DNA from: an uncultured Gammaproteobacteria bacterium
GTDB taxonomy: Bacteria; Pseudomonadota; Gammaproteobacteria; CAMYKB01
NCBI GenBank assembly: GCA_947258875.1
Contig: CAMYKB010000006.1
Coordinates: 1-64,000 of the forward strand
Direction: 5' to 3'
Length of the DNA: 64,000 bases
A program made the translations under genes and the position numbers. This document shows, piece after piece, positions 1 to 64,000 of this stretch. The notes under the pieces are model-generated. The model was not told where the DNA came from. It searched no databases and saw only the letters and a list, made by a program, of their open reading frames with translations. Positions within the stretch are counted from its first letter, which is position 1. Every line of letters starts with the position of its first letter.

Positions 1-129
1 GGTTGTCATCGCTTCACTGCCTTTGAGTTGCTTTTCCTTACCCTTGTAACGCAGCAAGGCCCCCCAACCACCCGGGCCGGGATTGCCACGGCAGGCACCG
101 TCAGTGAATATTTCGACTTGATCACTCAT
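1..129 (-). CDS. rnhA: Ribonuclease HI (3' part missing)
   Basis: The reverse strand from the ATG at 129 reads [20 protein letters not shown] and continues off the window edge, so only the first 43 codons are present. The [15 protein letters not shown] block is the RNase HI N-terminal signature and contains the first catalytic, metal-binding Asp. The enzyme cuts RNA in RNA-DNA hybrids in the cytoplasm. In many gammaproteobacteria rnhA lies beside a YafS-like methyltransferase, and that gene is immediately upstream here (11 bp gap), which supports the call. Confidence 0.93.
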
Positions 130-140
130 CTATCCAATTC

Positions 141-911
141 TCAGAGACTGGGCATACCGCGGGTGGAGGGTTCTGTCAGGTTACCAGTAACCAGGCCGGC
201 ACGTGGTTGCCACTGGGGCTTTATCGGCGTCAGGCGCGCGACTTTTTTCTGAGCCAGTATCACTTGCAGCCCTCCAGCACCAGGTAACCAGCGCTGCACG
301 CGTTGGTTTTCCATAAAGGCAAGGCGTTGTTGTATCCCGGCATGCTGGATCGGGGGCCGCTGACCCAGGTGGTCACAGCGTAGCTCCTGAAACCCCAGTA
401 ACGACAACCAGTCCTTAAGGCGAGCATGGGTATAAAATCGACCACACCACGGTACTGTGTTTTGCCAAAACCTCAGTGATTTCCATAAGCCATAAAAACC
501 CAGCGGGCTGAATTCCACCAGGATCATGTGCCCTTCAGGAATCAGGATACGATCAACCTCACGCAGAATCTGGTGCGGTTCACTTGAAAACCCCATACCA
601 TGCATCAATACCACCAGGTCTACACTATCGGACTGGAAAGGCAGGTCGGTCAGCTCGGCCTGCACATCGCCCCGGCCCTGCACGGAATCCATGCGCAGGT
701 TATAGCGCACACGACATGAATCCAACAAATCGTAACTGGGTGCAATATTGCCAATCTGGATAGCGTAGTACCCAAATAACTGCACCAGGACGTCGTCGAG
801 GTGGGTTTGCAACTCTTCGAGCAGCTGCTGACCAACCGTAGACGCATACCATTTGCGCAATTCAGTGAATACCGCATCAGTTCGGTATCGGCAATGGGGA
901 CGTGTCTTCAT
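141..911 (-). CDS. Class I SAM-dependent methyltransferase, YafS-like
   Basis: The 256-residue product fits the small methyltransferase that commonly sits between gloB/mltD and rnhA. Visible features are the acidic strand-loop SDSVDLVVLMHGMGFSSEP (motif IV-like), then REVDRILIPEGHMILVEFSP (post-motif helix and strand), as in the Methyltransf_11 fold. The glycine-rich motif I is weak (around QIGNIAP), so SAM binding is inferred from the fold pattern. Substrate is unknown. The start is uncertain: an ATG at 911 is used, an in-frame ATG lies at 923 and a GTG at 971, none with a clear ribosome-binding site. It is probably co-transcribed with rnhA and is divergent from mltD. Confidence 0.75.
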   Translation of the reverse strand: MKTRPHCRYRTDAVFTELRKWYASTVGQQLLEELQTHLDDVLVQLFGYYAIQIGNIAPSYDLLDSCRVRYNLRMDSVQGRGDVQAELTDLPFQSDSVDLVVLMHGMGFSSEPHQILREVDRILIPEGHMILVEFSPLGFYGLWKSLRFWQNTVPWCGRFYTHARLKDWLSLLGFQELRCDHLGQRPPIQHAGIQQRLAFMENQRVQRWLPGAGGLQVILAQKKVARLTPIKPQWQPRAGLVTGNLTEPSTRGMPSL

Positions 912-986
912 AAGGGCAAGCATACCCTGTTTCGGATTACCACTGAATGCCCGGCAAGGTCTATGGAACACCTGATTAACCCAACA

Positions 987-1061
987 CCTACATCCATGTA
1001 GGCCTGCGCTGCGCTGCCTCCTGCATCCGTGCAGTCGTCGGCAACTGCTCCCTGCGTTGCC
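987..1061. repeat. Three tandem short hairpins in the methyltransferase/mltD intergenic region
   Basis: Three small inverted repeats follow one another: 987-1002 (CCTACAT/ATGTAGG), 1021-1034 (CTGCA/TGCAG) and 1040-1061 (GGCAAC/GTTGCC). The first two have CATCCATG-like centres, resembling the variable hairpins of the composite repeats near 20.3 and 25.1 kb. They lie between divergent genes and could be REP-like elements. No T-run follows any of them, so they are not ordinary terminators. Confidence 0.5.
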
Positions 1062-1134
1062 AGCCTATTTAGACTTGGACCGATTTTGACACTCAGAGCA
1101 ATCTCCCCAAAATCAAACAGAGGTTTCCTGAATC

Positions 1135-2853
1135 ATGAAACGGGCCACATTCCCGCTAAAGTGGCTTGTCTACCATAGGTTGCGGAGGTTAAGCTCTCTA
1201 ACCATTATGCAAAAATATAATAAACAATCCCAGTGGGCATGCGTCGCAGCACTCATACTGTTATCAGCCTGTAGTACACAATCACCGCGCCCAGATACGG
1301 CTGATCAAGTGCTGGATGTGACACCAACGGCCCCAGACCCAGGAATCAAAGAGGCTTTCAGCGATAACATCCTGCTGCCCAGGCTGGATATAGAAACCAG
1401 GCCGCAACAAAGTGTGGCAATAGACGGCGATGACATCTGGCAACGATTACGCCAGGGCCTGCGCTTTGCTGGCCATGAAGATCATCCGCTGGTGCAGCGA
1501 CATCTTGAACAATACCTCAACAATCCGGATTACATCCTGCGGGTGAGCGAACGTGCTGCTCCCTATCTGCATTTCATAATGCAACAAATTGAGCAACGCG
1601 ACCTGCCCATGGAACTCGCCTTGTTACCCATCATTGAGAGCGCCTATGTCCCCTTTGCATACTCACAGGGACGCGCCGCCGGACTCTGGCAGTTTATCCC
1701 TGCTACGGGCCGCCATTTCGGCCTGAAGCAGAACTGGTGGTACGACGGTCGCCGTGATATCTATGCCTCGACCCAGGCCGCACTCAATTATCTGCAGAAA
1801 TTGAACCGGCGTTTTGAGGGAGACTGGATGTTGACCCTAGCGGCATATAACGCAGGCCCGGGTACTGTTAGCCGCGCCATAGAACGCAATAGACGTGCCG
1901 CCAGATCCATGGCTTACTGGGATTTACCGCTATCCGCCGAGACTCGCAACTATGTCCCCAAACTATTGGCTGTCAAAGCGATATTTTCTCAGCCCTGGCG
2001 TTATTCAATTGATTTGCCAACGATTGCCGACACCCATCACTTCCAACATGTCGTGATCGCAGGTCAAATCGACCTGGCACAAGCTGCTGAACTCGCCGGG
2101 ATCGATGTTGAATCGCTGTATCGCCTCAATCCCGGCTTCAACCGCTGGGCTACGGATCCGGAGGGACCGCATTATCTACTCATCCCGGCCGCGCATGCAG
2201 AGCGCTTTGAACAAGCCCTCGCCGAGTTACCCGCCGACCAGCATGTCAGCTGGGTGCGTCATAAAATACAACCCGGCGATACATTAAGCGAAATCGCACG
2301 CCGATATCACACCAGTACCCAACTGCTCAAGCAGATCAACAAACTCAGCGGTCATCGCATTCATGCGGGGCGACATTTGCTCGTACCCAAGGCACAACGC
2401 AGAATGGATGAGTATATGCTCGCAAGCACACAGCGACAGCAGCGGCTACAAAGTACACAGCGAGAAGGGATTCGACGGTTGTATACCGTGATGCACGGGG
2501 ATAGCTTCTGGAGTATTGCCAAAGCACATAACGTTAGCCTGAATAAGCTGACCCGCTGGAATGGAATGGCCCCCGGCGATATCCTGCGCCCGGGAGACGA
2601 ACTGGTCATCTGGCTGCCTTCGGTCAATGAAAACGCATACCTTACGCCCGCCAGCCTTGGCCCGCCCTCTTCTCAACATAGCCTGAGGACTATCCACTAC
2701 GCTGTCAGACCAGGCGATTCCCTTTACAGGATTGCCCGCAAATTCAGTGTCAGCATCACCGACATCAAGAGCTGGAACAAGATCAAGGGCAAGCATCTAC
2801 GTCCCGGGCAAAAACTCACATTATATGTCGATGTGACCAAACAACAGGGCTGA
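1135..2853 (+). CDS. mltD: Membrane-bound lytic murein transglycosylase D
   Basis: This is a periplasmic lipoprotein that cleaves the MurNAc-GlcNAc bond of peptidoglycan to give 1,6-anhydro ends. From the 1135 start the lipobox is LLSAC with Cys46; an ATG at 1207 would give a more usual signal peptide with Cys22, but only 1135 has a ribosome-binding site (AGAGG, 10 bp upstream). The SLT domain lies at about residues 140-260, with catalytic Glu in LLPIIESAY and the AGLWQFIPATG and TLAAYNAGPG motifs. Three LysM repeats follow at about 375-420, 448-492 and 520-565, each with the GDxxxxIA core. Length and domain order match MltD. Confidence 0.95.
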   Translation: MKRATFPLKWLVYHRLRRLSSLTIMQKYNKQSQWACVAALILLSACSTQSPRPDTADQVLDVTPTAPDPGIKEAFSDNILLPRLDIETRPQQSVAIDGDDIWQRLRQGLRFAGHEDHPLVQRHLEQYLNNPDYILRVSERAAPYLHFIMQQIEQRDLPMELALLPIIESAYVPFAYSQGRAAGLWQFIPATGRHFGLKQNWWYDGRRDIYASTQAALNYLQKLNRRFEGDWMLTLAAYNAGPGTVSRAIERNRRAARSMAYWDLPLSAETRNYVPKLLAVKAIFSQPWRYSIDLPTIADTHHFQHVVIAGQIDLAQAAELAGIDVESLYRLNPGFNRWATDPEGPHYLLIPAAHAERFEQALAELPADQHVSWVRHKIQPGDTLSEIARRYHTSTQLLKQINKLSGHRIHAGRHLLVPKAQRRMDEYMLASTQRQQRLQSTQREGIRRLYTVMHGDSFWSIAKAHNVSLNKLTRWNGMAPGDILRPGDELVIWLPSVNENAYLTPASLGPPSSQHSLRTIHYAVRPGDSLYRIARKFSVSITDIKSWNKIKGKHLRPGQKLTLYVDVTKQQG

Positions 2854-3147
2854 GTCATGCCTCATTTAGGGTATAACAGCTCATTCCAGTCTATCGGGTG
2901 ACGAATACTTTCTATCCAGCGGAAGAGGCGCTTGCCAACAGGCCGTGATATTATCTTTATGGGTTAGCTTGTCAGCAATGCCTCGCCATATATATAACGG
3001 CAGCTGTCAAGTTTTTAGAATTAACATAAAAATAAGCATAACTATCTGTTATTAATAACATATTCCCATGGAGTGAGGGGGTATAGGGCTATACAGCATC
3101 GTAGGCATTAATTCAGAATAGCGGCTGTAACCAGGAGTTTTATCAAC
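2854..3147. other. Intergenic region upstream of the kinase cassette
   Basis: About 290 bp between mltD and the small ORF at 3148. The centre (about 3000-3065) is AT-rich and could hold the promoter of the signalling cassette, but I do not see a convincing -35/-10 pair. There is no terminator hairpin with a T-run behind mltD. Confidence 0.4.
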
Positions 3148-3306
3148 ATGGACTTGAAGCGGCCTTTGCCAGGTTTGTTCGACCGCCCCCCCTTGACTAT
3201 TATGTGTATAGGGCGGGCGGCACTATCTCTACTGCTTGACCCCCGGATATCATCTTTCACCATGCCTGACCCCAGGAACTGCAGAGGCACATCTGTACAT
3301 GCCTAG
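3148..3306 (+). CDS. Possible 52-residue leader ORF overlapping the kinase start
   Basis: This ORF starts MDLKRPLPGLFDRPPLTIMC and ends TSVHA. An AGGAG ribosome-binding site lies 10 bp before its ATG (3133-3137). Its TAG stop (3304-3306) overlaps the ATG of the kinase at 3299 by 8 nt, a typical translational-coupling layout. The peptide has no recognised domain; the middle (ALSLLLD) is mildly hydrophobic and there are two Cys. It may be a real small protein or a leader that controls kinase translation. It could also be chance, since 52 codons is short. Confidence 0.35.
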   Translation: MDLKRPLPGLFDRPPLTIMCIGRAALSLLLDPRISSFTMPDPRNCRGTSVHA

Positions 3307-4213
3307 TGGAATCTTTTCCAGTGCGGCCGAAACAACCATGGTTGTTCACAAGGACGAATTGCTGCAAACCACGATCGGTAATTACACGGTCGACAAGATC
3401 CTCGGCAGGGGTTCTATGGGTATCGTCTATCTTGGCACCCACAAAATCACCGGGCGCAAAAGCGCCATCAAGACCATGTTGTTGTCGGATGAATTTGCAG
3501 CCAGTGAAATCATGGGCGCGCGAACACGCTTCATCAGCGAGGCCGAGACTGCCAGGCTACTCAATCACCCTTATATCGTCACCATTTACACTGCTGGGGA
3601 AGAAGATGACCTCGCATTTATCGCCATGGAGCTGCTCAACGGGCAAGACCTGACCCGCTATACCAATCCGGACAATCTGCTGCCGCTGAGCAATATACTC
3701 TCGATCATAGAAAAATGTGCTATAGCGCTGGATTACGCCCATTCATGTGAAGTTGTTCACCGCGATATTAAACCGGCTAACATCATGTTCGACTGGCAGA
3801 CTGGCAAGATCAAGGTCACGGACTTTGGTGTCGCGCGAATCGCAGATTCCAGTAAGACACGCGCCGGCATTGTGCTCGGTACACCATCATATATGTCTCC
3901 CGAACAGCTGACTGGCAAAAAAATTGATGGCCGGACAGACATCTTCTCGCTAGGCATCATGATGTTCCAGCTACTGACAGGTTCCCTGCCCTTCAAGGCC
4001 AGATCGATTCCTGATCTCACACAGAAAATATGCTGCCAACCTCACCCAGTAGCCAGTAAAATGCGTCAGGGCGTGCACCGCAGCGTCGATGCAGTTATCG
4101 ACAAGGCGCTCAGAAAAGATATCAGTGAGCGTTATCAAACCGCAGGCGATATGGCAAAGCAAGTTCGCACATGCCGCGAATTCATGAAAATAAATGCCCG
4201 AGATAGATCATGA
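3299..4213 (+). CDS. PknB-type serine/threonine protein kinase (soluble)
   Basis: This is a 304-residue Hanks-type kinase. Motifs in order: glycine loop GRGSMGIVYLG, catalytic Lys58 in SAIKTM, Glu in the following helix, catalytic loop HRDIKPAN (Asp156), DFGVAR, SPEQLTG in place of APE, and DIFSLGIMMFQLLTG. No transmembrane segment or extracellular sensor follows the kinase domain, so it should be cytoplasmic. The ATG at 3299 is preferred over the in-frame TTG at 3236 because AGAGG precedes it and because it overlaps the stop of the small upstream ORF; an ATG at 3338 is another option. Its stop overlaps the phosphatase start by 4 bp, so kinase and phosphatase are one operon. Confidence 0.92.
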   Translation: MPSGIFSSAAETTMVVHKDELLQTTIGNYTVDKILGRGSMGIVYLGTHKITGRKSAIKTMLLSDEFAASEIMGARTRFISEAETARLLNHPYIVTIYTAGEEDDLAFIAMELLNGQDLTRYTNPDNLLPLSNILSIIEKCAIALDYAHSCEVVHRDIKPANIMFDWQTGKIKVTDFGVARIADSSKTRAGIVLGTPSYMSPEQLTGKKIDGRTDIFSLGIMMFQLLTGSLPFKARSIPDLTQKICCQPHPVASKMRQGVHRSVDAVIDKALRKDISERYQTAGDMAKQVRTCREFMKINARDRS

Positions 4214-5028
4214 GCAACGCGGTCGAAATTGTAGGGCATAGCGATACCGGTCTGGTACGTTCCCAAAATGAGGACTACATTGGGAATATACCCGAGATTG
4301 GTGTTGCCGTATTGGCCGATGGCATGGGCGGGTATCGTGGTGGCGAGATCGCAAGCGCGATCGCAGTCAACACAATTATGGAACAACTGAATAAAACCGT
4401 TCCTAATCTAGCAGCTGATCAAATCGATAGTAAGACAGGTTACTACCTGCAGAGTGTTGCGGCACGCGAATCTATTGTACTGGCTAACGAGGCCATCTAT
4501 AAGGCCGCGCAGGAACAACCACAATATCAGGGTATGGGCACTACGGTCGTCGTTGCAATCATCAATGGCAACCGCATGACGATTTCTCATGTCGGTGATT
4601 CCCGACTCTACAGAATCAGGAACAATACACTTGAACAAGTAACTGTTGACCATACACTGATGCAAGAACTGGTTGATCGCGGCTTTTACACCAAAGAGGA
4701 AGCTCGGGAATCACTCAACAAGAATCTGGTTACGCGTGCACTGGGTATTGAGCTATCTGTCGCCGTGGATATCAAAGAAGAGATGGTAGTACCGGGCGAT
4801 CTGTATATGCTATGTTCTGATGGACTGCACGATATGGTCGATGATGAAAAAATTGCATCGATCATCCAGGCGCATCAGAAAGATCTTGCAAATACGGCAA
4901 GCGAACTTATCAAGGCTGCCAATGAACACGGTGGCAAGGATAATATCTCCGTGCTTCTGATCAAGATCCACTCAACCGGCAAACAAGGCGGGTGGTTGAA
5001 ACGACTGTTAGGAATTTTTTCAAAATAA
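4210..5028 (+). CDS. PP2C-family serine/threonine protein phosphatase
   Basis: The 272-residue protein would reverse phosphorylation by the adjacent kinase. PP2C metal-site motifs are all present: SDTGLVRSQNEDY, ADGMGGYRGGE, GMGTTVV, SHVGDSRLY, CSDGLHDMV and GGKDNISVLLI. Length is close to Stp/PrpC phosphatases. The C-terminus (GWLKRLLGIFSK) is a short basic amphipathic tail that might touch the membrane. ATGA overlap with the kinase gene indicates translational coupling. Confidence 0.93.
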   Translation: MSNAVEIVGHSDTGLVRSQNEDYIGNIPEIGVAVLADGMGGYRGGEIASAIAVNTIMEQLNKTVPNLAADQIDSKTGYYLQSVAARESIVLANEAIYKAAQEQPQYQGMGTTVVVAIINGNRMTISHVGDSRLYRIRNNTLEQVTVDHTLMQELVDRGFYTKEEARESLNKNLVTRALGIELSVAVDIKEEMVVPGDLYMLCSDGLHDMVDDEKIASIIQAHQKDLANTASELIKAANEHGGKDNISVLLIKIHSTGKQGGWLKRLLGIFSK

Positions 5029-5084
5029 ACTACACCTTTTACATTTGTATGTTTTTTTAACTAACTGAAAATATTTGCACTCAT

Positions 5085-5396
5085 ATGGCTAAGCTGATCA
5101 TCACCCTCAATGACGAAAAGGTCGACGAATACCGGATTGATAAATCCTGCCTGACCATTGGTCGCGACAACGGTAACGATGTCCTGCTGGGCAATCCCAC
5201 CGTCAGCAGCTATCACGCCCAGATCATCACCATTCTTAATGACTCCTTTATTGAGGATCTCAATAGCACCAATGGCACATTCGTGAATTCGACGTCAATC
5301 AAAAAATACGCCCTCAACGACGGCGATCAACTAAAGATAGGCCAATATCAGGTTAAATATATTAAACACCGCGCCAGCGATACAGACATCGCGTAG
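5085..5396 (+). CDS. Stand-alone FHA domain protein
   Basis: The 103-residue protein is almost entirely one forkhead-associated domain: LTIGRDNGNDVLL, then NPTVSSYHAQI, then DLNSTNGTFVN, which include the conserved Arg, Ser, His and Asn residues that read phosphothreonine. No other domain or signal peptide is present. It lies 56 bp downstream of the kinase/phosphatase pair, so it is probably the phospho-reader of that pair. The upstream gap is AT-rich and has only a weak ribosome-binding site. Confidence 0.92.
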   Translation: MAKLIITLNDEKVDEYRIDKSCLTIGRDNGNDVLLGNPTVSSYHAQIITILNDSFIEDLNSTNGTFVNSTSIKKYALNDGDQLKIGQYQVKYIKHRASDTDIA

Positions 5397-5480
5397 CTAC
5401 GTGCCCATGATTGACAAATCACCCAAAATATCAGCATACTGAGGCAGCTAATCCGGCCTACCGCCGATCAGGAGCACTGA

Positions 5481-7685
5481 TTGGTTATCCAACGCTCATT
5501 CCGTACTCTTATTGGTGTCATGCTAGTGGTGTTGTTTTTGCTGCATGTCGCCGGCATCCTACCCATCAAACTGCTGCACACCCTTGAAAATGCCAGCTAT
5601 GATGCGCGTCTTCACCTTACCATGCCAAATAGCATCGACCCCCGTATCGTCATTCTCGACATTGACGAAGCGAGCCTATCCGAAATAGGACAGTGGCCGT
5701 GGAACAGAGCCCTGCTTGCACAACTGGTAGAACGTCTCAACAGTGACTACGATATTAAATTGCTCGCATTCGATATCGTATTTGCCGAAAGCAATACTAA
5801 CGAAGGACTGGAGGTGCTACAGCAACTGGCGCGGGGAGAACTACAAAATAACGAGGAATTCTTAACCGCAATTACCCGCCTGCAACCGGAACTTATGCAT
5901 GACAAAATTTTTGCCGACAGCCTGAGGGGGCGTAACAGCGTGTTGGGTTATTACTTCAAGCAGAGCGAGACACTGGACAACCGCCTTGTCATTGGCAAAC
6001 TGCCTGCTCCATTTTATCAATTACAACTTCCAGTAAACTCACACACTTCATTGATCGAGGCCAGCGGCTACGGTGCCAATATTGACATTATTCAAAACAG
6101 CGCGGCTTCTGCCGGCTTTATTGACAACCCGCTGATCGACGAAGACGGGGTACTGCGGCGAGCACCGATGTTGCAGCTTCACCGGAATGGCCTTTATGAA
6201 TCATTTTCGCTAGCGATCGCACGTAGCGCGCTGGGCTCTCCCGAGATTGAATTGGTTATCGCTGACAATGACAATAACTACTTTGAAATCGAAGCCATTA
6301 TTCTTGCCGATAAACTCATTCCACTTGGAGAGTATGCCAGCGCGCTGATCCCGTATCGCGGTAATCAATACAGTTTCCCCTACGTTTCAGCGCGCGATGT
6401 CCTGAATCGCAGCGTCAATCCCGACATCCTCAAGAATGCGATTGTCATTGTCGGTACAACAGCACCCGGATTGATGGACTTACGCGCCACGCCGGTACAA
6501 AAGGCCTATGCCGGCGTCGAGATCCATGCAAACCTGGTTGCCGGAATACTCGATAACCGCATCATGCAAAGCCCGGCCTATGTGCGTGGCTACGAATTCA
6601 TCCTATTGTTGATTATCGGCGCCCTGATGCTTGCCCTGTTACGCACCTCGACACCCTGGTGGTCAATCCTGTTTACCATTTCACTACTATTACTGGTCGC
6701 CGGAAGCTGCATTTATATGTGGCTGCAACAAAAGCTGGTATTGCCAGTAGCAGCTCCGATAACATTGATCCTGATACTGTTTTTCATCCATTCCGCATTT
6801 GGTTTTATCCTCGAATCACGCAACAAACGTAAACTAGCCAAATTATTTGGCCTATACATCCCCCCTGAACTCGTAGATGAAATGAGTAATCAACCAGGCA
6901 GTTACACATTACAGGCCAAAAGCCGTGAAATCACTGTGTTATTCATGGATGTACGTGGTTTTACACGGATTGCAGAAAGGCTGGATCCTGAACTACTTTC
7001 ACAGCTTATGAATGAATTCCTCACGCCTATGACCCAGATCATCCATAAACATCGCGGCACCATCGACAAGTACATGGGAGACTCCATCATGGCGTTCTGG
7101 GGAGCACCACTGGATGATAGCGACCATGCAGAACACGCTGTGCATACCGCCCTGGAAATGCTGGACGTACTAAAAGACATTCAACGACGTTTTGTACAAA
7201 AGGGCTGGCCGCCACTGGAGATTGGCATAGGCATCAATACCGGAACCATGAGCGTTGGCAATATGGGCTCCAAATTCAGAACCGCATACACTGTAATGGG
7301 AGATGCGGTTAATCTGGGTAAGCGCCTTGAAGAACTGACCAAGACCTATGCGGTGCCGATTATCCTCAGCCAAACCACCCGCGAAGCGGCCTCAAACTAT
7401 ACCTATATGGAACTCGACAGGGTAAAAGTCAAAGGCAGAGACGAATTGATAACCATCTTCACACCGCTTGACCTGTTGAACTCACTATCGGCATCCAGAT
7501 TTGCTGAACTCGAGCGCCATAAACAAGCACTGAATCTGTTCCGTATGGGCGATTGGAATGCGGCCAGAATTACATTCTCTGCATTGCATGCCGAACACCC
7601 GGAGACACTACTTTATTCCTTGTATCTTGATCGCATCGATGCGCAAATTAAAAAACGCCAGCGGCCCACAGCCCTGCAACAGTAA
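5481..7685 (+). CDS. CHASE2 sensor-class III adenylate/guanylate cyclase
   Basis: The 734-residue membrane protein has one N-terminal membrane helix (about 10-30), a periplasmic CHASE2 sensor (about 32-360, with the typical RIVILDIDEASLSEIGQWPW start), three close membrane helices (about 365-440) and a cytoplasmic class III cyclase domain (about 475-660). Both metal-binding Asp residues are visible (FMDVRGFT and YMGDSIMAFWG), as is the GDAVNLGKRLEE block. It should make cAMP (or cGMP) in response to an envelope signal. The start is a TTG supported by AGGAG 6 bp upstream; the next ATG lies inside the first helix. As the last gene of the phospho-signalling cassette it may be its output or a parallel branch. 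Confidence 0.9.
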   Translation: MVIQRSFRTLIGVMLVVLFLLHVAGILPIKLLHTLENASYDARLHLTMPNSIDPRIVILDIDEASLSEIGQWPWNRALLAQLVERLNSDYDIKLLAFDIVFAESNTNEGLEVLQQLARGELQNNEEFLTAITRLQPELMHDKIFADSLRGRNSVLGYYFKQSETLDNRLVIGKLPAPFYQLQLPVNSHTSLIEASGYGANIDIIQNSAASAGFIDNPLIDEDGVLRRAPMLQLHRNGLYESFSLAIARSALGSPEIELVIADNDNNYFEIEAIILADKLIPLGEYASALIPYRGNQYSFPYVSARDVLNRSVNPDILKNAIVIVGTTAPGLMDLRATPVQKAYAGVEIHANLVAGILDNRIMQSPAYVRGYEFILLLIIGALMLALLRTSTPWWSILFTISLLLLVAGSCIYMWLQQKLVLPVAAPITLILILFFIHSAFGFILESRNKRKLAKLFGLYIPPELVDEMSNQPGSYTLQAKSREITVLFMDVRGFTRIAERLDPELLSQLMNEFLTPMTQIIHKHRGTIDKYMGDSIMAFWGAPLDDSDHAEHAVHTALEMLDVLKDIQRRFVQKGWPPLEIGIGINTGTMSVGNMGSKFRTAYTVMGDAVNLGKRLEELTKTYAVPIILSQTTREAASNYTYMELDRVKVKGRDELITIFTPLDLLNSLSASRFAELERHKQALNLFRMGDWNAARITFSALHAEHPETLLYSLYLDRIDAQIKKRQRPTALQQ

Positions 7686-7777
7686 TATACTTCAATAAAT
7701 AATCAGATCCATCAATTGTATCTTGCCTGTGGCAGGCATATTATTCGCAGCAATAATTGAACTAACAGGAGTCATTC

Positions 7778-8560
7778 ATGGGTTTTCTTCAGGGTAAACG
7801 CGCACTCATTGTCGGCATCGCCAGTAACCGCTCAATTGCCTGGGGTATCGCCGAGGCCATGCACCGCGAGGGCGCGGAGTTGGCCTTTACCTATCAGAAC
7901 GAGAAGCTCAAACCCCGTGTAGAAAAAATAGCGGCTGAATGTGGATCCAACATCGTATTGCCCTGTGATGTCGTCGATGATTCCCAGATCGAAGACGTGT
8001 TCGAGCAACTTGGGAAACATTGGGATGGGCTGGACAGTATCGTGCATTCCGTGGCATTTGCCCCCAAGGAGCAACTGGAAGGCGATTACCTGGACAATGC
8101 CACACGTGAAGGGTTTAGTACTGCCCACGATATCAGCTGCTACAGCCTCACTGCACTGGCCAAAGGTGGCCGCCGTATGATGCAGGGCCGCAACGGCTCC
8201 ATATTGACGCTCAGCTACCTGGGTGCAATACGCGCTGTACCCAACTACAACATCATGGGCCTGGCAAAGGCCAGCCTGGAAGCGAATGTGCGATATTTGT
8301 CCTATAGCCTTGGCCCTGAAGGAACACGTGTGAATGCAATCTCAGCGGGACCCATACGCACGCTGGCGGCAGCCGGTATCAGCGATTTCCGCAAAATGCT
8401 GGATCACGTCGCATCCAATGCCCCGCTGCGGCGTAACGTCACTATTCAGGAGGTGGGCAATGCCGCAGCTTTCCTTTGTTCTGACCTGGCCAGCGGCATT
8501 ACAGGTGAGATTACCTACGTCGATTCGGGTTTCAATACTATTGGCATGTCGGGTTACTGA
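7778..8560 (+). CDS. fabI: Enoyl-[acyl-carrier-protein] reductase (NADH)
   Basis: FabI reduces the trans-2-enoyl-ACP double bond in the last step of each fatty-acid elongation cycle. The 260-residue sequence has the divergent SDR nucleotide motif [17 protein letters not shown] and the FabI active site: Tyr in [13 protein letters not shown], then [16 protein letters not shown] with the catalytic Lys. Length is standard. An AGGAG site precedes the ATG. It is convergent with ppiD. Confidence 0.97.
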
Positions 8561-9050
8561 CTGTGTATTTGTCTGGGGAAGCCCGACTAGACTCTGATTT
8601 CGGGTTAATATAAAAACCGGGGTTCATCCCGTACGAGAACCTCACTTCACCCATTGTTGACCCACTAACGCGTTATTCCCGCACTTCTTTGAACATCTCG
8701 GCATCAACAACGATGCTTGGATTCATCAGGCTACGGGATTACGGATTTCATGCACAGACAATGTACTAGCGGCACCCGTTACTACTGATGAGCGAATAGC
8801 TGGCGAGGGTAACTGTCAGCTTGTTAGGGAATGTGCACTCACTCCAGATAGAAGTAATCTATTAAATCTGGATGCCGAATTAGTGGGGCATCCTATCTCA
8901 GATAGCCGCACCCAGCCTTATCGTTTGGACCGGAACAGCCAGTACAGCCTTATTGGTTTGCCAGACATTCGCATAACAAGACAAGCTAAAGGCGCTAGCG
9001 CAACGAACTTATTATCCATGAGAATGCCACGCAGGTATTCACCGAGCAAA
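8561..9050. other. 490-bp spacer between fabI and ppiD, no gene recognised
   Basis: Both flanking genes end here, so no promoter is required. I see no terminator with a clear T-run, no convincing coding potential and no match to the repeats elsewhere in the window. It may be the decayed remains of a gene. Confidence 0.4.
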
Positions 9051-10973
9051 TCAAAGCTTGTCCTCGTGAATATTGACATCCGCCGCGGACTCTAGGCCTT
9101 GATAGGCCGCATCAAGTTCACGTGTGCCTATATATGCCGATTGTTGGGCGGTAACGGCAGTATCAGTATCCTGAGGGGCTGCATCGTTTATTTTCTGCAA
9201 AGCGATGACTGCGTAATCCCCATTCGCAAGCGATACACCAGCGTAACTTGCTTTTTCCGGCTGCGGTTTCTGTATCGTGAATACTTTTCTGACAATAGCG
9301 GCAGGGACATCCTGGCTTCCCCGTGCAACAGCGCTGACTGATTTCAATTCCCGGGAACCTGATGCTGTAAGTGATGCCATCATGGCGCCAGCTTGCAAGT
9401 CTTTCAGTAGCGCTCTTCCCTCTTCAAGGGCCTGCTGTCGTGTAACCTGTGCAGCCATAACATTACGAATCTGGTCCTTAACATCTTCCAGTGGCCTGGT
9501 AGTCGCTGGTTCGTGTGCTACCACCCGGACGACCAGTGCCCGGCCATCGGCGAGTTCGATCAGATCACTGTTACGCCCTTCGCCTAATACCTCTTCACCG
9601 AATGCTGCACTACGCACGCTTGTCTCAGATGCAATACCCTGACCAGTGGCACGCGTCAGCCAGTCTGTTGAATTTAATTTCAGTTCCAGGGCGTCAGCCA
9701 CCGGCTCAAGACTATCAGGTTGCTCATAGCTCAGGGTCAACAACTGCTGCGCCAGATCAGCATAGCGATCCTCAGCCAATTGCTGCTTTAGTTCCTGCTC
9801 TGCTTGTAGTCTGACCTCCTCAAATGGCTTTTGTACAGCCGGTTTGATGCCGGTAACCTGGATAATATGGAATCCGAAATCAGTTTCCACGGGCGCACTA
9901 ATCTGATCCTTGGCCAACGCAAACAAAGCGGCCTCGAAACGCGGACCCATGTCACCCGCCACGATTAAACCCAGGTCGCCACCATTCTGTGCAGAAATAC
10001 TGTCCGAGGAATACTGGCTTGCCAGGGCAGCAAAGTCCTCACCTGCATGCAGGCGCTTGACTAGCTCCTCGGCTTGTTGACGTAACTCGTCGATCTTTTT
10101 TTGCCGTTTGGCCTGATCATGCTCATCCGCTGCTTCTAGAGGGACCGCCAGTAAGATATGTCTGGCCTGACGTTGCTGGGGAATCATGAAACGATCAGCC
10201 TGCTGATCGTAATATTCCCTGACCGCCTCCTCATCGACAGAGACCGTGTCCACAAGGGCCTGCTGATTCAATTCAATATAAGCGAGCTTGACACGCTCCT
10301 GAGTCTGGAAACGGGCAGCATTTCGCTCATAATAGGTGGCGACTTCATCATCTGTTATTTGTGCCCGTGCAGCTTCCACATCCGCGCTCACGACAAAATA
10401 ACTGAAATCCCGTGTCTGATTTTTCAGGCGATTATAGTCACGCGCATAAGCAGCGGGTAGAAACGACGACTGACGAATCGCCGTATCGAACTGCGAAAGG
10501 CGAATTTCTTCGCGCAGCTGCGCTTCAAACTGGTTGCTCGAACGACGTTGCGACTGCAAGGCCTGCTGGTAGCGCGCCTTGTTAAAAACACCTTCTACCT
10601 GAAAAGCTGGAATAGTCTTGATTCGTTCGAACAAGGCTGCATTGCTGACCCGGTATCCGGCCTGATCCGCCTCTTGCCTCAACAACTCGTTACGTACCAG
10701 CCTTTGCAGCACGCTTTGCTTAATACTGGCATCGTTCAGTCCGCGGGCCTCAAGGTCATTCCCCAGCACGGATTGCAGATAACGCTTCTGCTGCTGGAAC
10801 TGGTTATTGAACTCACGCACCGTGATTTCAGTACCGCTGACCTCAGCAACCACGTCTTCCTTGCCACCCCCAAAGTATTCCTGAATACCCCATAGGGCAA
10901 AGGGAATACTGATCAAAAAAATGATGGCGTAGGCTACCCAGCCACTGGCCCGATCACGAATAGTTTGCAACAT
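9051..10973 (-). CDS. ppiD: Periplasmic folding chaperone / peptidyl-prolyl isomerase D
   Basis: PpiD is an inner-membrane-anchored chaperone at the Sec translocon exit. The 640-residue protein starts MLQTIRDRASGWVAYAIIFL, with a single membrane anchor at about 13-33, followed by a SurA-like N-terminal chaperone region (about 40-220), a parvulin domain (about 265-375: QARHILLAV, FAALASQYSSD, GGDLGLIVAGDM, FGFHIIQVTG) and a C-terminal chaperone region. Length and order match PpiD. It follows hupB and two tRNA genes, the usual place for ppiD. Confidence 0.95.
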   Translation of the reverse strand: MLQTIRDRASGWVAYAIIFLISIPFALWGIQEYFGGGKEDVVAEVSGTEITVREFNNQFQQQKRYLQSVLGNDLEARGLNDASIKQSVLQRLVRNELLRQEADQAGYRVSNAALFERIKTIPAFQVEGVFNKARYQQALQSQRRSSNQFEAQLREEIRLSQFDTAIRQSSFLPAAYARDYNRLKNQTRDFSYFVVSADVEAARAQITDDEVATYYERNAARFQTQERVKLAYIELNQQALVDTVSVDEEAVREYYDQQADRFMIPQQRQARHILLAVPLEAADEHDQAKRQKKIDELRQQAEELVKRLHAGEDFAALASQYSSDSISAQNGGDLGLIVAGDMGPRFEAALFALAKDQISAPVETDFGFHIIQVTGIKPAVQKPFEEVRLQAEQELKQQLAEDRYADLAQQLLTLSYEQPDSLEPVADALELKLNSTDWLTRATGQGIASETSVRSAAFGEEVLGEGRNSDLIELADGRALVVRVVAHEPATTRPLEDVKDQIRNVMAAQVTRQQALEEGRALLKDLQAGAMMASLTASGSRELKSVSAVARGSQDVPAAIVRKVFTIQKPQPEKASYAGVSLANGDYAVIALQKINDAAPQDTDTAVTAQQSAYIGTRELDAAYQGLESAADVNIHEDKL

Positions 10974-11025
10974 GATTTAATTTAGCCGCTTGATTATGTT
11001 ATCAGGGTAGTTCAACCGTACTCAA

Positions 11026-11056
11026 AAACAAAGGGGTGTCAAATGACACCCCTTTT
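11026..11056 (-). terminator. Rho-independent terminator after tRNA-Asp
   Basis: A perfect 12-bp stem (11030-11041 with 11044-11055) is followed, reading leftward, by a T-rich tail (TGTTTTTGAG). It ends the hupB-tRNA-Val-tRNA-Asp transcription unit before ppiD. The stem is strong enough to work in both directions. Confidence 0.85.
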
Positions 11057-11067
11057 GTCTCGAGAAA

Positions 11068-11144
11068 TGGCGGAGTGGACGGGACTCGAACCCGCGACCC
11101 CCGGCGTGACAGGCCGGTATTCTAACCAGCTGAACTACCACTCC
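11068..11144 (-). tRNA. tRNA-Asp (anticodon GTC)
   Basis: The reverse complement folds as a 77-nt cloverleaf with a GGAGTGG/CCACTCC acceptor stem, the loop sequence CTGTCAC holding anticodon GTC, GGTTCGAGTCC in the T arm and an encoded CCA end. Confidence 0.97.
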
Positions 11145-11158
11145 TGATAGTAACTCGA

Positions 11159-11234
11159 TGGTGGGTGCTGAGGGGATCGAACCCCCGACATTCGCCTTGT
11201 AAGGGCGACGCTCTACCAGCTGAGCTAAGCACCC
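11159..11234 (-). tRNA. tRNA-Val (anticodon TAC)
   Basis: The reverse complement folds as a 76-nt cloverleaf with a GGGTGCT/AGCACCC acceptor stem, anticodon loop CTTACAA (TAC), GGTTCGATCCC in the T arm and an encoded CCA. It begins only 22 bp after the hupB stop, so it may be processed from a hupB transcript. Confidence 0.97.
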
Positions 11235-11256
11235 CTGACGTACCCGAAAGCGCGCG

Positions 11257-11529
11257 CTAGTTTACGGCATCCTTAAGTGCTTTACCAGCCTTGAAACTGG
11301 GCGCCTTACTCGCCTTGATTTCAATAGCTTCGCCGGTACGCGGGTTACGCCCGGTACGTGCGCTGCGATCACGCACTAGGAAAGTACCGAAGCCAACCAG
11401 CGAAACCTGGTCGTCGGCTTTGAGCGCAGCAGTGATTGCGTCGAAGACTGCATCAACGGCCCTGCCAGCAGATGCCTTGGACAAGTCTGCCGCATCAGCA
11501 ACGGCATCGGTCAGTTCTGACTTATTCAT
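11257..11529 (-). CDS. hupB: DNA-binding protein HU-beta
   Basis: The 90-residue histone-like protein bends and compacts DNA. It starts [18 protein letters not shown], has the beta-arm segment [22 protein letters not shown] with the intercalating Pro, and ends KALKDAVN. Position downstream of lon is the usual one for hupB. A separate transcription unit is likely, because a terminator lies between lon and hupB. Confidence 0.97.
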
Positions 11530-11562
11530 TTTTGTAGTTCCCCTAGGTGTTCGGTTTAGGAT

Positions 11563-11593
11563 AAAAAACGCCTCAGGAATGTTGCCCGAGGCC
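11563..11593 (-). terminator. Rho-independent terminator between lon and hupB
   Basis: Reading leftward, GCCTC (11588-11592) pairs with GAGGC (11570-11574) and a GTTTTTT tail follows. It lies about 150 bp beyond the lon stop and just ahead of hupB, so it ends the lon transcript; part of the loop could extend the stem. Confidence 0.75.
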
Positions 11594-11741
11594 GATTGTC
11601 TTGCTTGTGCAAAATGCGGATATGAATTCCGGTAGCTTCATTGATAACGCCGAGGAAGGCCGCATCCCTGAGAACGGCCCATCCCAATGGCAGAGTTCAT
11701 ACTTTATACCAAGCGGCTTTCAAAACTGTCAACAGAGGATA

Positions 11742-14183
11742 TCAATGATGGTGAATGCGTCCACCTTTTTTTTCTTGCTGCTTGGATTCATTTTGTTGGA
11801 CCGCCTCCACACCACCATCACCCGGAAGCGGCTTGGGCGCTTTACTTAGCGCGATCTCAAGCACCTCATCAATCCAGCGAACCGGCCGAATATCAAGCTT
11901 CTGCTTGATGTTCTTCGGAATCTCCGTGAGGTCTTTCTCGTTATCCTCAGGAATGAGCACAGTGGAAATACCGCCGCGATGCGCTGCCAGGAGTTTCTCC
12001 TTTAACCCACCGATCGGCAAAACCTCGCCTCGTAAGGTGATCTCACCGGTCATGGCAACATCCGCTTTGACCGGTATCTTGGTGATTGCAGAGACCAGGG
12101 CGGTACACATACCGATACCGGCACTTGGCCCGTCTTTCGGAGTTGCACCCTCGGGCACATGGACATGGATATCATGATTATCGAAAAAGTCATCGGTAAT
12201 CCCTAATATACGCGCCCGGCTGCGCACTACTGTACGTGCTGCAGAGATCGATTCCTGCATCACATCTCCAAGTTTACCGGTGTGCTGGAATTTACCCTTA
12301 CCTGCCACCACCGCCGCTTCAATCGTCAACAGTTCACCGCCGACTTCTGTCCAGGCAAGACCTGTTACCTGGCCTATCTGATCATTCTCTTCTGCAAGAC
12401 CATAGCGGAAGCGCCGCACACCCAGATACTTTTCAAGATTTCGGGGCGTTACAGCAACCACCTTCTCACTGGGTTTGAGCACCAGTGCTTTGACCACCTT
12501 GCGGCAAATTTTGGAGATTTCACGCTCCAGGTTACGCACACCAGCTTCACGGGTGTAGTAACGAACGATATCCCGTATAGCGGCCTCGCTTACATTCAGC
12601 TCGTCCTCTTTGATGCCATTACTCTTGAGTTGCTTGGGCAACAAATATCGCAATGCAATATTGGTTTTTTCGTCTTCGGTATAACCCGGTATGCGGATGA
12701 CTTCCATGCGATCAAGCAAGGGACCGGGGATATTCATGCTGTTGGATGTGGCGACAAACATGACATCCGACAAATCGAAGTCAACTTCGAGATAATGATC
12801 ACCAAAGGTGTGATTCTGTTCAGGATCCAGCACCTCGAGCAAGGCAGACGCCGGGTCACCACGAAAATCCTGCGCCATCTTGTCAATTTCATCAAGTAGG
12901 AACAATGGGTTACGTGTACCTATCTTGGACAGGTTCTGGATAAGCTTGCCTGGCAATGAACCGATATAAGTACGGCGGTGACCACGAATCTCAGCCTCGT
13001 CGCGAACTCCGCCCAGTGACATGCGGGTGAATTTACGTCCGGTAGCACGGGCAATCGAACGCCCAAGTGACGTTTTACCTACACCCGGGGGGCCAACCAG
13101 ACACAGGATCGGGCCTTTGAGTTTTTTTACACGTTGCTGCACAGCAAGGTATTCAAGGATACGTTCCTTGACCTTGTCCAGACCATAGTGATCCTCTTCG
13201 AGCACGGTTTCAGCGGCGGCCAGATCACGGCGAACCTTGGAACGCTTCTTCCAGGGCACGTTGACCAGCCAGTCAATATAATTGCGCACCACTGTGGCCT
13301 CGGCCGACATAGGTGACATCATTTTAAGTTTATTCAGTTCTGAGGTGGCCTTTTCATTGGCTTCCTTGCTCATCCCCGCTTCTTCAATTTTCTGCGCGAG
13401 TTCTTCCACCTCATTAGGGGCCTCTTCCATTTCGCCCAGTTCCTTCTGAATCGCCTTCATCTGCTCATTCAGATAGTATTCGCGCTGACTCTTTTCCATC
13501 TGCTGCTTAACGCGACCCCGGATACGCTTTTCGATTTGCAGCACATCGAGCTCACCTTCAATCATGCTCATGAGGTGTTCAAGCCGCTCACGCACGTCCT
13601 CTATCTCAAGTACTTTTTGTTTCTCATCAAGCTTCAGCGACATATGAGCTGCAATGGTATCGGCAAGGCGTGCAGGTTCATCGATGCCAGCAAGCGAAGT
13701 CAGCACCTCTGGCGGAACCTTTTTATTGAGCTTGACGTATTGATCAAACAGGTTCATTACCGAACGGCCCAGCACTTCCAACTCACGGTCATCGGCGCTT
13801 TGTTCGGCATTCAGCACATTGATCTGCGCAGTAAAATACTCTTCCTTTTCAAAGTAATGCACGACACGGGCACGTTCGGCGCCTTCAACCAGCACCTTAA
13901 TGGTCCCGTCAGGCAGTTTCAGCAGCTGCAATATGGTCGAGAGTGTGCCGATGCGATGAATCTCATCCACCGCAGGCTCATCGACTTCTGCACTTTGCTG
14001 TGCAACCAACAGGATTTGCTTATTGCTGGACATCGCAGCGTCGAGGGCCTTGATTGATTTTTCACGACCGACAAACAGTGGAATGACCATATGCGGATAA
14101 ACGACAACATCCCGCAACGGCAGTACCGGCAACACCTGCATTGGTTCGTCAATTGCCTCGCTTAAATTTTCGTCTTTAGCCAT
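11742..14183 (-). CDS. lon: ATP-dependent protease Lon
   Basis: The 813-residue Lon has a LON substrate-binding domain (about 15-215), a coiled-coil linker, an AAA+ module with Walker [12 protein letters not shown] and Walker [11 protein letters not shown], and the Ser-Lys protease domain with [11 protein letters not shown] (catalytic Ser) and [10 protein letters not shown] (catalytic Lys). It degrades misfolded and regulatory proteins in the cytoplasm. The ATG at 14183 is preferred over a TTG at 14198, because TTGAGG lies about 9 bp upstream. The C-terminus carries a natural HHH end. A sigma-32 promoter lies upstream. Confidence 0.97.
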
Positions 14184-14258
14184 CCTGGGATACCTCAAAT
14201 ATATAATCGATATGGAGCGCTGTTGCTGCGAGCGGGTCCAGGTAAGTCATCAACTCCC

Positions 14259-14288
14259 TAGATGGGGGGTGGAATATGCGGTTTCAAG
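14259..14288 (-). promoter_or_regulatory. Sigma-32 (heat-shock) promoter of lon
   Basis: On the reverse strand CTTGAAA (14288-14282) is followed after exactly 14 bp by CCCCATCTA (14267-14259), which matches the RpoH consensus CTTGAAA-N14-CCCCATNT. It points at lon, about 75 bp from the start codon, in the clpX-lon gap. Confidence 0.85.
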
Positions 14289-14334
14289 GCATCCGCAAAC
14301 TAAACATCATGCAAACGGCAAAACAGATGCAGCA

Positions 14335-15618
14335 TCAATCTGATGCGGCTTTATCCAATTCTGACCCTTCATATATCAGATAAGGCTTGGCATCGCCCTT
14401 GATGACCGCCTCGTCAACGACCACCTTGGTCACATTTTCAGCGGAAGGCAGGTCATACATGGTGTCAAGCAGCACTGTTTCCATAATGGTGCGTAGCCCG
14501 CGCGCGCCAGTCTTGCGTTCCATGGCCTTTAGCGCAACCGCCGACAAGGCATTATCGCGGAACTCCAGTTCAGTACCTTCCATATCGAACAGCTTGCGGT
14601 ACTGCTTGGTGATAGCATTCTTGGGTTCGGTGAGAATACGCACCAGGGCTTCCTCATCCAGCTCTTCCAGAGTCGCCACCACCGGCAGGCGGCCTACGAA
14701 TTCAGGAATCAGTCCATAATGAATCAGGTCTTCGGGTTCGACACCAACCAGTACCTCACCCAATGAAGCGCTGTTTTCCTTGCTGCGCACTTCGGCGGAG
14801 AAACCAATACCACCTTTTTCAGTGCGGTCGCGAATCACTTTATCGAGGCCGGCAAAAGCACCGCCACAAATAAACAGGATATTACCCGTATCGACCTGCA
14901 GGAATTCCTGCTGTGGGTGCTTACGTCCACCCTGAGGCGGTACAGATGCCACCGTACCTTCAATCAGTTTGAGCAGGGCCTGTTGCACGCCCTCACCTGA
15001 CACATCACGCGTAATCGAGGGGTTATCCGATTTACGGGAAATCTTGTCGATCTCATCGATATACACAATACCCGTTTGCGCCTTCTCGACATCGTAATCA
15101 CATTTTTGTAGCAATTTCTGGATAATATTTTCGACATCCTCACCCACATAACCTGCTTCGGTGAGAGTAGTGGCATCGGCAATAGTGAAGGGCACGTTCA
15201 ACAAACGCGCTAGGGTTTCCGCCAACAACGTCTTGCCGGATCCGGTTGGACCAATTAGCAGGATATTGCTCTTGGCCAATTCAATATCATTTTTGCCGGC
15301 CTTTACATCGAGCCGCTTGTAGTGATTGTAGACAGCCACCGAAAGCACCTTTTTGGCACGCTCCTGGCCGATCACATACTCGTCGAGAATGGACTTGATT
15401 TCGTGCGGCTTGGGCAGCTTATTGCCAGCAGTCGGGGACTGCTCCTGCATCTCCTCACGGATAATATCGTTACAGAGTTCAACGCATTCATCGCAGATGA
15501 ACACGGAGGGACCAGCAATCAGTTTGCGCACCTCGTGCTGGCTCTTGCCACAGAATGAACAGTACAGCAGCTTGCCCTTGTCTGTATCCGTATCCTGGGT
15601 GTGATTATCGTCGCTCAT
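14335..15618 (-). CDS. clpX: ClpXP ATPase/unfoldase subunit
   Basis: ClpX unfolds tagged proteins and feeds them to ClpP. The 427-residue protein has the zinc-binding domain ([22 protein letters not shown]), Walker [16 protein letters not shown], Walker [12 protein letters not shown], pore-loop region and the GIGF loop that docks on ClpP. The ATG at 15618 has AGAGGG 6 bp upstream and is preferred over the upstream in-frame start at 15651. It follows clpP in the same direction with a gap of about 200 bp that might hold its own promoter. Confidence 0.97.
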
Positions 15619-15817
15619 GGCAACCCTCTCAATGTAACATAATTCACACATTGCCCGTTTTGATGGCCTGATGCAAGCCGTTCGGGGCTGCAGCTATCTC
15701 TATGCCTGACAATTCGACTATCCGGCCGGATAAAAGGTTGTTTCGTAATCAATTTCCTGGAATCTCCCGAGGAATATAAGATGATAACCCCTCAATCAGC
15801 ACCTGGATTAATCCCCG

Positions 15818-16465
15818 TCACGAAGCTGTAACGGCTTCCCGTTCCGACAGCACTTTGTCGATCAAGCCATAGGCTGCCGCTTCTTCACCGCCCATGAAGT
15901 TGTCACGTTCAGTGTCTTCGGCGATCCTCTCCACAGGTTGCCCGGAATGCCTGGCCAGGATTGCATTCAGCTCTTCACGGATCTTGAGGATTTCCCGTGC
16001 ATGGATATCAATATCCGAAGCCTGGCCCTGGAAGCCACCCAGGGGTTGATGGATCATTACGCGTGAGTGTGGCAGCGCATAGCGCTTACCGGTAGTGCCA
16101 CCGGCCAGTAACAACGCTCCCATGCTGGCTGCCTGACCGATACAAAGGGTATTGATATCAGGTTTTACAAACTGCATGGTGTCGTAGATCGCCATACCTG
16201 AAGTCACAGCACCGCCCGGTGAATTGATGTAGATGGAAATATCCTTATCCGGGTTTTCGGACTCAAGAAACAATAACTGTGCCACCACCAGATTGGCCAT
16301 GTAATCCTCAATGGGGCCGACAATAAAAATCACCCGTTCTTTCAGTAACCTTGAATAGATGTCGTATGCACGTTCACCACGTGCGGTTTGCTCAACCACC
16401 ATGGGCACCAGATTAAGCGCCTGGGCCTCCTGTGCACCTTTACTGTAACTACTGTGATTCATCAT
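15818..16465 (-). CDS. clpP: ClpP serine protease subunit
   Basis: The 215-residue ClpP forms the tetradecameric barrel of ClpXP. The catalytic Ser is in IGQAASMGA, the His in MIHQPLGG and the Asp in [10 protein letters not shown] short propeptide is expected to be removed. The ATG at 16465 shares its first base with the tig stop codon (TGATG) and has GGAG 5 bp upstream, so translation is coupled to tig. Confidence 0.97.
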
Positions 16466-17766
16466 CAACTCTCCGTCTTGACAGGATTAACCAGTTCATC
16501 GAAACTCATTTTATCTTCTGTAACCGCACCATTCGCCATCACCCAGTCAACTACTTGTTGTTCCAGCACCATACCTTCGAGATTCGACTTTGCCTGCGGG
16601 TTGTTGCGGTAGTAATCAATAACCTGTTGAGGATCCTGATAACTGGCAGCCATCGAGTTTAACATTTCCTCGACCTTGGCCTGATCAACCTTAATATCAT
16701 GCTGCTTGATGATCTCACCGATTATTAGACCCAGTTTCACACGCCGTTCCGCCTCATCCTTAAAGAGATCATCAGGCAAGCCGGTAGTCGTCGGCTGTTG
16801 CAAATTGGACTTCATCTGCTCACGCAGGGCATCCATCTCTTGCTTGATCAACGCCTGCGGCAACTCCAACTCGTGCAATTCACGCAAACCATCCATCGCC
16901 TGCTCTTTTACTTTGGCCTGAATCTTCTGCTGAAGTTCACGCTGCATGCTTTCGCCGACTTCCTGTCGCAGTGTTTCGATATTCCCATCCGCGACACCCA
17001 GTTTCATGGCAAATTCAGCATCCACCTCCGGGAGTACAGATTCTGATACCGATTTCACCTGCACTGTGAAGGTGGCCTGTTTGCCTGCCATGGGCTGGTG
17101 ATGATAATCCTCGGGGAAGGTCACCGTGAAGGTCTTTTCTTCACCAGCCTTGAGGCCTAACAGCGCCTCTTCAAAACCTGCGATCATGCGGCCCTGACCC
17201 AGCTCAACTTCACTATTCTCTCCCTTGCCACCCTCGAAGACTTCACCATCGATACGGCCTTCAAAATCGATCACGATCTGATCACCCTCGCTGGACTCGC
17301 GCTCCACTGGCTGCCAGGTCTTATTCTGCGTACGCAGGGTCTCAAGCATCTTGTCAATATCGGCAGCGGTGACGTCTGCTGTAGGTTTTTTTATTTCTAA
17401 TTTAGTGATGTCCGCCACCTGAAATTCGGGATACACATCGAAACTGGCTGTGAACTCCAGAGCGGCACCTTCATCTGTGTTGCTGGAGTCAATGGCTGGA
17501 TTCCCCGCTGGACGTAATTTTTCCTTACCCAGCGCCTCATAGAAACTCGATTGCAGGACATCACCTATAACCTCGTCGCGCACACTCTTGCCATAGCGCT
17601 GTTTGACGACCTTGAACGGCACCTTGCCAGGACGAAACCCTGAAATCCTCACCTTGCCCGTCATCGACCTGAGGCGTTTTTCAACCTCACCGTCAATCTT
17701 CTCGGCGGGCACCTGTACCGTCATCTTGCGACCCAGGGTGCTGGTGGATTCAACTGATACTTGCAT
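16465..17766 (-). CDS. tig: Trigger factor
   Basis: Trigger factor is the ribosome-bound chaperone and peptidyl-prolyl isomerase. The 433-residue protein shows the ribosome-docking signature ([12 protein letters not shown]), the FKBP-type domain at about 150-245 ([40 protein letters not shown]) and a long helical C-terminal chaperone domain. It heads the tig-clpP-clpX order shared by most gammaproteobacteria. Confidence 0.97.
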
Positions 17767-17842
17767 CTCGAAAAAACCTCATGGAATCAATTATGAAGGG
17801 TGGATAAAGCAAATCTGACCCGGGCCTAGTGACCTACTATAT

Positions 17843-17928
<86 letters not shown>

Positions 17929-18055
17929 TTATTTGTTAATGACTTGCAGCCTATCATAGGCCTGCCTCTGGCCCCGACCTCTGCAGCCCAGTACCAACGA
18001 ATACCCCTATCAGGCCGCGATTATAGCACCCGCTCGGGATTCAGCGCCGCATCTA

Positions 18056-18085
18056 ACAAAAAGCCCAGCACTGCCGGCTGGGCTT
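18056..18085 (-). terminator. Rho-independent terminator after tRNA-Lys
   Basis: Reading leftward, GCCCAGC (18083-18077) pairs with GCTGGGC (18069-18063), followed by TTTTTG. It lies directly downstream of tRNA-Lys and separates it from tRNA-Leu. Confidence 0.85.
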
Positions 18086-18089
18086 GTGT

Positions 18090-18165
<76 letters not shown>

Positions 18166-18170
18166 CTGAG

Positions 18171-18220
18171 TAAGCCAATCCAAAATATGATACACCTTTA
18201 TCATGTTTTGGATTGGCTTA
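18171..18220. repeat. 22-bp-arm inverted repeat abutting tRNA-Lys
   Basis: The arms 18171-18192 and 18199-18220 are complementary at 21 of 22 positions, with a 6-nt loop (CACCTT). The repeat occupies positions about -6 to -55 relative to the 5' end of tRNA-Lys. Neither side has a T-run, so it is not a standard terminator. It could be a leader hairpin processed from the tRNA precursor or a small palindromic insertion. Confidence 0.8.
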
Positions 18221-18420
18221 GGAAAATCAAGCAAACTAAAAAAACGATGAAATTTCAGCATTATTTTTTTCGTTTGTTTGAAAAGCTAGCCATGCCTGGT
18301 GCAACACCCAGGACATGACTACTCGCTGCCTCATGCTTAAATTATCCAGGCATCTTCGATAGCAGCGCTTTAGAAATTATACCTGACAACGCATCATCAA
18401 AGGCCGAACAGGCATTAAAA

Positions 18421-18497
18421 TGGGGTGGCTGATGGGGCTCGAACCCACGACCACCGGAATCACAATCCGGGGCTCTACCAACTGAGCTACAGCCACC
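18421..18497 (-). tRNA. tRNA-His (anticodon GTG)
   Basis: The reverse complement is a 77-nt cloverleaf including the extra G(-1) specific to tRNA-His (GGTGGCTG), anticodon loop TTGTGAT (GTG), GGTTCGAGCCC in the T arm and an encoded CCA. Confidence 0.96.
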
Positions 18498-18576
18498 ATA
18501 AAACTCTTTATCAAGGACCTCCAGGACCCCTGACGGGAATGGATGTTAATCTCGCTATTATACTTGCAAAAATACG

Positions 18577-18653
18577 TGGCGCGCCCGGCAGGATTCGAAC
18601 CTGCGACCCTCGGCTTAGAAGGCCGATGCTCTATCCAACTGAGCTACGGGCGC
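18577..18653 (-). tRNA. tRNA-Arg (anticodon TCT)
   Basis: The reverse complement is a 77-nt cloverleaf with a GCGCCCG/CGGGCGC acceptor stem, anticodon loop CTTCTAA (TCT), GGTTCGAATCC in the T arm and an encoded CCA. Confidence 0.96.
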
Positions 18654-18748
18654 AGATGAAACCCGGACTATGCCTAATTTCCATGCATATCGCCATTATA
18701 GCGGCTATATGCACACTCATAGCATCCATGATTGATGCGATAGTGATT

Positions 18749-18825
18749 TGGTCGGGGCAGAGGGATTCGAACCCCCGACCCCCTGCTCCCAAAGCAGGTG
18801 CGCTACCAGCCTGCGCTATGCCCCG
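18749..18825 (-). tRNA. tRNA-Pro (anticodon TGG)
   Basis: The reverse complement is a 77-nt cloverleaf with a CGGGGCA/TGCCCCG acceptor stem, anticodon loop TTTGGGA (TGG), GGTTCGAATCC in the T arm and an encoded CCA. It is the first gene of the leftward Pro-Arg-His-Lys-Leu tRNA series. Confidence 0.96.
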
Positions 18826-18998
18826 AAATTCACCCCTGCACCCGCCAAGACTGCGTCATCAACGGGCTCTTCACAAGGCGGGCAATAATACGCGTAGCCA
18901 CCCCCAATCTCAAGCATTTACAGGGCGTTATACCTTGAGCACATTGTAAAGCACGTGCGACAATGCGCCTCCAAAAATCAATAAAGACACTTTTTTGC

Positions 18999-19853
18999 AT
19001 GACTGCCCAGATAATCGATGGCAAGGCCATCGCCGCCGATATCCGTAAACAGGTCCAACAGCAGGTCGCAAAACGTGTTGCAAACGGGCTTCGTCCGCCA
19101 GGGCTGGCGGTGGTACTGGTTGGTGTTGATCCCGCCTCAAAGGTCTATGTGAAAAATAAACGCAAGGCCTGTGGAGAGGTCGGCCTGGTTTCGCGTTCCT
19201 ACGATCTGGAAACCACGACCTCACAACAACAACTGCTCGACCTCATCGACGAATTAAACCAGGACCCAGAGATCGACGGCATCCTGGTGCAACTACCCTT
19301 GCCCGAGCATATCGACGACGAAACCGTTATTGATCGTATCGACACCACCAAGGACGTCGACGGCTTCCACCCTTATAATGTCGGTCGACTGGCATTACGC
19401 TCGCCGACCCTACGCCCCTGTACTCCACATGGCATCATCCAGTTACTCGACAGCATCGGCGAAAAATACAAAGGTCGTGACGCCGTCATCATTGGCGCCT
19501 CCAACATCGTCGGCCGCCCCATGGCACTGGAACTCATGCTGGCCGGCGCTACCGTTACGGTCTGCCATCGCTTCACCAATGATATAGCCGAACACATCGC
19601 CCGTGCCGACATCCTCGTCGTCGCGGTTGGTAAACCCGGGATCGTCAAAGGCGAATGGGTTAAACCCGGCGCCACGGTTATCGATGTCGGCATCAACCGT
19701 CTCGACAGCGGCAAACTGACCGGCGACATCGAATTCGAACCCGCCGCCGAGCGTGCCGCATTTATTACCCCAGTGCCCGGTGGCGTCGGGCCGATGACTG
19801 TAGCGATGTTAATGAAAAACACCTTACAGGCTTGCGAGGAGTATCATTCCTGA
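18999..19853 (+). CDS. folD: Bifunctional methylene-THF dehydrogenase / cyclohydrolase
   Basis: FolD interconverts 5,10-methylene-THF and 10-formyl-THF using NADP. The 284-residue protein shows [15 protein letters not shown] with the catalytic Lys, [14 protein letters not shown], the nucleotide-binding [16 protein letters not shown], and the C-terminal [16 protein letters not shown]. Starting at ATG 18999 ([12 protein letters not shown]) matches the family N-terminus; the in-frame start at 18963 would add 12 atypical residues. Divergent from the tRNA cluster. Confidence 0.96.
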
Positions 19854-19856
19854 GCC

Positions 19857-20183
19857 ATGCATTCTCATAAAGATTCAAACCCTGTTCTTGAAGTTGCCAT
19901 CCTGGATATTAAAGAAGGTCTTGAGAAAAATTTCGAGGATACCTTCAACAAGGCGCAAGGCGTTATCATGGGAATAGACGGTTACCTGTCTCACGAATTA
20001 CAAAAATGCATAGAGAAACACAACCGTTATATTTTGCTGGTCAGATGGAAAACACTGGAAGCACATACCACCGTTTTTCGTAAATCCGAGCAGTATAAAG
20101 AATGGAAATCCCTGCTGCATCATTTCTATGAGCCTTTTCCGGAAGTTGAGCATTATCAATTGGTATTCGGAAACAGTACTTAA
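19857..20183 (+). CDS. Antibiotic-biosynthesis-monooxygenase (ABM) domain protein
   Basis: The 108-residue protein is a single ferredoxin-like ABM domain. It has the pattern EVAILDIKEGLEKNFEDTF, then GYLSHELQKCIEKHNRYILLVRWKTLEAHT, then FRKSEQYKEWKSLLHHFYEPFPEVEHY, close to the YdhR/HmoB-like stand-alone ABM proteins. Such proteins are often dimeric and may act on quinones or haem, but the substrate cannot be told from sequence. It begins 3 bp after the folD stop and is very probably co-transcribed with it. Confidence 0.8.
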   Translation: MHSHKDSNPVLEVAILDIKEGLEKNFEDTFNKAQGVIMGIDGYLSHELQKCIEKHNRYILLVRWKTLEAHTTVFRKSEQYKEWKSLLHHFYEPFPEVEHYQLVFGNST

Positions 20184-20184
20184 A

Positions 20185-20440
20185 TTTGTATCGCTAACGC
20201 GATGATGGTTTCATGTGAGTATTCGCAACCACGGGCGAGGCACTTTCTTTGTCAACAGCAACAAAGACAAAATCGCCGGGAGCGATTTTGAACAGCTCCA
20301 GGCTAACCCGCAGGGCGAAACCCATGGACGGGTTTCGTAATGCACCCAAAGAAAATGCCGCCCCGAGTTGCTCAAGGCCACTGCGTGCTCTCAGCCAAAA
20401 CTTTGCGATGCTCGGGCACGCGGCTAAGGGAGATTTAAAA
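20185..20440 (+). repeat. Composite hairpin repeat, copy A
   Basis: This non-coding stretch shares ordered modules with the inverted copy at 24861-25196: GTATCGCTAACGCGA (20189-20202), CTTTCTTTGTCAAC (20242-20255), AAAGAAAATGCCGC then GCTCAAGGCCACTG (about 20347-20384), and CTTTGCGATGCTCGGGCACG (20401-20420). Between them lie hairpins of variable sequence, for example AAAATCGC/GCGATTTT (20269-20289) and CGAAACCC/GGGTTTCG (about 20316-20337). No coding role is apparent. Confidence 0.75.
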
Positions 20441-20529
20441 CCCCGCGCTATGAATTTCGCGGTTTGAGTTAAATCAACCTTGGATATGGAACATGGAAAT
20501 CAACGCCTGATTTACAGGTGAAGGTGATT

Positions 20530-21891
20530 TTAGTGCCCTATGGTTATAGAACACCTATTAACACCCCCACTTTCACGCTCAGGCAAGCAACCAGCGGTAT
20601 ACACCTGAGCATTACCAACCCGCAGCATAGGCTCGCCAGTATAGGGATTAAGATAAGCAGAATTGTTCAACAATGACCCAAGGTTGGCGGCGTCTTCTTT
20701 TGACTTGAAATACAAAATAACCAATCGCCTGAACGCCTCAAGATTATGCATCCTATATATGTAATCTGCATAATCTACACCCATATAAATCAGCAACTTT
20801 CCTCCAGGATTGTAAATCATATCCATTCCCGGCTTATATCCTGGCAAGTTTCGCTCAGCCTCAAAAATTGCATATTCCATTGGTTTCAAATCTGCAATAT
20901 CAATCCAGTCCTTCATCAAATCATGCGTTATATTGATTGCTGCCTGCTTCTGTAGAAACAGCCTACCCAATACCCGCTCCATTTTTTCATGCCAACTCTG
21001 AACCATCCATTCAGGCACCGCATGTTCATTCAAAAAGTTAATCTGAAACTGAAATTCACCAATCAATGTATGCCGCAGTGATAATTCAGCATTTGAAAAA
21101 GGCCTCATAACCGCGTAAATGCGTTCACGCTGCTGCCTGTCAAATGAATAACGCGAATCCAGATCCGTTAACAGCGCCATATTTCCATACACACATGCAT
21201 TCGCCAACATCTTATTTATCAGGTTTTCCGCGGTCACAAGTAACATACGACAAAAAAGTGACTCTTCTCCTATCATATCAAGCGCCGCATCCGTATTTCC
21301 TGCATCGGCATGCAATACGGCCTGACACAACCACAAACGTCGCTCCTGATATGGATAAATTACTAGTAATGGAGAAAAAATCGAGACGATAGCCGTCTCG
21401 TCATAGTCATTAAATTTTATTAACTCGCGATAACGATCCATTAATACTGAGTTATCACGCCATCCTGCCTGGCATTGCTCGCGGTTACTCAATATCTGAT
21501 TTATGCATTCAGCATCTCTCGCGGGAGAGCAATAACTAAAATCAAGAGCACTATACTTCAACCGGTTCTCACCAAAAAACTTCTCTTCATAATCAATAGA
21601 CTCATCTACTGAGGCATCAGTAAGCGAGTTATCAACGAATTTAATGTATTCCGGCCCAACCTCAAGCGGAGAATTACCTAATGACGCACGGAATCCAGCC
21701 ATATAGACATAAGCATTTTTCTCAGGAGGAACACCACGATCGAGTTCAGAAAGTAGTGTGACAATGTGTGGTTTAGGTTCTTCATCAAAGAGCGGTAAAT
21801 TAACAACCACGGCCACCAGAACAAACAGCAGTGGGACACCGAATAACACAAGCGAGCTACGACGTATCTGTTTCCCCGTAAGAATAGACAT
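20530..21891 (-). CDS. Uncharacterised single-pass membrane protein
   Basis: The function is not recognised. The 453-residue product has a basic N-terminus and one membrane helix (about 14-32: LVLFGVPLLFVLVAVVVNLP), then a large domain predicted to be periplasmic. That domain contains several Cys residues (YCSPARDAECINQIL, REQCQAGW, LWLCQAVL) and helical stretches. The ATG follows the cysS stop with no gap and uses an AAGGGA site inside cysS, so it is translationally coupled to cysS. Its base composition is visibly more AT-rich than the synthetase genes beside it, suggesting later acquisition. It ends about 90 bp from repeat copy A. Confidence 0.75.
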   Translation of the reverse strand: MSILTGKQIRRSSLVLFGVPLLFVLVAVVVNLPLFDEEPKPHIVTLLSELDRGVPPEKNAYVYMAGFRASLGNSPLEVGPEYIKFVDNSLTDASVDESIDYEEKFFGENRLKYSALDFSYCSPARDAECINQILSNREQCQAGWRDNSVLMDRYRELIKFNDYDETAIVSIFSPLLVIYPYQERRLWLCQAVLHADAGNTDAALDMIGEESLFCRMLLVTAENLINKMLANACVYGNMALLTDLDSRYSFDRQQRERIYAVMRPFSNAELSLRHTLIGEFQFQINFLNEHAVPEWMVQSWHEKMERVLGRLFLQKQAAINITHDLMKDWIDIADLKPMEYAIFEAERNLPGYKPGMDMIYNPGGKLLIYMGVDYADYIYRMHNLEAFRRLVILYFKSKEDAANLGSLLNNSAYLNPYTGEPMLRVGNAQVYTAGCLPERESGGVNRCSITIGH

Positions 21892-23277
21892 CTATTCCCT
21901 TCGCCAGGTCGTGCCCTGAGCGCCATCTTCGAGCACCACGCCTTGCGCTTTCAATTCGTCGCGTATTCGGTCTGATTCTGCCCAGTCCTTGTTGTTGCGC
22001 GCAGTCATGCGCGCCTGAATCAAGGCATCGATATCGTTATCACTGAGGCCACCGGAAGCAGCGCTTCCACCCTTCAGGTAAAATTCCGGATCATCCTGCA
22101 ACAAACCCAGAACATTACCCAGCGATTTTAATATAGCACCCAATTCGTCTACGGCACCGTTACCCTCTTCCTTGGCTTTATTAATATCACGGGCAAGATC
22201 AAATAACACCGCCAATGCCTCCGCAGTATTAAAATCATCATCCATCGCTTCGTTGAAGCGCGTCTCGTACTCGGTATCACTCGGCGCTTTCGCATCGGCC
22301 GAACCCCGCAACGCGGTGTACAAGCGGGTCAACGCACTACGCGCATTGTCAAGTTGTTCATCAGAATAATTAAGCGGACTGCGGTAATGGCTGTTGACAA
22401 TGAAATAGCGCACTTCTTCCGGCCGGTATTCCTTGAGCACGTCACGCACGGTAAAAAAGTTACCCAGTGACTTGGACATCTTTTCTTCGTTGACGCGCAC
22501 AAAACCGTTGTGCATCCAGTAATTCACGAAATGCTTGCCGGTGCAGGCCTCGCTTTGCGCGATCTCGTTTTCGTGATGCGGGAATTGCAGGTCCATGCCA
22601 CCGCCATGGATGTCGAAATTCGGTCCCAGTTGATCAATTGACATAGCCGAACATTCGATATGCCAGCCCGGCCGGCCCTTGCCCCATGGGGAATCCCAGA
22701 AGGGTTCGTCGGGTTTGGCGGCCTTCCACAGCACAAAGTCCAACGGGTCGTCTTTGGCCTCGTTCACCTCTACACGTTCACCGGCGCGCAGGTCTTTGGG
22801 ATCTTTGCCTGATAACTGGCCATAGCCCTCAAATCTGGAGACATCATAGTAGACATCACCGTTATCACTGGCATAGGCGTAGCCTTTATCGATCAGCGAT
22901 TGAATCATATCGATGATCTGCGGCATCGAGTCAGTTGCGCGCGGTTCGATATCGGGTTTGAGGAGTCCCAGCGCTTGCTCGTCTTCATGTGTCGCCTTAA
23001 TAAAGCGTTCCGTGACTTGACTGAAATCTTCATTGTTTTCATTGGCTCGCTTGATAATCTTGTCATCGATATCGGTAATATTGCGCACATAGGTGACATC
23101 AAAATCACGCGAACGCAGATAGCGCACCACGACATCGAACACTACCAGCATGCGCGCATGGCCAATATGAATGTAGTCGTACACGGTCATACCGCAGACG
23201 TACATGCGGATTTTTCCAGGTTCAATGGGATCGAAGGTCTCTTTCTGCCGGGTAAGATTATTATAGATTTGCAGCAT
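21892..23277 (-). CDS. cysS: Cysteinyl-tRNA synthetase
   Basis: CysRS charges tRNA-Cys. The 461-residue protein has [19 protein letters not shown] (zinc Cys and HIGH-type motif), WHIECSAMS and [13 protein letters not shown] (further zinc ligands), and the KMSKSLGNF loop. Length is typical. It lies 15 bp after gltX in the same direction, forming a synthetase operon. Confidence 0.97.
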
Positions 23278-23292
23278 GATTAGTTAATTTAG

Positions 23293-24711
23293 TTAAGCAA
23301 GCTCTTGCGCATGTTGCATGCGTTTATGAATCGTCTCTGTCGGAATCATTGTCATAATGCGTGCCATCTCCGGGCCATGCAGTTCGCCAGTGAGCGCGGC
23401 CCTCAAGGGCATGAACAAACCTTTGCCCTTGGTGCCGGTTTCCTCCTTGATGGCATTCGACCATTGTTTGAAATCTCCCTGCGCCATGGCCAGCGCTGTT
23501 GACGCCGCTATAAAAAAATCCCGACCGGCTTCACCGATCACGTTGCGCGCCTCATCATCGTAGTCGATCGACTCAGTGAACAGATATGCCGCCAGATGCA
23601 CCGCGTCTGCGGGTAATACGGCATTTTCGCGCACCAGCCCAACAAATGCCTTGTAGTGCTCATCCGGAACCAGTTGTTGCGTGTCACTCCCTAGCCACGC
23701 CCAAAGCTCGTCATCCGAGGCCTGCATTATGGCCTCCTTCTGCCAATGCATGAGTTGCGTTTGATCGAAACGCGCGGGCGCGCGCCCCAGGCGCGGTGTT
23801 TCAAAATAGCGTGCCAGTTCCTCAAGCGGTAAGAAGCCATCATGGCCTTCGTAGGCATGACCCAGCCGCGCCAGATAGTTATTGAGCGCAATTGGCAGGT
23901 AACCCTGTTCACGCAAATCACGTACGCTGAAGGCGCCATGGCGTTTGGATAGCGGCGCACCATCGTCGCCGACTATCAGTGAGATATGCCCGTATTCAGG
24001 GGCGTGCAGTCCCAAGGCTTTCAGCAACAACAACTGCCTTGGCGTATTAGTAAGATGATCTTCGCCCCGCAGAACGTGACTGACATCCATCAGTGCATCG
24101 TCCACTGCGTTGGTAAAGAAGAATGCTGGCGTGCCGTCGGAACGGCGGATGATGAAATCCCCGATATCAGCGGTTTTGTACTTTTGCCGGCCACGCACCA
24201 GGTCAGCGAATTCCACCACCTCATTATCCGGCACACGGAAACGCAGGCTCGGTTGCAAGCCCTGATCGAGCTTCGTCTGCACTTCTTCTTTACTCAGGCG
24301 CGCACAAGTGCCCGCATAACGCGGTGGCTGACCTGCCGATAATTGCGCCTTGCGTACCAGTTTCAACTCCTGTGCCGAGCAAAAGCAGGGATACGCCATG
24401 TCTTTAGCGATCAATTCATCATAATAGTGTTGATAAAGTTCAAGCCGCTGCGACTGCTGAAATGGACCCTGCTCATCATCCACGCCCGGCCCCTGCTGCC
24501 AGTAGAGTCCCAGCCAACCGAGATCATTTTCCAGCGCCGTTTGAAATTCTGGGCGGCTGCGTTCCTGATCGGTGTCCTCAATGCGCAACAGGAATACACC
24601 GCCCTCTTTTTTGGCCAATAGCGCGTTAAACAAGGCCGTACGGACGTTCCCGATATGGACATAGCCCGTTGGACTCGGCGCAAAACGCGTTTTTGTTTTT
24701 AAATCAGACAT
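23293..24711 (-). CDS. gltX: Glutamyl-tRNA synthetase
   Basis: The 472-residue class I synthetase has RFAPSPTGYVHIGNVRTALFN (HIGH motif), a Cys-rich zinc insert (CFCSAQEL and later CARLSKEE), GEDHLTNTPRQLLL, and LSKRHGAFSVRDL (KMSKS equivalent). It is GluRS rather than GlnRS, judged by the HIGN motif context and the bacterial zinc insert. In Pseudomonas, as I recall, glnS takes the corresponding place. Confidence 0.95.
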   Translation of the reverse strand: MSDLKTKTRFAPSPTGYVHIGNVRTALFNALLAKKEGGVFLLRIEDTDQERSRPEFQTALENDLGWLGLYWQQGPGVDDEQGPFQQSQRLELYQHYYDELIAKDMAYPCFCSAQELKLVRKAQLSAGQPPRYAGTCARLSKEEVQTKLDQGLQPSLRFRVPDNEVVEFADLVRGRQKYKTADIGDFIIRRSDGTPAFFFTNAVDDALMDVSHVLRGEDHLTNTPRQLLLLKALGLHAPEYGHISLIVGDDGAPLSKRHGAFSVRDLREQGYLPIALNNYLARLGHAYEGHDGFLPLEELARYFETPRLGRAPARFDQTQLMHWQKEAIMQASDDELWAWLGSDTQQLVPDEHYKAFVGLVRENAVLPADAVHLAAYLFTESIDYDDEARNVIGEAGRDFFIAASTALAMAQGDFKQWSNAIKEETGTKGKGLFMPLRAALTGELHGPEMARIMTMIPTETIHKRMQHAQELA

Positions 24712-24860
24712 GACGCGAATGGTAACGGAAAAAGGGAGTGGTGAGAATCAATGCTCACAGTAAAGACGCCAAGAACACAAAGGAAAACCGAACATTATTG
24801 CTATTTAACTTCAGCAGGCCGGATTTAGTACTGCATAACCCTGGCTAGATGAGCGATTTT

Positions 24861-25196
24861 GATTTTAATTCCCTTTGGCGCGTGCCCGAGCATCGTAAAG
24901 CTTTGCCTGGGAGCCTGATAAGGGCGTGCGAGGGAACGCGCGCGTTGTTCGCCAGCACAGGGACGTACTGGCGAACAACCCCGGAGCCAAAACTGCGACA
25001 AATCAGCAGGACAGCCGATTTGCATAACCTTTGGTTACACGAAGGACACGACTCATGGATGTGTCGTGTGAACCACAGTGGCCTTGAGCGACTCTGGAGC
25101 GGCATTTTCTTTGCTTCCTCTCTTAGTTGCAGTTGACAAAGAAAGGAACTCGGCCGTCGGGACAGCCCCGGCAAAATAATCGTGGCGTTAGCCACA
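24861..25196 (-). repeat. Composite hairpin repeat, copy B
   Basis: Read on the reverse strand this region repeats the modules of copy A in the same order: a CTAACGC hairpin (25182-25195), CTTTCTTTGTCAAC (about 25145-25132), AAAGAAAATGCCGC then GCTCAAGGCCACTG (about 25112-25076), and CTTTACGATGCTCGGGCACG (24903-24882). Hairpins differ from copy A in sequence but not in place: ACACGACTCATGGATGTGTC at about 25047-25066, and a 12-bp stem at 24944-24955/24968-24979. Between gltX and the cyclophilin gene nothing else is seen in about 550 bp. Confidence 0.75.
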
Positions 25197-25267
25197 CCCC
25201 CCTTTAGTTCATCCCCCCAAACCTTTATCATTGCCCTTCTTCAATCAATCACAGGTCCACTAACAGC

Positions 25268-25846
25268 ATGAAAATCTTCGTTAAATTCCTGCTCTTGATG
25301 GGCGCATTTACCCTCACAGGATGCAATAACATGGCAAACGCACAAAACCCCACTGTAGAGATGCAAACCAGCAAAGGCACCATTGTGGTCGAACTCTATG
25401 CTGATAAAGCCCCTGCAACTGTGGAGAGTTTTTTAAGCTACGCCCGGGAAGGTTTCTTCGATGGCACAGTCTTCCATCGCGTGATTCCAGGCTTCATGAT
25501 CCAGGGCGGCGGATTCACTGCAGATATGATGCAAAAGCCCACAAAAGACCCGGTCAAAAACGAAGCCAATAACGGGCTGAAAAACGAGACGGGTACGCTG
25601 GCAATGGCACGCACTCCTGACCCACACTCCGCTACCGCGCAGTTCTTCATTAATGTTGCCGACAATGATTTCCTTAATTTCAAGTCAGAGACCTCACAGG
25701 GCTGGGGTTACTGCGTATTCGGCAAGGTCACTGAAGGAATGGATACAGTCACCGCCATCACCAAGGTCCCGACCGGGAATTCAGGCATGCATCAGGACGT
25801 GCCCCAGGAGACCATCCTGATTGAAAAGGTCAGCGTTAACGAGTAA
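25268..25846 (+). CDS. Cyclophilin-type peptidyl-prolyl isomerase, predicted lipoprotein
   Basis: The 192-residue protein has a lipoprotein signal peptide (LTGC, Cys19) followed by a bacterial cyclophilin domain: [45 protein letters not shown] and [16 protein letters not shown]. The catalytic Arg and the FFIN region are conserved. The order with lpxH is that of cytoplasmic ppiB, but the lipobox makes this an exported copy, so it would assist proline isomerisation in the periplasm. Its stop is followed at once by the lpxH ATG. Confidence 0.88.
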
Positions 25847-26569
25847 ATGCCCGACACCCTGTTTATTTCGGATTTACACCTGGACACGGAACGTCCTCAT
25901 ATCACCAGACTGTTTGGCGAATTCCTCAACACCCTGATCGGTCGCGCCGATGCGCTTTATATCCTTGGTGATTTATTTGAACACTGGATAGGTGATGACG
26001 CCCCGGACGTCGTCGCAACAGACGTCATCAAGGCAATAAAGAACGTTACAGATAATGGCCTCCGGGTGTATTTCTTACACGGTAACCGCGATTTTCTCAT
26101 CGGCAAGAAATTTGCGGCGGAAACAGGCTGCGTGTTACTGCCGGAAGCGGTCGTGATTGATCTATACGGCACTCCCACACTGATCATGCACGGCGATACC
26201 TTGTGCACGGATGATGTTGGCTATCAAAATTTCCGAAAAAAAACCAATAACAAGTTGCTGCAGAAACTAGTACTAACGCTACCCGTGAAAACGCGGCAAT
26301 CCCTAGCCGCCTACCTGCGCAAGCGCAGCATCCAGGACACCCGCGATAAGGCAGATGACATCATGGACGTCAATTCACAGGCCGTAATCGATGCGATGCG
26401 ACAATACCAAGTGCAACGCCTTATCCATGGCCACACACACCGCCCTGCACGACACGAACTATTACTTGATGGCCAGGCGGCTGAACGTTTCGTGCTAGGC
26501 GACTGGTACGAGCAAGGTAGTGTATTGCGTTGTACGCCAGAGGGCTGTGAACTCAGGAGTCTTGCTTGA
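25847..26569 (+). CDS. lpxH: UDP-2,3-diacylglucosamine diphosphatase
   Basis: LpxH hydrolyses UDP-2,3-diacylglucosamine to lipid X in lipid A synthesis at the inner membrane. The 240-residue calcineurin-like protein has all metal motifs: FISDLHLD, LGDLFEHWIGDD, LHGNRDFLIG, MHGDTLCTDD and HGHTHRP. The start directly follows the cyclophilin stop. Its last 17 bp overlap the 3' end of the convergent lipoprotein gene. Confidence 0.96.
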   Translation: MPDTLFISDLHLDTERPHITRLFGEFLNTLIGRADALYILGDLFEHWIGDDAPDVVATDVIKAIKNVTDNGLRVYFLHGNRDFLIGKKFAAETGCVLLPEAVVIDLYGTPTLIMHGDTLCTDDVGYQNFRKKTNNKLLQKLVLTLPVKTRQSLAAYLRKRSIQDTRDKADDIMDVNSQAVIDAMRQYQVQRLIHGHTHRPARHELLLDGQAAERFVLGDWYEQGSVLRCTPEGCELRSLA

Positions 26570-27329
26570 CGACACCTTCGGGTGTAAGGCTGATCACACG
26601 GTAGGCTTGTGGTACCTGGAATAACTCGCCGTCAAAAATAACATCCATCTTGTAATCCAGCAGTGTGCGCCTATAGCCGCGGTAGTCCCACTCCGCTATC
26701 GGGAAACCGTAATCGAGATGCTGGGTCGGCTTATAGATCAGGTTCGCCAACATACAAGGGGTTTGCATATCAAACGGTGTCTTATCGAGATTGGCCGCCT
26801 GCTCGCCAGCCAATGTCTGCAGGTAATCCCGCATGGCAAGACGTACGTCATCGAGCATGCCTTCGACGGCAATAACGTTATAGCACGGCTCACCATTGGC
26901 GCTGAGTGTGTGTTGCACTGGTGTTTTACCATCAACGCGGGGAGCCATAGCATCCTGTTTGCTATCCTGACCAAATATAAGTGAGGATGGCGGTTCGATA
27001 TCCACCGGCCGCCGCATTATTTTCAGTATCGTCTGGTCTTGATGTGTCACACTATAAATAGTGCCATCGCGTCGATCGAACAACAGAAAGTCACCCTCAT
27101 CCCGTCCCTCATCCATACGCAGGTGACCAGCTGTCACCAGGCTACGTGTCAGATACGGTTCGATCCCCTGCTCCTCTTCCTGAAAGGTCAGGGATATTGC
27201 AACAATTTGCGATGTGGCGGCTTGCGGGCCACCGCTTTGTGGTGCAGCGACTTGCGCATTATCAGTGGGTTTACAGGCGGCCATTATTACCAAGATCAAC
27301 AATCCAATAAACCTGAACATCATTTTCAT
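26553..27329 (-). CDS. Uncharacterised lipoprotein
   Basis: Function not recognised. The 258-residue protein begins MKMMFRFIGLLILVIMAAC, a clear lipoprotein signal with lipobox IMAAC (Cys19), then a low-complexity linker and a beta-rich domain (HLRMDEGRDEGDFLLFDRRDGTIYSV, then QTILKIM) that resembles an outer-membrane or periplasmic beta fold. Its ATG overlaps the stop of the DUF455 gene by 4 bp, so both are coupled. Convergent overlap with lpxH. Confidence 0.7.
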   Translation of the reverse strand: MKMMFRFIGLLILVIMAACKPTDNAQVAAPQSGGPQAATSQIVAISLTFQEEEQGIEPYLTRSLVTAGHLRMDEGRDEGDFLLFDRRDGTIYSVTHQDQTILKIMRRPVDIEPPSSLIFGQDSKQDAMAPRVDGKTPVQHTLSANGEPCYNVIAVEGMLDDVRLAMRDYLQTLAGEQAANLDKTPFDMQTPCMLANLIYKPTQHLDYGFPIAEWDYRGYRRTLLDYKMDVIFDGELFQVPQAYRVISLTPEGVVKQDS

Positions 27330-28144
27330 ACAGTACTACTCCCGAGTAATTCCAGGGCCTGGAGTTCATCCTCGCTAAAGCCTGCCTTGATCCTGGCTTC
27401 ATAATCAAACGGGCCGCGTAACTGACCCTGCACATGCTTCTCGATCAAGCCACGAAAAGTAGGCTCAGGCTCAAGCCCCCTCTGCTTACAGGCCCATAAA
27501 TACCATCGCGAACCAATGGCAACATGCCCGATTTCATCACGCAGAATAATCCGCAGGATATCTGCGCTACGTTCATCACCCACCTGTTGCAGGCGCTCGA
27601 TCATACCCGGTGTCACATCCAGTCCACGCGCTTCCAGCACACGCGGCACCAGCGCCATGCGTACCAGCACATCATCTGCCGTTTTCACCGCCATTTCCCA
27701 TAAACCATTATGCGCGCTGAAATCACCATACTCTTGGTTCAACTCATTGAGACGCTCATTCAGCAGGCTAAAATGATACGCTTCTTCAGCAGCCACCTTA
27801 AGCCAATCAACATAGAACTCGTTCGGCATATCACGAAAACGATATACCACATCGAGCGCAAGATTAATCGCATTAAATTCGATGTGCGTAAGCGCATGCA
27901 CCAAAGCTGCTCGACCTGCATTACTGGTTAACTTACGCCGCGGCACATCGCGCGGAGGAACCAACTCTGGATGCGCAGGACGTCCGGGATCTGGAATCTC
28001 ATGCAACGGATAATCAGCATCCCGCTGCATGTGCCCGGACCACCGCCCACGCAAAGCCGTTACGGCACGACATTTGAGTTCCGGCTCCTGAATCATCAAA
28101 CAATGATAGGCAGCGGCGTAGAGATTATCAGGCAGTGTATCCAC
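27326..28144 (-). CDS. DUF455 ferritin-like protein
   Basis: The 272-residue protein belongs to the DUF455 family of ferritin-like four-helix proteins. Putative metal-ligand motifs are HIEFNAINLALD, AAEEAYHFSLLNERL and LRDEIGHVAIGSRW, each with Glu/His pairs spaced as in di-iron carboxylate proteins. The biochemical role of the family is not settled in my knowledge. It lies 9 bp after the glycerate kinase gene and overlaps the following lipoprotein gene. Confidence 0.85.
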   Translation of the reverse strand: MDTLPDNLYAAAYHCLMIQEPELKCRAVTALRGRWSGHMQRDADYPLHEIPDPGRPAHPELVPPRDVPRRKLTSNAGRAALVHALTHIEFNAINLALDVVYRFRDMPNEFYVDWLKVAAEEAYHFSLLNERLNELNQEYGDFSAHNGLWEMAVKTADDVLVRMALVPRVLEARGLDVTPGMIERLQQVGDERSADILRIILRDEIGHVAIGSRWYLWACKQRGLEPEPTFRGLIEKHVQGQLRGPFDYEARIKAGFSEDELQALELLGSSTV

Positions 28145-28153
28145 GAGCAGACC

Positions 28154-29395
28154 CTAACTCTCCTGCCTAACCGCAACAACAAGATCCATAACGTTGGTTC
28201 CGCTGGGTCCGGTATGGATCAGATCGCCACTGGCTTCAAGAAACTCGCCCGCATTGGCTGCCTCAAGACAAGCCTCCACATCGAGCCCGGCAAGCTCACC
28301 CCGCAGAACCGTCTCGCCATCAATGAGCGCGCCTGCATCTTCGGTAGGGCCATCAGTGCCATCCGTACCTGCCGCCAACAGACACACATCGTCCCGGCCA
28401 CGCAGGAGCTGTGCAGCCACCAGCGCGAAATGCTGATTGCGGCCACCCCGACCCGGGGTTGGTGGAAGATGGACTGTGGTTTCCCCGCCCCAAATATGGA
28501 TGCTCGGTTTTGAGTACAGCAATTGACGGCAAATATGTTGCGCAGTGGTCGTTGCATCACCTCCAAGCATATCGCAATGCAGGGCCACATAGTTACCAAT
28601 CTGCGACGCCCGGTGTGCAGCAGCAAGCTTGGCATCTTCGAGTGTAGCTACCACATGGGTTTCGATATTTCTAAATGCCTCGCGCGATGGCGCCGAGACT
28701 GGCGGTACTCCCCGCAAATATTGTTGCACCTCGGCAGGCAACAACAGTTCACCCATCTTGTCTTCGGTGCCGCTCAACAAACCAGAACCAATAACTGCAG
28801 GATCGTTGTCTGGCACATCTGAGATAAACAACCCAAGCGCATACCGATTGGTGAGATAGCCTACCAGACCACCGCCTTTGATTAACGATATTGAACGGCG
28901 TACCCGATTCATTTCATTTATTGTCATACCGCTGGCAAGCATGGCCTCGGTAAGTTTTTGCAACTGATCCAGCCCAAAGCCTTGTGGCAATACTTCAACA
29001 AGGCTTGAGGCACCACCTGAAATCAGAAAAAGAAAGCGCGCATCGTCTGGAGAATCCTCGATGAAACGAACCAGGGCGGCACCCGCCGCAAGACTGGCTT
29101 CCCCGGGCAAGGGGTGGTCCGATTCGATACCACGGATATGCGGATACGCCTGCAGGGAGGCATCCAGATGTCCATGCTTGGTGATGACAAGGCCAGCCTC
29201 TAGGACATCTCCGATCTCATTCAGTGCACCCAGGCTCATACTGCTGGCCGCCTTGCCAATAGCAACCAACCGATAACGCCCCTCCAGAACATGTTGCCGA
29301 AGGTAATCCCTGACTACTTTCTCCCCCGACACCCGCTCAAGAGCAGCCTGATAGATAGACAGGAGGTTATCGCGAACCGACTGGTCCATTGGCAT
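28154..29395 (-). CDS. Glycerate 2-kinase (MOFRL family)
   Basis: The 413-residue protein has the DUF4147 plus MOFRL arrangement of D-glycerate 2-kinases, often annotated as hydroxypyruvate reductase TtuD: LVAIGKAASSM, ISGGASSLVEVLP, INEMNRVRRSISLIKGGGL, FISDVPDNDPAVIGSG, and C-terminal WGGETTVHLP and AAGTDGTDGPTEDAGALID. It would phosphorylate glycerate to 2-phosphoglycerate. The start is M1 or M3, 6 bp apart. It lies 5 bp after metZ in the same direction. Confidence 0.9.
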   Translation of the reverse strand: MPMDQSVRDNLLSIYQAALERVSGEKVVRDYLRQHVLEGRYRLVAIGKAASSMSLGALNEIGDVLEAGLVITKHGHLDASLQAYPHIRGIESDHPLPGEASLAAGAALVRFIEDSPDDARFLFLISGGASSLVEVLPQGFGLDQLQKLTEAMLASGMTINEMNRVRRSISLIKGGGLVGYLTNRYALGLFISDVPDNDPAVIGSGLLSGTEDKMGELLLPAEVQQYLRGVPPVSAPSREAFRNIETHVVATLEDAKLAAAHRASQIGNYVALHCDMLGGDATTTAQHICRQLLYSKPSIHIWGGETTVHLPPTPGRGGRNQHFALVAAQLLRGRDDVCLLAAGTDGTDGPTEDAGALIDGETVLRGELAGLDVEACLEAANAGEFLEASGDLIHTGPSGTNVMDLVVAVRQES

Positions 29396-29400
29396 TCCAG

Positions 29401-30603
29401 CTAATTCCGCAGCTTCAGGCCTTCAAGGCCGCGTTCCAGATCGTGTTTAATGTCATCGATGTCTTCCAGGCCAACCGCGATGCGCACCAAGCCATCGCTG
29501 ATACCGGCATCGGCCCGCTGTTCAGGCGTTAGTCTGGCATGGGTGGTAGTAGCAGGGTGTGTGATCGTTGACTTGGTATCACCCAGATTCGCCGTAATCG
29601 AGAGTACGCGGGTTGCATCCATGACCTGCCAGGCGTTATCACGCCCGCCCACTAGCTCAAACGAGACGATGCCACCGAAGCCTGATTGTTGCCGCCTGGC
29701 CAGCTCATGCTGCGGGTGTGATGCAAGCCCGGGATAAAACACTCGCTCAATCTGCGGCTGCGCCTCCAGCCACTCGGCCAGCAAGCCTGCCTGCTGTGAA
29801 TGCGCACGCATACGCAGACTCAGGGTCTCCAGGCCTTTAGTAAATACCCAGGCATTGAACGGGCTCATTGTGGGCCCTGCTGTACGCAGGAATCCGTATA
29901 CCTCCTTGCCGACCAACTCGCTATCACCAACCACCGCACCACCAATACAACGTCCCTGACCATCCAGATACTTTGTTGCCGAATGGATGACGATATCAGC
30001 ACCCAGGCTTAAGGGTTTTTGTAATGCCGGCGTACAAAAACAATTATCGACAACCAGTACCCGCCCTTTGTCATGCGCGAGCCGTGCAAGCGCCTCGATA
30101 TCAACCAGCTCTGTCAAAGGGTTTGATGGTGTTTCCACAAACAATAACTTGGTGCAGGGGCGAATTGCATCTTCCCAGGCATTGAGATCGGATAGCGGGA
30201 CATAACTGACACTAACGCCGAAACGAGCCATATAATTATCAAACAACACCGTGGTCGAACCAAAAATGCTGCGCGAGGAAACAATATGATCGCCGCGGTG
30301 CAACAGGCCCATGCATGTTGCCAATATTGCCGCCATACCCGAGGATGTCGCCACACACGACTCCCCCCCCTCCAGCGTTGCAAGACGCTCTTCGAAGGTG
30401 CGCACCGTGGGATTGGTAAAGCGTGAATAAATATTTCCGGGTTCATCGCCGGAGAAGCGTGCAGCTGCCTGAGCTGCGGTCTCGAACACAAAACTCGAGG
30501 TTGGGAAAATAGGTTCCGACTGCTCACCCTCAGAGGTTCTTACCTGGCCGGCACGCACCGCCAGTGTTTCAAAACTATAATTATTATCATCAAAAGACGT
30601 CAT
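29401..30603 (-). CDS. metZ: O-succinylhomoserine sulfhydrylase
   Basis: MetZ makes homocysteine directly from O-succinylhomoserine and sulfide. The 400-residue PLP enzyme of the Cys/Met metabolism family shows YSRFTNPTVRTFEERLATLEGGE, ATSSGMAAI, VETPSNPL, VVDNCFCTPALQKPL and the PLP Lys in SATKYLDGQGR. Succeeding purF, as in Pseudomonas, favours MetZ over MetB or MetY. The ATG at 30603 has GGGGA 7 bp upstream; ATG 30606 and TTG 30627 are less likely. A SAM-II-like riboswitch and terminator lie in its leader. Confidence 0.93.
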   Translation of the reverse strand: MTSFDDNNYSFETLAVRAGQVRTSEGEQSEPIFPTSSFVFETAAQAAARFSGDEPGNIYSRFTNPTVRTFEERLATLEGGESCVATSSGMAAILATCMGLLHRGDHIVSSRSIFGSTTVLFDNYMARFGVSVSYVPLSDLNAWEDAIRPCTKLLFVETPSNPLTELVDIEALARLAHDKGRVLVVDNCFCTPALQKPLSLGADIVIHSATKYLDGQGRCIGGAVVGDSELVGKEVYGFLRTAGPTMSPFNAWVFTKGLETLSLRMRAHSQQAGLLAEWLEAQPQIERVFYPGLASHPQHELARRQQSGFGGIVSFELVGGRDNAWQVMDATRVLSITANLGDTKSTITHPATTTHARLTPEQRADAGISDGLVRIAVGLEDIDDIKHDLERGLEGLKLRN

Positions 30604-30659
30604 CATTGCGTCCCCGCATAGAAACAATAGCTATTAATTCAAAAAAAACCTGCGGGCAC

Positions 30660-30692
30660 AAAAAACCCCGCGGAAGCAGCTAGAGCGGGGTT
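30660..30692 (-). terminator. Terminator in the metZ leader
   Basis: Reading leftward, AACCCCGC (30692-30685) pairs with GCGGGGTT (30671-30664) and runs into a TTTTTT tract. It follows the SAM-II-like aptamer by 5 nt and lies 57 bp before the metZ start, so it is well placed for transcription attenuation. Its loop contains TAGCTGC (30682-30676), complementary to GCAGCTA within the aptamer (30711-30705). Confidence 0.85.
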
Positions 30693-30696
30693 CACA

Positions 30697-30749
30697 CCTC
30701 TATTTAGCTGCATTTATTAAGCGCCCGCAAGCCGAGCTCAAATCGGCGC
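30697..30749 (-). promoter_or_regulatory. SAM-II type riboswitch aptamer of metZ
   Basis: On the reverse strand the 53-nt segment has the SAM-II layout: P1 arms GCGCC/GGGCGC around a loop with GATTTGAGC and CTTGC, then the conserved tail AATAAATGCAGCTAAA ending in AGAGG. This matches, module by module, the metX-type SAM-II aptamer I recall from marine metagenomes (GATTTAACC, TTGCAAGCGC, ATAAATGTAGCTAAA). Location ahead of a methionine-synthesis gene fits SAM feedback. SAM-II is best known from alphaproteobacteria. Confidence 0.85.
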
Positions 30750-30809
30750 TTCAATTAATGCTAGATCAGGACTTCTATAAAGTCAAACACTACCTTGGTA
30801 AGACCGCTG

Positions 30810-31487
30810 TCACTCGGCGATCATCACCAGGGAATATCTCGGCAGCTTGTCAAACAGCTCAATGACATCCTCGTTGCGCATGCGCACACAACCCTTGGAA
30901 GCCGGTTGGCCAAGTAAGCCTTCCTCGTGGGTGCCGTGGATATAGATATAACGCACATGGGAATCGATATCGCCACCCTTATTGATGCCTGGCTCCAGAC
31001 CATCCAGCCAGATGATACGAGTGGTGACATAATCGAACGGTGTACTCACTGGCTCATGGATGATATCGGCTATCTGCTGCGTCTTGTTGCGGCTCTCGAA
31101 TATTGTGCCAGCTGGCGCATCTGCGCCGATTTTCTCAAGCACCTGGTGAATACCCAAGGGTGTTTGAAAACTGCCATCCTTGTTACCAATACCGTACTTC
31201 GATGTTGAAATAGAATAGATGTTCTCAAGCATGCCATTGCGCATCAGATATAACTTTTGTTCGGAAACCCTGACGATGACCACAGCAGTCTGAGGGTATT
31301 CGGGATAGCGCTGCTGCAGATCGCTGATTATCGACTGTATTGATTCGTCGGGCATCAGATATGGCATTAGAGGTTCAGCATCAGCCAGCGAGACAACCGT
31401 TGGCAAGCAAAACGAAGTAATCATAACTGCCAAGCCAATACTCCATAGGCGGATATTACACACTATTGTGCAGATCGATACATACAT
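30810..31487 (-). CDS. Exported L,D-transpeptidase (YkuD)
   Basis: The enzyme likely forms peptidoglycan cross-links or attaches or removes lipoprotein at meso-DAP. From ATG 31487 the 225-residue protein has a signal peptide ([20 protein letters not shown], cut near LADA) and then the YkuD domain: [17 protein letters not shown], and the active-site [21 protein letters not shown] with His and nucleophilic Cys. The reading frame extends further up into purF but those residues are not signal-like. The gene overlaps the purF 3' end by 32 bp and sits between purF and metZ, where Pseudomonas has no such gene as far as I recall. Confidence 0.85.
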
Positions 31488-32961
31488 CGTCTCTGTCGCG
31501 TTCATTCTTTGAATCATCATTTCGCAACGCTTCCAGGCCCTCCAGATACTCCGCGGTAATATCGGTGACATACTCACCTGTAAAAACCGAACAATCAAAA
31601 CGAGCCAACCTGGAATTACCTTTGTGCACCGCAGCAATCAGGTCATCGAGATCCTGATAAATCAGGCCATCTGCACCAATGAGACGACAAATCTCATCTT
31701 CATTGCGGCCATGTGCAATCAACTCACTGGCGGCCGGCATGTCAATGCCGTACACATTGGGGTAGCGGATGGCTGGCGAGGCGGATGCAAAATAGACCTT
31801 GCGCGCACCCGCATCACGCGCCATTTGCACGATCTCCCTGGAAGTCGTACCACGCACAATAGAGTCATCCACCAGCAACACATTCTTATCCTTGTACTCC
31901 AGGCTTATGGGATTCAGTTTCTGCCTTACCGATTTCTTGCGCTGTTGCTGGCCAGGCATAATGAATGTACGTCCGATATAGCGATTTTTGATAAAACCTT
32001 CGCGATAGGTGAGGTCAAGCTGAATAGCCAACTCAAGTGCCGCGGTGCGGCTGGTATCCGGTATCGGGATAACAACATCGATATCATGATCCGGCCAGAT
32101 GCGCTTGATCTTCTTACCCAGACGTTTACCCATGCGCATTCTCGCCTTCTGTACATAGACATCGTCGATAATCGAATCCGGACGCGCAAAATACACATAT
32201 TCGAAAATACAGGTACTATAGACCGGAGCTTGCGCACATTGCTGCGTATGGCAATGCCCTTCGAGATCAATAAATACAGCCTCGCCGGGCTCGAGATCAC
32301 TAACCAGCTCAAAACCCAACACATCCAGCGCAACACTTTCCGAAGCAACCATATACTCGACACCGTCCCCGGTATCGCGTTTGCCATACACGATTGGCCG
32401 TATCCCATAAGGATCGCGGAACGCCAACACGCCATAACCGGTTATCATCGCAACTACGGCATAAGCACCCATGCAACGCTTATGGACAGCTCCCACCGCA
32501 GCAAACACATCCTGTGCTTGTAATTTAAGTTTATCCTGCGTCAACAACTCATGGGCGAACACATTGAGCAGTATCTCAGAATCTGAATGGGTATTCAGGT
32601 GGCGACGATCCTGCAGGAATAATTCCTGCCGCAACTCGCTGGCGTTAGTCAGATTGCCATTGTGCGCCAGAGTGATACCGAACGGCGAATTTACATACAA
32701 GGGCTGGGCTTCAGCGGAACTTGAACTGCCAGCTGTTGGGTAACGCACATGTCCAATGCCCACGTTACCTTGCAAGCGCTGCATGTGACGTGCCTGAAAT
32801 ACATCCCGTACCAGACCATTTGCTTTACGCTGATACAAACGACCACTTTCATACGTCACAATGCCGGCAGCATCCTGCCCCCGGTGTTGCAAAACCGTAA
32901 GCCCGTCATACAACGCCTGGTTAACGGGCTGCTTGCCGACTATGCCTATAATCCCGCACAT
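31456..32961 (-). CDS. purF: Amidophosphoribosyltransferase
   Basis: PurF performs the first committed step of purine synthesis (PRPP plus glutamine to phosphoribosylamine). The 501-residue protein begins [10 protein letters not shown], so Cys2 is the N-terminal nucleophile after Met removal, and no long propeptide is present. The glutaminase domain is at 1-240 ([20 protein letters not shown]) and the PRPP site is [18 protein letters not shown]. It follows cvpA by 44 bp. Confidence 0.97.
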
Positions 32962-33005
32962 AACGTTTTATACCTCGTGTAACTGCAACTGGCCCAGGAA
33001 CTGAA

Positions 33006-33551
33006 TCATTGCGTCCCGAAGGAAAAATACTGGGCATATTTCGCAGGCAGCAATTGCAACACCCACTCAGCGCCACGTTGAAATGGCCAGATGAGATCAG
33101 CCTCATACCACCACTCAGTTTGTGGCATATTCGTAAGGCCTGCAACCAGCACCAGAATAACAATAATAGCAGCGCCTCTGACTACCCCGAAAGCGAAACC
33201 CAGTGCTCTGTCAATTCCACGTAAGGCCCTGGTACGGGTCAAATAGCTGATCGTATAACTCACGATGGAACCTATGATCAAAACGGATAAAAATAAAATC
33301 AGAAACGCCACCCCGACACGCATATTGCCAATGTGGAACGACATACCAAAAATTGTAAAATCCGCCCCCTCGAGGGAGGCAGGAAGAATGGCGGTCATCG
33401 TATCTGAAAACGTAAGAGCAACCCAGAATGCCGCTACCCATACAAGTATTGACAAGCTTTCCTTTACAAACCCACGTATCAGTCCCAACACGGATGAAAA
33501 CAGGATGATCAGGATCAAAAGGATATCAACCCAAAGTATACCGCCGATCAT
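33006..33551 (-). CDS. cvpA: CvpA family membrane protein
   Basis: The 181-residue inner-membrane protein has four predicted helices (about 5-24, 29-50, 78-100, 115-137) with the family start WVDILLILIILFSSVLGLIRGFVKE. CvpA is named for colicin V production and is needed for envelope stress or bile tolerance in some bacteria; its molecular role is unclear. The cvpA-purF order is widely conserved. Confidence 0.93.
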   Translation of the reverse strand: MIGGILWVDILLILIILFSSVLGLIRGFVKESLSILVWVAAFWVALTFSDTMTAILPASLEGADFTIFGMSFHIGNMRVGVAFLILFLSVLIIGSIVSYTISYLTRTRALRGIDRALGFAFGVVRGAAIIVILVLVAGLTNMPQTEWWYEADLIWPFQRGAEWVLQLLPAKYAQYFSFGTQ

Positions 33552-33597
33552 GACTTATTCAGAGGTTCCCTGCTTCGATATAACGGCACAGCCTGTC

Positions 33598-34257
33598 TCA
33601 TGGATGACTAACAACGATACCATCCAGTTTTTCTTCCTTGAATAATTTGGCCTGCAGTTTTTCCGCACGTTCACGTTTGAGCTCGGGCCCTACTTTTACA
33701 CGAAACACCGGAGCATCGGGCGCACCTGCTTTCTCTTCAAAGGCAGCGTAGCCAACGGCGCGCAATTTATCGCGCAAAGCCACAGCGTTTTGATGCTGAC
33801 CGAAACTGCCCACTTGCACGACCCAGGCATTGAGTGCCGGCTTAGGTGCAGCTTCTATTTTTGCTTTGGGCGCCGGCTTGGGAGCCTCAACCTGCTTCTC
33901 CGGCAAATTTTTTGCAACCGCGCGTTGAGGTTTGGGTTTTGAATCTGTGCCAGCAGGCATAGGAGTCGTGGTTGCCGCAGGCTTGGCGACCTCCACGGAA
34001 CTGGGCTCGGCCTCTGTGCTCGCTTCCGAGCCAGATTTAACCACATCACTGGTGGGAGATTGCGAAATTATGGCAGGCTCTGTGGGTACAGGTGGCAATT
34101 GTTGCTGAAACGTAAACTCCGGTTCGGGCGGAATCACCATATCCATAGTGATCTTTTCGCGGCGGCCCGCACCATCCAGCAACATCGGGATAAATATCAC
34201 GCCCAGTGCAATAAGAACCGTTGCACCTACAAGGCGCTGTTTAAGCGAAATTTCCAC
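33598..34257 (-). CDS. SPOR-domain protein, DedD-like
   Basis: The 219-residue protein has a short cytoplasmic start, one membrane helix (about 8-27: LVGATVLIALGVIFIPMLLD), a long Pro/Ala/Lys-rich periplasmic linker (about 45-140) and a C-terminal SPOR domain (about 143-217: WVVQVGSFGQHQNAVALRDKLR, FRVKVGPELKRERAE). SPOR domains bind denuded septal peptidoglycan. Position between folC and cvpA is that of dedD. Confidence 0.9.
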   Translation of the reverse strand: MEISLKQRLVGATVLIALGVIFIPMLLDGAGRREKITMDMVIPPEPEFTFQQQLPPVPTEPAIISQSPTSDVVKSGSEASTEAEPSSVEVAKPAATTTPMPAGTDSKPKPQRAVAKNLPEKQVEAPKPAPKAKIEAAPKPALNAWVVQVGSFGQHQNAVALRDKLRAVGYAAFEEKAGAPDAPVFRVKVGPELKRERAEKLQAKLFKEEKLDGIVVSHP

Positions 34258-34325
34258 AGAACTCTAATCACCTGTTTGGCTGAACACGCCCGCAAACCAT
34301 GTCTGCATGATCCTAGGTCGGGGTA

Positions 34326-35591
34326 TTATACGTCGATTGCGAGCACTTCCGCCACGGTATAAAAAGAACCAAACACCAGAATGCGATCACCATCCGCAGA
34401 GCTCGCCCTCGCCCGTGTATAGGCATCGGTTACCGTTGTACAACAGTCTACGGATTCCCGGGCCTCGCCAGAACCAAACAGCGCACACAAGTCATCACGC
34501 GGCAATGCCCGATCTGAGGCGGCTTCTGCGAGATACCAATGATCAATCTGTGACTCTATCGCCTTAATCATATTGGGGACATCCTTATCCGCGAGAACAG
34601 CAAATACAGCATGAGTACGGCCTTTAACGGGCTCATCACTCAGCATATCAGCCAGCGCTTCAACCCCATCTAAATTATGGGCGACATCAAGCAGGGTCTC
34701 TACCGGCCCATCAATGCGCTGAAATCGTCCTGGTAATTCAACCTGGCGCACCCCCTCATTTAAAGCTCTATCACTGAGTGGCAAGCGATTGCCGAGCAAT
34801 TCAAGCGCCATCAGAACGGTTGCAGCATTTTGCAACTGAATTTCCCCCTGCAAGGCGGGTAGGCTCAAGTTCTGCCTGCGACGTTGCGCGGACACCCAGG
34901 TCCAGTGGCTGCGACTCGCGCGCTCATAACCGAAATCTGGCCCGAATACATAATAGGGTGCATCCAGTTCTTTCGCCCGCTGGATGATGCTTTGTGGCGG
35001 ATCAGGATCACCGCAGACAAGCGGCGTATACGGCCTGATAATACCGGCTTTTTCATAGCCAATCTTTTCGCGTTCATCCCCCAACCACTCGACATGATCG
35101 ATACCAATACTGGTAATCACGGCGATATCGGCATCAATGATATTCACCGCATCCAGACGTCCACCAAGCCCCACTTCCAGCAACATCACATCCACGGCGG
35201 CATGTTTGAAAATGAGCATCGCAGCCAGGGTCCCAAACTCGAAGTAGCTCAGGCTGATATCGCCACGCGCAGCATCGATACGTGCAAAGGCGTCACACAG
35301 CAGCCGGTCTGAAACAGGCAACTTTTCAAGTTTGACGCGCTCATTGTATCGCTGCAGATGCGGCGAGGTATAACTACCTACCCGGTAACCACCTGCATGC
35401 AGGATAGCTTCCAGCATCGCAACACAAGAACCCTTGCCATTAGTACCCGCGACTGTAATGACGCGGCAGCGGGGTACCAGCAATTCCAGCCGCTGCGCAA
35501 CTTCACGCACGCGCTCCAGCCCCAAATCTATTGCCCTGGGGTGCAGGCTCTCCTGCCAGGAAAGCCATTCATCGAGAGTCCTGTTAATCAT
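34326..35591 (-). CDS. folC: Bifunctional folylpolyglutamate / dihydrofolate synthase
   Basis: FolC adds glutamate to dihydropteroate and to folates. The 421-residue Mur-ligase-like protein shows TVAGTNGKGSCVAMLEAIL (P-loop), GSYTSPHLQRYNERV, MLLEVGLGGRLDAVN, ITSIGIDHVEWLG, and the linker DVAHNLDGVEAL. Length is typical. It heads the folC-SPOR-cvpA-purF series. Confidence 0.95.
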   Translation of the reverse strand: MINRTLDEWLSWQESLHPRAIDLGLERVREVAQRLELLVPRCRVITVAGTNGKGSCVAMLEAILHAGGYRVGSYTSPHLQRYNERVKLEKLPVSDRLLCDAFARIDAARGDISLSYFEFGTLAAMLIFKHAAVDVMLLEVGLGGRLDAVNIIDADIAVITSIGIDHVEWLGDEREKIGYEKAGIIRPYTPLVCGDPDPPQSIIQRAKELDAPYYVFGPDFGYERASRSHWTWVSAQRRRQNLSLPALQGEIQLQNAATVLMALELLGNRLPLSDRALNEGVRQVELPGRFQRIDGPVETLLDVAHNLDGVEALADMLSDEPVKGRTHAVFAVLADKDVPNMIKAIESQIDHWYLAEAASDRALPRDDLCALFGSGEARESVDCCTTVTDAYTRARASSADGDRILVFGSFYTVAEVLAIDV

Positions 35592-35641
35592 AATTTGTTC
35601 AATAAATTCGATGCCTTATTAAATTCATCCGGCTATTCTCA

Positions 35642-36193
35642 TCATGTGCGGGCCACCAAGTCAGCAAGCTCGTTATACCACTCCACCAGGACCTGCAGCG
35701 AAAAAGCTGCATTGGCAGGGCTTGGATTAGGCGTAACGAACACGATTGACAACCCTACCCTGGTGTCCTGCAGCCCCCATTGCGTACTGCTCTCGTTCAC
35801 GCCTTCTGCGCGACGCAGATAATGTTGCCAGGCAAGCTTTCCATGGAACCATACAACCCTGGGGTTATATTTGATTATTTTATCTTTAAGCACAGGCGAC
35901 CACTTGCGGTAATCAGCAGCGCGCAGCGCGGATGCGTTAGCAGAGGGACGTTTAACGACATCGGTAAAACCCATGCTGTACTTTTCAAACAGAGTTTGTT
36001 GTGCACCTACACTAGGCACCAGAGTTTCGCTAATGAGTCGCGATTGGTTGAGTCCTCTCCAGAAACGGTTACGTGGATTCGCAAAATAAAAACCCGCTTC
36101 CACTGAAGGCAAAGACGGGTTGAGTCCGACAGAAAGTATCGTAAGGTCTTTGCGTAGATAATCAGGGAGGGTTTTCATTGGCTTATGGGTCAT
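35642..36193 (-). CDS. mug: G/U mismatch-specific uracil-DNA glycosylase
   Basis: Mug removes uracil or ethenocytosine opposite G. The 183-residue protein has the family-2 active site VGLNPSLPS (catalytic Asn) with ANPRNRFW, the MGFTDVVKRPS segment and the FVTPNPSPANAAF intercalation loop. The start may be M1 or M6 (MKTLPDYL). It stands alone between folC and acs. Confidence 0.93.
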   Translation of the reverse strand: MTHKPMKTLPDYLRKDLTILSVGLNPSLPSVEAGFYFANPRNRFWRGLNQSRLISETLVPSVGAQQTLFEKYSMGFTDVVKRPSANASALRAADYRKWSPVLKDKIIKYNPRVVWFHGKLAWQHYLRRAEGVNESSTQWGLQDTRVGLSIVFVTPNPSPANAAFSLQVLVEWYNELADLVART

Positions 36194-36451
36194 GAAACCG
36201 AGTCAGATCCTCGTTTATTAATACCTGACCCCCAAAATTCCTCACCTGTTATGCTATCCATCAAATTATCGCGAATGTCACTACTTTTAAGTTTGGTTAG
36301 CTTGCTTCCCTGATAATAGACACATCACCCTGATCTGGAAAAACCAACCCAACCGATGCGTGCACTTTCACCATCGATGTCGCCATTTTTATTTTCACAT
36401 ACATCAATCGGCGCTGCCGCCCTTGATCGAGTTGATTTTTCATAAAACAGA

Positions 36452-38389
36452 CTACTTGTTGGCACGATTAGTGATCAGATCATCGACGACAGATGGGTCG
36501 GCCAGGGTTGTGGTATCGCCCAGGTTTTCCAGCTCGTTTTCAGCAACCTTGCGCAGAATGCGCCGCATGATCTTACCGGAACGCGTCTTGGGAAGACCCG
36601 GTGCCCACTGGATGATATCCGGCGATGCGAACGGTCCAATCTCTTTGCGTACTAATTGCACCAGCTCCCCTTTTAACTCATCAGTGGGTTCAACAGCCTG
36701 CATCAGGGTCACATAGGCGTAGATGCCCTGCCCCTTGATGTCATGCGGGTATCCCACCACCGCTGCCTCGGCCACCTTTTCATGTAACACCAACGCGCTT
36801 TCGACTTCTGCTGTCCCCAGACGGTGACCCGAGATATTGAGTACGTCATCAACACGGCCGGTGATCCAGTAATAACCATCCTTGTCACGACGACAGCCGT
36901 CACCTGTGAAATACATACCGGGATAGGTCTTGAAATAGGTGTCGATAAAGCGCTGATGATCACCATAAACGCTGCGCATTTGCCCCGGCCAGGGATGCGT
37001 GATCACCAGGTTACCCTGGCACTCGCCCTCCAGGATCGTCCCTTTATCATCCACAATCGCCGGTTGCACACCAAAGAAGGGTTTGGAGGCGGAGCCCGGT
37101 TTGAGCGGCGTCGCACCCGGCAACGGCGTGATCAGATGCCCACCGGTTTCAGTCTGCCACCAGGTGTCTACAACAGGGCAACGCGCATCACCCACCACAT
37201 GGTAATACCATTCCCAGGCCTCGGGATTGATCGGCTCACCGACCGTACCCAGCAAACGCAGGCTTTTGCGACTGGTTTTTGTCACCGGACCATTACCGAC
37301 GGCCATCAAAGCACGTATCGCGGTGGGTGCAGTGTAAAAGGTATTCACCTTATGTTTGTCGACCACCTGCCAGAAACGACCGGCATCGGGATAGGTTGGC
37401 ACCCCCTCAAACATCATGGTGATGGCGCCGTTCGCCAGCGGTCCGTAGACAATATAAGTGTGCCCGGTAACCCAACCAACATCAGCGGTACACCAGAAAA
37501 TTTCACCTTCCTGGTAATCAAAGGTGTATTTATGCGTGATGGCGGCAAACAACAAGTAACCACCGGTGGTATGCAACACACCTTTCGGCTTACCTGTGGA
37601 CCCTGAGGTATAAAGTATAAACATCGGATCCTCGGCATCCATTTCTTCGGGCGGGCATTCCGTCGCGGCTGCAGCCATCATTTCGTGATACCAGACATCA
37701 CGCCCCTCATGCCAGCCGATATTGCCGCCAGTGCGTTTCACTACCACTACTGTTCTCACATTAGGACACGCCTGCAAGGCTTCGTCTGTATTGGCCTTCA
37801 GCGGCACATGCTTGGCACCACGCACACCCTCATCGGCAGTGATAACGGTCTGGCAATCAGAATCGAGAATACGATCGCGTAGTGAATCCGGTGAAAAACC
37901 GCCAAACACGATGGAATGCACCGCGCCAATACGTGTACACGCCAGCATCGCAACAGCCGCTTCGGGAATCATCGGCATATAGATACAAACCCGATCACCT
38001 TTATTGACGCCACGCGCCTTCAACACATTGGAGAGTTTGCAAACTTCCTCATAGAGCTCGCGGTAGCTAATATGCTTATCATCATTGGGATCATCGCCCT
38101 CCCAGATAATGGCCGTCTGATCGGCACGCTTATCGAGATGACGATCCAGGCAGTTATAGGACACGTTAAGCGTGCCGCCCTCGAACCAGCGGATGTGGCC
38201 CTTGCGGTAGTCCCAGTCCAGTACCTTACCCCAGGGCCTGGACCAGCTGACAAACCTCTCAGCCTGCTCGGCCCAGAAGCCTTCTGGATCTTCCACGGAA
38301 TGCTTATACATCACCTCATATTGCTCAGCATCGATATGAGCGTGGGCGGCGATTTCAGCGGGAACACCATATACCTTATCGTCTGACAT
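36452..38389 (-). CDS. acs: Acetyl-CoA synthetase
   Basis: Acs activates acetate to acetyl-CoA through acetyl-AMP. The 645-residue protein has the acyl/acetate signature [21 protein letters not shown], the ATP loop [59 protein letters not shown]-type hinge (here [13 protein letters not shown]), and C-terminal [11 protein letters not shown] with the acetylatable Lys. It is distinct from PrpE at 53368. A strong TATAAT box lies just upstream but I found no matching -35. Confidence 0.96.
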
Positions 38390-38561
38390 AGTAACTACTC
38401 CTCCTGGTACTGAGGGATATTATAAAATATGACCCGTGGCACTGATCACACTTAACATAATCGCAATGAGAACAGAATCGCGTTATCGCACATTGTATCG
38501 AATGCCGACCAAACAATGACCTATACTCTAGGATATATACACAGCTGTTTCACTCCAGACC

Positions 38562-39005
38562 ATGAAACTCTTACCCTCTCTGTTGTTGAGTAAGCTCAAC
38601 ACCGATGCGAAGCTGCCGCCCGAGGTCAAGGAGGTGCTGGAAGTCGCCGCCCTGCTCGACACCAATGAATTTAACATCTTCAAGCTCGCCTTTAAGCATT
38701 GGTTTGGTCATAGCGTGCATGACGAAAAACTTGAGCACTCTTTTAGTAATTACATGTTTAATGAAATCGTGCCGCATTGGGTACGCCATTTCACTCGCGA
38801 GGTTTTGAGAAACCAGCTCATTGATGACCTGGACCCAGCGACGTATGGCCTATCGGAACCCACACCATCTCCACGCACGCTGTTCTGGGGGCGCGTATAC
38901 ACTTCTGCCATTGCACTGATCATCCTGTTGTTATTTGTCATCACTTTAGGCCCGGAAGAGTTGTTCGGGATCACTAAAAGCTGCTATTTTCTACCCTGTT
39001 ATTAA
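38562..39005 (+). CDS. Uncharacterised protein with one C-terminal membrane helix
   Basis: Function not recognised. The 147-residue protein has a soluble helical N-terminal part (about 1-105, with DAKLPPEVKEVLEVAALLDTNEF) and a single hydrophobic helix (about 113-131, TSAIALIILLLFVITLG) near a Cys-containing end. It could be tail-anchored. It is divergent from acs and 24 bp ahead of a second small membrane ORF, so the two are probably co-transcribed. Confidence 0.7.
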   Translation: MKLLPSLLLSKLNTDAKLPPEVKEVLEVAALLDTNEFNIFKLAFKHWFGHSVHDEKLEHSFSNYMFNEIVPHWVRHFTREVLRNQLIDDLDPATYGLSEPTPSPRTLFWGRVYTSAIALIILLLFVITLGPEELFGITKSCYFLPCY

Positions 39006-39029
39006 TTTGTTTCAGGGTCAGTTACCTCA

Positions 39030-39194
39030 ATGCTTAATTGGTTTTTTGTTTTCGTTACTGCTGCGATCGCTATACACGGCCTGACCTATCGCGATAAAAA
39101 CGGTGAACGCAATACCGTGCATCTGCTATTCGGTTGTATTGCATTACTGTTTTGTGTGCGGGTCCTGTTCGTTGACATCCTTCAGCTTATATAG
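39030..39194 (+). CDS. Small two-helix membrane protein (54 residues)
   Basis: The ORF encodes MLNWFFVFVTAAIAIHGLTY, a polar turn (RDKNGERNTV) and a second hydrophobic helix (LLFGCIALLFCVRVLFVDIL). Hydrophobicity is organised as two membrane helices and the stop codon abuts the stop of the convergent TPR gene exactly (39194/39195), which argues that it is real. The ribosome-binding site is poor. No family recognised. Confidence 0.5.
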   Translation: MLNWFFVFVTAAIAIHGLTYRDKNGERNTVHLLFGCIALLFCVRVLFVDILQLI

Positions 39195-39773
39195 CTATAA
39201 CTTATAAGGCCGCTGCGCCTGGTCGATCTCAGGCACGCGCAACAGGCGCTCGTCCTCGGGCTTCGCCAGTTGCTCACGAATATAGCGTGCCCGGCCCGCA
39301 ATCGACGGCTGCTTGTCGGACTGATTCCGTAAAAACCGGGTGATAAATTTCGGCCCCTTCGCCAGCTCCGGATTGAGCTGCAAGGCCTGCTCGTAATCCG
39401 CCGCGGCCGCTTCATACCGCCCCATACGATCCAGCAGGATACCGCGATTGGCATAGGTACCTGCGAACTGCGGCACCTTGTCTATCGCAGTATCAAAGGC
39501 CGCTAGTGCTTCGTCGTAGCGCTGCAGCTGCATCAGTGCACGTGCCTTGCCTCTCAAGGCATCGACACGTTGCGGGTTGGTATCCAGCGTTACCTGGTAT
39601 TCCTGCAACGCCCTATCGTATTGCTGGTCTTCAAAAAAACGATTGGCAGCCAGAAAGCTAAGATCACCCGGCAGCTTTTCAACAAAGAAACTGGTATAGA
39701 TCGTCCACGCCAGCCAGGCAAGAGTAAAGCTTACGGCGATCACGATTAGCCTGCGGTAAGTCTTTTCACGCAT
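39195..39773 (-). CDS. Membrane-anchored TPR protein
   Basis: The 192-residue protein has an N-terminal membrane helix (about 8-28) and then tandem TPR units (about 45-150), with typical patterns DRALQEYQVTLDTNPQRVDALRGKARALMQL cut short here as successive 34-residue helices, followed by FAGTYANRGILLDRMGRYEAA. The ATG at 39773 lies within the end of the preceding gene (8-bp overlap) and is preferred to the longer frame at 39851. TPR proteins of this type serve as protein-binding scaffolds; the partner is not known. Confidence 0.75.
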   Translation of the reverse strand: MREKTYRRLIVIAVSFTLAWLAWTIYTSFFVEKLPGDLSFLAANRFFEDQQYDRALQEYQVTLDTNPQRVDALRGKARALMQLQRYDEALAAFDTAIDKVPQFAGTYANRGILLDRMGRYEAAAADYEQALQLNPELAKGPKFITRFLRNQSDKQPSIAGRARYIREQLAKPEDERLLRVPEIDQAQRPYKL

Positions 39774-40002
39774 AACCGAGCTTGCCACCCAGGCTGATAT
39801 TAAACAGATATGAGAACACCAGCACCAGGAACACCGTGATGAATCTGGCACGCGCCAGTTGTCCTTCGATCTCGGCAGCAGTGAGTTCTCGCCCCAGCTT
39901 ACGCTGCATGCGCCGGATACTCATGGTCCAGACGATCTTGCTGACCGGCAGGAACAATAATGCCGCTAACACGGCAACTGAAATGATAAAATAGGTATTC
40001 AT
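39766..40002 (-). CDS. Small two-helix membrane protein
   Basis: The 78-residue protein starts MNTYFIISVAVLAALLFLPV (first helix), has a basic central loop (SIRRMQRKLGRELTAAEIEGQLARAR) and a second helix (FITVFLVLVFSYLFNISLG). Its 3' end overlaps the TPR gene start by 8 bp. I do not recognise the family; such small proteins commonly accompany acetate-type sodium symporters, which is what lies upstream here. Confidence 0.65.
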   Translation of the reverse strand: MNTYFIISVAVLAALLFLPVSKIVWTMSIRRMQRKLGRELTAAEIEGQLARARFITVFLVLVFSYLFNISLGGKLGYA

Positions 40003-40079
40003 GAGTGCTTCATCAGCAACGTGGCAACATGCCAACAGCCATTGTGACAAATTATGACTATGGCGTTAATACATTACCC

Positions 40080-40110
40080 GAAAAAATCAGGGGAGGCACA
40101 GGCCTCCCCC
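40080..40110 (-). terminator. Rho-independent terminator after the symporter gene
   Basis: Reading leftward, GGGGAGGC (40109-40102) pairs with GCCTCCCC (40097-40090), then TGATTTTTTC. It lies 23 bp beyond the symporter stop and separates it from the small membrane/TPR pair. Confidence 0.9.
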
Positions 40111-40132
40111 AAGCTCATGACATACTCACTTG

Positions 40133-42112
40133 TTATGGTTTATCCGTATCCAGGTGGATATCACCGATATCTTCATGCAGCACCTCAACTTCCTTATCGG
40201 GCACTGTCGACAGTTCCATTTTGTACGCCAGGAACCACATCATAAAGACACCCAGTGCCCACCACAGTATCTGCCAGGTCCAGATCGACGGCATTCCGAA
40301 GAGCCATGTCGATGAATCCGTAGGATTGCCAAAGATCGTGTTACCGATCACGGCGCCCGGACCAATGCCGAAGAAGAACCACACCAGGGTGATGATCCAG
40401 GCAACAGGCACCAGGCCCTTCTTACTGGATGGCAAGCTGGCATGTTCGCGCAGGAAGCTGTGGAAGGTCATCTTATGAGCATGATCAGCACTGTTCTGCG
40501 TCATTGCAGAGATGATGATCGCCAGCCCCAGGTTAAAGAAGATACCCCAACCCGCCGCATGCATGGTCATCGGCCAACGGCCCCATGGCATGAACTGCGC
40601 ACCAACCTTCTCAGTCAGCGTTACAGCGATCAAACCGGCGATCAAACCGGTAACAATGCCCGCACGCGTCAGCCATGGCCACCAGCAAACGGCGATCAAT
40701 GCCGGCCACATCTGGAATCCATAGGCCACTGCCAGGCCGCCCAGCAGCACCAGGGCGTCAGTTGCTGTCGTTGCTACTACCAACGCAGCCAACACTACAA
40801 GACCCACACAAATACGGCCCACGAATTTCTGGGTGTTATGGCTGGCATCAGGTATCAGAAAACGCTTGATGATGTCGCGAGTCAGCATACCACCGAAGGT
40901 GGACATATAAGCTGCACCAGTCGACTGCATAGCAGCCAACGCACACACCGATAGCAGCCCCACAAACCAGGGCGCAGAGCCACCCAACAGGTAAATCAAC
41001 TGCGGTACCAGCATGCCTTGCTTACCGGCCGAGTCCATCAGGTCCTTGCCACCCAATCCCGCTGCCATCACATTGTTGGTCAGTTCCGGATGCGCAGCAG
41101 CGAAGGCCGCGTCCGCACCCAGAAAGTGGCCGCCCAGGCCTTGCATGGCTGTAAACACGAAGAGGATAAAGCCAATACCAAAACTTGAGGCCCACACCTG
41201 CTGTGGAGCAAACGGTTTCGGGCTGTGGTTGGAGAAGGACCACATCGAGAATGCCGGCGCCGACTGGATACCCATGAGGGCAAACATGTAGGTCAGCACC
41301 ATGACACCGGTCCAGGCACCACCTACGGGCGCAGAGGCGGTGCCTAAGCCTGCACCGAACTGGATGACACCCGGTATCGCGATATAAGCGCTATAACCAT
41401 CCGGCGTGGTCTTACCAAACACGGCCTTGCCATCCGGACCAATCTGCGTCAAGGCGGCAATGCCTTCATTGATCTTGCCGAAACCACCCACCGCATTCAT
41501 GGCGATAATGCCGATAGCGATGATACCGAAGGCCAGCAGCAGCGCCTGCAGAGTGTCCACATAGGCCACCGCGCGCAGACCGCCGGAAGCCACATAGATG
41601 AACACCACTGCCGACAGTAACCACATGCCAACATTGACACCCAACATACCGTCGGTGAGCACATTAAATAAGAAACCGGAAGCGCGTAACTGAACACCCA
41701 GATAGGGTACTGAGAAAATAAACGCCACTATCACGACCAGCACGCGGATAATATCCGACTTGAAGTAGTGCGACAACATCTCACCCGGGGTGACAAAACC
41801 AAAGCGCTTACCCAACATCCACTGGCGTTTGAGGAACAGCACACCGGTAAACGGAATGGTGATCGCATAAAACGATGCGTAGGCGTATTGGAAACCGTCA
41901 CGATAGATTAATCCGGGATGACCCATAAAGGTCCAACCGGAGAAAGAAGTCGCCGTTGCTGCGAGTACGAATACCCACAACGAAATCGAGCGACCTGCGA
42001 TAAAGTAATCGCTGGCTGTTCTGGCAGTCATTGCTCCCTTGATTCCCCAAAAGATGCAATACGACCAGTACAACGCCACGAAGACAAAGAGCCAAACAAT
42101 TTTTGGATCCAT
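40133..42112 (-). CDS. Sodium:solute symporter, probably acetate (VC_2705-type)
   Basis: The 659-residue protein is a 13-15-helix SSSF transporter with RTASDYFIAGRSISLWVFVLAATATSFSGWTFMGHPGLIY near its N-terminus, GVQLRASGFLFNVL, and a long hydrophobic C-terminal half. Its length and closeness to acs, exonuclease and DUF294 genes match the subfamily typified by VC_2705, generally predicted to carry acetate or related short acids. The ATG at 42112 (MDPKIVWLF) has GAGAGGGG about 8 bp upstream; the frame upstream is not signal-like. A sigma-54-type promoter lies about 135 bp upstream. Confidence 0.88.
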   Translation of the reverse strand: MDPKIVWLFVFVALYWSYCIFWGIKGAMTARTASDYFIAGRSISLWVFVLAATATSFSGWTFMGHPGLIYRDGFQYAYASFYAITIPFTGVLFLKRQWMLGKRFGFVTPGEMLSHYFKSDIIRVLVVIVAFIFSVPYLGVQLRASGFLFNVLTDGMLGVNVGMWLLSAVVFIYVASGGLRAVAYVDTLQALLLAFGIIAIGIIAMNAVGGFGKINEGIAALTQIGPDGKAVFGKTTPDGYSAYIAIPGVIQFGAGLGTASAPVGGAWTGVMVLTYMFALMGIQSAPAFSMWSFSNHSPKPFAPQQVWASSFGIGFILFVFTAMQGLGGHFLGADAAFAAAHPELTNNVMAAGLGGKDLMDSAGKQGMLVPQLIYLLGGSAPWFVGLLSVCALAAMQSTGAAYMSTFGGMLTRDIIKRFLIPDASHNTQKFVGRICVGLVVLAALVVATTATDALVLLGGLAVAYGFQMWPALIAVCWWPWLTRAGIVTGLIAGLIAVTLTEKVGAQFMPWGRWPMTMHAAGWGIFFNLGLAIIISAMTQNSADHAHKMTFHSFLREHASLPSSKKGLVPVAWIITLVWFFFGIGPGAVIGNTIFGNPTDSSTWLFGMPSIWTWQILWWALGVFMMWFLAYKMELSTVPDKEVEVLHEDIGDIHLDTDKP

Positions 42113-42246
42113 AAAGAAGCCCCTCTCTGGGTTATTGTTATCGCGCTGCCTTGCGCAAAACCTATTCCATCCCTCCTCCACACACATCAGCGCACGCCAA
42201 CCTCAAGTAACGGATGCCGGGCTGCGGGTGCTTGGCTACATAAGAA

Positions 42247-42262
42247 TGCCAAAATCGTGCCT
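42247..42262 (-). promoter_or_regulatory. Sigma-54 promoter of the symporter gene
   Basis: On the reverse strand AGGCACGATTTTGGCA has the invariant GG and GC separated by exactly 10 bp, and GGCACG is a perfect -24 core (consensus TGGCACG-N4-TTGCA). The -12 element reads TGGC rather than TTGC. It faces the symporter, and the palindromic site at 42324-42361 lies about 65-100 bp upstream, the normal distance for an NtrC-type activator. Confidence 0.7.
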
Positions 42263-42323
42263 AATCCATCATCTATATGGATCAATGGCTTAGCACATTA
42301 AATCCGGCCTCCGGAAACAGAAC

Positions 42324-42361
42324 GTTACCATCGGTTACAGTGACCGTAACGTTTGGTAACA
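42324..42361. promoter_or_regulatory. Fourfold GTTAC/GTAAC palindrome, probable CbrB-like activator site
   Basis: Four half-sites are arranged symmetrically about position 42342: GTTAC at 42324-42328 and 42334-42338, GTAAC at 42346-42350 and 42356-42360. Half-sites in each pair are 10 bp apart, one helical turn. As I recall, CbrB targets in Pseudomonas carry TGTTAC and GTAACA half-sites, so the CbrB-like regulator encoded at 44886-46229 is the obvious candidate. The site lies between the symporter and exonuclease genes. Confidence 0.65.
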
Positions 42362-42384
42362 CACGTCAAGGCAACGTCGCTCAC

Positions 42385-42414
42385 TTGCATCACGGGTCTG
42401 ATGACACCTACTAT
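42385..42414 (+). promoter_or_regulatory. Possible sigma-70 promoter of the exonuclease gene
   Basis: TTGCAT (42385-42390) and TACTAT (42409-42414) are separated by 18 bp and lie 32 bp before the exonuclease ATG. The match is moderate. Confidence 0.4.
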
Positions 42415-42446
42415 GGGGGTTATCACAGCACCGGCTACCCAATTCC

Positions 42447-43058
42447 ATGACCCAGCGCTTGCGCGATCTTGAGTACGTCGCTTTTGATACGGAAACCACC
42501 GGACTTAAACCCTCCGCGGGCGATGAAATCGTTTCGATCGCAGGCATCCGGATTTGTGCAGGGCGAATTCAGGAAAACGATGTATTCGATACATTGGTCA
42601 ACCCAGGACGCGAAATCCCAAAGTCATCCAGCCTGTTCCATGGCATCATCGATAAAGATGTCGCCAGCAAACCCCATTTTGAAGAGGTGCTGCCGGAATT
42701 TAAGAAATTTGCAGCTGACAATGTACTGCTGGCTTACCACGCCGGCTTTGATTTCAGCTTCATACGCCGCAAGGAGGCACAAGCCGGCGTAACCATCAAT
42801 AACACGGTACTTGATCCATTGGTGTTGTCAGTGTATCTATTGCCCCGATCACCCGAGCACCGCCTGGAAGACATCGCCCACCGCTACAGCATTGATACTA
42901 TAAACCGCCACAGCGCATTGGGTGATTCGCTCATCGCAGCCAGAATTTTTATTAAGCAAATGGACGAGCTTGAACACCAAGGCATAGAAACCCTTGCACA
43001 GGCATTGGATATCTCCCGGGAAACCATAAACAGACACAAGATTCGTACAGAATTTTGA
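42447..43058 (+). CDS. DnaQ-like 3'-5' exonuclease
   Basis: The 203-residue protein has the DEDDh exonuclease set: FDTETTGLKPSAGDEIVSIA (Exo I Asp and Glu), LLAYHAGFDFSFIRR (Exo II Asp) and NRHSALGDSLIAARIF (Exo III His and Asp). It resembles stand-alone PolC-type epsilon-like exonucleases that, in several gammaproteobacteria, lie next to acetate-symporter and CBS/DUF294 genes. What it degrades there is not known to me. Convergent with the DUF294 gene. Confidence 0.9.
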   Translation: MTQRLRDLEYVAFDTETTGLKPSAGDEIVSIAGIRICAGRIQENDVFDTLVNPGREIPKSSSLFHGIIDKDVASKPHFEEVLPEFKKFAADNVLLAYHAGFDFSFIRRKEAQAGVTINNTVLDPLVLSVYLLPRSPEHRLEDIAHRYSIDTINRHSALGDSLIAARIFIKQMDELEHQGIETLAQALDISRETINRHKIRTEF

Positions 43059-43150
43059 TACGGGAAATTCCAGGTTAAGGCGTTTTTGGTTAAGGAATCC
43101 CTAATTAATTTATGAGCCTCCGCTCCTATACTGAAATAATTAAAAGGCTC

Positions 43151-44674
43151 TTAAAAAATATTACCGGTAAATTCCGTACGAATACGTTCACGCAGAACGC
43201 TAATAGCATGCAATCGATCTTTCAGCATATCCTCTTCACGCTTTGAGAGTGCTGCAGGTGGCACATAAGCACTAACCTCGTTACCCGCTCTGTAATCGCT
43301 CAATTGCTGACGCAGCACCAGGCGTGTCAGATAATAGAAGGCGCCCGTCAGGTAATCTTCTTCATCATGATTCAGCACACCAAGGTCGTGTAACATAGCA
43401 ATACGATCCAGTGTACTGGTTGCCGCAATGCCTTCACGCAGTGCCAGCAAGCGTACAGACTCGACCAGCGGCAACAAGCCATGGTACTTCAGATTCAATT
43501 TCCCTTTATGCGGGCCGGGTGTTTGATCTGTCGTCAAACGTCCCAGGAATCCCTGGGCGACGCCATGATTTTTTTGTACATCCTGCATTTGCCGCAGAAA
43601 GGCATGCTCGCCTTTCACAATATTGCTGACATAATCTCGCAGATCATCGGCCAGGCCGTGACGCCCGCATACCGCATCGAAATCAAAGAAAATATCTGTG
43701 AGCCTCAGAATGTTACGATTAGGCCGGCGCAACCAATGGCGTATTTGCTGTTTCCATTGCGTGAGGCTCTTGCGCCACAGTGGATTAGTTGCCATAACAT
43801 AACCACGGCAATACACAATGCCGATCTCGTCCAGAGCGCGTGTCATGCGTTCTGCAAGCTCAATAAAATAAGCATCAACTTGTGCATGTTGTTCATCCGG
43901 ATAATCATCGAGGATGAAACCGTTATCCTGATCCGGATACAGGAAACTCTCACCACGGCCACCGGAACCCATAACGATAATACTGAAACGCACAGGCGGC
44001 AGGCCCCAGGTTTCCTCGGACATTTGTCTGACACAAATCACCACGATGCGTCGATAGATGTCATTGTTGATTTCCGTCAACAGGCTCTGGATTTCAGGAA
44101 CCGGTACTCTTTCAGCGAACAAGGCTTCCGCCACTTCAACCTGAGCGACCTTGACATGTTGCAATCCATCAAGGGTTTCTTCGTGCGTTAACCGATCGAT
44201 CTGGTCGAGCAGGCGTGACGACACCGCAGCCAGCGCCTTATGCAGATGCAACATACCTACTACATAGCCATCCCGATCAACCACCGGCATATGCCGAAGA
44301 TTGGCACGCCGCATATTGGCAATGGCGCGATACAGGAAATCATCATCCCGTATCGTATGCACAACCGTACTCATAATGTCATTGACATCGGCATCGACAG
44401 CAACACGGAACGCAACCCTTTGCACTACGTCCCGCTCCGTAACGATCCCTTTTATCCTGCCATCACTCACAATCAACACACTCGACCGGCAAGCCCGCCG
44501 CATTGCTTCAACAACACGCGCGCAATCCGTATGCTCGCCAACAATGGGTGGAGCTGCATCCATGTGTTCCCTAACAACCTCCCTGAATGCGGCGGTGCGC
44601 GCAACACGCGACGGTTTGAGTGAAGTGTTAGCTGCACCCGCTGTCGACTTATTTTTTTTAAAGCTATGATCCAC
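43151..44674 (-). CDS. CBS-pair and DUF294 nucleotidyltransferase-like protein
   Basis: The 507-residue protein has two CBS motifs (about 35-160: SSVLIVSDGRIKGIVTERD and LRHMPVVDRDGYVVGML), a GlnD-like nucleotidyltransferase domain (about 165-310) with the metal-site GSGGRGESFLYPDQDNGFI, and the DUF294 C-terminal helical domain (about 340-500). Relatives often carry an N-terminal cyclic-nucleotide domain as well; none is present here. CBS pairs bind adenosine nucleotides, so a role in sensing energy charge is plausible. It lies downstream of cbrB in the same direction. Confidence 0.85.
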   Translation of the reverse strand: MDHSFKKNKSTAGAANTSLKPSRVARTAAFREVVREHMDAAPPIVGEHTDCARVVEAMRRACRSSVLIVSDGRIKGIVTERDVVQRVAFRVAVDADVNDIMSTVVHTIRDDDFLYRAIANMRRANLRHMPVVDRDGYVVGMLHLHKALAAVSSRLLDQIDRLTHEETLDGLQHVKVAQVEVAEALFAERVPVPEIQSLLTEINNDIYRRIVVICVRQMSEETWGLPPVRFSIIVMGSGGRGESFLYPDQDNGFILDDYPDEQHAQVDAYFIELAERMTRALDEIGIVYCRGYVMATNPLWRKSLTQWKQQIRHWLRRPNRNILRLTDIFFDFDAVCGRHGLADDLRDYVSNIVKGEHAFLRQMQDVQKNHGVAQGFLGRLTTDQTPGPHKGKLNLKYHGLLPLVESVRLLALREGIAATSTLDRIAMLHDLGVLNHDEEDYLTGAFYYLTRLVLRQQLSDYRAGNEVSAYVPPAALSKREEDMLKDRLHAISVLRERIRTEFTGNIF

Positions 44675-44885
44675 TGCTATAAGACCGTTAGACTTACGGA
44701 GCCTCTGATTACGTTTGGTTGGAATGAATTGTCGTCCAAAATCGCTATATTCAAATAAACTTTAGCAAGACGCGACTGCGAGGATGCAGGGAGTAGTGCA
44801 ACGAATAAAGCTGTTGCCGGCAAGTTGATGATGTTGTGCAAAAACCAACTACTCATCACTTATTCTGAGGTCCCTTAAAACCACT

Positions 44886-46229
44886 TCATGGGGCTTTGCG
44901 CGGAATACCAAGTTTGCGGCGGCGCTCCCATAGGGACTTACGACTGATACCCAGGCGTTGTGCGATACCGGTTTCCGATAATACATCTTCGTGTTCGAGC
45001 ACAAATTGAACAAAGTAATCATCCAGGGACAAGTCTGACCCTGACCTATTAGATCGCGTTTCCTGGCCGCGCGCTTGATCCACATCAATCGCCAGTGAGT
45101 CAGCCGTAACCTCCTCAGATTCCACCAGGATCACGGCACGCTCAACTGCATTTTCCAGTTCGCGAATATTACCTGGCCAATGATAAGCCGTAATATCAGC
45201 CAATGCCTGCCCGGTGAATCTCATTTTCGGCCTGTTGAGCTGCCGACATGCCTTGGTCAACATATACTCCGCCAGCTCGACAATATCTTCACCACGTTCC
45301 CGCAGTGGCGGTAATGAGATCTCCATGACCTGCAGGCGGAAATACAGATCACCACGAAATAATTCGTCTGCCACCAGTTGCTTGAGATCGCGGTGCGTGG
45401 CCGCCACCAGGCGTACATCAACACGGCGTACATCAGATGAACCGACGCGGCGGATTTCACCATCTTGCAATACGCGTAACAAGCGTGCTTGAGCAGACAA
45501 GGGTAATTCCCCGATTTCATCAAGAAACAGGGTGCCGCCATCAGCGGCCTCGACCATACCGCGGCGTGACTCGACCGCACCTGTAAATGCTCCCTTAACA
45601 TGCCCGAATAATTCAGGCTCAATCAGCGTTTCCGGTATGGCCGCACAATTTACTGTTACCATCGGGCCCGCTGAACGCGCGCTTTCCTCATGAATAGCAC
45701 GCGCCACCAATTCCTTGCCTGTACCTGATTCACCCAATACCAATACCGTTGCATCAGTTGGTGCCACCTTGTGAACACGGTTGCACACGGTCTGCATGGC
45801 ATCGCATTTTCCGATCATGCCGGTCACAGGATACTCGCGTTGAATATCGGATTTTAACGCTTCGTTCTGCCGTCGTGTTTGCCGTTCAAGCAGCACACGC
45901 CTGACCACCATCAGCATTTCATCATGATCGAACGGCTTGGCGATGTAATCCACAGCTCCACGCTTCATCGCATCTACTGCAGACGCCACGCTGGAATAAC
46001 TTGTCATTATTAGGACTGGCGCACCATTACAACGCTTTATAATCTCCGTACCTGGCACACCCGGTAGACGCAAATCAGCAATCACTAGATCAAAATCGCC
46101 GAGTTCATAGGAAGCTGCCGCCTCTTCAACTGAAGACGCTTCCGCTACACGATATTGATTGCGCTCAAATAAACGTTTAAGTGCTGCACGTATAACTTCT
46201 TCATCTTCTACAACTAATATGTCACTCAT
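44886..46229 (-). CDS. cbrB: Sigma-54-dependent response regulator, CbrB-like
   Basis: The 447-residue NtrC-family regulator has a receiver domain (Asp in VIADLRLPG, Thr in MTSYSS, Lys in AKPFD), an AAA+ domain (Walker [17 protein letters not shown], the sigma-54 contact GAFTGA, Walker [16 protein letters not shown]-like [15 protein letters not shown]) and a Fis-type helix-turn-helix end ([24 protein letters not shown]). It is translationally coupled to the SSSF sensor gene by ATGA. That pairing, plus the small gene ahead, is the Pseudomonas cbrXAB arrangement. The gene name rests on arrangement and domains. Confidence 0.85.
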
Positions 46230-49183
46230 GATGCATAACGCTCTTTGGGAATGTATTCAACTCCAGGCAACCAGATCCTCACGTGAGTACCTCGATTGAC
46301 TTCGCTCTCTATATCAATCGTGCCTCCGTGGTCATGAATAATTTTGTAAACCATGGGCAAACCAAGCCCAGTACCCTCACCCGGAGGTTTGGTAGTGAAG
46401 AAGGGTTCGAAAATGCGTTCCAGGTGTTCTTCCAATATACCTACCCCATGATCATAGATTTCGAGACCAATGCCGCCATCAACACTATCAGCAATTATCT
46501 CCACCTTGTCACCAGCACTGGAGGCATCACAGGCATTACTGAGCAGATTGACCAGCACCTGTACCAGGCGTTGTCTGTCGCCTCGCGCCAATAAGCTGAC
46601 AGGACAGGATTGCCCACATTCAACCTTGCGCCCCTGATGCGATAACCGCACCAGACGCACTGACTCTTCAAGTGCATCATGCAAACTAAACGATGTATAT
46701 TCATAGGATTCGCTGCCACCATGACTGAAGGTCGTCAGCGATTGCACGATGTTACTAATGCGCTTGGTTTGTTCGAGTATCTGCTCAACACTGTAGCGCA
46801 CCTCGCCGGAATCGTTTTCATCACGCAGATTTTGCGCCAGGCAGGCTATCCCGGTAACCGGGTTACCAACCTCATGCGCCACACCTGCTGCCAGCCGCCC
46901 TATAGAGGCCAGGCGCTCGCTATGCACCAGCTCGGCTTCAAGGTTTTCAAGGTCCGTTAAATCTTCCAGCAGAAATACGGTACCCAGCGTCTGTTTGCTA
47001 TCGAACAAGGCCATACCCTGCTGGCTGATGGTTGCCTTGTGAAGATTGATCCAGCGCGGTTTGTCACCGCTATCAATCATGTGGCGGTACACATGATTGT
47101 CCTCATTATTAGCAAAGCCGCTCAATACCTGGCCCCATGGCTCGGGCAGTTCCTCCACATGACGGCCTTGAGCATCACGCAGCGGCACGCCGGATAGCAG
47201 CTCAAGTGCTAGATTCCAGATGACAATTTCCTGATTCTGGCCCAGCGCGCACACACCCAAGGGCAAGTCAGCAAGGATTTGTCGATGATAACGGTGCAGA
47301 GCTTCCAACTCTGCGGCAAGCCCCCTCAGACGACTACGCGAGTCCTCTAACTTACTTTCAACATAACGCATGGAATCAGCAAGCGCCGTCTGTACACCTG
47401 TGTTCAGTTCCAGACGTTGATTGACGATGATATGAGCAAGTTGCGGACCGATGAGGCCTGATAGGTTACGTTCCAGCTGTTCGCGTAAACGACGTAGTTC
47501 TACTGGGCGTGTTTCATCATGACCCATTCCCAGATCGCTCAGTGCCTGTCCCACTTCTTTACGCGCGATGGTACTGCCCACTGCACGCGCTAACCCCTCT
47601 TCAAACTGCTTGGGTGACGCTGCTGTCACGGCACCCATTGGCGGCACCAGGGATTCACTGCAGCAGGCTTCAGAAGCTTCTTGTTCTGATTGGCTCTGCC
47701 TTGTCATCGAGGAAATAACGATAAACAAGGTAATATTAACCGTAAGCGTTGCAAATGTTGCAAACTCCCATTTATCAAGCTGCAGTGTGTCTTGCAACAC
47801 TCCCATATTGGGCGCATAGCCAATAAGATCGGACACCTGCAACAGCGGCAACAGCAGCACGATTACCCAGACAGCTATACCACCCAATAATCCCGCCAAA
47901 AAGCCCGCCCTCGTGGAACGCCGCCAGAACAGTACGCCTGCAATACCCGGCAAGAACTGCGCCACGGCAACAAATGAAATCAGGCCCAACTGCACCAAAC
48001 CCTCCTTGTGTTCGAGCAGGCGGTAAAAACCGTAACCAAGCATAATAATCAAGCCGATAAGGACGCGACGCCCCCAGAGTAATTTGCGATAAAGATTGAC
48101 GTGCGGGTCAGGAAAACTCGCAGGCAACAACAAATGATTGAGGCACATGGATGCCAAAGCCAATGTAGTTACAATCATCATCGCCGACGCCGCCGATATT
48201 CCACCGATAAATGCAAATACTGATATCACGGAATAATCCTGCGCCATAGGCAGCCCCAACACATAATAATCAGCGGGCACATCGAGCGCCGAGGCCTGCC
48301 CAGCCCACATGATCAGGGGTATCGGCAGATTAAGAAACAATAAAAACAATGGAAACAACCAGGCTGCGATAGACAGGGTCCGCGGTTCGATATTTTCGGT
48401 GAATATCATATGAAACTGCCGCGGCAACAGAAACGCGGCCGCGAATGCGAGTAACAGCAAGGTTCGCCAAGGGCCTTCTGTAACCGGGCGGTACAGTGCA
48501 TCCACAGCCTCGGGATGCTGTTGCAACCATTCGTTAAGTCCTCCAAAACCACCCCAGACACCAAACAAGGCGGTCAAACCCACAACCAACAAGGCGATTA
48601 ACTTGATCGCGGACTCAAACGCGATGGCCACCACCAGGCCTTCGTGTTTTTCACGCGGGCTGATATGGCGCGCCCCGAACAGGATGGCAAATAGGGTCAG
48701 GGTCGCGCAAAATCCGAAGGCCAACACATTCGGGGAGGTTTCTTTGCTAAGAATTGAAATCGACTCGGTTACGGCCTCGATCTGTAATGCCATATAAGGC
48801 AGAACACCGATCAACATGAATAAGGTAACCACGATCCCGGCCGTTTGACTGCGATAGCGAAATGCAAACAAATCCGCCAGCGAAGTCAATTGGTACTCGC
48901 GCGTAAGACGTAGTAACGGCATAAGTAATACCGGTGTCAACAGGAACGCGAAGCTGACACCGATATAGATGGTCAGGAAGTTGTAGCCCTGGTTAACCGC
49001 AAAACCGACACTGCCGTAATATGTCCATGACGTCGCATACACACATAGAGACAACGCAAAGGTAACGGGATGCTTAGCAATTCCTGCTGGTAACCATCCC
49101 TGGTCAGTGGCATAGGCCACCAGAAACAACAACAGCATGTAGCTGAAGGCAATGAAAAAAATAACCGGTAGATCAAAGCTCAT
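46226..49183 (-). CDS. cbrA: SSSF-domain sensor histidine kinase, CbrA-like
   Basis: The 985-residue hybrid has an N-terminal sodium/solute-symporter domain of about 13 helices (about 1-520), a linker, a PAS region (about 640-750: [20 protein letters not shown]), a HisKA domain with the phospho-His in [20 protein letters not shown] and a HATPase end ([32 protein letters not shown]). Sensors of this type include CbrA (carbon limitation) and CrbS (acetate). The NtrC-type partner points to CbrA. The ATG at 49183 overlaps the preceding small gene by 11 bp. Confidence 0.9.
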
Positions 49184-49370
49184 GCCGACCCCGCCTGCGT
49201 TGCAGCAGAGCGCCAAGCAAAATAATGGACAGCCAGATCAGGTATGGCAGATACCAGGGGTGCTCCGATGACATCAACCAGCGCACCAGTGGCGAGGCAA
49301 ACATAAACAGCGCAAGCAAGACCAGGATAACGACCTGATCCGGGCCTTTGCCTTGATCACGACTAAACAT
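49173..49370 (-). CDS. CbrX-like small membrane protein
   Basis: The 65-residue protein has two hydrophobic helices (VVILVLLALFMFASPLVRWL and YLPYLIWLSIILLGALL) and a basic end (RRRGRHEL). It overlaps the sensor gene start by 11 bp. As I recall, Pseudomonas cbrX encodes a similarly small protein that overlaps cbrA and is translated with it. The assignment is by position, size and topology, not by motif. Confidence 0.65.
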   Translation of the reverse strand: MFSRDQGKGPDQVVILVLLALFMFASPLVRWLMSSEHPWYLPYLIWLSIILLGALLQRRRGRHEL

Positions 49371-49390
49371 ACACTACAGCCTAGCAGAAA

Positions 49391-49407
49391 TGTTACGTTT
49401 AGTAACA
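49391..49407. promoter_or_regulatory. Palindromic TGTTAC-N5-GTAACA site between cbrX-like gene and prpB
   Basis: A perfect inverted repeat with 6-bp arms, of the same half-site type as the fourfold palindrome at 42324-42361. It lies 20 bp upstream of the cbrX-like start and about 185 bp upstream of prpB, so it could serve autoregulation of the sensor operon, remote activation of prpBCDE, or both. No good sigma-54 promoter facing prpB was seen. Confidence 0.55.
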
Positions 49408-49590
49408 CCAAAGGCGGTACGTTATCACCAGAGTGCGCAACAGATCTATTGGCTGGGTTAATACTATTTATTGATAACTATAATTAGGCATAATGCTTTG
49501 TTCGTGTTTGAATCACTCATCGCTCACGATGCGGGCATTAGCACGACAGCACACTATCCACGCTGGACATCACAATAAGAGAGCCCACCC

Positions 49591-50475
49591 ATGCATCTTA
49601 CTGCAACAAACCTCCGCGCCGCGCTTGCGGAAGAAAAGCCCTTACAAGTCGTGGGCACCATCAACGCCTATAGCGCCATGCTTGCCGAGCGCGCAGGCTT
49701 TAGGGCGATCTACCTGTCGGGTGCGGGTGTCGCCAATGCCTCATTTGGACTACCTGACCTTGGTATGACCTCACTCAATGATGTCATAGAAGACGTCCGC
49801 CGTATCACGGCAGCCACATCCCTGCCCTTACTGGTCGACGTCGATACTGGCTGGGGCACGGCCTTCAACATCGCGCGCACAACACGCGAAATGATTCGTG
49901 CCGGTGCCGCCGCCATGCACATTGAAGACCAGGTACAGACTAAACGATGCGGGCATCGCCCAAATAAGGCATTGGTATCCCGAGAGGAAATGGCCGATAG
50001 AATCAAGGCGGCTGTGGATGCGCGCACTGATGACGACTTTGTCATCATGGCACGCACTGACGCCTTTGCCAGCGAAGGTAAACAGGCCGCCATCGAGCGT
50101 GCCGCCACTTATGTTGAAGCCGGTGCTGATATGGTTTTTGCAGAGGCACTCTATGAACTTGATGATTACCGCGCCTTCACCCAGGCAGTGCGTGTACCGG
50201 TGCTCGCTAACATCACCGAATTCGGTAAAACTCCTTTATTCACTGTTGATCAGCTCGCTGACGCTGGCGTGAGCCTGGTGTTGTATCCGCTGTCCGCTTT
50301 CCGCGCCATGAGCCAGGCCGCGATGACTGTCTATGACACGATTCGCCAGGACAAAACACAAAAAGACTTGCTCAATAGCATGCAAACCCGTGACGAACTC
50401 TACGGGGTGCTGGGCTATCACGATTACGAACAGAAACTCGATCATTTATTTAAGGAACCTCCGAACAAGTCATGA
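49591..50475 (+). CDS. prpB: 2-methylisocitrate lyase
   Basis: PrpB splits 2-methylisocitrate to pyruvate and succinate, the last step of the methylcitrate cycle. The 294-residue protein has the family catalytic loop [11 protein letters not shown] and [23 protein letters not shown], with metal-site VDVDTGWG. It heads prpBCDE. I see no prpR regulator gene beside it. Confidence 0.96.
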
Positions 50476-50552
50476 TCGGTTGCTCTGAGCCTAAGATCAT
50501 TCCGTCCAGACTTGTTCGAAGAGCCCTTAGCAAGAACTAAGGAGGATGAATC

Positions 50553-51713
50553 ATGAGTTCAGCGACCAGTATTACTAAAAATACGGCCAAAAACGCAGCA
50601 AAAAGCGGCGCCGGACTGCGTGGTCAGTCTGCCGGCGAAACAGCGATTGCAACAGTCGGTAAAGAAGGCGCCGGACTGACCTATCGCGGTTACGACATTA
50701 TCGAACTTGCGGAAAAGGCGAACTTTGAAGAAGTCGCTTATATGCTGATCTATGGTGAGCTGCCGACTCAATCGCAGTTACATGATTATACCCAACGCCT
50801 CAATGGCATGCGTGATTTACCGCAATCATTAAAAGAAGTCCTTGAACGTATTCCTGCCACTGCGCACCCGATGGATGTTTTGCGTACTGGCTGCTCGATG
50901 CTGGGCACCCTGGAGCCAGAGCAAAACTTCACACAACAATACGATGTCGCCGACCGTTTATTGGCGAGTTTTCCCTCCATGCTGTTGTACTGGCATCAGT
51001 TCGCTAAAAATCAAACACGTATTGACACTCAAACCGACGAAAACACGCTGGCAGGCCATTTTCTGCACTTGTTGCACGGCAAAACACCGTCCACACTGCA
51101 CCGGCGCGCTATGGATGTTTCGCTTATCCTATATGCAGAACATGAATTTAACGCCTCAACCTTCACTGCGCGCGTGTGCGCGGCAACCCTGTCCGACTTT
51201 TATTCCTCAGTAACGGGCGCTATTGGCAGCCTACGTGGACCACTGCATGGTGGCGCCAACGAAGCGGCGATGGCATTGATTGCTCGATTTGATAACGCCG
51301 ATGAAGCCAGCACCGCTGTTCAAGGTATGCTGCAACGCAAGGAAAAAATCATGGGCTTTGGTCATGCAGTGTATCGTGAATCCGACCCGCGCAATGCAGT
51401 AATAAAAACCTGGTCGAAAAAACTTGCCGAAGATCTGGCTGACACAAAACTGTATCTAATTTCTGAAGCGATTGAAGAGCGCATGCGGAACGAAAAAAAA
51501 CTCTTTCCCAACCTCGATTTTTACAGTGCTTCTGTCTATCACTTCATGGGCATACCCACCCCCTTGTTCACACCCATCTTTGTGTGCTCACGCATTTCAG
51601 GCTGGGCCGCACATATTATTGAACAACGCAGTAATAATAAATTGATACGCCCCAATGCAGATTACATCGGTCCTGTGCCACGTTCCTATACGCCTATTGA
51701 ACAACGTCAATAA
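50553..51713 (+). CDS. prpC: 2-methylcitrate synthase
   Basis: PrpC condenses propionyl-CoA with oxaloacetate. The 386-residue citrate-synthase-fold protein has the catalytic residues in LHGGANEAAM (His), GFGHAVYRESDPR (His) and NLDFYSASVYHFMGIP (Asp). It has a Ser/Thr/Lys-rich N-terminal extension of about 25 residues before GLRGQSAGETAI. An AGGAGG-like site precedes the ATG. Position and length favour PrpC over citrate synthase. Confidence 0.95.
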   Translation: MSSATSITKNTAKNAAKSGAGLRGQSAGETAIATVGKEGAGLTYRGYDIIELAEKANFEEVAYMLIYGELPTQSQLHDYTQRLNGMRDLPQSLKEVLERIPATAHPMDVLRTGCSMLGTLEPEQNFTQQYDVADRLLASFPSMLLYWHQFAKNQTRIDTQTDENTLAGHFLHLLHGKTPSTLHRRAMDVSLILYAEHEFNASTFTARVCAATLSDFYSSVTGAIGSLRGPLHGGANEAAMALIARFDNADEASTAVQGMLQRKEKIMGFGHAVYRESDPRNAVIKTWSKKLAEDLADTKLYLISEAIEERMRNEKKLFPNLDFYSASVYHFMGIPTPLFTPIFVCSRISGWAAHIIEQRSNNKLIRPNADYIGPVPRSYTPIEQRQ

Positions 51714-51753
51714 CACGGCTGATAACTGAGGCCACTAACCAAGAGAATAATAA

Positions 51754-53202
51754 ATGTCGCACATTGGTATTCGTGATACCCAGCGCCCGGAGCCCGATCA
51801 ACTACTGGCCGATATTGCCGATTATGTTCTGAATTTTACGGCTGGCAGCAACACCGCCCGCGAGACTGCGCGTCACTGCTTAATGGACACCCTAGCCTGC
51901 GGTATGCAGGCATTATCCTACCCCGCCTGCACCAGGCTACTCGGTCCGGTAGTGCCCGGCGCAAGCATGAGTAACGGCGCACGCGTGCCAGGCACAGATT
52001 ATGAACTCGACCCGGTACAAGCGGCCTTTAATATCGGTGCGATGATTCGCTGGTTGGATTTTAATGACACCTGGCTGGCCGCAGAGTGGGGACACCCCTC
52101 CGACAACCTTGGTGGTATTCTTGCCACCGCCGATTACCTCAGTCGCCAACACATCAGAGGAGGTAAGCCGCCGCTGACCATGGGTGATGTGCTCACCGCC
52201 ATGATCAAGGCCCACGAAATCCAAGGGGTGATCGCATTGGAGAATAGCTTCAATCGTGTCGGCCTCGATCATGTGTTATTGGTACGCGTGGCAACCACCG
52301 CCGCTGTCACCGCCATGCTGGGTGGTAATCGTGATGAGGTGATTAACGCCGTCTCCAACGCCTGGATTGATGGCGGCGCGCTGCGCACCTACCGCCATGC
52401 ACCTAACACCGGCTCACGCAAGAGCTGGGCTGCCGGTGATGCCACCAGCCGTGGCGTGAGACTGGCATTAATGGCCATGCGTGGTGAGATGGGTTACCCC
52501 TCGGCACTCAGTGCCAAGGCCTGGGGTTATTACGACGTGCTTTTCAAAGGCAAGCCCTTTAGTTTCAGCCAGGGATTTGATAGTTACGTGATGGAAAACA
52601 TCCTGTTCAAGATCTCCTTCCCGGCCGAGTTCCACGCGCAAACCGCAGTCGAATGCGCTATGGCCTTGCATAACGAAGCCAAAAACCGCCTGGCTCAGAT
52701 CGACAAGATCACCATCGAAACACAGGAAGCCGGTGTACGCATCATCGACAAGACGGGACCTTTGAATAACCCGGCCGACCGCGACCACTGCATCCAGTAT
52801 ATGGTGGCCATTCCCTTGATTTTCGGACACCTGACCGCAGCTGATTATGAAGACGACATTGCCAGTGATTCACGTGTGGATGCCCTACGCAATAACATGG
52901 AAGTCCGGGAAAACGAACGTTTCAGCAAGGATTATCTCGATCCGGAAAAACGCGCTATCGGTAACGCCGTACAAATTTTTTATAAAGACGGCAGCAGCAG
53001 CGAACGCATCGAGGTTGAATACCCTATTGGCCATCGCCGCCGCCGCAACGAAGGCATCCCCGTCTTGATTGATAAATTCGAGCGCAGCCTTGCTGAACAA
53101 TTTCCAACACAACAATGCGAAGCCATCAAGCAGGCCTGTACTGATCAAGGTCAGCTGGAAGCCATGTCGGTGAATGAATTTGTGGATTTATGGATCAAGT
53201 AA
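51754..53202 (+). CDS. prpD: 2-methylcitrate dehydratase
   Basis: PrpD dehydrates 2-methylcitrate to 2-methyl-cis-aconitate. The 482-residue MmgE/PrpD-family protein shows [23 protein letters not shown] and the conserved [17 protein letters not shown], and a C-terminal [12 protein letters not shown]. No acnD/prpF pair is present, so this is the PrpD-type pathway. It is followed by a 165-bp gap before prpE without a recognisable signal. Confidence 0.95.
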
Positions 53203-53367
53203 TGGGCTTGTGCGCATAGCGTTGCGATAACACTTTGTGAGGCTATACAATGCGAGGCACGCAGCGCAACCCAACACAAAACTGCTTGGGGTTTGTGGTA
53301 GATTGCGCTGCGCCAGCCCTCCTACGCGACTATAATCACTATAAAAAAATACCGGGAGGAAAAAGCT

Positions 53368-55263
53368 ATGGGGCGTTATCAGGAAATTTATGACCGTTCA
53401 ATCAATGACCCGGAAAGTTTTTGGGCCGAAGCCGCCGCAGCAGTTCATTGGCACAAAAAATGGGATAAAGTGCTTGATGACAGCAATCCTCCCTACTATC
53501 GCTGGTTCCCCGGCGCCGAAATCAACACCTGCTATAACGCACTAGATCTGCATGTCGAAAACGGCCGCGGCGATCAGGCCGCGCTCATCTACGACAGCCC
53601 TGTTACTGGAAACCTAAAAACATTCAGCTATCGCGAATTGCGCGACGAAGTTGCCACCTTTGCCGGTGCACTTGCCCGCCTCGGCGTAGAAAAAGGCGAC
53701 CGCGTGGTTATTTACATGCCTATGGTACCGCAAGTGGTAGTCGCCATGCTGGCCTGCGCACGCCTGGGTGCGGTGCATTCGGTCGTCTTCGGTGGTTTTG
53801 CCGCTAATGAATTGGCGGTGCGCATCGATGATGCCAAACCTAAACTCATCATCTCGGCATCCTGCGGTATCGAAGTGAACCGAACCATCGAATACAAGCC
53901 ACTACTCGATGAAGCCATCCAGCTTGCCAAACATGACGTTGAACAATGCATCATTCTGCAACGCCCGGAACATACCTGCGACTTGATTGACGATCGCGAT
54001 ATTGAATGGAACCAAGCCATCAGCGGCGCCGAAGCACATGACTGCGTACCGGTAGCCGCAACCGACCCACTTTATATCCTGTATACCTCGGGCACGACTG
54101 GCGAACCCAAGGGTGTGGTGCGTGATAATGGCGGCCATGTCGTTGCCCTCAAATGGACCATGCAAAATATTTACAACACACAACCTGGCGATGTGTACTG
54201 GGCCGCTTCCGATGTCGGTTGGGTCGTGGGTCATTCATATATCGTGTACGGCCCATTGTTCAACGGTAACACCACTGTACTCTACGAAGGCAAGCCGGTC
54301 GGCACCCCCGATCCCGGCGCCTTCTGGCGCGTAATCTCCGAACATAAAGTAAAGGTCATGTTCACCGCGCCCACAGCATTCAGGGCGATAAAAAAAGAAG
54401 ACTCACAGGGTAAATATATCAAACACTACGACTTGTCCCACTTCAAGACCCTGTTCCTCGCCGGCGAACGCTGCGACCCGGATACTTTGCAATGGGCAGA
54501 AAACAAACTCGGTGTTCCCGTTATCGATCACTGGTGGCAAACCGAAACCGCCTGGTCCATCTGCGCCAACTGCATGGGCATCGAACAACTGCCGGTTAAA
54601 CAAGGCTCGCCCACCAAACCGGCTCCCGGTATGGACGTACACGTGCTCGATGAAAGCGGTCACGACGTTGAATCCGGAAAAATTGGCGCACTGGTCGTCA
54701 AACTGCCGTTACCGCCCGGCACGTTCCCAACCTTGTGGAACGCGCAACAACGTTTCTTCGACACCTATCTCGCGGAATACCCCGGCTACTACAAAACCGC
54801 CGATGCCGGATACATCGATGAACACGGTTACGTGTTCGTCATGTCACGCACCGACGACATCATCAATGTCGCTGGCCACAGGCTTTCAACCGGCGGCATA
54901 GAAGAAGTGCTCGCCGCTCACCCCGACGTCGCCGAATGCGCAGTAATGGGTGTCGCCGATAGCCTCAAAGGTCAGATCCCTGTCGGTCTACTGGTACTCA
55001 ACAGTGGCACCGAGCGCAGCAACGATGAAATCATCAAGGAAGTTATCCAAATGGTCCGCGAACAAATTGGCCCCGTTGCTGCATTCAAAAAAGCAACCGT
55101 CGTGAAACGTTTACCCAAAACCCGCTCCGGAAAAATCCTGCGCGGCACCATGCGCAAGATTGCGGACAGTGAAGACTACAAAATGCCGGCAACGATTGAT
55201 GATCCGGCGATTTTGGGGGAGATAGCGGAGTCGTTGGGGGAGATCGGTTATGGTGGCAAGTAG
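53368..55263 (+). CDS. prpE: Propionyl-CoA synthetase
   Basis: PrpE activates propionate to propionyl-CoA. The 631-residue Acs-family enzyme has YTSGTTGEPKGVVRDNGGH, WWQTETAWSICANCMG, YYKTADAGYIDEHGYV and C-terminal [18 protein letters not shown] with the acetylatable Lys. The GEPKGVVRDNGGH and TAWSICANCMG variants separate it from Acs at 36452. A GGGAGG site precedes the ATG. It ends the prp series. Confidence 0.95.
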   Translation: MGRYQEIYDRSINDPESFWAEAAAAVHWHKKWDKVLDDSNPPYYRWFPGAEINTCYNALDLHVENGRGDQAALIYDSPVTGNLKTFSYRELRDEVATFAGALARLGVEKGDRVVIYMPMVPQVVVAMLACARLGAVHSVVFGGFAANELAVRIDDAKPKLIISASCGIEVNRTIEYKPLLDEAIQLAKHDVEQCIILQRPEHTCDLIDDRDIEWNQAISGAEAHDCVPVAATDPLYILYTSGTTGEPKGVVRDNGGHVVALKWTMQNIYNTQPGDVYWAASDVGWVVGHSYIVYGPLFNGNTTVLYEGKPVGTPDPGAFWRVISEHKVKVMFTAPTAFRAIKKEDSQGKYIKHYDLSHFKTLFLAGERCDPDTLQWAENKLGVPVIDHWWQTETAWSICANCMGIEQLPVKQGSPTKPAPGMDVHVLDESGHDVESGKIGALVVKLPLPPGTFPTLWNAQQRFFDTYLAEYPGYYKTADAGYIDEHGYVFVMSRTDDIINVAGHRLSTGGIEEVLAAHPDVAECAVMGVADSLKGQIPVGLLVLNSGTERSNDEIIKEVIQMVREQIGPVAAFKKATVVKRLPKTRSGKILRGTMRKIADSEDYKMPATIDDPAILGEIAESLGEIGYGGK

Positions 55264-55265
55264 TC

Positions 55266-55343
55266 TTTTGTATCGCTAACGCGAGGATTGTTTATGTGGG
55301 TGCGAATATCCACATAAACAATCCTCGCGTTAGCGATACAAAA
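55266..55343. repeat. Perfect 34-bp inverted repeat between prpE and the HAD gene
   Basis: Arms 55266-55299 and 55310-55343 are exactly complementary, with a 10-nt loop. Both arms contain GTATCGCTAACGCGA, which also begins composite repeat copy A (20189-20202). It begins 2 bp after the prpE stop and lies 27 bp before the stop of the convergent dehalogenase gene, so it may serve as a bidirectional terminator (arms start with TTTTG / end CAAAA) as well as being a mobile hairpin. Confidence 0.9.
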
Positions 55344-55370
55344 TATTGGGGTTCGTTGCTCACCATCAAC

Positions 55371-56048
55371 CTACCCAACCAACCCCGGCAACCCCTCCAA
55401 ACTCTGCAACTCCATATCCGCCCCCTTCGGCAACCGTTCCCGCTTCTGTCCAAAGCGATTAATCCACACCACTTTAAAACCGAACTGCGCCGCACCGGCC
55501 GCATCCCAGGCATTGGACGATTGGAAACAGATCTCTTCGGGTTTGAGTTTCAGGTAATCGCAAGCGATTTGATACACACTGGGATGAGGCTTGTAGATAC
55601 CCACCTCTTCCACGGAAAATATCGCATCGAAGTCGTGATTCAGTCCCGATGATTGCAATGCGGCCTCCAACATGTCGGGCGAACCGTTAGAGAGCACTGT
55701 GACCCGCATACCTTTGTCTTTTAACTCAGCCAGCATGTTTTTAACTTCAGGATAGCATGCAAGACGCAGGTAGGCGTTCATCAGATTTTCACGCAGGTCT
55801 TCATCATCAATGTCATGGCTATCGAGCGTATAGTCGAGTGCATCTTGTGTGACTTGCCAGAAATCTGCATGCACACCCATCAGGCTGCGTAGCCAGGTGT
55901 ATTCGAGTTGTTTGCTGCGCCATAGCGCGGAAAGTTGATCGGCCTTGCCACCGATTTTTTCGCGGTATTCGCCAACGGCCGAGTGGACATCGAACAAGGT
56001 ACCGTATGCGTCGAACGCAAAGGCCTTAATATGGTCGAAGTGTGTCAT
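55371..56048 (-). CDS. Haloacid dehalogenase type II (HAD superfamily)
   Basis: The 225-residue protein has the HAD motifs FAFDAYGTLFDV (nucleophile Asp13), VLSNGSPDML, KPHPSVYQIA and FQSSNAWDAAGAAQFG, which are the type II L-2-haloacid dehalogenase signatures (SSNAWDA). It could hydrolyse short 2-haloacids such as 2-chloropropionate; this would fit its place beside propionate genes, but HAD substrate calls by sequence are uncertain. Convergent with prpE. Confidence 0.88.
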   Translation of the reverse strand: MTHFDHIKAFAFDAYGTLFDVHSAVGEYREKIGGKADQLSALWRSKQLEYTWLRSLMGVHADFWQVTQDALDYTLDSHDIDDEDLRENLMNAYLRLACYPEVKNMLAELKDKGMRVTVLSNGSPDMLEAALQSSGLNHDFDAIFSVEEVGIYKPHPSVYQIACDYLKLKPEEICFQSSNAWDAAGAAQFGFKVVWINRFGQKRERLPKGADMELQSLEGLPGLVG

Positions 56049-56203
56049 AGACTCCTCCAGCGGTTACAATACATTCCATTAGTGGCAGGTCTGCGCCAGC
56101 ACGTTTTTTTATAGTGCGCGAGTGTGGAGCATCTGCATAGCAGACTCAAGAGATAAATAAACAACGTTTTGTTATCATTTGGCAACAAACACAGGTGACT
56201 TTA

Positions 56204-56896
56204 ATGACTACTAGCAAACCTTATACCATCCACGCCATGGAACTGGGCCCGATGGAAAATTTTGTTTACGTAATACAGGATCACGCAACGCATACTGCTG
56301 CAGTAGTCGATCCCGCCTGGGATGTATCAAAGATCATCGAGCTAGCGGAACGCGAGGGCATTAACATAACCGATATTTTACTAACACACAGCCACCATGA
56401 TCACATTAATGGCATTGAAGATGTATTGAATAAATACAATGCACAATTACATCTGCTCAAGGCCGAGGCACAATTTTGGGGCCGTGAACTGGAGAAACCC
56501 ACGCTGCATTACGGTGGTGACAAAATCAAGCTCGGCAACACTGAGATTGAAATTCTTCACACCCCGGGACACACGCCCGGTTCGGCCTGCTATCACATAA
56601 ACAATGATCTGATTACGGGCGATACCTTATTCGTATTCGGTTGTGGACGTTGTGATTTAAAAGGCGGTGATCCGGAAGAAATGTTTCAGACCTTGAGAGG
56701 TTTACGTGAAGGCTTGCCAAAAAATACGCTGATTCACCCTGGTCACAACTATTCTGAAAAAACCACTTCAACACTCGAAGAAGAGGCCGCTGGCAACCCG
56801 TTCATGCACTTCCATGAAAAAGGTGATTTTGTGCATTACAGGATGCATGAACATGACCGGACCCGGCATTCACCCTATAAACCAGTTGCCACATAG
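56204..56896 (+). CDS. Metallo-beta-lactamase-fold hydrolase (glyoxalase II-like)
   Basis: The 230-residue protein has the di-metal motifs LTHSHHDHING, HTPGHTPGSACY, ITGDTLFVFGCGRCD and IHPGHNYSEK, close to hydroxyacylglutathione hydrolase or persulfide-dioxygenase-like proteins. The GCGRCDLKGGDPEEM segment is typical of GloB-like YcbL. The ATG at 56204 has AGGTGA 6 bp upstream and is preferred to the GTG at 56195. Its substrate is likely a glutathione thioester but this is not proven. Confidence 0.85.
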   Translation: MTTSKPYTIHAMELGPMENFVYVIQDHATHTAAVVDPAWDVSKIIELAEREGINITDILLTHSHHDHINGIEDVLNKYNAQLHLLKAEAQFWGRELEKPTLHYGGDKIKLGNTEIEILHTPGHTPGSACYHINNDLITGDTLFVFGCGRCDLKGGDPEEMFQTLRGLREGLPKNTLIHPGHNYSEKTTSTLEEEAAGNPFMHFHEKGDFVHYRMHEHDRTRHSPYKPVAT

Positions 56897-57201
56897 CACA
56901 CAAGACAAGTAGGATGGCCAACCCAACCTGGCTGGCAGGAATTCCCATTTACCCCCCTGATTTTGCCATTGATCAATAAACCTGGCGATTATTTGTGTGA
57001 AACTCGCTATTTTGTGAAGCAATTCTATATAACGGCTTTTATCGCTGGATAGGTTCGTATTAAGCTTGGCGCGGTGCTGGCATCCCCACCAGGTCAGTGA
57101 ATTTAGAATCCGTCCAATATTGGTACACATCCCCACATGATGTTACAAACATCAGATACAGCGCACCTCACTAACACTAACGGACATATAGGGCTATCAG
57201 C
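56897..57201. other. 305-bp intergenic region with nothing recognised
   Basis: Nothing recognised apart from AT-rich stretches. It must contain the promoter of the serine hydrolase gene at 57202, but I cannot point to one. Confidence 0.4.
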
Positions 57202-58215
57202 TTGAGTTTCGATATAACGCTTTTCCAATCACGGGCAACCATTCTGCGTTGGCTCGGCAAGGCAAGCGTTGCGGGCCTGCTAATTTCCGGCATAGCACAG
57301 GCGCAGCAGTCAAGTATCGCCTCAGTTAGTGCGACCACGCCTTTTATTGATGCAGCATCACGCTCACCGTCCACACCGGGCATAGATTACCCGCTACTAC
57401 GCGCGTCTCGTGATGATTCACTCCAATACGCGCTAGAGCAATCACTTGCAGAACTTGGTCTGGCAGAAACCATTTCAGACCAGCACCTGGCTGTTGCCCT
57501 CGTGGATATCACTAATCCACGACAGCCGCGCACCGCCGAAGTGAACGGCGATGAAATGTTTTATGCCGCCAGCCTGCCCAAAATCGGCATTCTTCTCGGC
57601 GCCTTCCAGCGCATTGCGAATGGCGAAATTGCCGCAGATCAGGACACGCTGACACAACTGACCAAGATGATTCGTGTCTCTTCGAATAGTGCTGCGACCA
57701 AGATGCTCAACCGGGTCGGTAAACAATACCTGGCTGAACTGCTGCAGTCAGAGCCCTATAAACTTTATGACCCTGAATTCAATGGTGGTCTTTGGGTTGG
57801 CAAGGAATATGCGAAGAGCAATACCTGGAAACGCGATCCACTGCATAACATCTCGCACGGCGCCACTGCCATGCAAACCGCGCGCTTTTATTATCTGCTG
57901 GCAACTGGACGACTGGTCTCATCCGAATACAGCCAGCAGATGAAGAAAATCATGGGCAATCCGGCTATCAAGCATAAATTCGTACTGGGTTTGCACGACC
58001 GGCCTGACGCGAGAATATTCCGCAAGTCAGGCTCCTGGCGTAATTACCACGCTGACAGCGCCCTGATTGAGCACGCTGGCAAGCGCTACATTGCCGTGGC
58101 ACTGTCTGACGACGTCCACGGCGGTAAATGGATGAGTCGTATGATCGCGAGTTTTGATGACATCATATTGGGACAGGACACAAATCCGACGCGCGTGGCT
58201 GACTCTTCTCATTGA
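57202..58215 (+). CDS. Exported serine hydrolase, class A beta-lactamase fold
   Basis: The 337-residue protein starts at a TTG and has a signal peptide (about 1-36, WLGKASVAGLLISGIAQAQQ). The beta-lactamase2-type core follows: nucleophile Ser124 and Lys127 in AASLPKIG, Ser160-Ser161-Asn162 in RVSSNSAATKML, and Lys275-Ser-Gly in FRKSGSWR. I cannot identify the Omega-loop Glu of true class A enzymes, so beta-lactam hydrolysis should not be assumed. It may act on peptidoglycan peptides. Convergent with the operon to the right, with a 4-bp gap; its core resembles the serine hydrolase at 59572. Confidence 0.8.
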   Translation: MSFDITLFQSRATILRWLGKASVAGLLISGIAQAQQSSIASVSATTPFIDAASRSPSTPGIDYPLLRASRDDSLQYALEQSLAELGLAETISDQHLAVALVDITNPRQPRTAEVNGDEMFYAASLPKIGILLGAFQRIANGEIAADQDTLTQLTKMIRVSSNSAATKMLNRVGKQYLAELLQSEPYKLYDPEFNGGLWVGKEYAKSNTWKRDPLHNISHGATAMQTARFYYLLATGRLVSSEYSQQMKKIMGNPAIKHKFVLGLHDRPDARIFRKSGSWRNYHADSALIEHAGKRYIAVALSDDVHGGKWMSRMIASFDDIILGQDTNPTRVADSSH

Positions 58216-58219
58216 TTTA

Positions 58220-59572
58220 CTAGTGCCTTTGAATCTCCGGGCTGGAAACCATCACCGTACCTTTCACCGTCTCGGCCACTCCAGTAGCATTTCGCCAGTC
58301 GCTTGTTTTCAGGGCCGACAGTTCCTGTTTAGCAAGCTGGTTATAGTCCTTGCGCAATACCAGAATTGCCATCACCCACGCCACGCACAAGCCCATAACA
58401 AGCCAACTCATTTGCGCCACATCTAATGTTACCGGTAGCCATTGGGTAACCAGCAGGATGATCAACGAACCGAGAATCTTAAACAAGCGATAACCCACCA
58501 TATCGATCCATGCCTTGGCGCGATAAATTATTTCGGGGCGAATAGGTACATAAAGCAATTCTTTTGAGACGCGGTTAATTGAATAAGACAAGCCACGGTC
58601 AAACAACTTCATAATCGTAGCCATTGGCATACTGGCATTAAACACAAAGAGCCAAGCGGCGGCGCCCAGCAGCAGTGGCTGCATAAGCAGGCCGGCGACA
58701 ACCCCCAAACTGCGTTGAATCACAGGCGCAAGAATAAGGTTAATCATCAACGCAAAAATACCCAGCAACATAAAGAAGGTCGATAAAAATGCCGTGCGAG
58801 ATTCCTGCTCCATATAGTTTTGGCCAACAAGCTTCATGAATTGATAGTCGACAATCGGTTGCGCCAACTGCGCCAGCAACAACAAGCTTGCAATCAACAA
58901 CAAATAGCGGCTGCTGGTAAGCAAAGACCAGGTATTCCTGGCATCGCCGAGTAAAACAGGTCCTTGCGTCTTATCCACTTCCTTGTACAGACCCCGACGC
59001 ACAAGACTTAATGTCAGCATAAATACCAATAAAATCATAGCCGCCGAAACCAACAACAAATCCGGCGTGCGCAAAGGCGTGTACTTGATAAGCGCAGCTG
59101 CCAGAGCACCGCCAACGAGCCCTCCCAAGACACCCCCACTCGCAACCAAACCATACCAGCGTTTACCCGTTTCCGTATGGTAAACACTATTTACCAGACT
59201 CCAGAGTTGCTCTACCAATACTACGCTGAAGATATCTACCAGCATGTAAAATGCAAATGCAATCTCGAAATTTGCATTCAGCATCAACACACGAAATGAC
59301 AACAGCAAACAGATAAAGATAAAACAGGAACCCAATACGGTTTGCTGACGCCCATAACGCTGCAGCAATTTCTGGTATACCGGCATTAACACAAGCAAAG
59401 TTAGCGCACTGCTAATCCAGACATAGGGCAATAAATCTGCATTACCATATTCAAGGAACAGCGAGCGGCTGGCGGGTTTAACCTGATAATACGCCAGAAT
59501 GATCAGGAAGAAATTAATGAATAAAAACCCCGCACGCAATAACGGCGTCATGTTTGCGCGGCTCGCCGACAT
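58220..59572 (-). CDS. ATP/ADP translocase-like (Npt/MFS) membrane carrier
   Basis: The 450-residue protein has about 12 membrane helices and the traits of the TLC/Npt nucleotide-carrier group: YYQVKPASRSLFLEYGNADLLPYVW near the N-terminus, then VNSVYHTETGKRWYG, and a conserved late loop RVSKELLYVPIRPEIIYRAKAWIDMVGYR. Homologous free-living bacterial proteins are annotated as Npt1/Npt2 nucleotide transporters, though transport of ATP by them is often untested. It starts one base inside the stop of the preceding serine hydrolase gene (TGATG), the third gene of a tight operon. Confidence 0.75.
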   Translation of the reverse strand: MSASRANMTPLLRAGFLFINFFLIILAYYQVKPASRSLFLEYGNADLLPYVWISSALTLLVLMPVYQKLLQRYGRQQTVLGSCFIFICLLLSFRVLMLNANFEIAFAFYMLVDIFSVVLVEQLWSLVNSVYHTETGKRWYGLVASGGVLGGLVGGALAAALIKYTPLRTPDLLLVSAAMILLVFMLTLSLVRRGLYKEVDKTQGPVLLGDARNTWSLLTSSRYLLLIASLLLLAQLAQPIVDYQFMKLVGQNYMEQESRTAFLSTFFMLLGIFALMINLILAPVIQRSLGVVAGLLMQPLLLGAAAWLFVFNASMPMATIMKLFDRGLSYSINRVSKELLYVPIRPEIIYRAKAWIDMVGYRLFKILGSLIILLVTQWLPVTLDVAQMSWLVMGLCVAWVMAILVLRKDYNQLAKQELSALKTSDWRNATGVAETVKGTVMVSSPEIQRH

Positions 59573-60858
59573 CAGCGACCGACCCCATCGACATTTACCT
59601 GGCCGTGCTCAGCCTCAATCAGTCGATGTATGCGCTTTGCCAGAGTTTGATGGGCAACCGCAGAATTCTTTTTTAATACATTCGACATAACCACGACCAT
59701 ATAATGATATTTTGGTTTACCAGCCGGCGATTCGATAATGGCAACCGAAGCGAGCCGGTTGACGCGGTTGCCCTTATATTTTCCACATACGTATCCGGGC
59801 TCAGGCTGGCAACTGTATAGCGAACCGGACTTGAAATAGACCGCGGCATTGAATAGCGCTGGATGCGAGGCATATCGAATACGTTTCTGGGTCATATACA
59901 GCAGGCGCTTAATTTCACGGCTGGAAAACGTATCCACCAGCGTGCCGTTTTCGAGTTTGTATAACAACTTCATGAGTTCACGCGAATTACCATAGCTACT
60001 TGCACCAGGCACGCGACGCTTGCCTTCGCGGGTAAAGAAACTTCCCTGCCTTAACGCCTCAGGATCGAGTCCGTTGCGTACCAGCGGCGTGCGCGTCGCA
60101 TCCAGCAAGACATCGCCAAGATCAATACGTGATGTATTTTTGAAAAAGACATCGCTCTGGACGTTAGTGAGCGGATAATTTTTACCGTAAACACTTAATA
60201 GCATTAGATGCTTCATGACCATACTGGCCGCCGCGTTTGAACTGGCCGACAACATCCAATCCAGATATTCCCATAAGCTACCACGATCACCTGGACGCAA
60301 CCTGCGAAATGTGACCCTCTTACTTTCGTTATCCCACAAAGGCACCTTGTGCTCATCATAGATCACAAAGTCGTCTGCAATGATCTGTGACTCCCGCAAC
60401 ACACGTTCACGTTTGGCTATGTCATCAGGATACAAATCCGCCAACTGTTGAAATACCGCTAACGCCACCAATAACTTACCGACACTACCGATATTTGTGC
60501 GCTGATCAGCGTTGAGCTCGGCATAGCGTGGTCGTGAAGGGGTAGACAGGTCTAACAAGGTCACACTATAACGACTAGCCTCACGACCCAGCAGCCGCCT
60601 AATTTTATTACTAAGCTCTACATCAATCGCTGGCAAGCTCTCAGCTTGCCCAGAGGATATGCCAGATAACCGTGGTTCGACCTGATCCATCATCAACAAC
60701 GCCCCTGACGGCAATTGCATACCCCTAACCACACCCTCCTGTGCCAAACGATAATATTCCAGACGTTTGATATCGGTATAACCATAACCATCCAACGGAT
60801 AAGCAGCTGCCGACTGCACGAGCGTCAGGAACAATACCAAGACAATAATGTACTTCAT
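59572..60858 (-). CDS. Exported serine hydrolase, class A beta-lactamase fold
   Basis: The 428-residue protein has a signal peptide (about 1-19, YIIVLVLFLTLVQSAAA), an N-terminal extension of about 75 residues, and the penicillin-recognising triad: Ser125 and Lys128 in NIGSVGKLL, Ser206-Ser207-Asn208 in SASSNAAASMV, and Lys343-Ser-Gly in YFKSGSLYSC. The C-terminal part holds a Cys pair (SLYSCQPEPGYVCG) suggesting a disulfide. Its ATG overlaps the stop of the dikinase-like gene by 4 bp. It is a second member of the same fold family as the 57202 product, not a duplicate. Confidence 0.8.
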   Translation of the reverse strand: MKYIIVLVLFLTLVQSAAAYPLDGYGYTDIKRLEYYRLAQEGVVRGMQLPSGALLMMDQVEPRLSGISSGQAESLPAIDVELSNKIRRLLGREASRYSVTLLDLSTPSRPRYAELNADQRTNIGSVGKLLVALAVFQQLADLYPDDIAKRERVLRESQIIADDFVIYDEHKVPLWDNESKRVTFRRLRPGDRGSLWEYLDWMLSASSNAAASMVMKHLMLLSVYGKNYPLTNVQSDVFFKNTSRIDLGDVLLDATRTPLVRNGLDPEALRQGSFFTREGKRRVPGASSYGNSRELMKLLYKLENGTLVDTFSSREIKRLLYMTQKRIRYASHPALFNAAVYFKSGSLYSCQPEPGYVCGKYKGNRVNRLASVAIIESPAGKPKYHYMVVVMSNVLKKNSAVAHQTLAKRIHRLIEAEHGQVNVDGVGR

Positions 60859-63815
60859 TGTGATACTACCAATGGTGATTGCGTGAGCAGCACGCGCCTT
60901 GAAGCTGCTTTACGCAAGCCTGCATCAAGTGAGGCCAGATAGCTGTCACGTCGTGTTGCCTGATCCTGCACAAATGGACGAATCTGAAATAACATTAGCT
61001 GGTCGCGAACGAAACCGAATTCGATATCAGCCGGCACCAACTGACCTTCTGCGTTATAAAGACCGGGATAGTTGCGTGGCACTTTTCGTACCAACTCAAT
61101 CAGCTGCGCCAAATCACTGGAGGATAAGATGCGCTCACCACCACTGGCCACGATCATGCGCGAGCCACCACCCACCAGCAAGACGCGCTTATGCGGGGCA
61201 GTTGCTGAAGTCATCAGCTGTGCAACGCCGGTATCGAGGTTAACCAGCAGGGTTTCGGCGGATTGACCTTCTACTGCACCACCTACACCCTCATTACTTA
61301 CCACTGTCATAGACGCTTTTGCACCGTCATAGATATCGGTTGTTACGATCACACCGGATTTTTCTGCCGACACACTCTTGTGCAGCAGCACTGAAACGTA
61401 AACGTGCTCGGGATGATCCATCAACAATTGCCGCCAACCAAAGGCTCGCTCGGTAAAAGGTGACGCCCATACCTCTTTGATCGCTTGTAGTATATCCTCG
61501 AACCCCACGACATTGGGGACAGTGCGATTTAACCCCGCCCCGGTGAATCCCGGCAAATCCTCCACGTTAGTATCACTACGCACAAACACGCCATAACTGC
61601 CCTCTTCGCCAAAGGTTTGCAGCATGGCTGATTGCAAACGTCGCCGGAAAGAAGGATCGAACTTGGTATCAAGTATACGAGTACGCAGCTGCGTGAGAAC
61701 TTCCCCCAAGCGTTGTGCATGGACCTCAGAGTCCTCCCTGAGATTACGTAAACTCGCATACTGATCCTGCATCCATTCGAAAATACTGGTGGCGCTGTCG
61801 GCAAACATGGGTTGCTCCAGCATGTTCCGGTAAAAGCCAAAAGGGATCACTAGTCCTGGCGAAACCTTACCCGGAAAACGATACGACAGCTCACCTACAT
61901 GAGCAGCCTTGGGTCCTACGATGTGCCCTGAATGTTTCGCGCGTAGCTCGCTGATTGGGATAAAACGCGTATCCTTAAGTCCCAACTTACCGATATCGAC
62001 ACGGATACGCACATGCGAAGACTGCTGCCTGCGTGCGAAGACCTCATCCCATTTCGGCCCATCGGCTTGCAACTGCACAACACCCTCCGGACTCACCGCC
62101 AATACTACTGGTGTACCGCGTCGCGCAATAAGTTCCGGCAGTAGAGCACCACTCACGACCACGTTGGGAATACCGAGATTACGCGCCAGTAGTTGCACAT
62201 GGGAAAGGTGATTACCTTCAGAAGCGGTTATGATTCCGGAAACCGGCGGTAGATCGGCGACTGTCTCCGGCACAATGAATATGTCCTTGCGTTCAGATGG
62301 ACCGGTTTCCCCAAGATCTGCCTGGGTGCGCAAAATACCGCGCGACAAACCGGGATTAAGACTACGCAAGCCTGTGTCCACCGTACGACCGAACAGTTCA
62401 TGATGTATACCACTTAGTGTATTGGCATCTGCACTTAAGGTATCCAACAACTCGGTATAAAACAGCAGCGGACTGCCACGCAGGCGATCAGCAGTATAAT
62501 GACGCACCAGAGGTTCGATCTGCGCAAGATGCTCGATCATCGGGCCAAAGTAAAATCGCAGACGCCGTGCAGCCCAATCCGGCACCCTGGAGAGGTATTT
62601 AAGTTCCTGTCGATACTCGGCCAATGGCAACCGCACACGGTCCATACGCCCTGATACATGTCGTAATTCACCCCATTCGCGACGTGTGATCAAACCCATT
62701 CCATACAGAACTTGTGTTGTAGCACGCAGCCATTGCAGGCATTGCGCACGACTGTTGTCTTGCACGTTGTGCCGCAAGTCGCGCCCGGTCACAAATGCCT
62801 CCAACTCTAACGCGATACTCACATCCAAAGCCTGTAGCATACGTCCTGCAGTACCCATATCGGACAAACGATCGCGCAACATCACTAGCAACTCACCACT
62901 AATCCGTAAACGCTCAGTGGACGTGGATGCACTATCAAGTACTGTTGCGCCTTCACGCAGGGACCGGGCCAGACTGTTATCGGCCAGCCCATTTGCCAAG
63001 TCCGTTAACATGGCAGGCACATCGCTACGATCGTATGTATCAGCGATCTGTTGGGTTAACTGTTGATACTGCTGGTGTAATTCCGGTTTGCCGCGGGTCC
63101 GCGCATACTCATATACACGCTGCGCATCTCCTGCATCAGGTCTTGCATGTATTTTATTACGCAGGGACACAAACCCCGGATCTTGCTCTGCAATGACGCC
63201 GGAAAGTCCACGCACTTGAGTCAATGAGGTTTCGCGACTACCATGCGGCAGTAATCTCACCGCTTCGCGCAATAAGGGGTAACGCTGTTCACGCCACACC
63301 GGATCCACCACCATTGATTGCAAAATGGCTTTCGCACTACGGCTTTCATCTTCGATTTGAAATGCGCCCCGGTAAAAGCGGGCTTTACGTAAAATCCAGC
63401 CATCATTTTCAGCTATGAGAAACTGTTCCAGGAGCAAAATTTTCAAGGTATCACGGTCTGCGAGACCACCGCGAAAATCATCTGGCTGAAGATCGGCCAG
63501 AATATTGGCTATGGGAAATCCCGCTGCACGAATCAGGCGGGTCTGTTCACTCCACTCGCCATGTTGCACCCCACCTCCATGCTCATTACAGGCATATGGC
63601 TCGGGCGGTAATACGGCGCCATCACGACAAAACCAGCGAATACGTGCGAAAGGACCGCGCGGATTTTGTTGCATAGCCTGAATCCAGGCGCGCATAGTGT
63701 CTTTATCAATATGCTCTGGTGCTGGTGCCGCAGACTGCGATTGGCTCATAATCAACACACTCATCAAGAGCAGTAAAACCCTACTTACTGATTTAGAAAT
63801 GATGTGTGTGTTCAT
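60855..63815 (-). CDS. Exported glucan-water-dikinase/PEP-synthase-like protein
   Basis: The 986-residue protein has a signal peptide (about 1-29, SRVLLLLMSVLIMSQSQS). A long N-terminal helical part of no known family follows (about 40-490, with a Cys pair in FCRDGAVLPPEPYACNEH). Next come a phosphohistidine swivel domain (about 505-590, His539 in NHLSHVQLLARNLG) and a C-terminal PPDK-type ATP-grasp domain (about 630-950: KAAHVGELSYRFPGKV, VRSDTNVEDLPGFTGAGLNR, ADIEFGFVRDQLMLFQIRP). Order (His domain then ATP-grasp) and the RSDTNVEDL...AGL...PNV...VWAS motif recall glucan water dikinases rather than PEP synthase. The ATG at 63815 is used; GTG 63842 is possible. No PEP/pyruvate TIM-barrel domain is present. 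Confidence 0.85.
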   Translation of the reverse strand: MNTHIISKSVSRVLLLLMSVLIMSQSQSAAPAPEHIDKDTMRAWIQAMQQNPRGPFARIRWFCRDGAVLPPEPYACNEHGGGVQHGEWSEQTRLIRAAGFPIANILADLQPDDFRGGLADRDTLKILLLEQFLIAENDGWILRKARFYRGAFQIEDESRSAKAILQSMVVDPVWREQRYPLLREAVRLLPHGSRETSLTQVRGLSGVIAEQDPGFVSLRNKIHARPDAGDAQRVYEYARTRGKPELHQQYQQLTQQIADTYDRSDVPAMLTDLANGLADNSLARSLREGATVLDSASTSTERLRISGELLVMLRDRLSDMGTAGRMLQALDVSIALELEAFVTGRDLRHNVQDNSRAQCLQWLRATTQVLYGMGLITRREWGELRHVSGRMDRVRLPLAEYRQELKYLSRVPDWAARRLRFYFGPMIEHLAQIEPLVRHYTADRLRGSPLLFYTELLDTLSADANTLSGIHHELFGRTVDTGLRSLNPGLSRGILRTQADLGETGPSERKDIFIVPETVADLPPVSGIITASEGNHLSHVQLLARNLGIPNVVVSGALLPELIARRGTPVVLAVSPEGVVQLQADGPKWDEVFARRQQSSHVRIRVDIGKLGLKDTRFIPISELRAKHSGHIVGPKAAHVGELSYRFPGKVSPGLVIPFGFYRNMLEQPMFADSATSIFEWMQDQYASLRNLREDSEVHAQRLGEVLTQLRTRILDTKFDPSFRRRLQSAMLQTFGEEGSYGVFVRSDTNVEDLPGFTGAGLNRTVPNVVGFEDILQAIKEVWASPFTERAFGWRQLLMDHPEHVYVSVLLHKSVSAEKSGVIVTTDIYDGAKASMTVVSNEGVGGAVEGQSAETLLVNLDTGVAQLMTSATAPHKRVLLVGGGSRMIVASGGERILSSSDLAQLIELVRKVPRNYPGLYNAEGQLVPADIEFGFVRDQLMLFQIRPFVQDQATRRDSYLASLDAGLRKAASRRVLLTQSPLVVSQ

Positions 63816-63842
63816 TAAATTTGCATATTGTCGTCGCGACAC

Positions 63843-64000
63843 GAAGGCACGGAATTTTACATGCGTTTAAATCAGCAAACGTATCACCAAGTTTCTCGGG
63901 GCACCGCAAATTACTACGTATACTCCTAATTTAGATAGCCGATCGACGGAAAAATTCCTGACAATTAGACGATGGGCAATATCCGCCTAATGGTTACAGG
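63843..64000. other. Upstream region of the dikinase-like operon
   Basis: About 158 bp before the window edge. It should contain the operon promoter reading leftward; I see AT-rich patches but no convincing -35/-10 pair, and no gene. Confidence 0.4.

Follow-up and report, generated by a model that had tools for sequence, protein, structure and literature searches.

In Actinobacteria, the PknG-GlnX-GlnH-OdhI/GarA system comprises a soluble Ser/Thr kinase with an activation loop that needs no phosphorylation to be open, an FHA protein as substrate, and a separate membrane sensor encoded adjacent to the kinase (PMC8546545). In cyanobacterial CHASE2-Ser/Thr kinases the CHASE2 sensor is fused to a Hanks kinase, and the accessible section of the report on them (PMC2176072) does not mention a PP2C-FHA-cyclase neighbourhood. 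In Campylobacterota and Sinorhizobium, CHASE2 adenylate cyclases act as membrane sensors that signal through cAMP to CRP-type regulators, and the excerpts of their descriptions name FecR, TPR, a phosphodiesterase or NsrA as partners, not a kinase/PP2C/FHA trio (PMC9239204, PMC13001267). Such a trio, PpkA-PppA-Fha, forms the threonine phosphorylation pathway of type VI secretion systems (T6SS), as outlined in part of PMC3953482. For the combination of CHASE2 kinase, PP2C, FHA protein and cyclase, no paper was found among the matches listed for open-licence full text. Bdellovibrio DgcB is a diguanylate cyclase. Its FHA domain was solved with a phosphorylated N-terminal peptide (6hc1 and related entries, as summarised there); FHA and cyclase are parts of one protein in DgcB, but are separate proteins in the locus analysed here.

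This locus lies in a window of 64,000 nt (positions 1 to 64,000 of contig CAMYKB010000006.1, assembly GCA_947258875.1, from an uncultured Gammaproteobacteria bacterium) and has the following features:

1135..2853, + strand: mltD-like lytic transglycosylase with SLT and LysM domains (Pfam), left flank of a recurrent slot
3299..4213, + strand: soluble Hanks-type Ser/Thr kinase, 304 aa (ORF, Pfam, alignment)
4210..5028, + strand: PP2C phosphatase of the Stp1/IreP type (Pfam; NF033484 above its cut-off)
5085..5396, + strand: FHA protein, 103 aa (Pfam, alignment)
5481..7685, + strand: CHASE2 membrane class III cyclase (Pfam; TTG start, AGGAG upstream)
7778..8560, + strand: fabI-like enoyl-ACP reductase (Pfam), right flank of the slot

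The four genes from kinase to cyclase are intact and co-directional, and their Pfam matches were all far above the cut-off (E-values: Pkinase 1.9e-54, PP2C_2 3e-14, PP2C 5.7e-14, FHA 4.5e-19, and for the cyclase CHASE2 1.9e-57 and Guanylate_cyc 3.5e-24). This bears out the sequence-only reading, which had described these four genes in one direction. That reading let the cassette start at 3148; the ATG at this position is in a different frame, which, read by eye, reaches a stop before the kinase domain. The kinase frame opens with a TTG at 3236, from which the protein would have 325 aa, and contains further ATGs at 3299, preceded by a weak AGAGG, and at 3338. The kinase and PP2C genes overlap by 4 bp, and gaps of 56 bp, 84 bp and 92 bp separate PP2C from FHA, FHA from cyclase and cyclase from fabI, respectively. 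A promoter scan gave 8 sites versus 9.6 in shuffled sequences, with TTGACA-N18-CATACT (5411-5440, inside the FHA-cyclase gap) as the top match. Since promoter sites were no commoner than in the shuffles, the operon structure is unproven.

Relatives were compared in a draw of 369 genomes of the class that were chosen by the tool, with none of the relatives from the window's own order. Single-query searches with the PP2C (E 1e-45) and the cyclase (1e-70) detected both in 50 of the 368 genomes other than the window's own (Fisher p 1.8e-6). Restriction to cyclases of at least 640 bits, a cut set post hoc after viewing the list, gave 38/48 (p 1e-14); both p values ignore relatedness. One genome, G342, has a second PP2C match outside the fetched loci. 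PP2C and cyclase lay within 10 kb of each other, on the same strand or convergent, in 29 of the 50 genomes having both, with loci cut by contig ends scored as unlinked. For 30 linked loci the distance matrices of cyclase and PP2C showed a correlation of 0.83. Trio and cyclase occur in several arrangements among the relatives; the order of the set, kinase, PP2C and FHA on one strand with a cyclase nearby, is also that of the window. The trio and the cyclase are evolutionarily linked and are not chance neighbours. With this linkage, independent occurrence in most relatives, which the sequence-only reading had named as evidence against its cassette, was seen only in part. The co-conservation of the four genes, which it had proposed as a check, has exceptions: the cyclase match (1e-70) was missing in 57 of the 107 genomes with PP2C, and 38 of the 107 PP2C loci had no kinase in the fetched stretch.

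The kinase is a CHASE2(-TPR) receptor in 60 of the 69 class-drawn trios, which is the same fusion as in the cyanobacterial proteins. The orthologous kinases bear their own CHASE2, so that systems which include a cyclase usually contain two proteins with this sensor. According to Pfam the window kinase contains neither CHASE2 nor TPR, and the single CHASE2 of the whole genome is borne by the cyclase. The soluble, sensorless kinase noted earlier is therefore real in the window, but is a derived state: in the kinase tree, from which the duplicate loci L080, L082 and L108 had been removed, it is nested among CHASE2 kinases with a support of 91 and has thus lost its sensor. Searches of the DNA ahead of the kinase, of the gap between FHA and cyclase and of the remaining genome revealed no convincing remnant of CHASE2 or TPR; among the first 15 of 128 weak rows of the upstream tblastn, the top E was 0.034, to kinase-domain residues of L057. 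The activation loop reads TRAG in place of T-x-T/S-G and lacks the Thr. A Thr or Ser is present here in 62/62 CHASE2 kinases, and is missing in the window, L067, L069 and L127. Ahead of their kinase domain, 48 of 62 CHASE2 kinases have a T-phi-phi-phi motif (1.6 expected). Such a motif also occurs in the linkers of 57 out of 66 long FHA proteins (1.7 expected), and one remains in the window kinase. The N-terminal tail of the latter contains ETTMVV, which is lost if translation starts at 3338.

In the class draw a cyclase was present in 29 of 60 CHASE2-kinase loci versus 0 of 47 loci with a CHASE2-less kinase or none. All CHASE2-less kinases elsewhere in this draw (9/9) had no adjacent cyclase, so a lost sensor is not generally replaced by a neighbouring cyclase. 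Phylogeny-aware comparisons had 5 independent pairs, of which 2-3 tie loss of CHASE2 to loss of the activation-loop residue; for CHASE2 against linkage of the cyclase in trios they gave no direction. With so few independent pairs these tests cannot reach significance. The reduced form together with a cyclase occurred in one genome only, and a deletion made by the assembly may be its source.

The FHA domain keeps GR, SxxH and STNGT, the pThr-binding residues. Homologues are usually about 240 aa long and also contain a Thr linker and another FHA fold; both are missing in the window, and searches of the same three regions as for CHASE2 and TPR revealed no convincing remnant of this second half. 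A short FHA protein, of 116 aa, is found in two other trios of 69 (L156 and L188). As the model of the whole FHA protein (mean pLDDT 68.7) gave little information on the second half, this half was modelled alone. GarA and OdhI were among the closest structure matches of the FHA folds. The window resembles the PknG system in having a soluble kinase that adjoins a membrane sensor and an FHA partner, an analogy that concerns the layout. However, a CHASE2 cyclase takes the place of GlnX/GlnH as membrane partner, a TPR scaffold is absent from the kinase, and orthology of the FHA protein to OdhI/GarA was not borne out, as it reached 42.9 bits with the OdhI model, which has a cut-off of 200. OdhI-type proteins carry an N-terminal phospho-motif, and the window FHA protein lacks the residues before the FHA domain for such a motif.

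Alignment of the cyclase to solved adenylate cyclases located the class III residues in DVRGFT, DKYMGD, YTVMGDAVN and KRLEE, which we take to be the metal Asp pair, the purine Lys and the transition-state Asn/Arg. The protein is thus predicted to be an adenylate cyclase and would make cAMP; a CRP-type regulator is encoded at C6:71.8 kb. The conserved C-terminal W-D-G tail is missing. In the cyclase trees the window protein was placed near unlinked cyclases, on long branches flagged by the program. A clade with L057/L058 was also compatible with the data (p-AU 0.54; the topology test omitted 5 of 49 cyclases, L024, L191, L192, L203 and L115), and we rejected separate import of the cyclase.

Our tentative reading, with a probability of about 45%, is that the locus represents a conserved gammaproteobacterial set in reduced form, where a streamlined kinase branch, soluble and PknG-like, stands beside one remaining CHASE2 sensor. 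In the full set, a CHASE2(-TPR) receptor kinase, PP2C and a tandem-FHA protein would act beside a CHASE2 adenylate cyclase, probably in envelope sensing. Being soluble and lacking the activation-loop phospho-Thr switch, the window kinase would probably have a basal activity under the control of docking and PP2C. In its minimal form, the FHA protein would bind phospho-Thr, possibly within ETTMVV of the kinase tail, and the cyclase would be the sole CHASE2 sensor left, passing cAMP to CRP-type proteins. We infer the kinase activity, the docking site and the cyclase product in this scheme; for a coupling of the phosphorylation and cyclase branches, the evidence is their co-conservation, and the kinase input that the sequence-only reading tentatively assigned to the CHASE2 protein is likewise hypothetical. 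If the branches are coupled, many uncharacterised Gammaproteobacteria would unite cAMP and Hanks-type phosphorylation in a single sensor system.

A serious alternative, though one that we consider rather unlikely, is that the kinase branch is decaying. Having lost the receptor of its kinase and the second half of its FHA protein, the phosphorylation branch would be approaching the state of many relatives, a PP2C-FHA pair with no kinase (compare the 38 of 107 loci mentioned above), with the cyclase working on alone. In the window kinase, 11 of 90 near-invariant sites are changed (median 1), the fourth most of 72, which would also fit relaxed constraint, and the FHA and cyclase tails are shortened as well. 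On the other hand, every ORF is open, the kinase retains HRD, DFG and Lys, PP2C differs at just 2 of the 67 sites that are near-invariant in 72 trios, the pThr-binding residues of FHA are retained and the 4 bp kinase/PP2C overlap persists.

We judge it similarly improbable that nothing but an old chromosomal slot holds these genes together, with the cyclase answering its own signal and feeding CRP proteins without a link to the trio. The order mltD-kinase-PP2C-FHA-cyclase-fabI recurs in relatives, and the window shows this slot; in some relatives, however, it is occupied by other genes. Moreover, 21 of the 50 co-occurring PP2C/cyclase pairs are not within 10 kb, and CHASE2 cyclases elsewhere partner FecR/TPR or outer-membrane proteins, according to the parts available of PMC9239204 and PMC13001267. 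The slot is frequent, but not universal: both flanks were found at 15 of 107 class loci, the upstream flank alone at 14 more, and neither in the fetched stretch at 78. fabI is also a neighbour of the cyclase in L087. Since the linkage is also seen away from the slot and between convergent genes, slot inheritance alone is an insufficient explanation.

A T6SS threonine-phosphorylation module stripped of its secretion genes would contain the same three protein types, but this origin is extremely improbable and was rejected, since VipA (PF05591, the sole T6SS family searched; E. coli control positive) was not found genome-wide, in line with the earlier statement that no secretion gene is present, the FHA protein scored 46 bits against a cut-off of 120 for the TagH-type T6SS FHA family, and slot and partner differ from the pathway as far as its source outlines it, with relatives' kinases bearing CHASE2 and 29 of 107 loci adjoining mltD, its neighbour or fabI.

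The reduced-form reading can be extended to a further idea, which we regard as doubtful. Across Gammaproteobacteria, a kinase and a cyclase, both receptors with the same sensor type, would form one two-output envelope sensor and share PP2C and the tandem-FHA phospho-adaptor. In the window, the kinase would have shed its receptor and activation-loop switch and the adaptor its second half, and the CHASE2 of the cyclase would now serve both branches, a natural split into a soluble kinase and a separate sensor. Comparison of the stripped form with the full forms of relatives flags parts that possibly contact each other, namely CHASE2-TPR, the activation-loop Thr, the linker Thr, the second FHA and the cyclase tail.

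Four genes in one direction were predicted from the sequence alone, and ORF calls and Pfam bear this out: the window encodes a Hanks-type kinase, a PP2C phosphatase, a single-FHA protein and a CHASE2 membrane cyclase. A 4 bp overlap joins the kinase and PP2C genes; the intergenic gaps after it measure 56 bp (PP2C to FHA), 84 bp (FHA to cyclase) and 92 bp (cyclase to fabI). The sequence-only reading began at position 3148, but the ATG there is out of frame with the kinase. Candidate starts in the kinase frame are TTG 3236, ATG 3299 and ATG 3338, of which 3299 has the better sequence upstream. Alignment to PknB showed intact catalytic motifs in the kinase, the PP2C passes the cut-off of NCBI's Stp1/IreP family, and GR, SxxH and STNGT are all kept in the FHA domain. 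The catalytic domain of the cyclase aligns with solved adenylate cyclases; its Lys in DKYMGD and Thr in YTVMGD presumably indicate ATP as the substrate.

A draw of 369 genomes of the class was searched for the PP2C and the cyclase, which were matched in 108 and 107 genomes, respectively, the window's own counted in. Stretches of up to 19 kb (shortest contig 3.5 kb) were taken around the PP2C matches of the 107 other genomes, and 13 cyclase-centred stretches were added for cyclases that were unlinked or came without a PP2C match. These loci (L numbers) were annotated by profiles built in this analysis, with Pfam as a check. The commonest layout is a CHASE2(-TPR)-kinase, a PP2C and an FHA protein of about 240 aa, closely spaced. 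A CHASE2 kinase was found in 60 of the 107 PP2C loci and a CHASE2-less kinase in 9, while 38 (e.g., L060, L066, L120) have a PP2C, often with an FHA gene, without a kinase in the stretch and with varied neighbours; there the partner kinase, if any, must be encoded elsewhere. The locus includes a cyclase in 29 of the 60 CHASE2-kinase loci versus none of the remaining 47. This cyclase can follow the trio immediately and in the same direction (L057, L058, L085, L086, L091), or it can be convergent right after the FHA gene (e.g., L075, L092, L110, L124), 2–8 kb downstream (e.g., L072, L087, L094), or upstream and divergent (L115, L126). In L151 a 582 aa CHASE2 protein without a cyclase domain lies downstream of the kinase, PP2C and FHA trio, possibly another output of the same sensor type. 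L014, on a contig labelled Desulfobacterales, encodes a cyclase 50% identical to that of the window, reflecting transfer or misbinning.

Among the 368 genomes other than the window's own, 106 have the cyclase, 107 the PP2C and 50 both (Fisher p 1.8e-6, kinship ignored). In 29 of these 50 the two genes are at most 10 kb apart on one contig; in 21 they are not, and contig ends may account for some of these. Raising the cyclase cut to 640 bits, a value set after the list was seen and again with kinship ignored, leaves 48 cyclases, of which 38 are accompanied by the PP2C, and 28 of these 38 pairs lie within 10 kb (tables read by eye). Conversely, 57 of the 107 PP2C genomes are without a cyclase match; the cyclase is therefore a frequent partner of the PP2C, not an obligatory one.

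The chromosomal surroundings also recur: a methyltransferase gene in opposite direction, mltD, the trio and fabI, followed in sufficiently long stretches by ppiD, HU and lon. Of the 107 loci, 15 show both flanks of this slot, 14 only the upstream one and 78 neither. In L087 fabI directly follows the cyclase, as in the window. Since these neighbours recur, the cassette at the window's place looks old by vertical descent and not recently imported. Linkage of trio and cyclase was also found in loci with neither slot flank seen.

In a tree of the kinase and PP2C domains of 72 trios, the window kinase groups with L070 and L076 (support 91), which carry CHASE2 kinases, and the surrounding larger clade consists mostly of CHASE2 kinases. 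Judged by sequence, the window kinase is probably a form that lost its CHASE2 sensor. No convincing CHASE2/TPR remnant was found upstream of the kinase or elsewhere in the genome, whose sole CHASE2 sits on the cyclase. The activation loop of the window kinase reads TRAG; in all 62 CHASE2 kinases it reads T, one residue, T (S in L059), G. This Thr/Ser is also missing in L067, L069 (with a Ser one place further along) and L127, all CHASE2-less, and is kept in the CHASE2-less kinases of L114, L100, L101, L107, L188 and L190. A tree made without those columns gave three losses. Loss of CHASE2 and of the loop residue agree in two to three of five independent pairs and none opposes, a number too small for significance. 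In the CHASE2-less kinases of L100, L101 and L107, the kinase domain is preceded by about 250–285 residues, and that of L100 shows weak TPR-type matches; these kinases are perhaps an intermediate stage in sensor loss.

The window FHA protein is also reduced. It has 103 aa, and among 69 trios only L156 and L188 (116 aa) have a comparably short one. The half absent from it is predicted to form a second FHA fold in the relatives' proteins: modelled by itself (pLDDT 85.6), it matches FHA domains of the GarA/OdhI type (best Foldseek E 7.4e-6; Z 13.2 and 2.0 Å over 86 residues with 6i2p_E, tied with others). By eye, SxxH of the first FHA domain is missing from this second half. The window cyclase has no C-terminal tail (W, then D, N or T), which is present in the 48 other cyclases listed. 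Of the 62 CHASE2 kinases, 48 carry a candidate switch motif (T, two hydrophobic residues, the second of which may be Ala, then L/I/V/M) ahead of the kinase domain, where shuffled sequences would give 1.6. The motif also follows the first FHA domain in 57 of the 66 long FHA proteins, against 1.7 expected, both counts being inflated by shared descent of the rows. Conservation of the motif itself is plain. GarA and OdhI rank among the top fold matches of the FHA domains, and by analogy to them the motif could be a phospho-Thr ligand of the first FHA domain. The window FHA protein has no motif-bearing linker; the kinase retains TMVV (in ETTMVV) ahead of its domain, given a start at 3236 or 3299.

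In its full form the set would pair two receptors with the same class of sensor, giving phosphorylation and cAMP as their respective outputs, and add a phosphatase and a phospho-adaptor. The CHASE2 cyclase may instruct the kinase, may itself be tuned by it, or may act independently of it. All nine other CHASE2-less kinases are without an adjoining cyclase, and therefore no general sensor swap is claimed. The window's genome has seven cNMP-binding places, including a CRP-type protein at 71.8 kb of contig C6; these are possible receivers of cAMP.

PknG has been described as a soluble kinase with an activation loop needing no phosphorylation (PMC8546545). Its layout and that of the window are alike in the soluble kinase, the FHA partner and the separate membrane protein, and the window version may work in a PknG-like manner. 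Earlier papers deal with CHASE2 kinases of cyanobacteria (PMC2176072), with CHASE2 cyclases from Campylobacterota and Sinorhizobium (PMC9239204, PMC13001267) and with control of T6SS by kinase/FHA (PMC3953482). No paper on the combination of CHASE2, kinase, PP2C, FHA and cyclase was found in the open-licence literature searched.

The window's genome encodes further kinase, cyclase and FHA genes:
L208:9363-10624, contig C15: apparently split Ser/Thr kinase, a truncated kinase-domain ORF overlapping a second ORF
L209:7101-11177, contig C36: 1358 aa protein with Ser/Thr kinase, class III cyclase, AAA ATPase and TPRs
L205:5319-11552, contig C37: second kinase/cyclase/FHA neighbourhood
L207:6962-8943, contig C20, minus strand: three consecutive short FHA-domain ORFs

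The second ORF of L208 comprises the remainder of the kinase domain and a cyclic-nucleotide-binding domain, apparently a kinase with a cNMP receiver that was broken by a frameshift or sequence error. The L209 protein matches the TOMM kinase/cyclase model with a score under the cut-off. In L205, a T2SSE-type ATPase gene is close to the genes for a kinase of 791 aa and for a 296 aa protein that combines cyclase and FHA.

Follow-up and report, generated by a model that had tools for sequence, protein, structure and literature searches.

The window analysed here (64,000 nucleotides, positions 1 to 64,000 of contig CAMYKB010000006.1 from an uncultured gammaproteobacterium) contains the four genes listed in Table 1. 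D, SH1 and NTT are read leftward, with an overlap of 4 bp between D and SH1 and of 1 bp between SH1 and NTT; the tight operon described in the initial annotation is thus confirmed by the gene coordinates. The same annotation had proposed a three-gene system, in which SH2 had been missed: this fourth gene is convergent with NTT and separated from it by 4 bp. D could also start at an in-frame GTG at position 63842, which would give a product of 995 aa. Sigma-70-like and terminator-like sites were found in the locus at a frequency not above that of shuffled sequences.

Table 1. Genes of the locus (positions in the window) and parts of the D protein (residues)
Feature	Position	Strand	Description
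D	60855-63815	minus	986 aa counted from ATG; predicted exported swivel-His/ATP-grasp protein
SH1	59572-60858	minus	428 aa; putative secreted class A-like serine hydrolase
NTT	58220-59572	minus	450 aa; ATP/ADP-translocase-family carrier
SH2	57202-58215	plus	337 aa; second putative secreted class A-like serine hydrolase
D, leader	~1-28		
D, unmatched region	~37-470		
D, swivel domain	around His539		
D, ATP-grasp domain	632-953		

The D protein matched the Pfam families PPDK_N (3e-27, 96 bits for a cut-off of 27) and PEP-utilizers (1.5e-5, 24.9 bits for a cut-off of 23.1), the only two returned at E up to 10. An exported protein with a swivel and an ATP-grasp domain had been claimed, and both these Pfam domains and a hydrophobic leader, called in 94 of the 94 relatives checked with a hydropathy and charge heuristic, bear this out. 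The swivel histidine is His539, within GNHLSHVQLLARN. This residue, already singled out as catalytic, is invariant in an alignment of 21 D orthologues, and so are K636, R746, E932, Q944 and R946; export of D and an intact active site are both supported at the level of sequence. When the AF2 model of D (pLDDT 85) was submitted to Foldseek, the nearest solved relatives were RPH-Lm, HpeI and PEPS, with a similarity limited to the ATP-grasp part (TM 0.87, target-normalised, with the RPH ATP-grasp domain 5hv6_A). The region that precedes the swivel domain matched nothing known, and a fold search with the helical region returned only ATP-grasp matches.

D thus carries the ATP-grasp and swivel-histidine features of the dikinase superfamily (PEPS, PPDK, RPH, HpeHI) and is a predicted phosphotransferase. 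Assignment to a particular member of this superfamily failed in each case. D is not a PEP synthase or PPDK proper, as the C-terminal PEP/pyruvate-binding domain was not found with Pfam at E up to 10; its scores were 105 against a cut-off of 740 for the NCBIfam model PEPS and 82 bits against 999 for that of rifampin phosphotransferase (RIF_Ptrans_rph). GWD and PWD were likewise rejected, since no GWD-specific or carbohydrate-binding Pfam family matched at the same threshold. The "GWD/PPDK type" label of the initial annotation is therefore too specific.

Like D, RPH-Lm and HpeHI combine an ATP-grasp domain with a swivel phosphohistidine domain and have no PEP/pyruvate domain, and Lys22, Arg117 and His825 of RPH-Lm (PMC4844700) correspond to the invariant K636, R746 and H539. 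These enzymes, however, act on small aromatic compounds and have no known secretion, whereas in D the swivel domain comes before the ATP-grasp domain, the protein has a secretion leader and an extended N-terminal part without matches, and two hydrolases and a carrier accompany the gene. In GWD and PWD, as in D, the swivel domain lies ahead of a C-terminal ATP-grasp domain; unlike them, D has an R-motif before the VWAS motif, as does PEP synthase. By analogy with these enzymes, water-dikinase chemistry is plausible for D.

The claimed serine hydrolase is indeed the second gene of the operon: SH1 matched Pfam Beta-lactamase2 (1e-9), and its SxxK (S125-K128), SxN (S206-N208) and KSG (343-345) motifs are invariant in an alignment of 16 orthologues, together with Cys350 and Cys358. 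A profile search with SH1 matched no solved structure. SH2 matched the same family (1e-18), with SxxK at S124-K127, SxN at S160-N162 and KSG at 275-277, all invariant in the SH2 alignment. Both proteins have predicted secretion leaders, and this feature and the ordered SxxK, SxN and K[ST]G motifs are those of class A beta-lactamase/DD-peptidase-like proteins (Beta-lactamase2, e.g. Tll2115). Unlike class A beta-lactamases, neither alignment, judged by eye, contains an invariant Glu166-type general base between SxN and KSG at the expected spacing, and we rejected the assignment of SH1 and SH2 as beta-lactamases proper.

NTT belongs to the Pfam family TLC ATP/ADP transporter (PF03219; 4.5e-17, 62.5 bits for a cut-off of 21) and has about 12 long helices. 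Profile searches matched the NTT1 chains of Chlamydia (2.7e-23) and Arabidopsis (3.5e-15), and the three best PDB matches of its model, 9j3m, 9j3n and 9j3l, are the ATP/ADP translocators AtNTT1 and Chlamydia NTT1; the ATP/ADP-translocase-like carrier proposed initially was thus recovered by family and by fold. Many other MFS transporters also matched at lower rank, the fold being a general MFS fold. The key charged residues of AtNTT1 are K155, E245, E385 and K527 (PMC10654386, PMC3306366), of which the last three have as conservative counterparts D113, D241 (D/E) and K365 (K/R). The profile alignment gives no equivalent of Lys155, a residue that nucleotide binding requires (PMC3306366), meaning that the substrate of NTT may not be ATP/ADP. 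NTT therefore resembles the plastid, Chlamydia and Rickettsia NTT (TLC/AAA) transporters in fold, profile and three of these four residues, and differs from them by the fourth, by just 17% identity to the solved members and by its occurrence in free-living bacteria beside a kinase-like protein predicted to be exported. No transport activity has been tested for NTT-family proteins from free-living bacteria (PMC5381601).

We looked at the distribution of the four genes in 274 genomes of the same class. D was present in 26 of them; SH1 occupied exactly these 26, apart from one additional fragment, and all SH2 (24 genomes) and NTT orthologues (22 genomes) fell among these 26, none being detected in the other sampled genomes. 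The four genes co-occur across genomes of 19 families (hypergeometric p of about 1e-28 to 1e-35, a statistic that ignores relatedness), and this organisation is far from chance. Two genomes show that the coupling persists without physical linkage: the D+SH1 and NTT+SH2 pairs lie about 30 kb apart in one (G197) and on different contigs in the other (G066). SH2 is a conserved neighbour at many loci, conservation of the cassette extends to no other biosynthetic gene, and the order D-SH1-SH2(antisense)-NTT is repeated in Gammaproteobacteria, Thermodesulfobacteriota and Nitrospirota. Co-occurrence outside this genome, on which the initial annotation left a question, is thus strong within the class and reaches other phyla.

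Loci that lack the NTT orthologue often have another, deeply divergent member of the NTT family next to D. An NTT-family gene was present in 44 of the 52 named loci that are 13 kb or longer, the other 8 having none nearby. It directly follows SH1 at four loci (L070, L092, L096, L131), and at another (L161) a divergent operon runs NTT-SH2-D-SH1 on one strand. Some genomes with D, e.g. Parahaliea, have only distant NTT paralogues located away from D. Because other members of the family occupy the place of the carrier, the role in nucleotide delivery suggested by the initial annotation is strengthened.

We propose, with a probability of about 0.58, that the four genes make up a module for phosphoryl transfer in the envelope, which would receive ATP from its own carrier and whose acceptor would be processed by the hydrolases. 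D would cross the inner membrane via its Sec-type leader. Once outside the cytoplasm, and as in other swivel dikinases, ATP in the C-terminal ATP-grasp domain would phosphorylate His539 of the swivel domain, yielding AMP and Pi, and the phosphate would then move from His539 to an acceptor presumably held by the unmatched N-terminal helical region. Since ATP is regarded as absent from the periplasm, NTT would be the supplier of D, and the family carrier would swap cytoplasmic ATP for the spent nucleotide, which is the direction of transport that we infer. SH1 and SH2, as penicillin-recognising-fold serine acyl-enzymes, may serve to prepare the acceptor, to release it or to transfer it. This acceptor would probably be either an envelope polymer or an acyl or peptidyl compound; no gene of the cassette points to an acceptor.

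Other readings of the same data were considered. Instead of ATP, the cargo of the carrier could be the acceptor or the phosphorylated product, or else AMP or some other anionic metabolite, with D using released or extracellular ATP. The lost Lys155, the general MFS fold and the diversity of the NTT family, whose members are mostly uncharacterised (PMC5381601), agree with this; we nevertheless find it unlikely, since ATP/ADP translocators, rather than other MFS proteins, head both the fold and the profile matches and since several deeply divergent members share the position next to D, which is easier to reconcile with a common substrate of the nucleotide class than with a special product. That D is instead an ATP-dependent condensing enzyme comparable to PigC and RedH, joining envelope or secondary-metabolite precursors extracytoplasmically with the hydrolases as acyl-transfer partners, appears less likely still: hits to the PigC and RedH models fall in the same ATP-grasp region and two acyl-enzyme-type hydrolases are constant partners of D, but its better matches (RPH, HpeI, PEPS) are phosphotransferases and the cassette has no other conserved biosynthetic gene.

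A scavenging role, in which D would work backwards, converting AMP to ATP at the expense of periplasmic phosphorylated compounds while the carrier imports nucleotide, is in our view very unlikely. PPDK is known to run in reverse (PMC5371819), and the NTTs characterised in intracellular bacteria are ATP importers (PMC5381601); such a role, however, requires an extracellular high-energy phosphate donor, none of which is evident, and leaves the two penicillin-fold hydrolases without a clear role. Finally, it is hardly credible that D remains on the cytoplasmic side, its N-terminal stretch being a mere anchor and its link with the carrier indirect. Although the leader call relies on a heuristic, 89 of the 94 relatives have positive residues ahead of the hydrophobic stretch, 93 have small-residue cleavage-like sites after it, and all 94 conserve two cysteines of the mature part (the WFC...C pair); leaders are likewise present in both hydrolases.

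Our search of the openly accessible literature turned up no system with this composition, and nothing relevant on a periplasmic dikinase, an exported PEP-synthase-like enzyme or periplasmic ATP supply. The four-gene composition appears new as a system; its parts are members of known superfamilies. Lumenal kinases of the eukaryotic secretory pathway are fed by ATP antiporters, an analogue of the phosphoryl-transfer module proposed here. We consider it an even bet that some free-living Gram-negatives feed periplasmic ATP, via a dedicated exchanger, to a secreted phosphohistidine dikinase. If so, a secreted ATP user with its nucleotide carrier would break the envelope-biology assumption of an ATP-free periplasm, would point to a novel phosphorylated envelope component, and would give NTT carriers of free-living bacteria their first testable role, a question left open by PMC5381601.

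The module is widespread, and the genome collection contains 554 or more related stretches: an alignment-based scan of genome contigs gave 554 relatives of D, and a single-sequence scan with D gave no match. Spread of the module by plasmids was not supported. The tree of D mixes phyla, with 7 label changes where 3 would be the minimum, a count based on bins and title-based ranks that bars a firm claim of transfer. At one locus (L054) a 1411-aa ORF was considered as a fusion with an extra domain and rejected, as its initial part lies on the strand opposite an SH2-like gene; the protein actually encoded there is an unremarkable, distant D that carries a leader.

The initial annotation described a tight operon of three leftward genes (58220-63815), and we recovered these with overlaps of 4 bp between D, the exported swivel-histidine/ATP-grasp protein, and the secreted serine hydrolase SH1, and of 1 bp between SH1 and the ATP/ADP-translocase-family carrier NTT. 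All three members were indeed present, but the set had left out a fourth gene, SH2, encoding another secreted serine hydrolase.

Genes of the D module in the window
Gene	Position	Direction	Length	Pfam	Remark
D	60855-63815	leftward	986 aa	PPDK_N + PEP-utilizers	
SH1	59572-60858	leftward		Beta-lactamase2	
NTT	58220-59572	leftward		TLC ATP/ADP transporter	
SH2	57202-58215	+		Beta-lactamase2 (second such protein)	converges on NTT, gap 4 bp

We then scored D, SH1, SH2 and the NTT orthologue (≥44% identity) in a class sample of 274 genomes. D was present in 26 of them, from 19 families, and SH1 occurred in exactly these 26, plus a 97-residue fragment in genome G204. SH2 (24 genomes) and the NTT orthologue (22 genomes) were found solely among the D genomes; those lacking D had only NTT paralogues of at most 28% identity. 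The co-occurrence proposed as a check on the operon is thus borne out, with hypergeometric p values of about 1e-28 to 1e-35 that ignore the relatedness of the genomes. D+SH1 and NTT+SH2 lay on separate contigs in G066 and about 30 kb apart in G197, all four genes still being there. No further conserved neighbour was found across the loci.

D relatives were found in at least 554 stretches of the genome collection, 80 of which were retrieved. These 80 were from Gammaproteobacteria (Guyparkeria, Halothiobacillus, Hydrocarboniphaga, Sinimarinibacterium, Parahaliea, Agaribacterium) as well as from Thermodesulfobacteriota, Myxococcota, Nitrospirota and others; a search of PLSDB plasmids found no D. 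The order D-SH1-SH2(antisense)-NTT was recurrent; among the 80 loci, of which many are on short contigs, 34 held all four genes and 74 held SH1. Most matches in the phylum sample came from one genus of a different class within that phylum, with the same gene set and at times two SH2 copies. Loci L162, L164 and L167 each had two SH2 copies, flanking the carrier gene in the first two. L072 and L078, on Myxococcota-grouped contigs, had extra D-related ORFs in tandem with D. Distant D relatives (~30-33% identity) in L054, L159 and L160 retained a leader; a divergent serine hydrolase gene accompanied D in L054 and an SH1-like gene did so in L160, whereas L159 had neither. Four loci (L053, L044, L046, L050) shared related ORFs near D: that of L053, outside the window and some 2.6 kb upstream of D in its locus (L053:9457-10323), resembles a Ser/Thr protein kinase, and that of L044 is a response-regulator/protein-kinase protein by Pfam.

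Some D loci lacked the NTT orthologue, and many of these had a deeply divergent NTT-family gene beside D, either directly after SH1 (L070, L092, L096, L131) or nearby (L058, L084, L089, L098, L115, L129, L133 and others). The PF03219 cut-off was passed in L070, L089, L092, L098, L129, L133, L161 and an L091 fragment; the calls in L096, L131, L115 and L058 rest on the orthologue HMM, since Pfam TLC gave no match in the first three and fell just below cut-off in L058. The D of L161 is only 37% identical; in that locus an NTT-family gene of 25% identity lay with SH1 and SH2 in a single same-strand operon. Of the 52 named loci that span 13 kb or more, 44 had an NTT-family gene by the orthologue HMM; carriers of this family thus accompany D repeatedly, which is more than one lineage's accident. 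The same search found none near D in the other eight, and the carrier is therefore not obligatory at the locus. A longer second TLC-family protein (730-820 aa) lay directly downstream of the carrier at L044:568-2757, with weak HEAT matches, and at L043:14430-16889. A large ORF upstream of D (L084:4753-7911, 1053 aa; also L087 and L101) weakly resembles the carrier profile and also carries a cyclic-nucleotide-binding domain; it is possibly an NTT-cNMP fusion.

The rifampin phosphotransferase RPH-Lm requires Lys22, Arg117 and His825 (PMC4844700). Their counterparts in D, K636 (GPKAA), R746 (VRSDTN) and the swivel histidine H539, were invariant in 21 orthologues, as were E932, Q944 and R946, so that the catalytic residues singled out by the initial annotation are conserved. 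The AF2 model of D (mean pLDDT 85, pTM 0.82) matched RPH, HpeI and PEP synthase across the ATP-grasp domain in Foldseek; no match covered the helical region of residues ~90-470. Dikinases of such type can work on small molecules, as with HpeHI (PMC12167813). The predicted signal peptide was also supported by a heuristic, as opposed to a trained predictor: a hydrophobic 12-residue stretch (mean hydropathy ≥1.9) just ahead of mature D was found in 94/94 relatives, preceded by Lys/Arg in 89 and followed by a cleavage-like site in 93, and the WFC...C pair was kept in all 94. The cytoplasmic PEP synthase-like protein encoded in the same genome scored lower (1.57). The window's own genome encodes a further PPDK_N protein (~1398 aa; G000:C25:26872-27423), unlinked to the D locus.

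The NTT profile matched the NTT1 chains of Chlamydia (2.7e-23) and Arabidopsis (3.5e-15), and its best three folds were 9j3m, 9j3n and 9j3l (TM ~0.75); its membership of the nucleotide-transporter family is well supported. Four residues are important in Arabidopsis AtNTT1, K155, E245, E385 and K527 (PMC10654386, PMC3306366). Their positions were read off the profile alignment by chain numbering: the last three aligned with D113, D241 and K365 (consistent offset of 84), whereas K155 fell opposite a gap next to W52. ATP is a likely substrate. The role of NTT proteins in free-living bacteria has been left an open question (PMC5381601). D has a leader, its ATP site is intact and an NTT partner recurs beside it; a secreted ATP-using phosphotransferase fed by the nucleotide carrier would explain these features most simply, and we give this account a probability of about 0.58. 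We found no system of such composition in the literature searched.

Both SH1 and SH2 retained SxxK, SxN and KSG in orthologue alignments, and the Cys350/Cys358 pair of SH1 was invariant. Neither alignment had a conserved Glu166-type base, and for that reason we rejected naming them beta-lactamases. They may act as acyl-enzymes, with peptidoglycan or some other compound of the envelope as target. In the PDB, SH2 weakly matched Tll2115.
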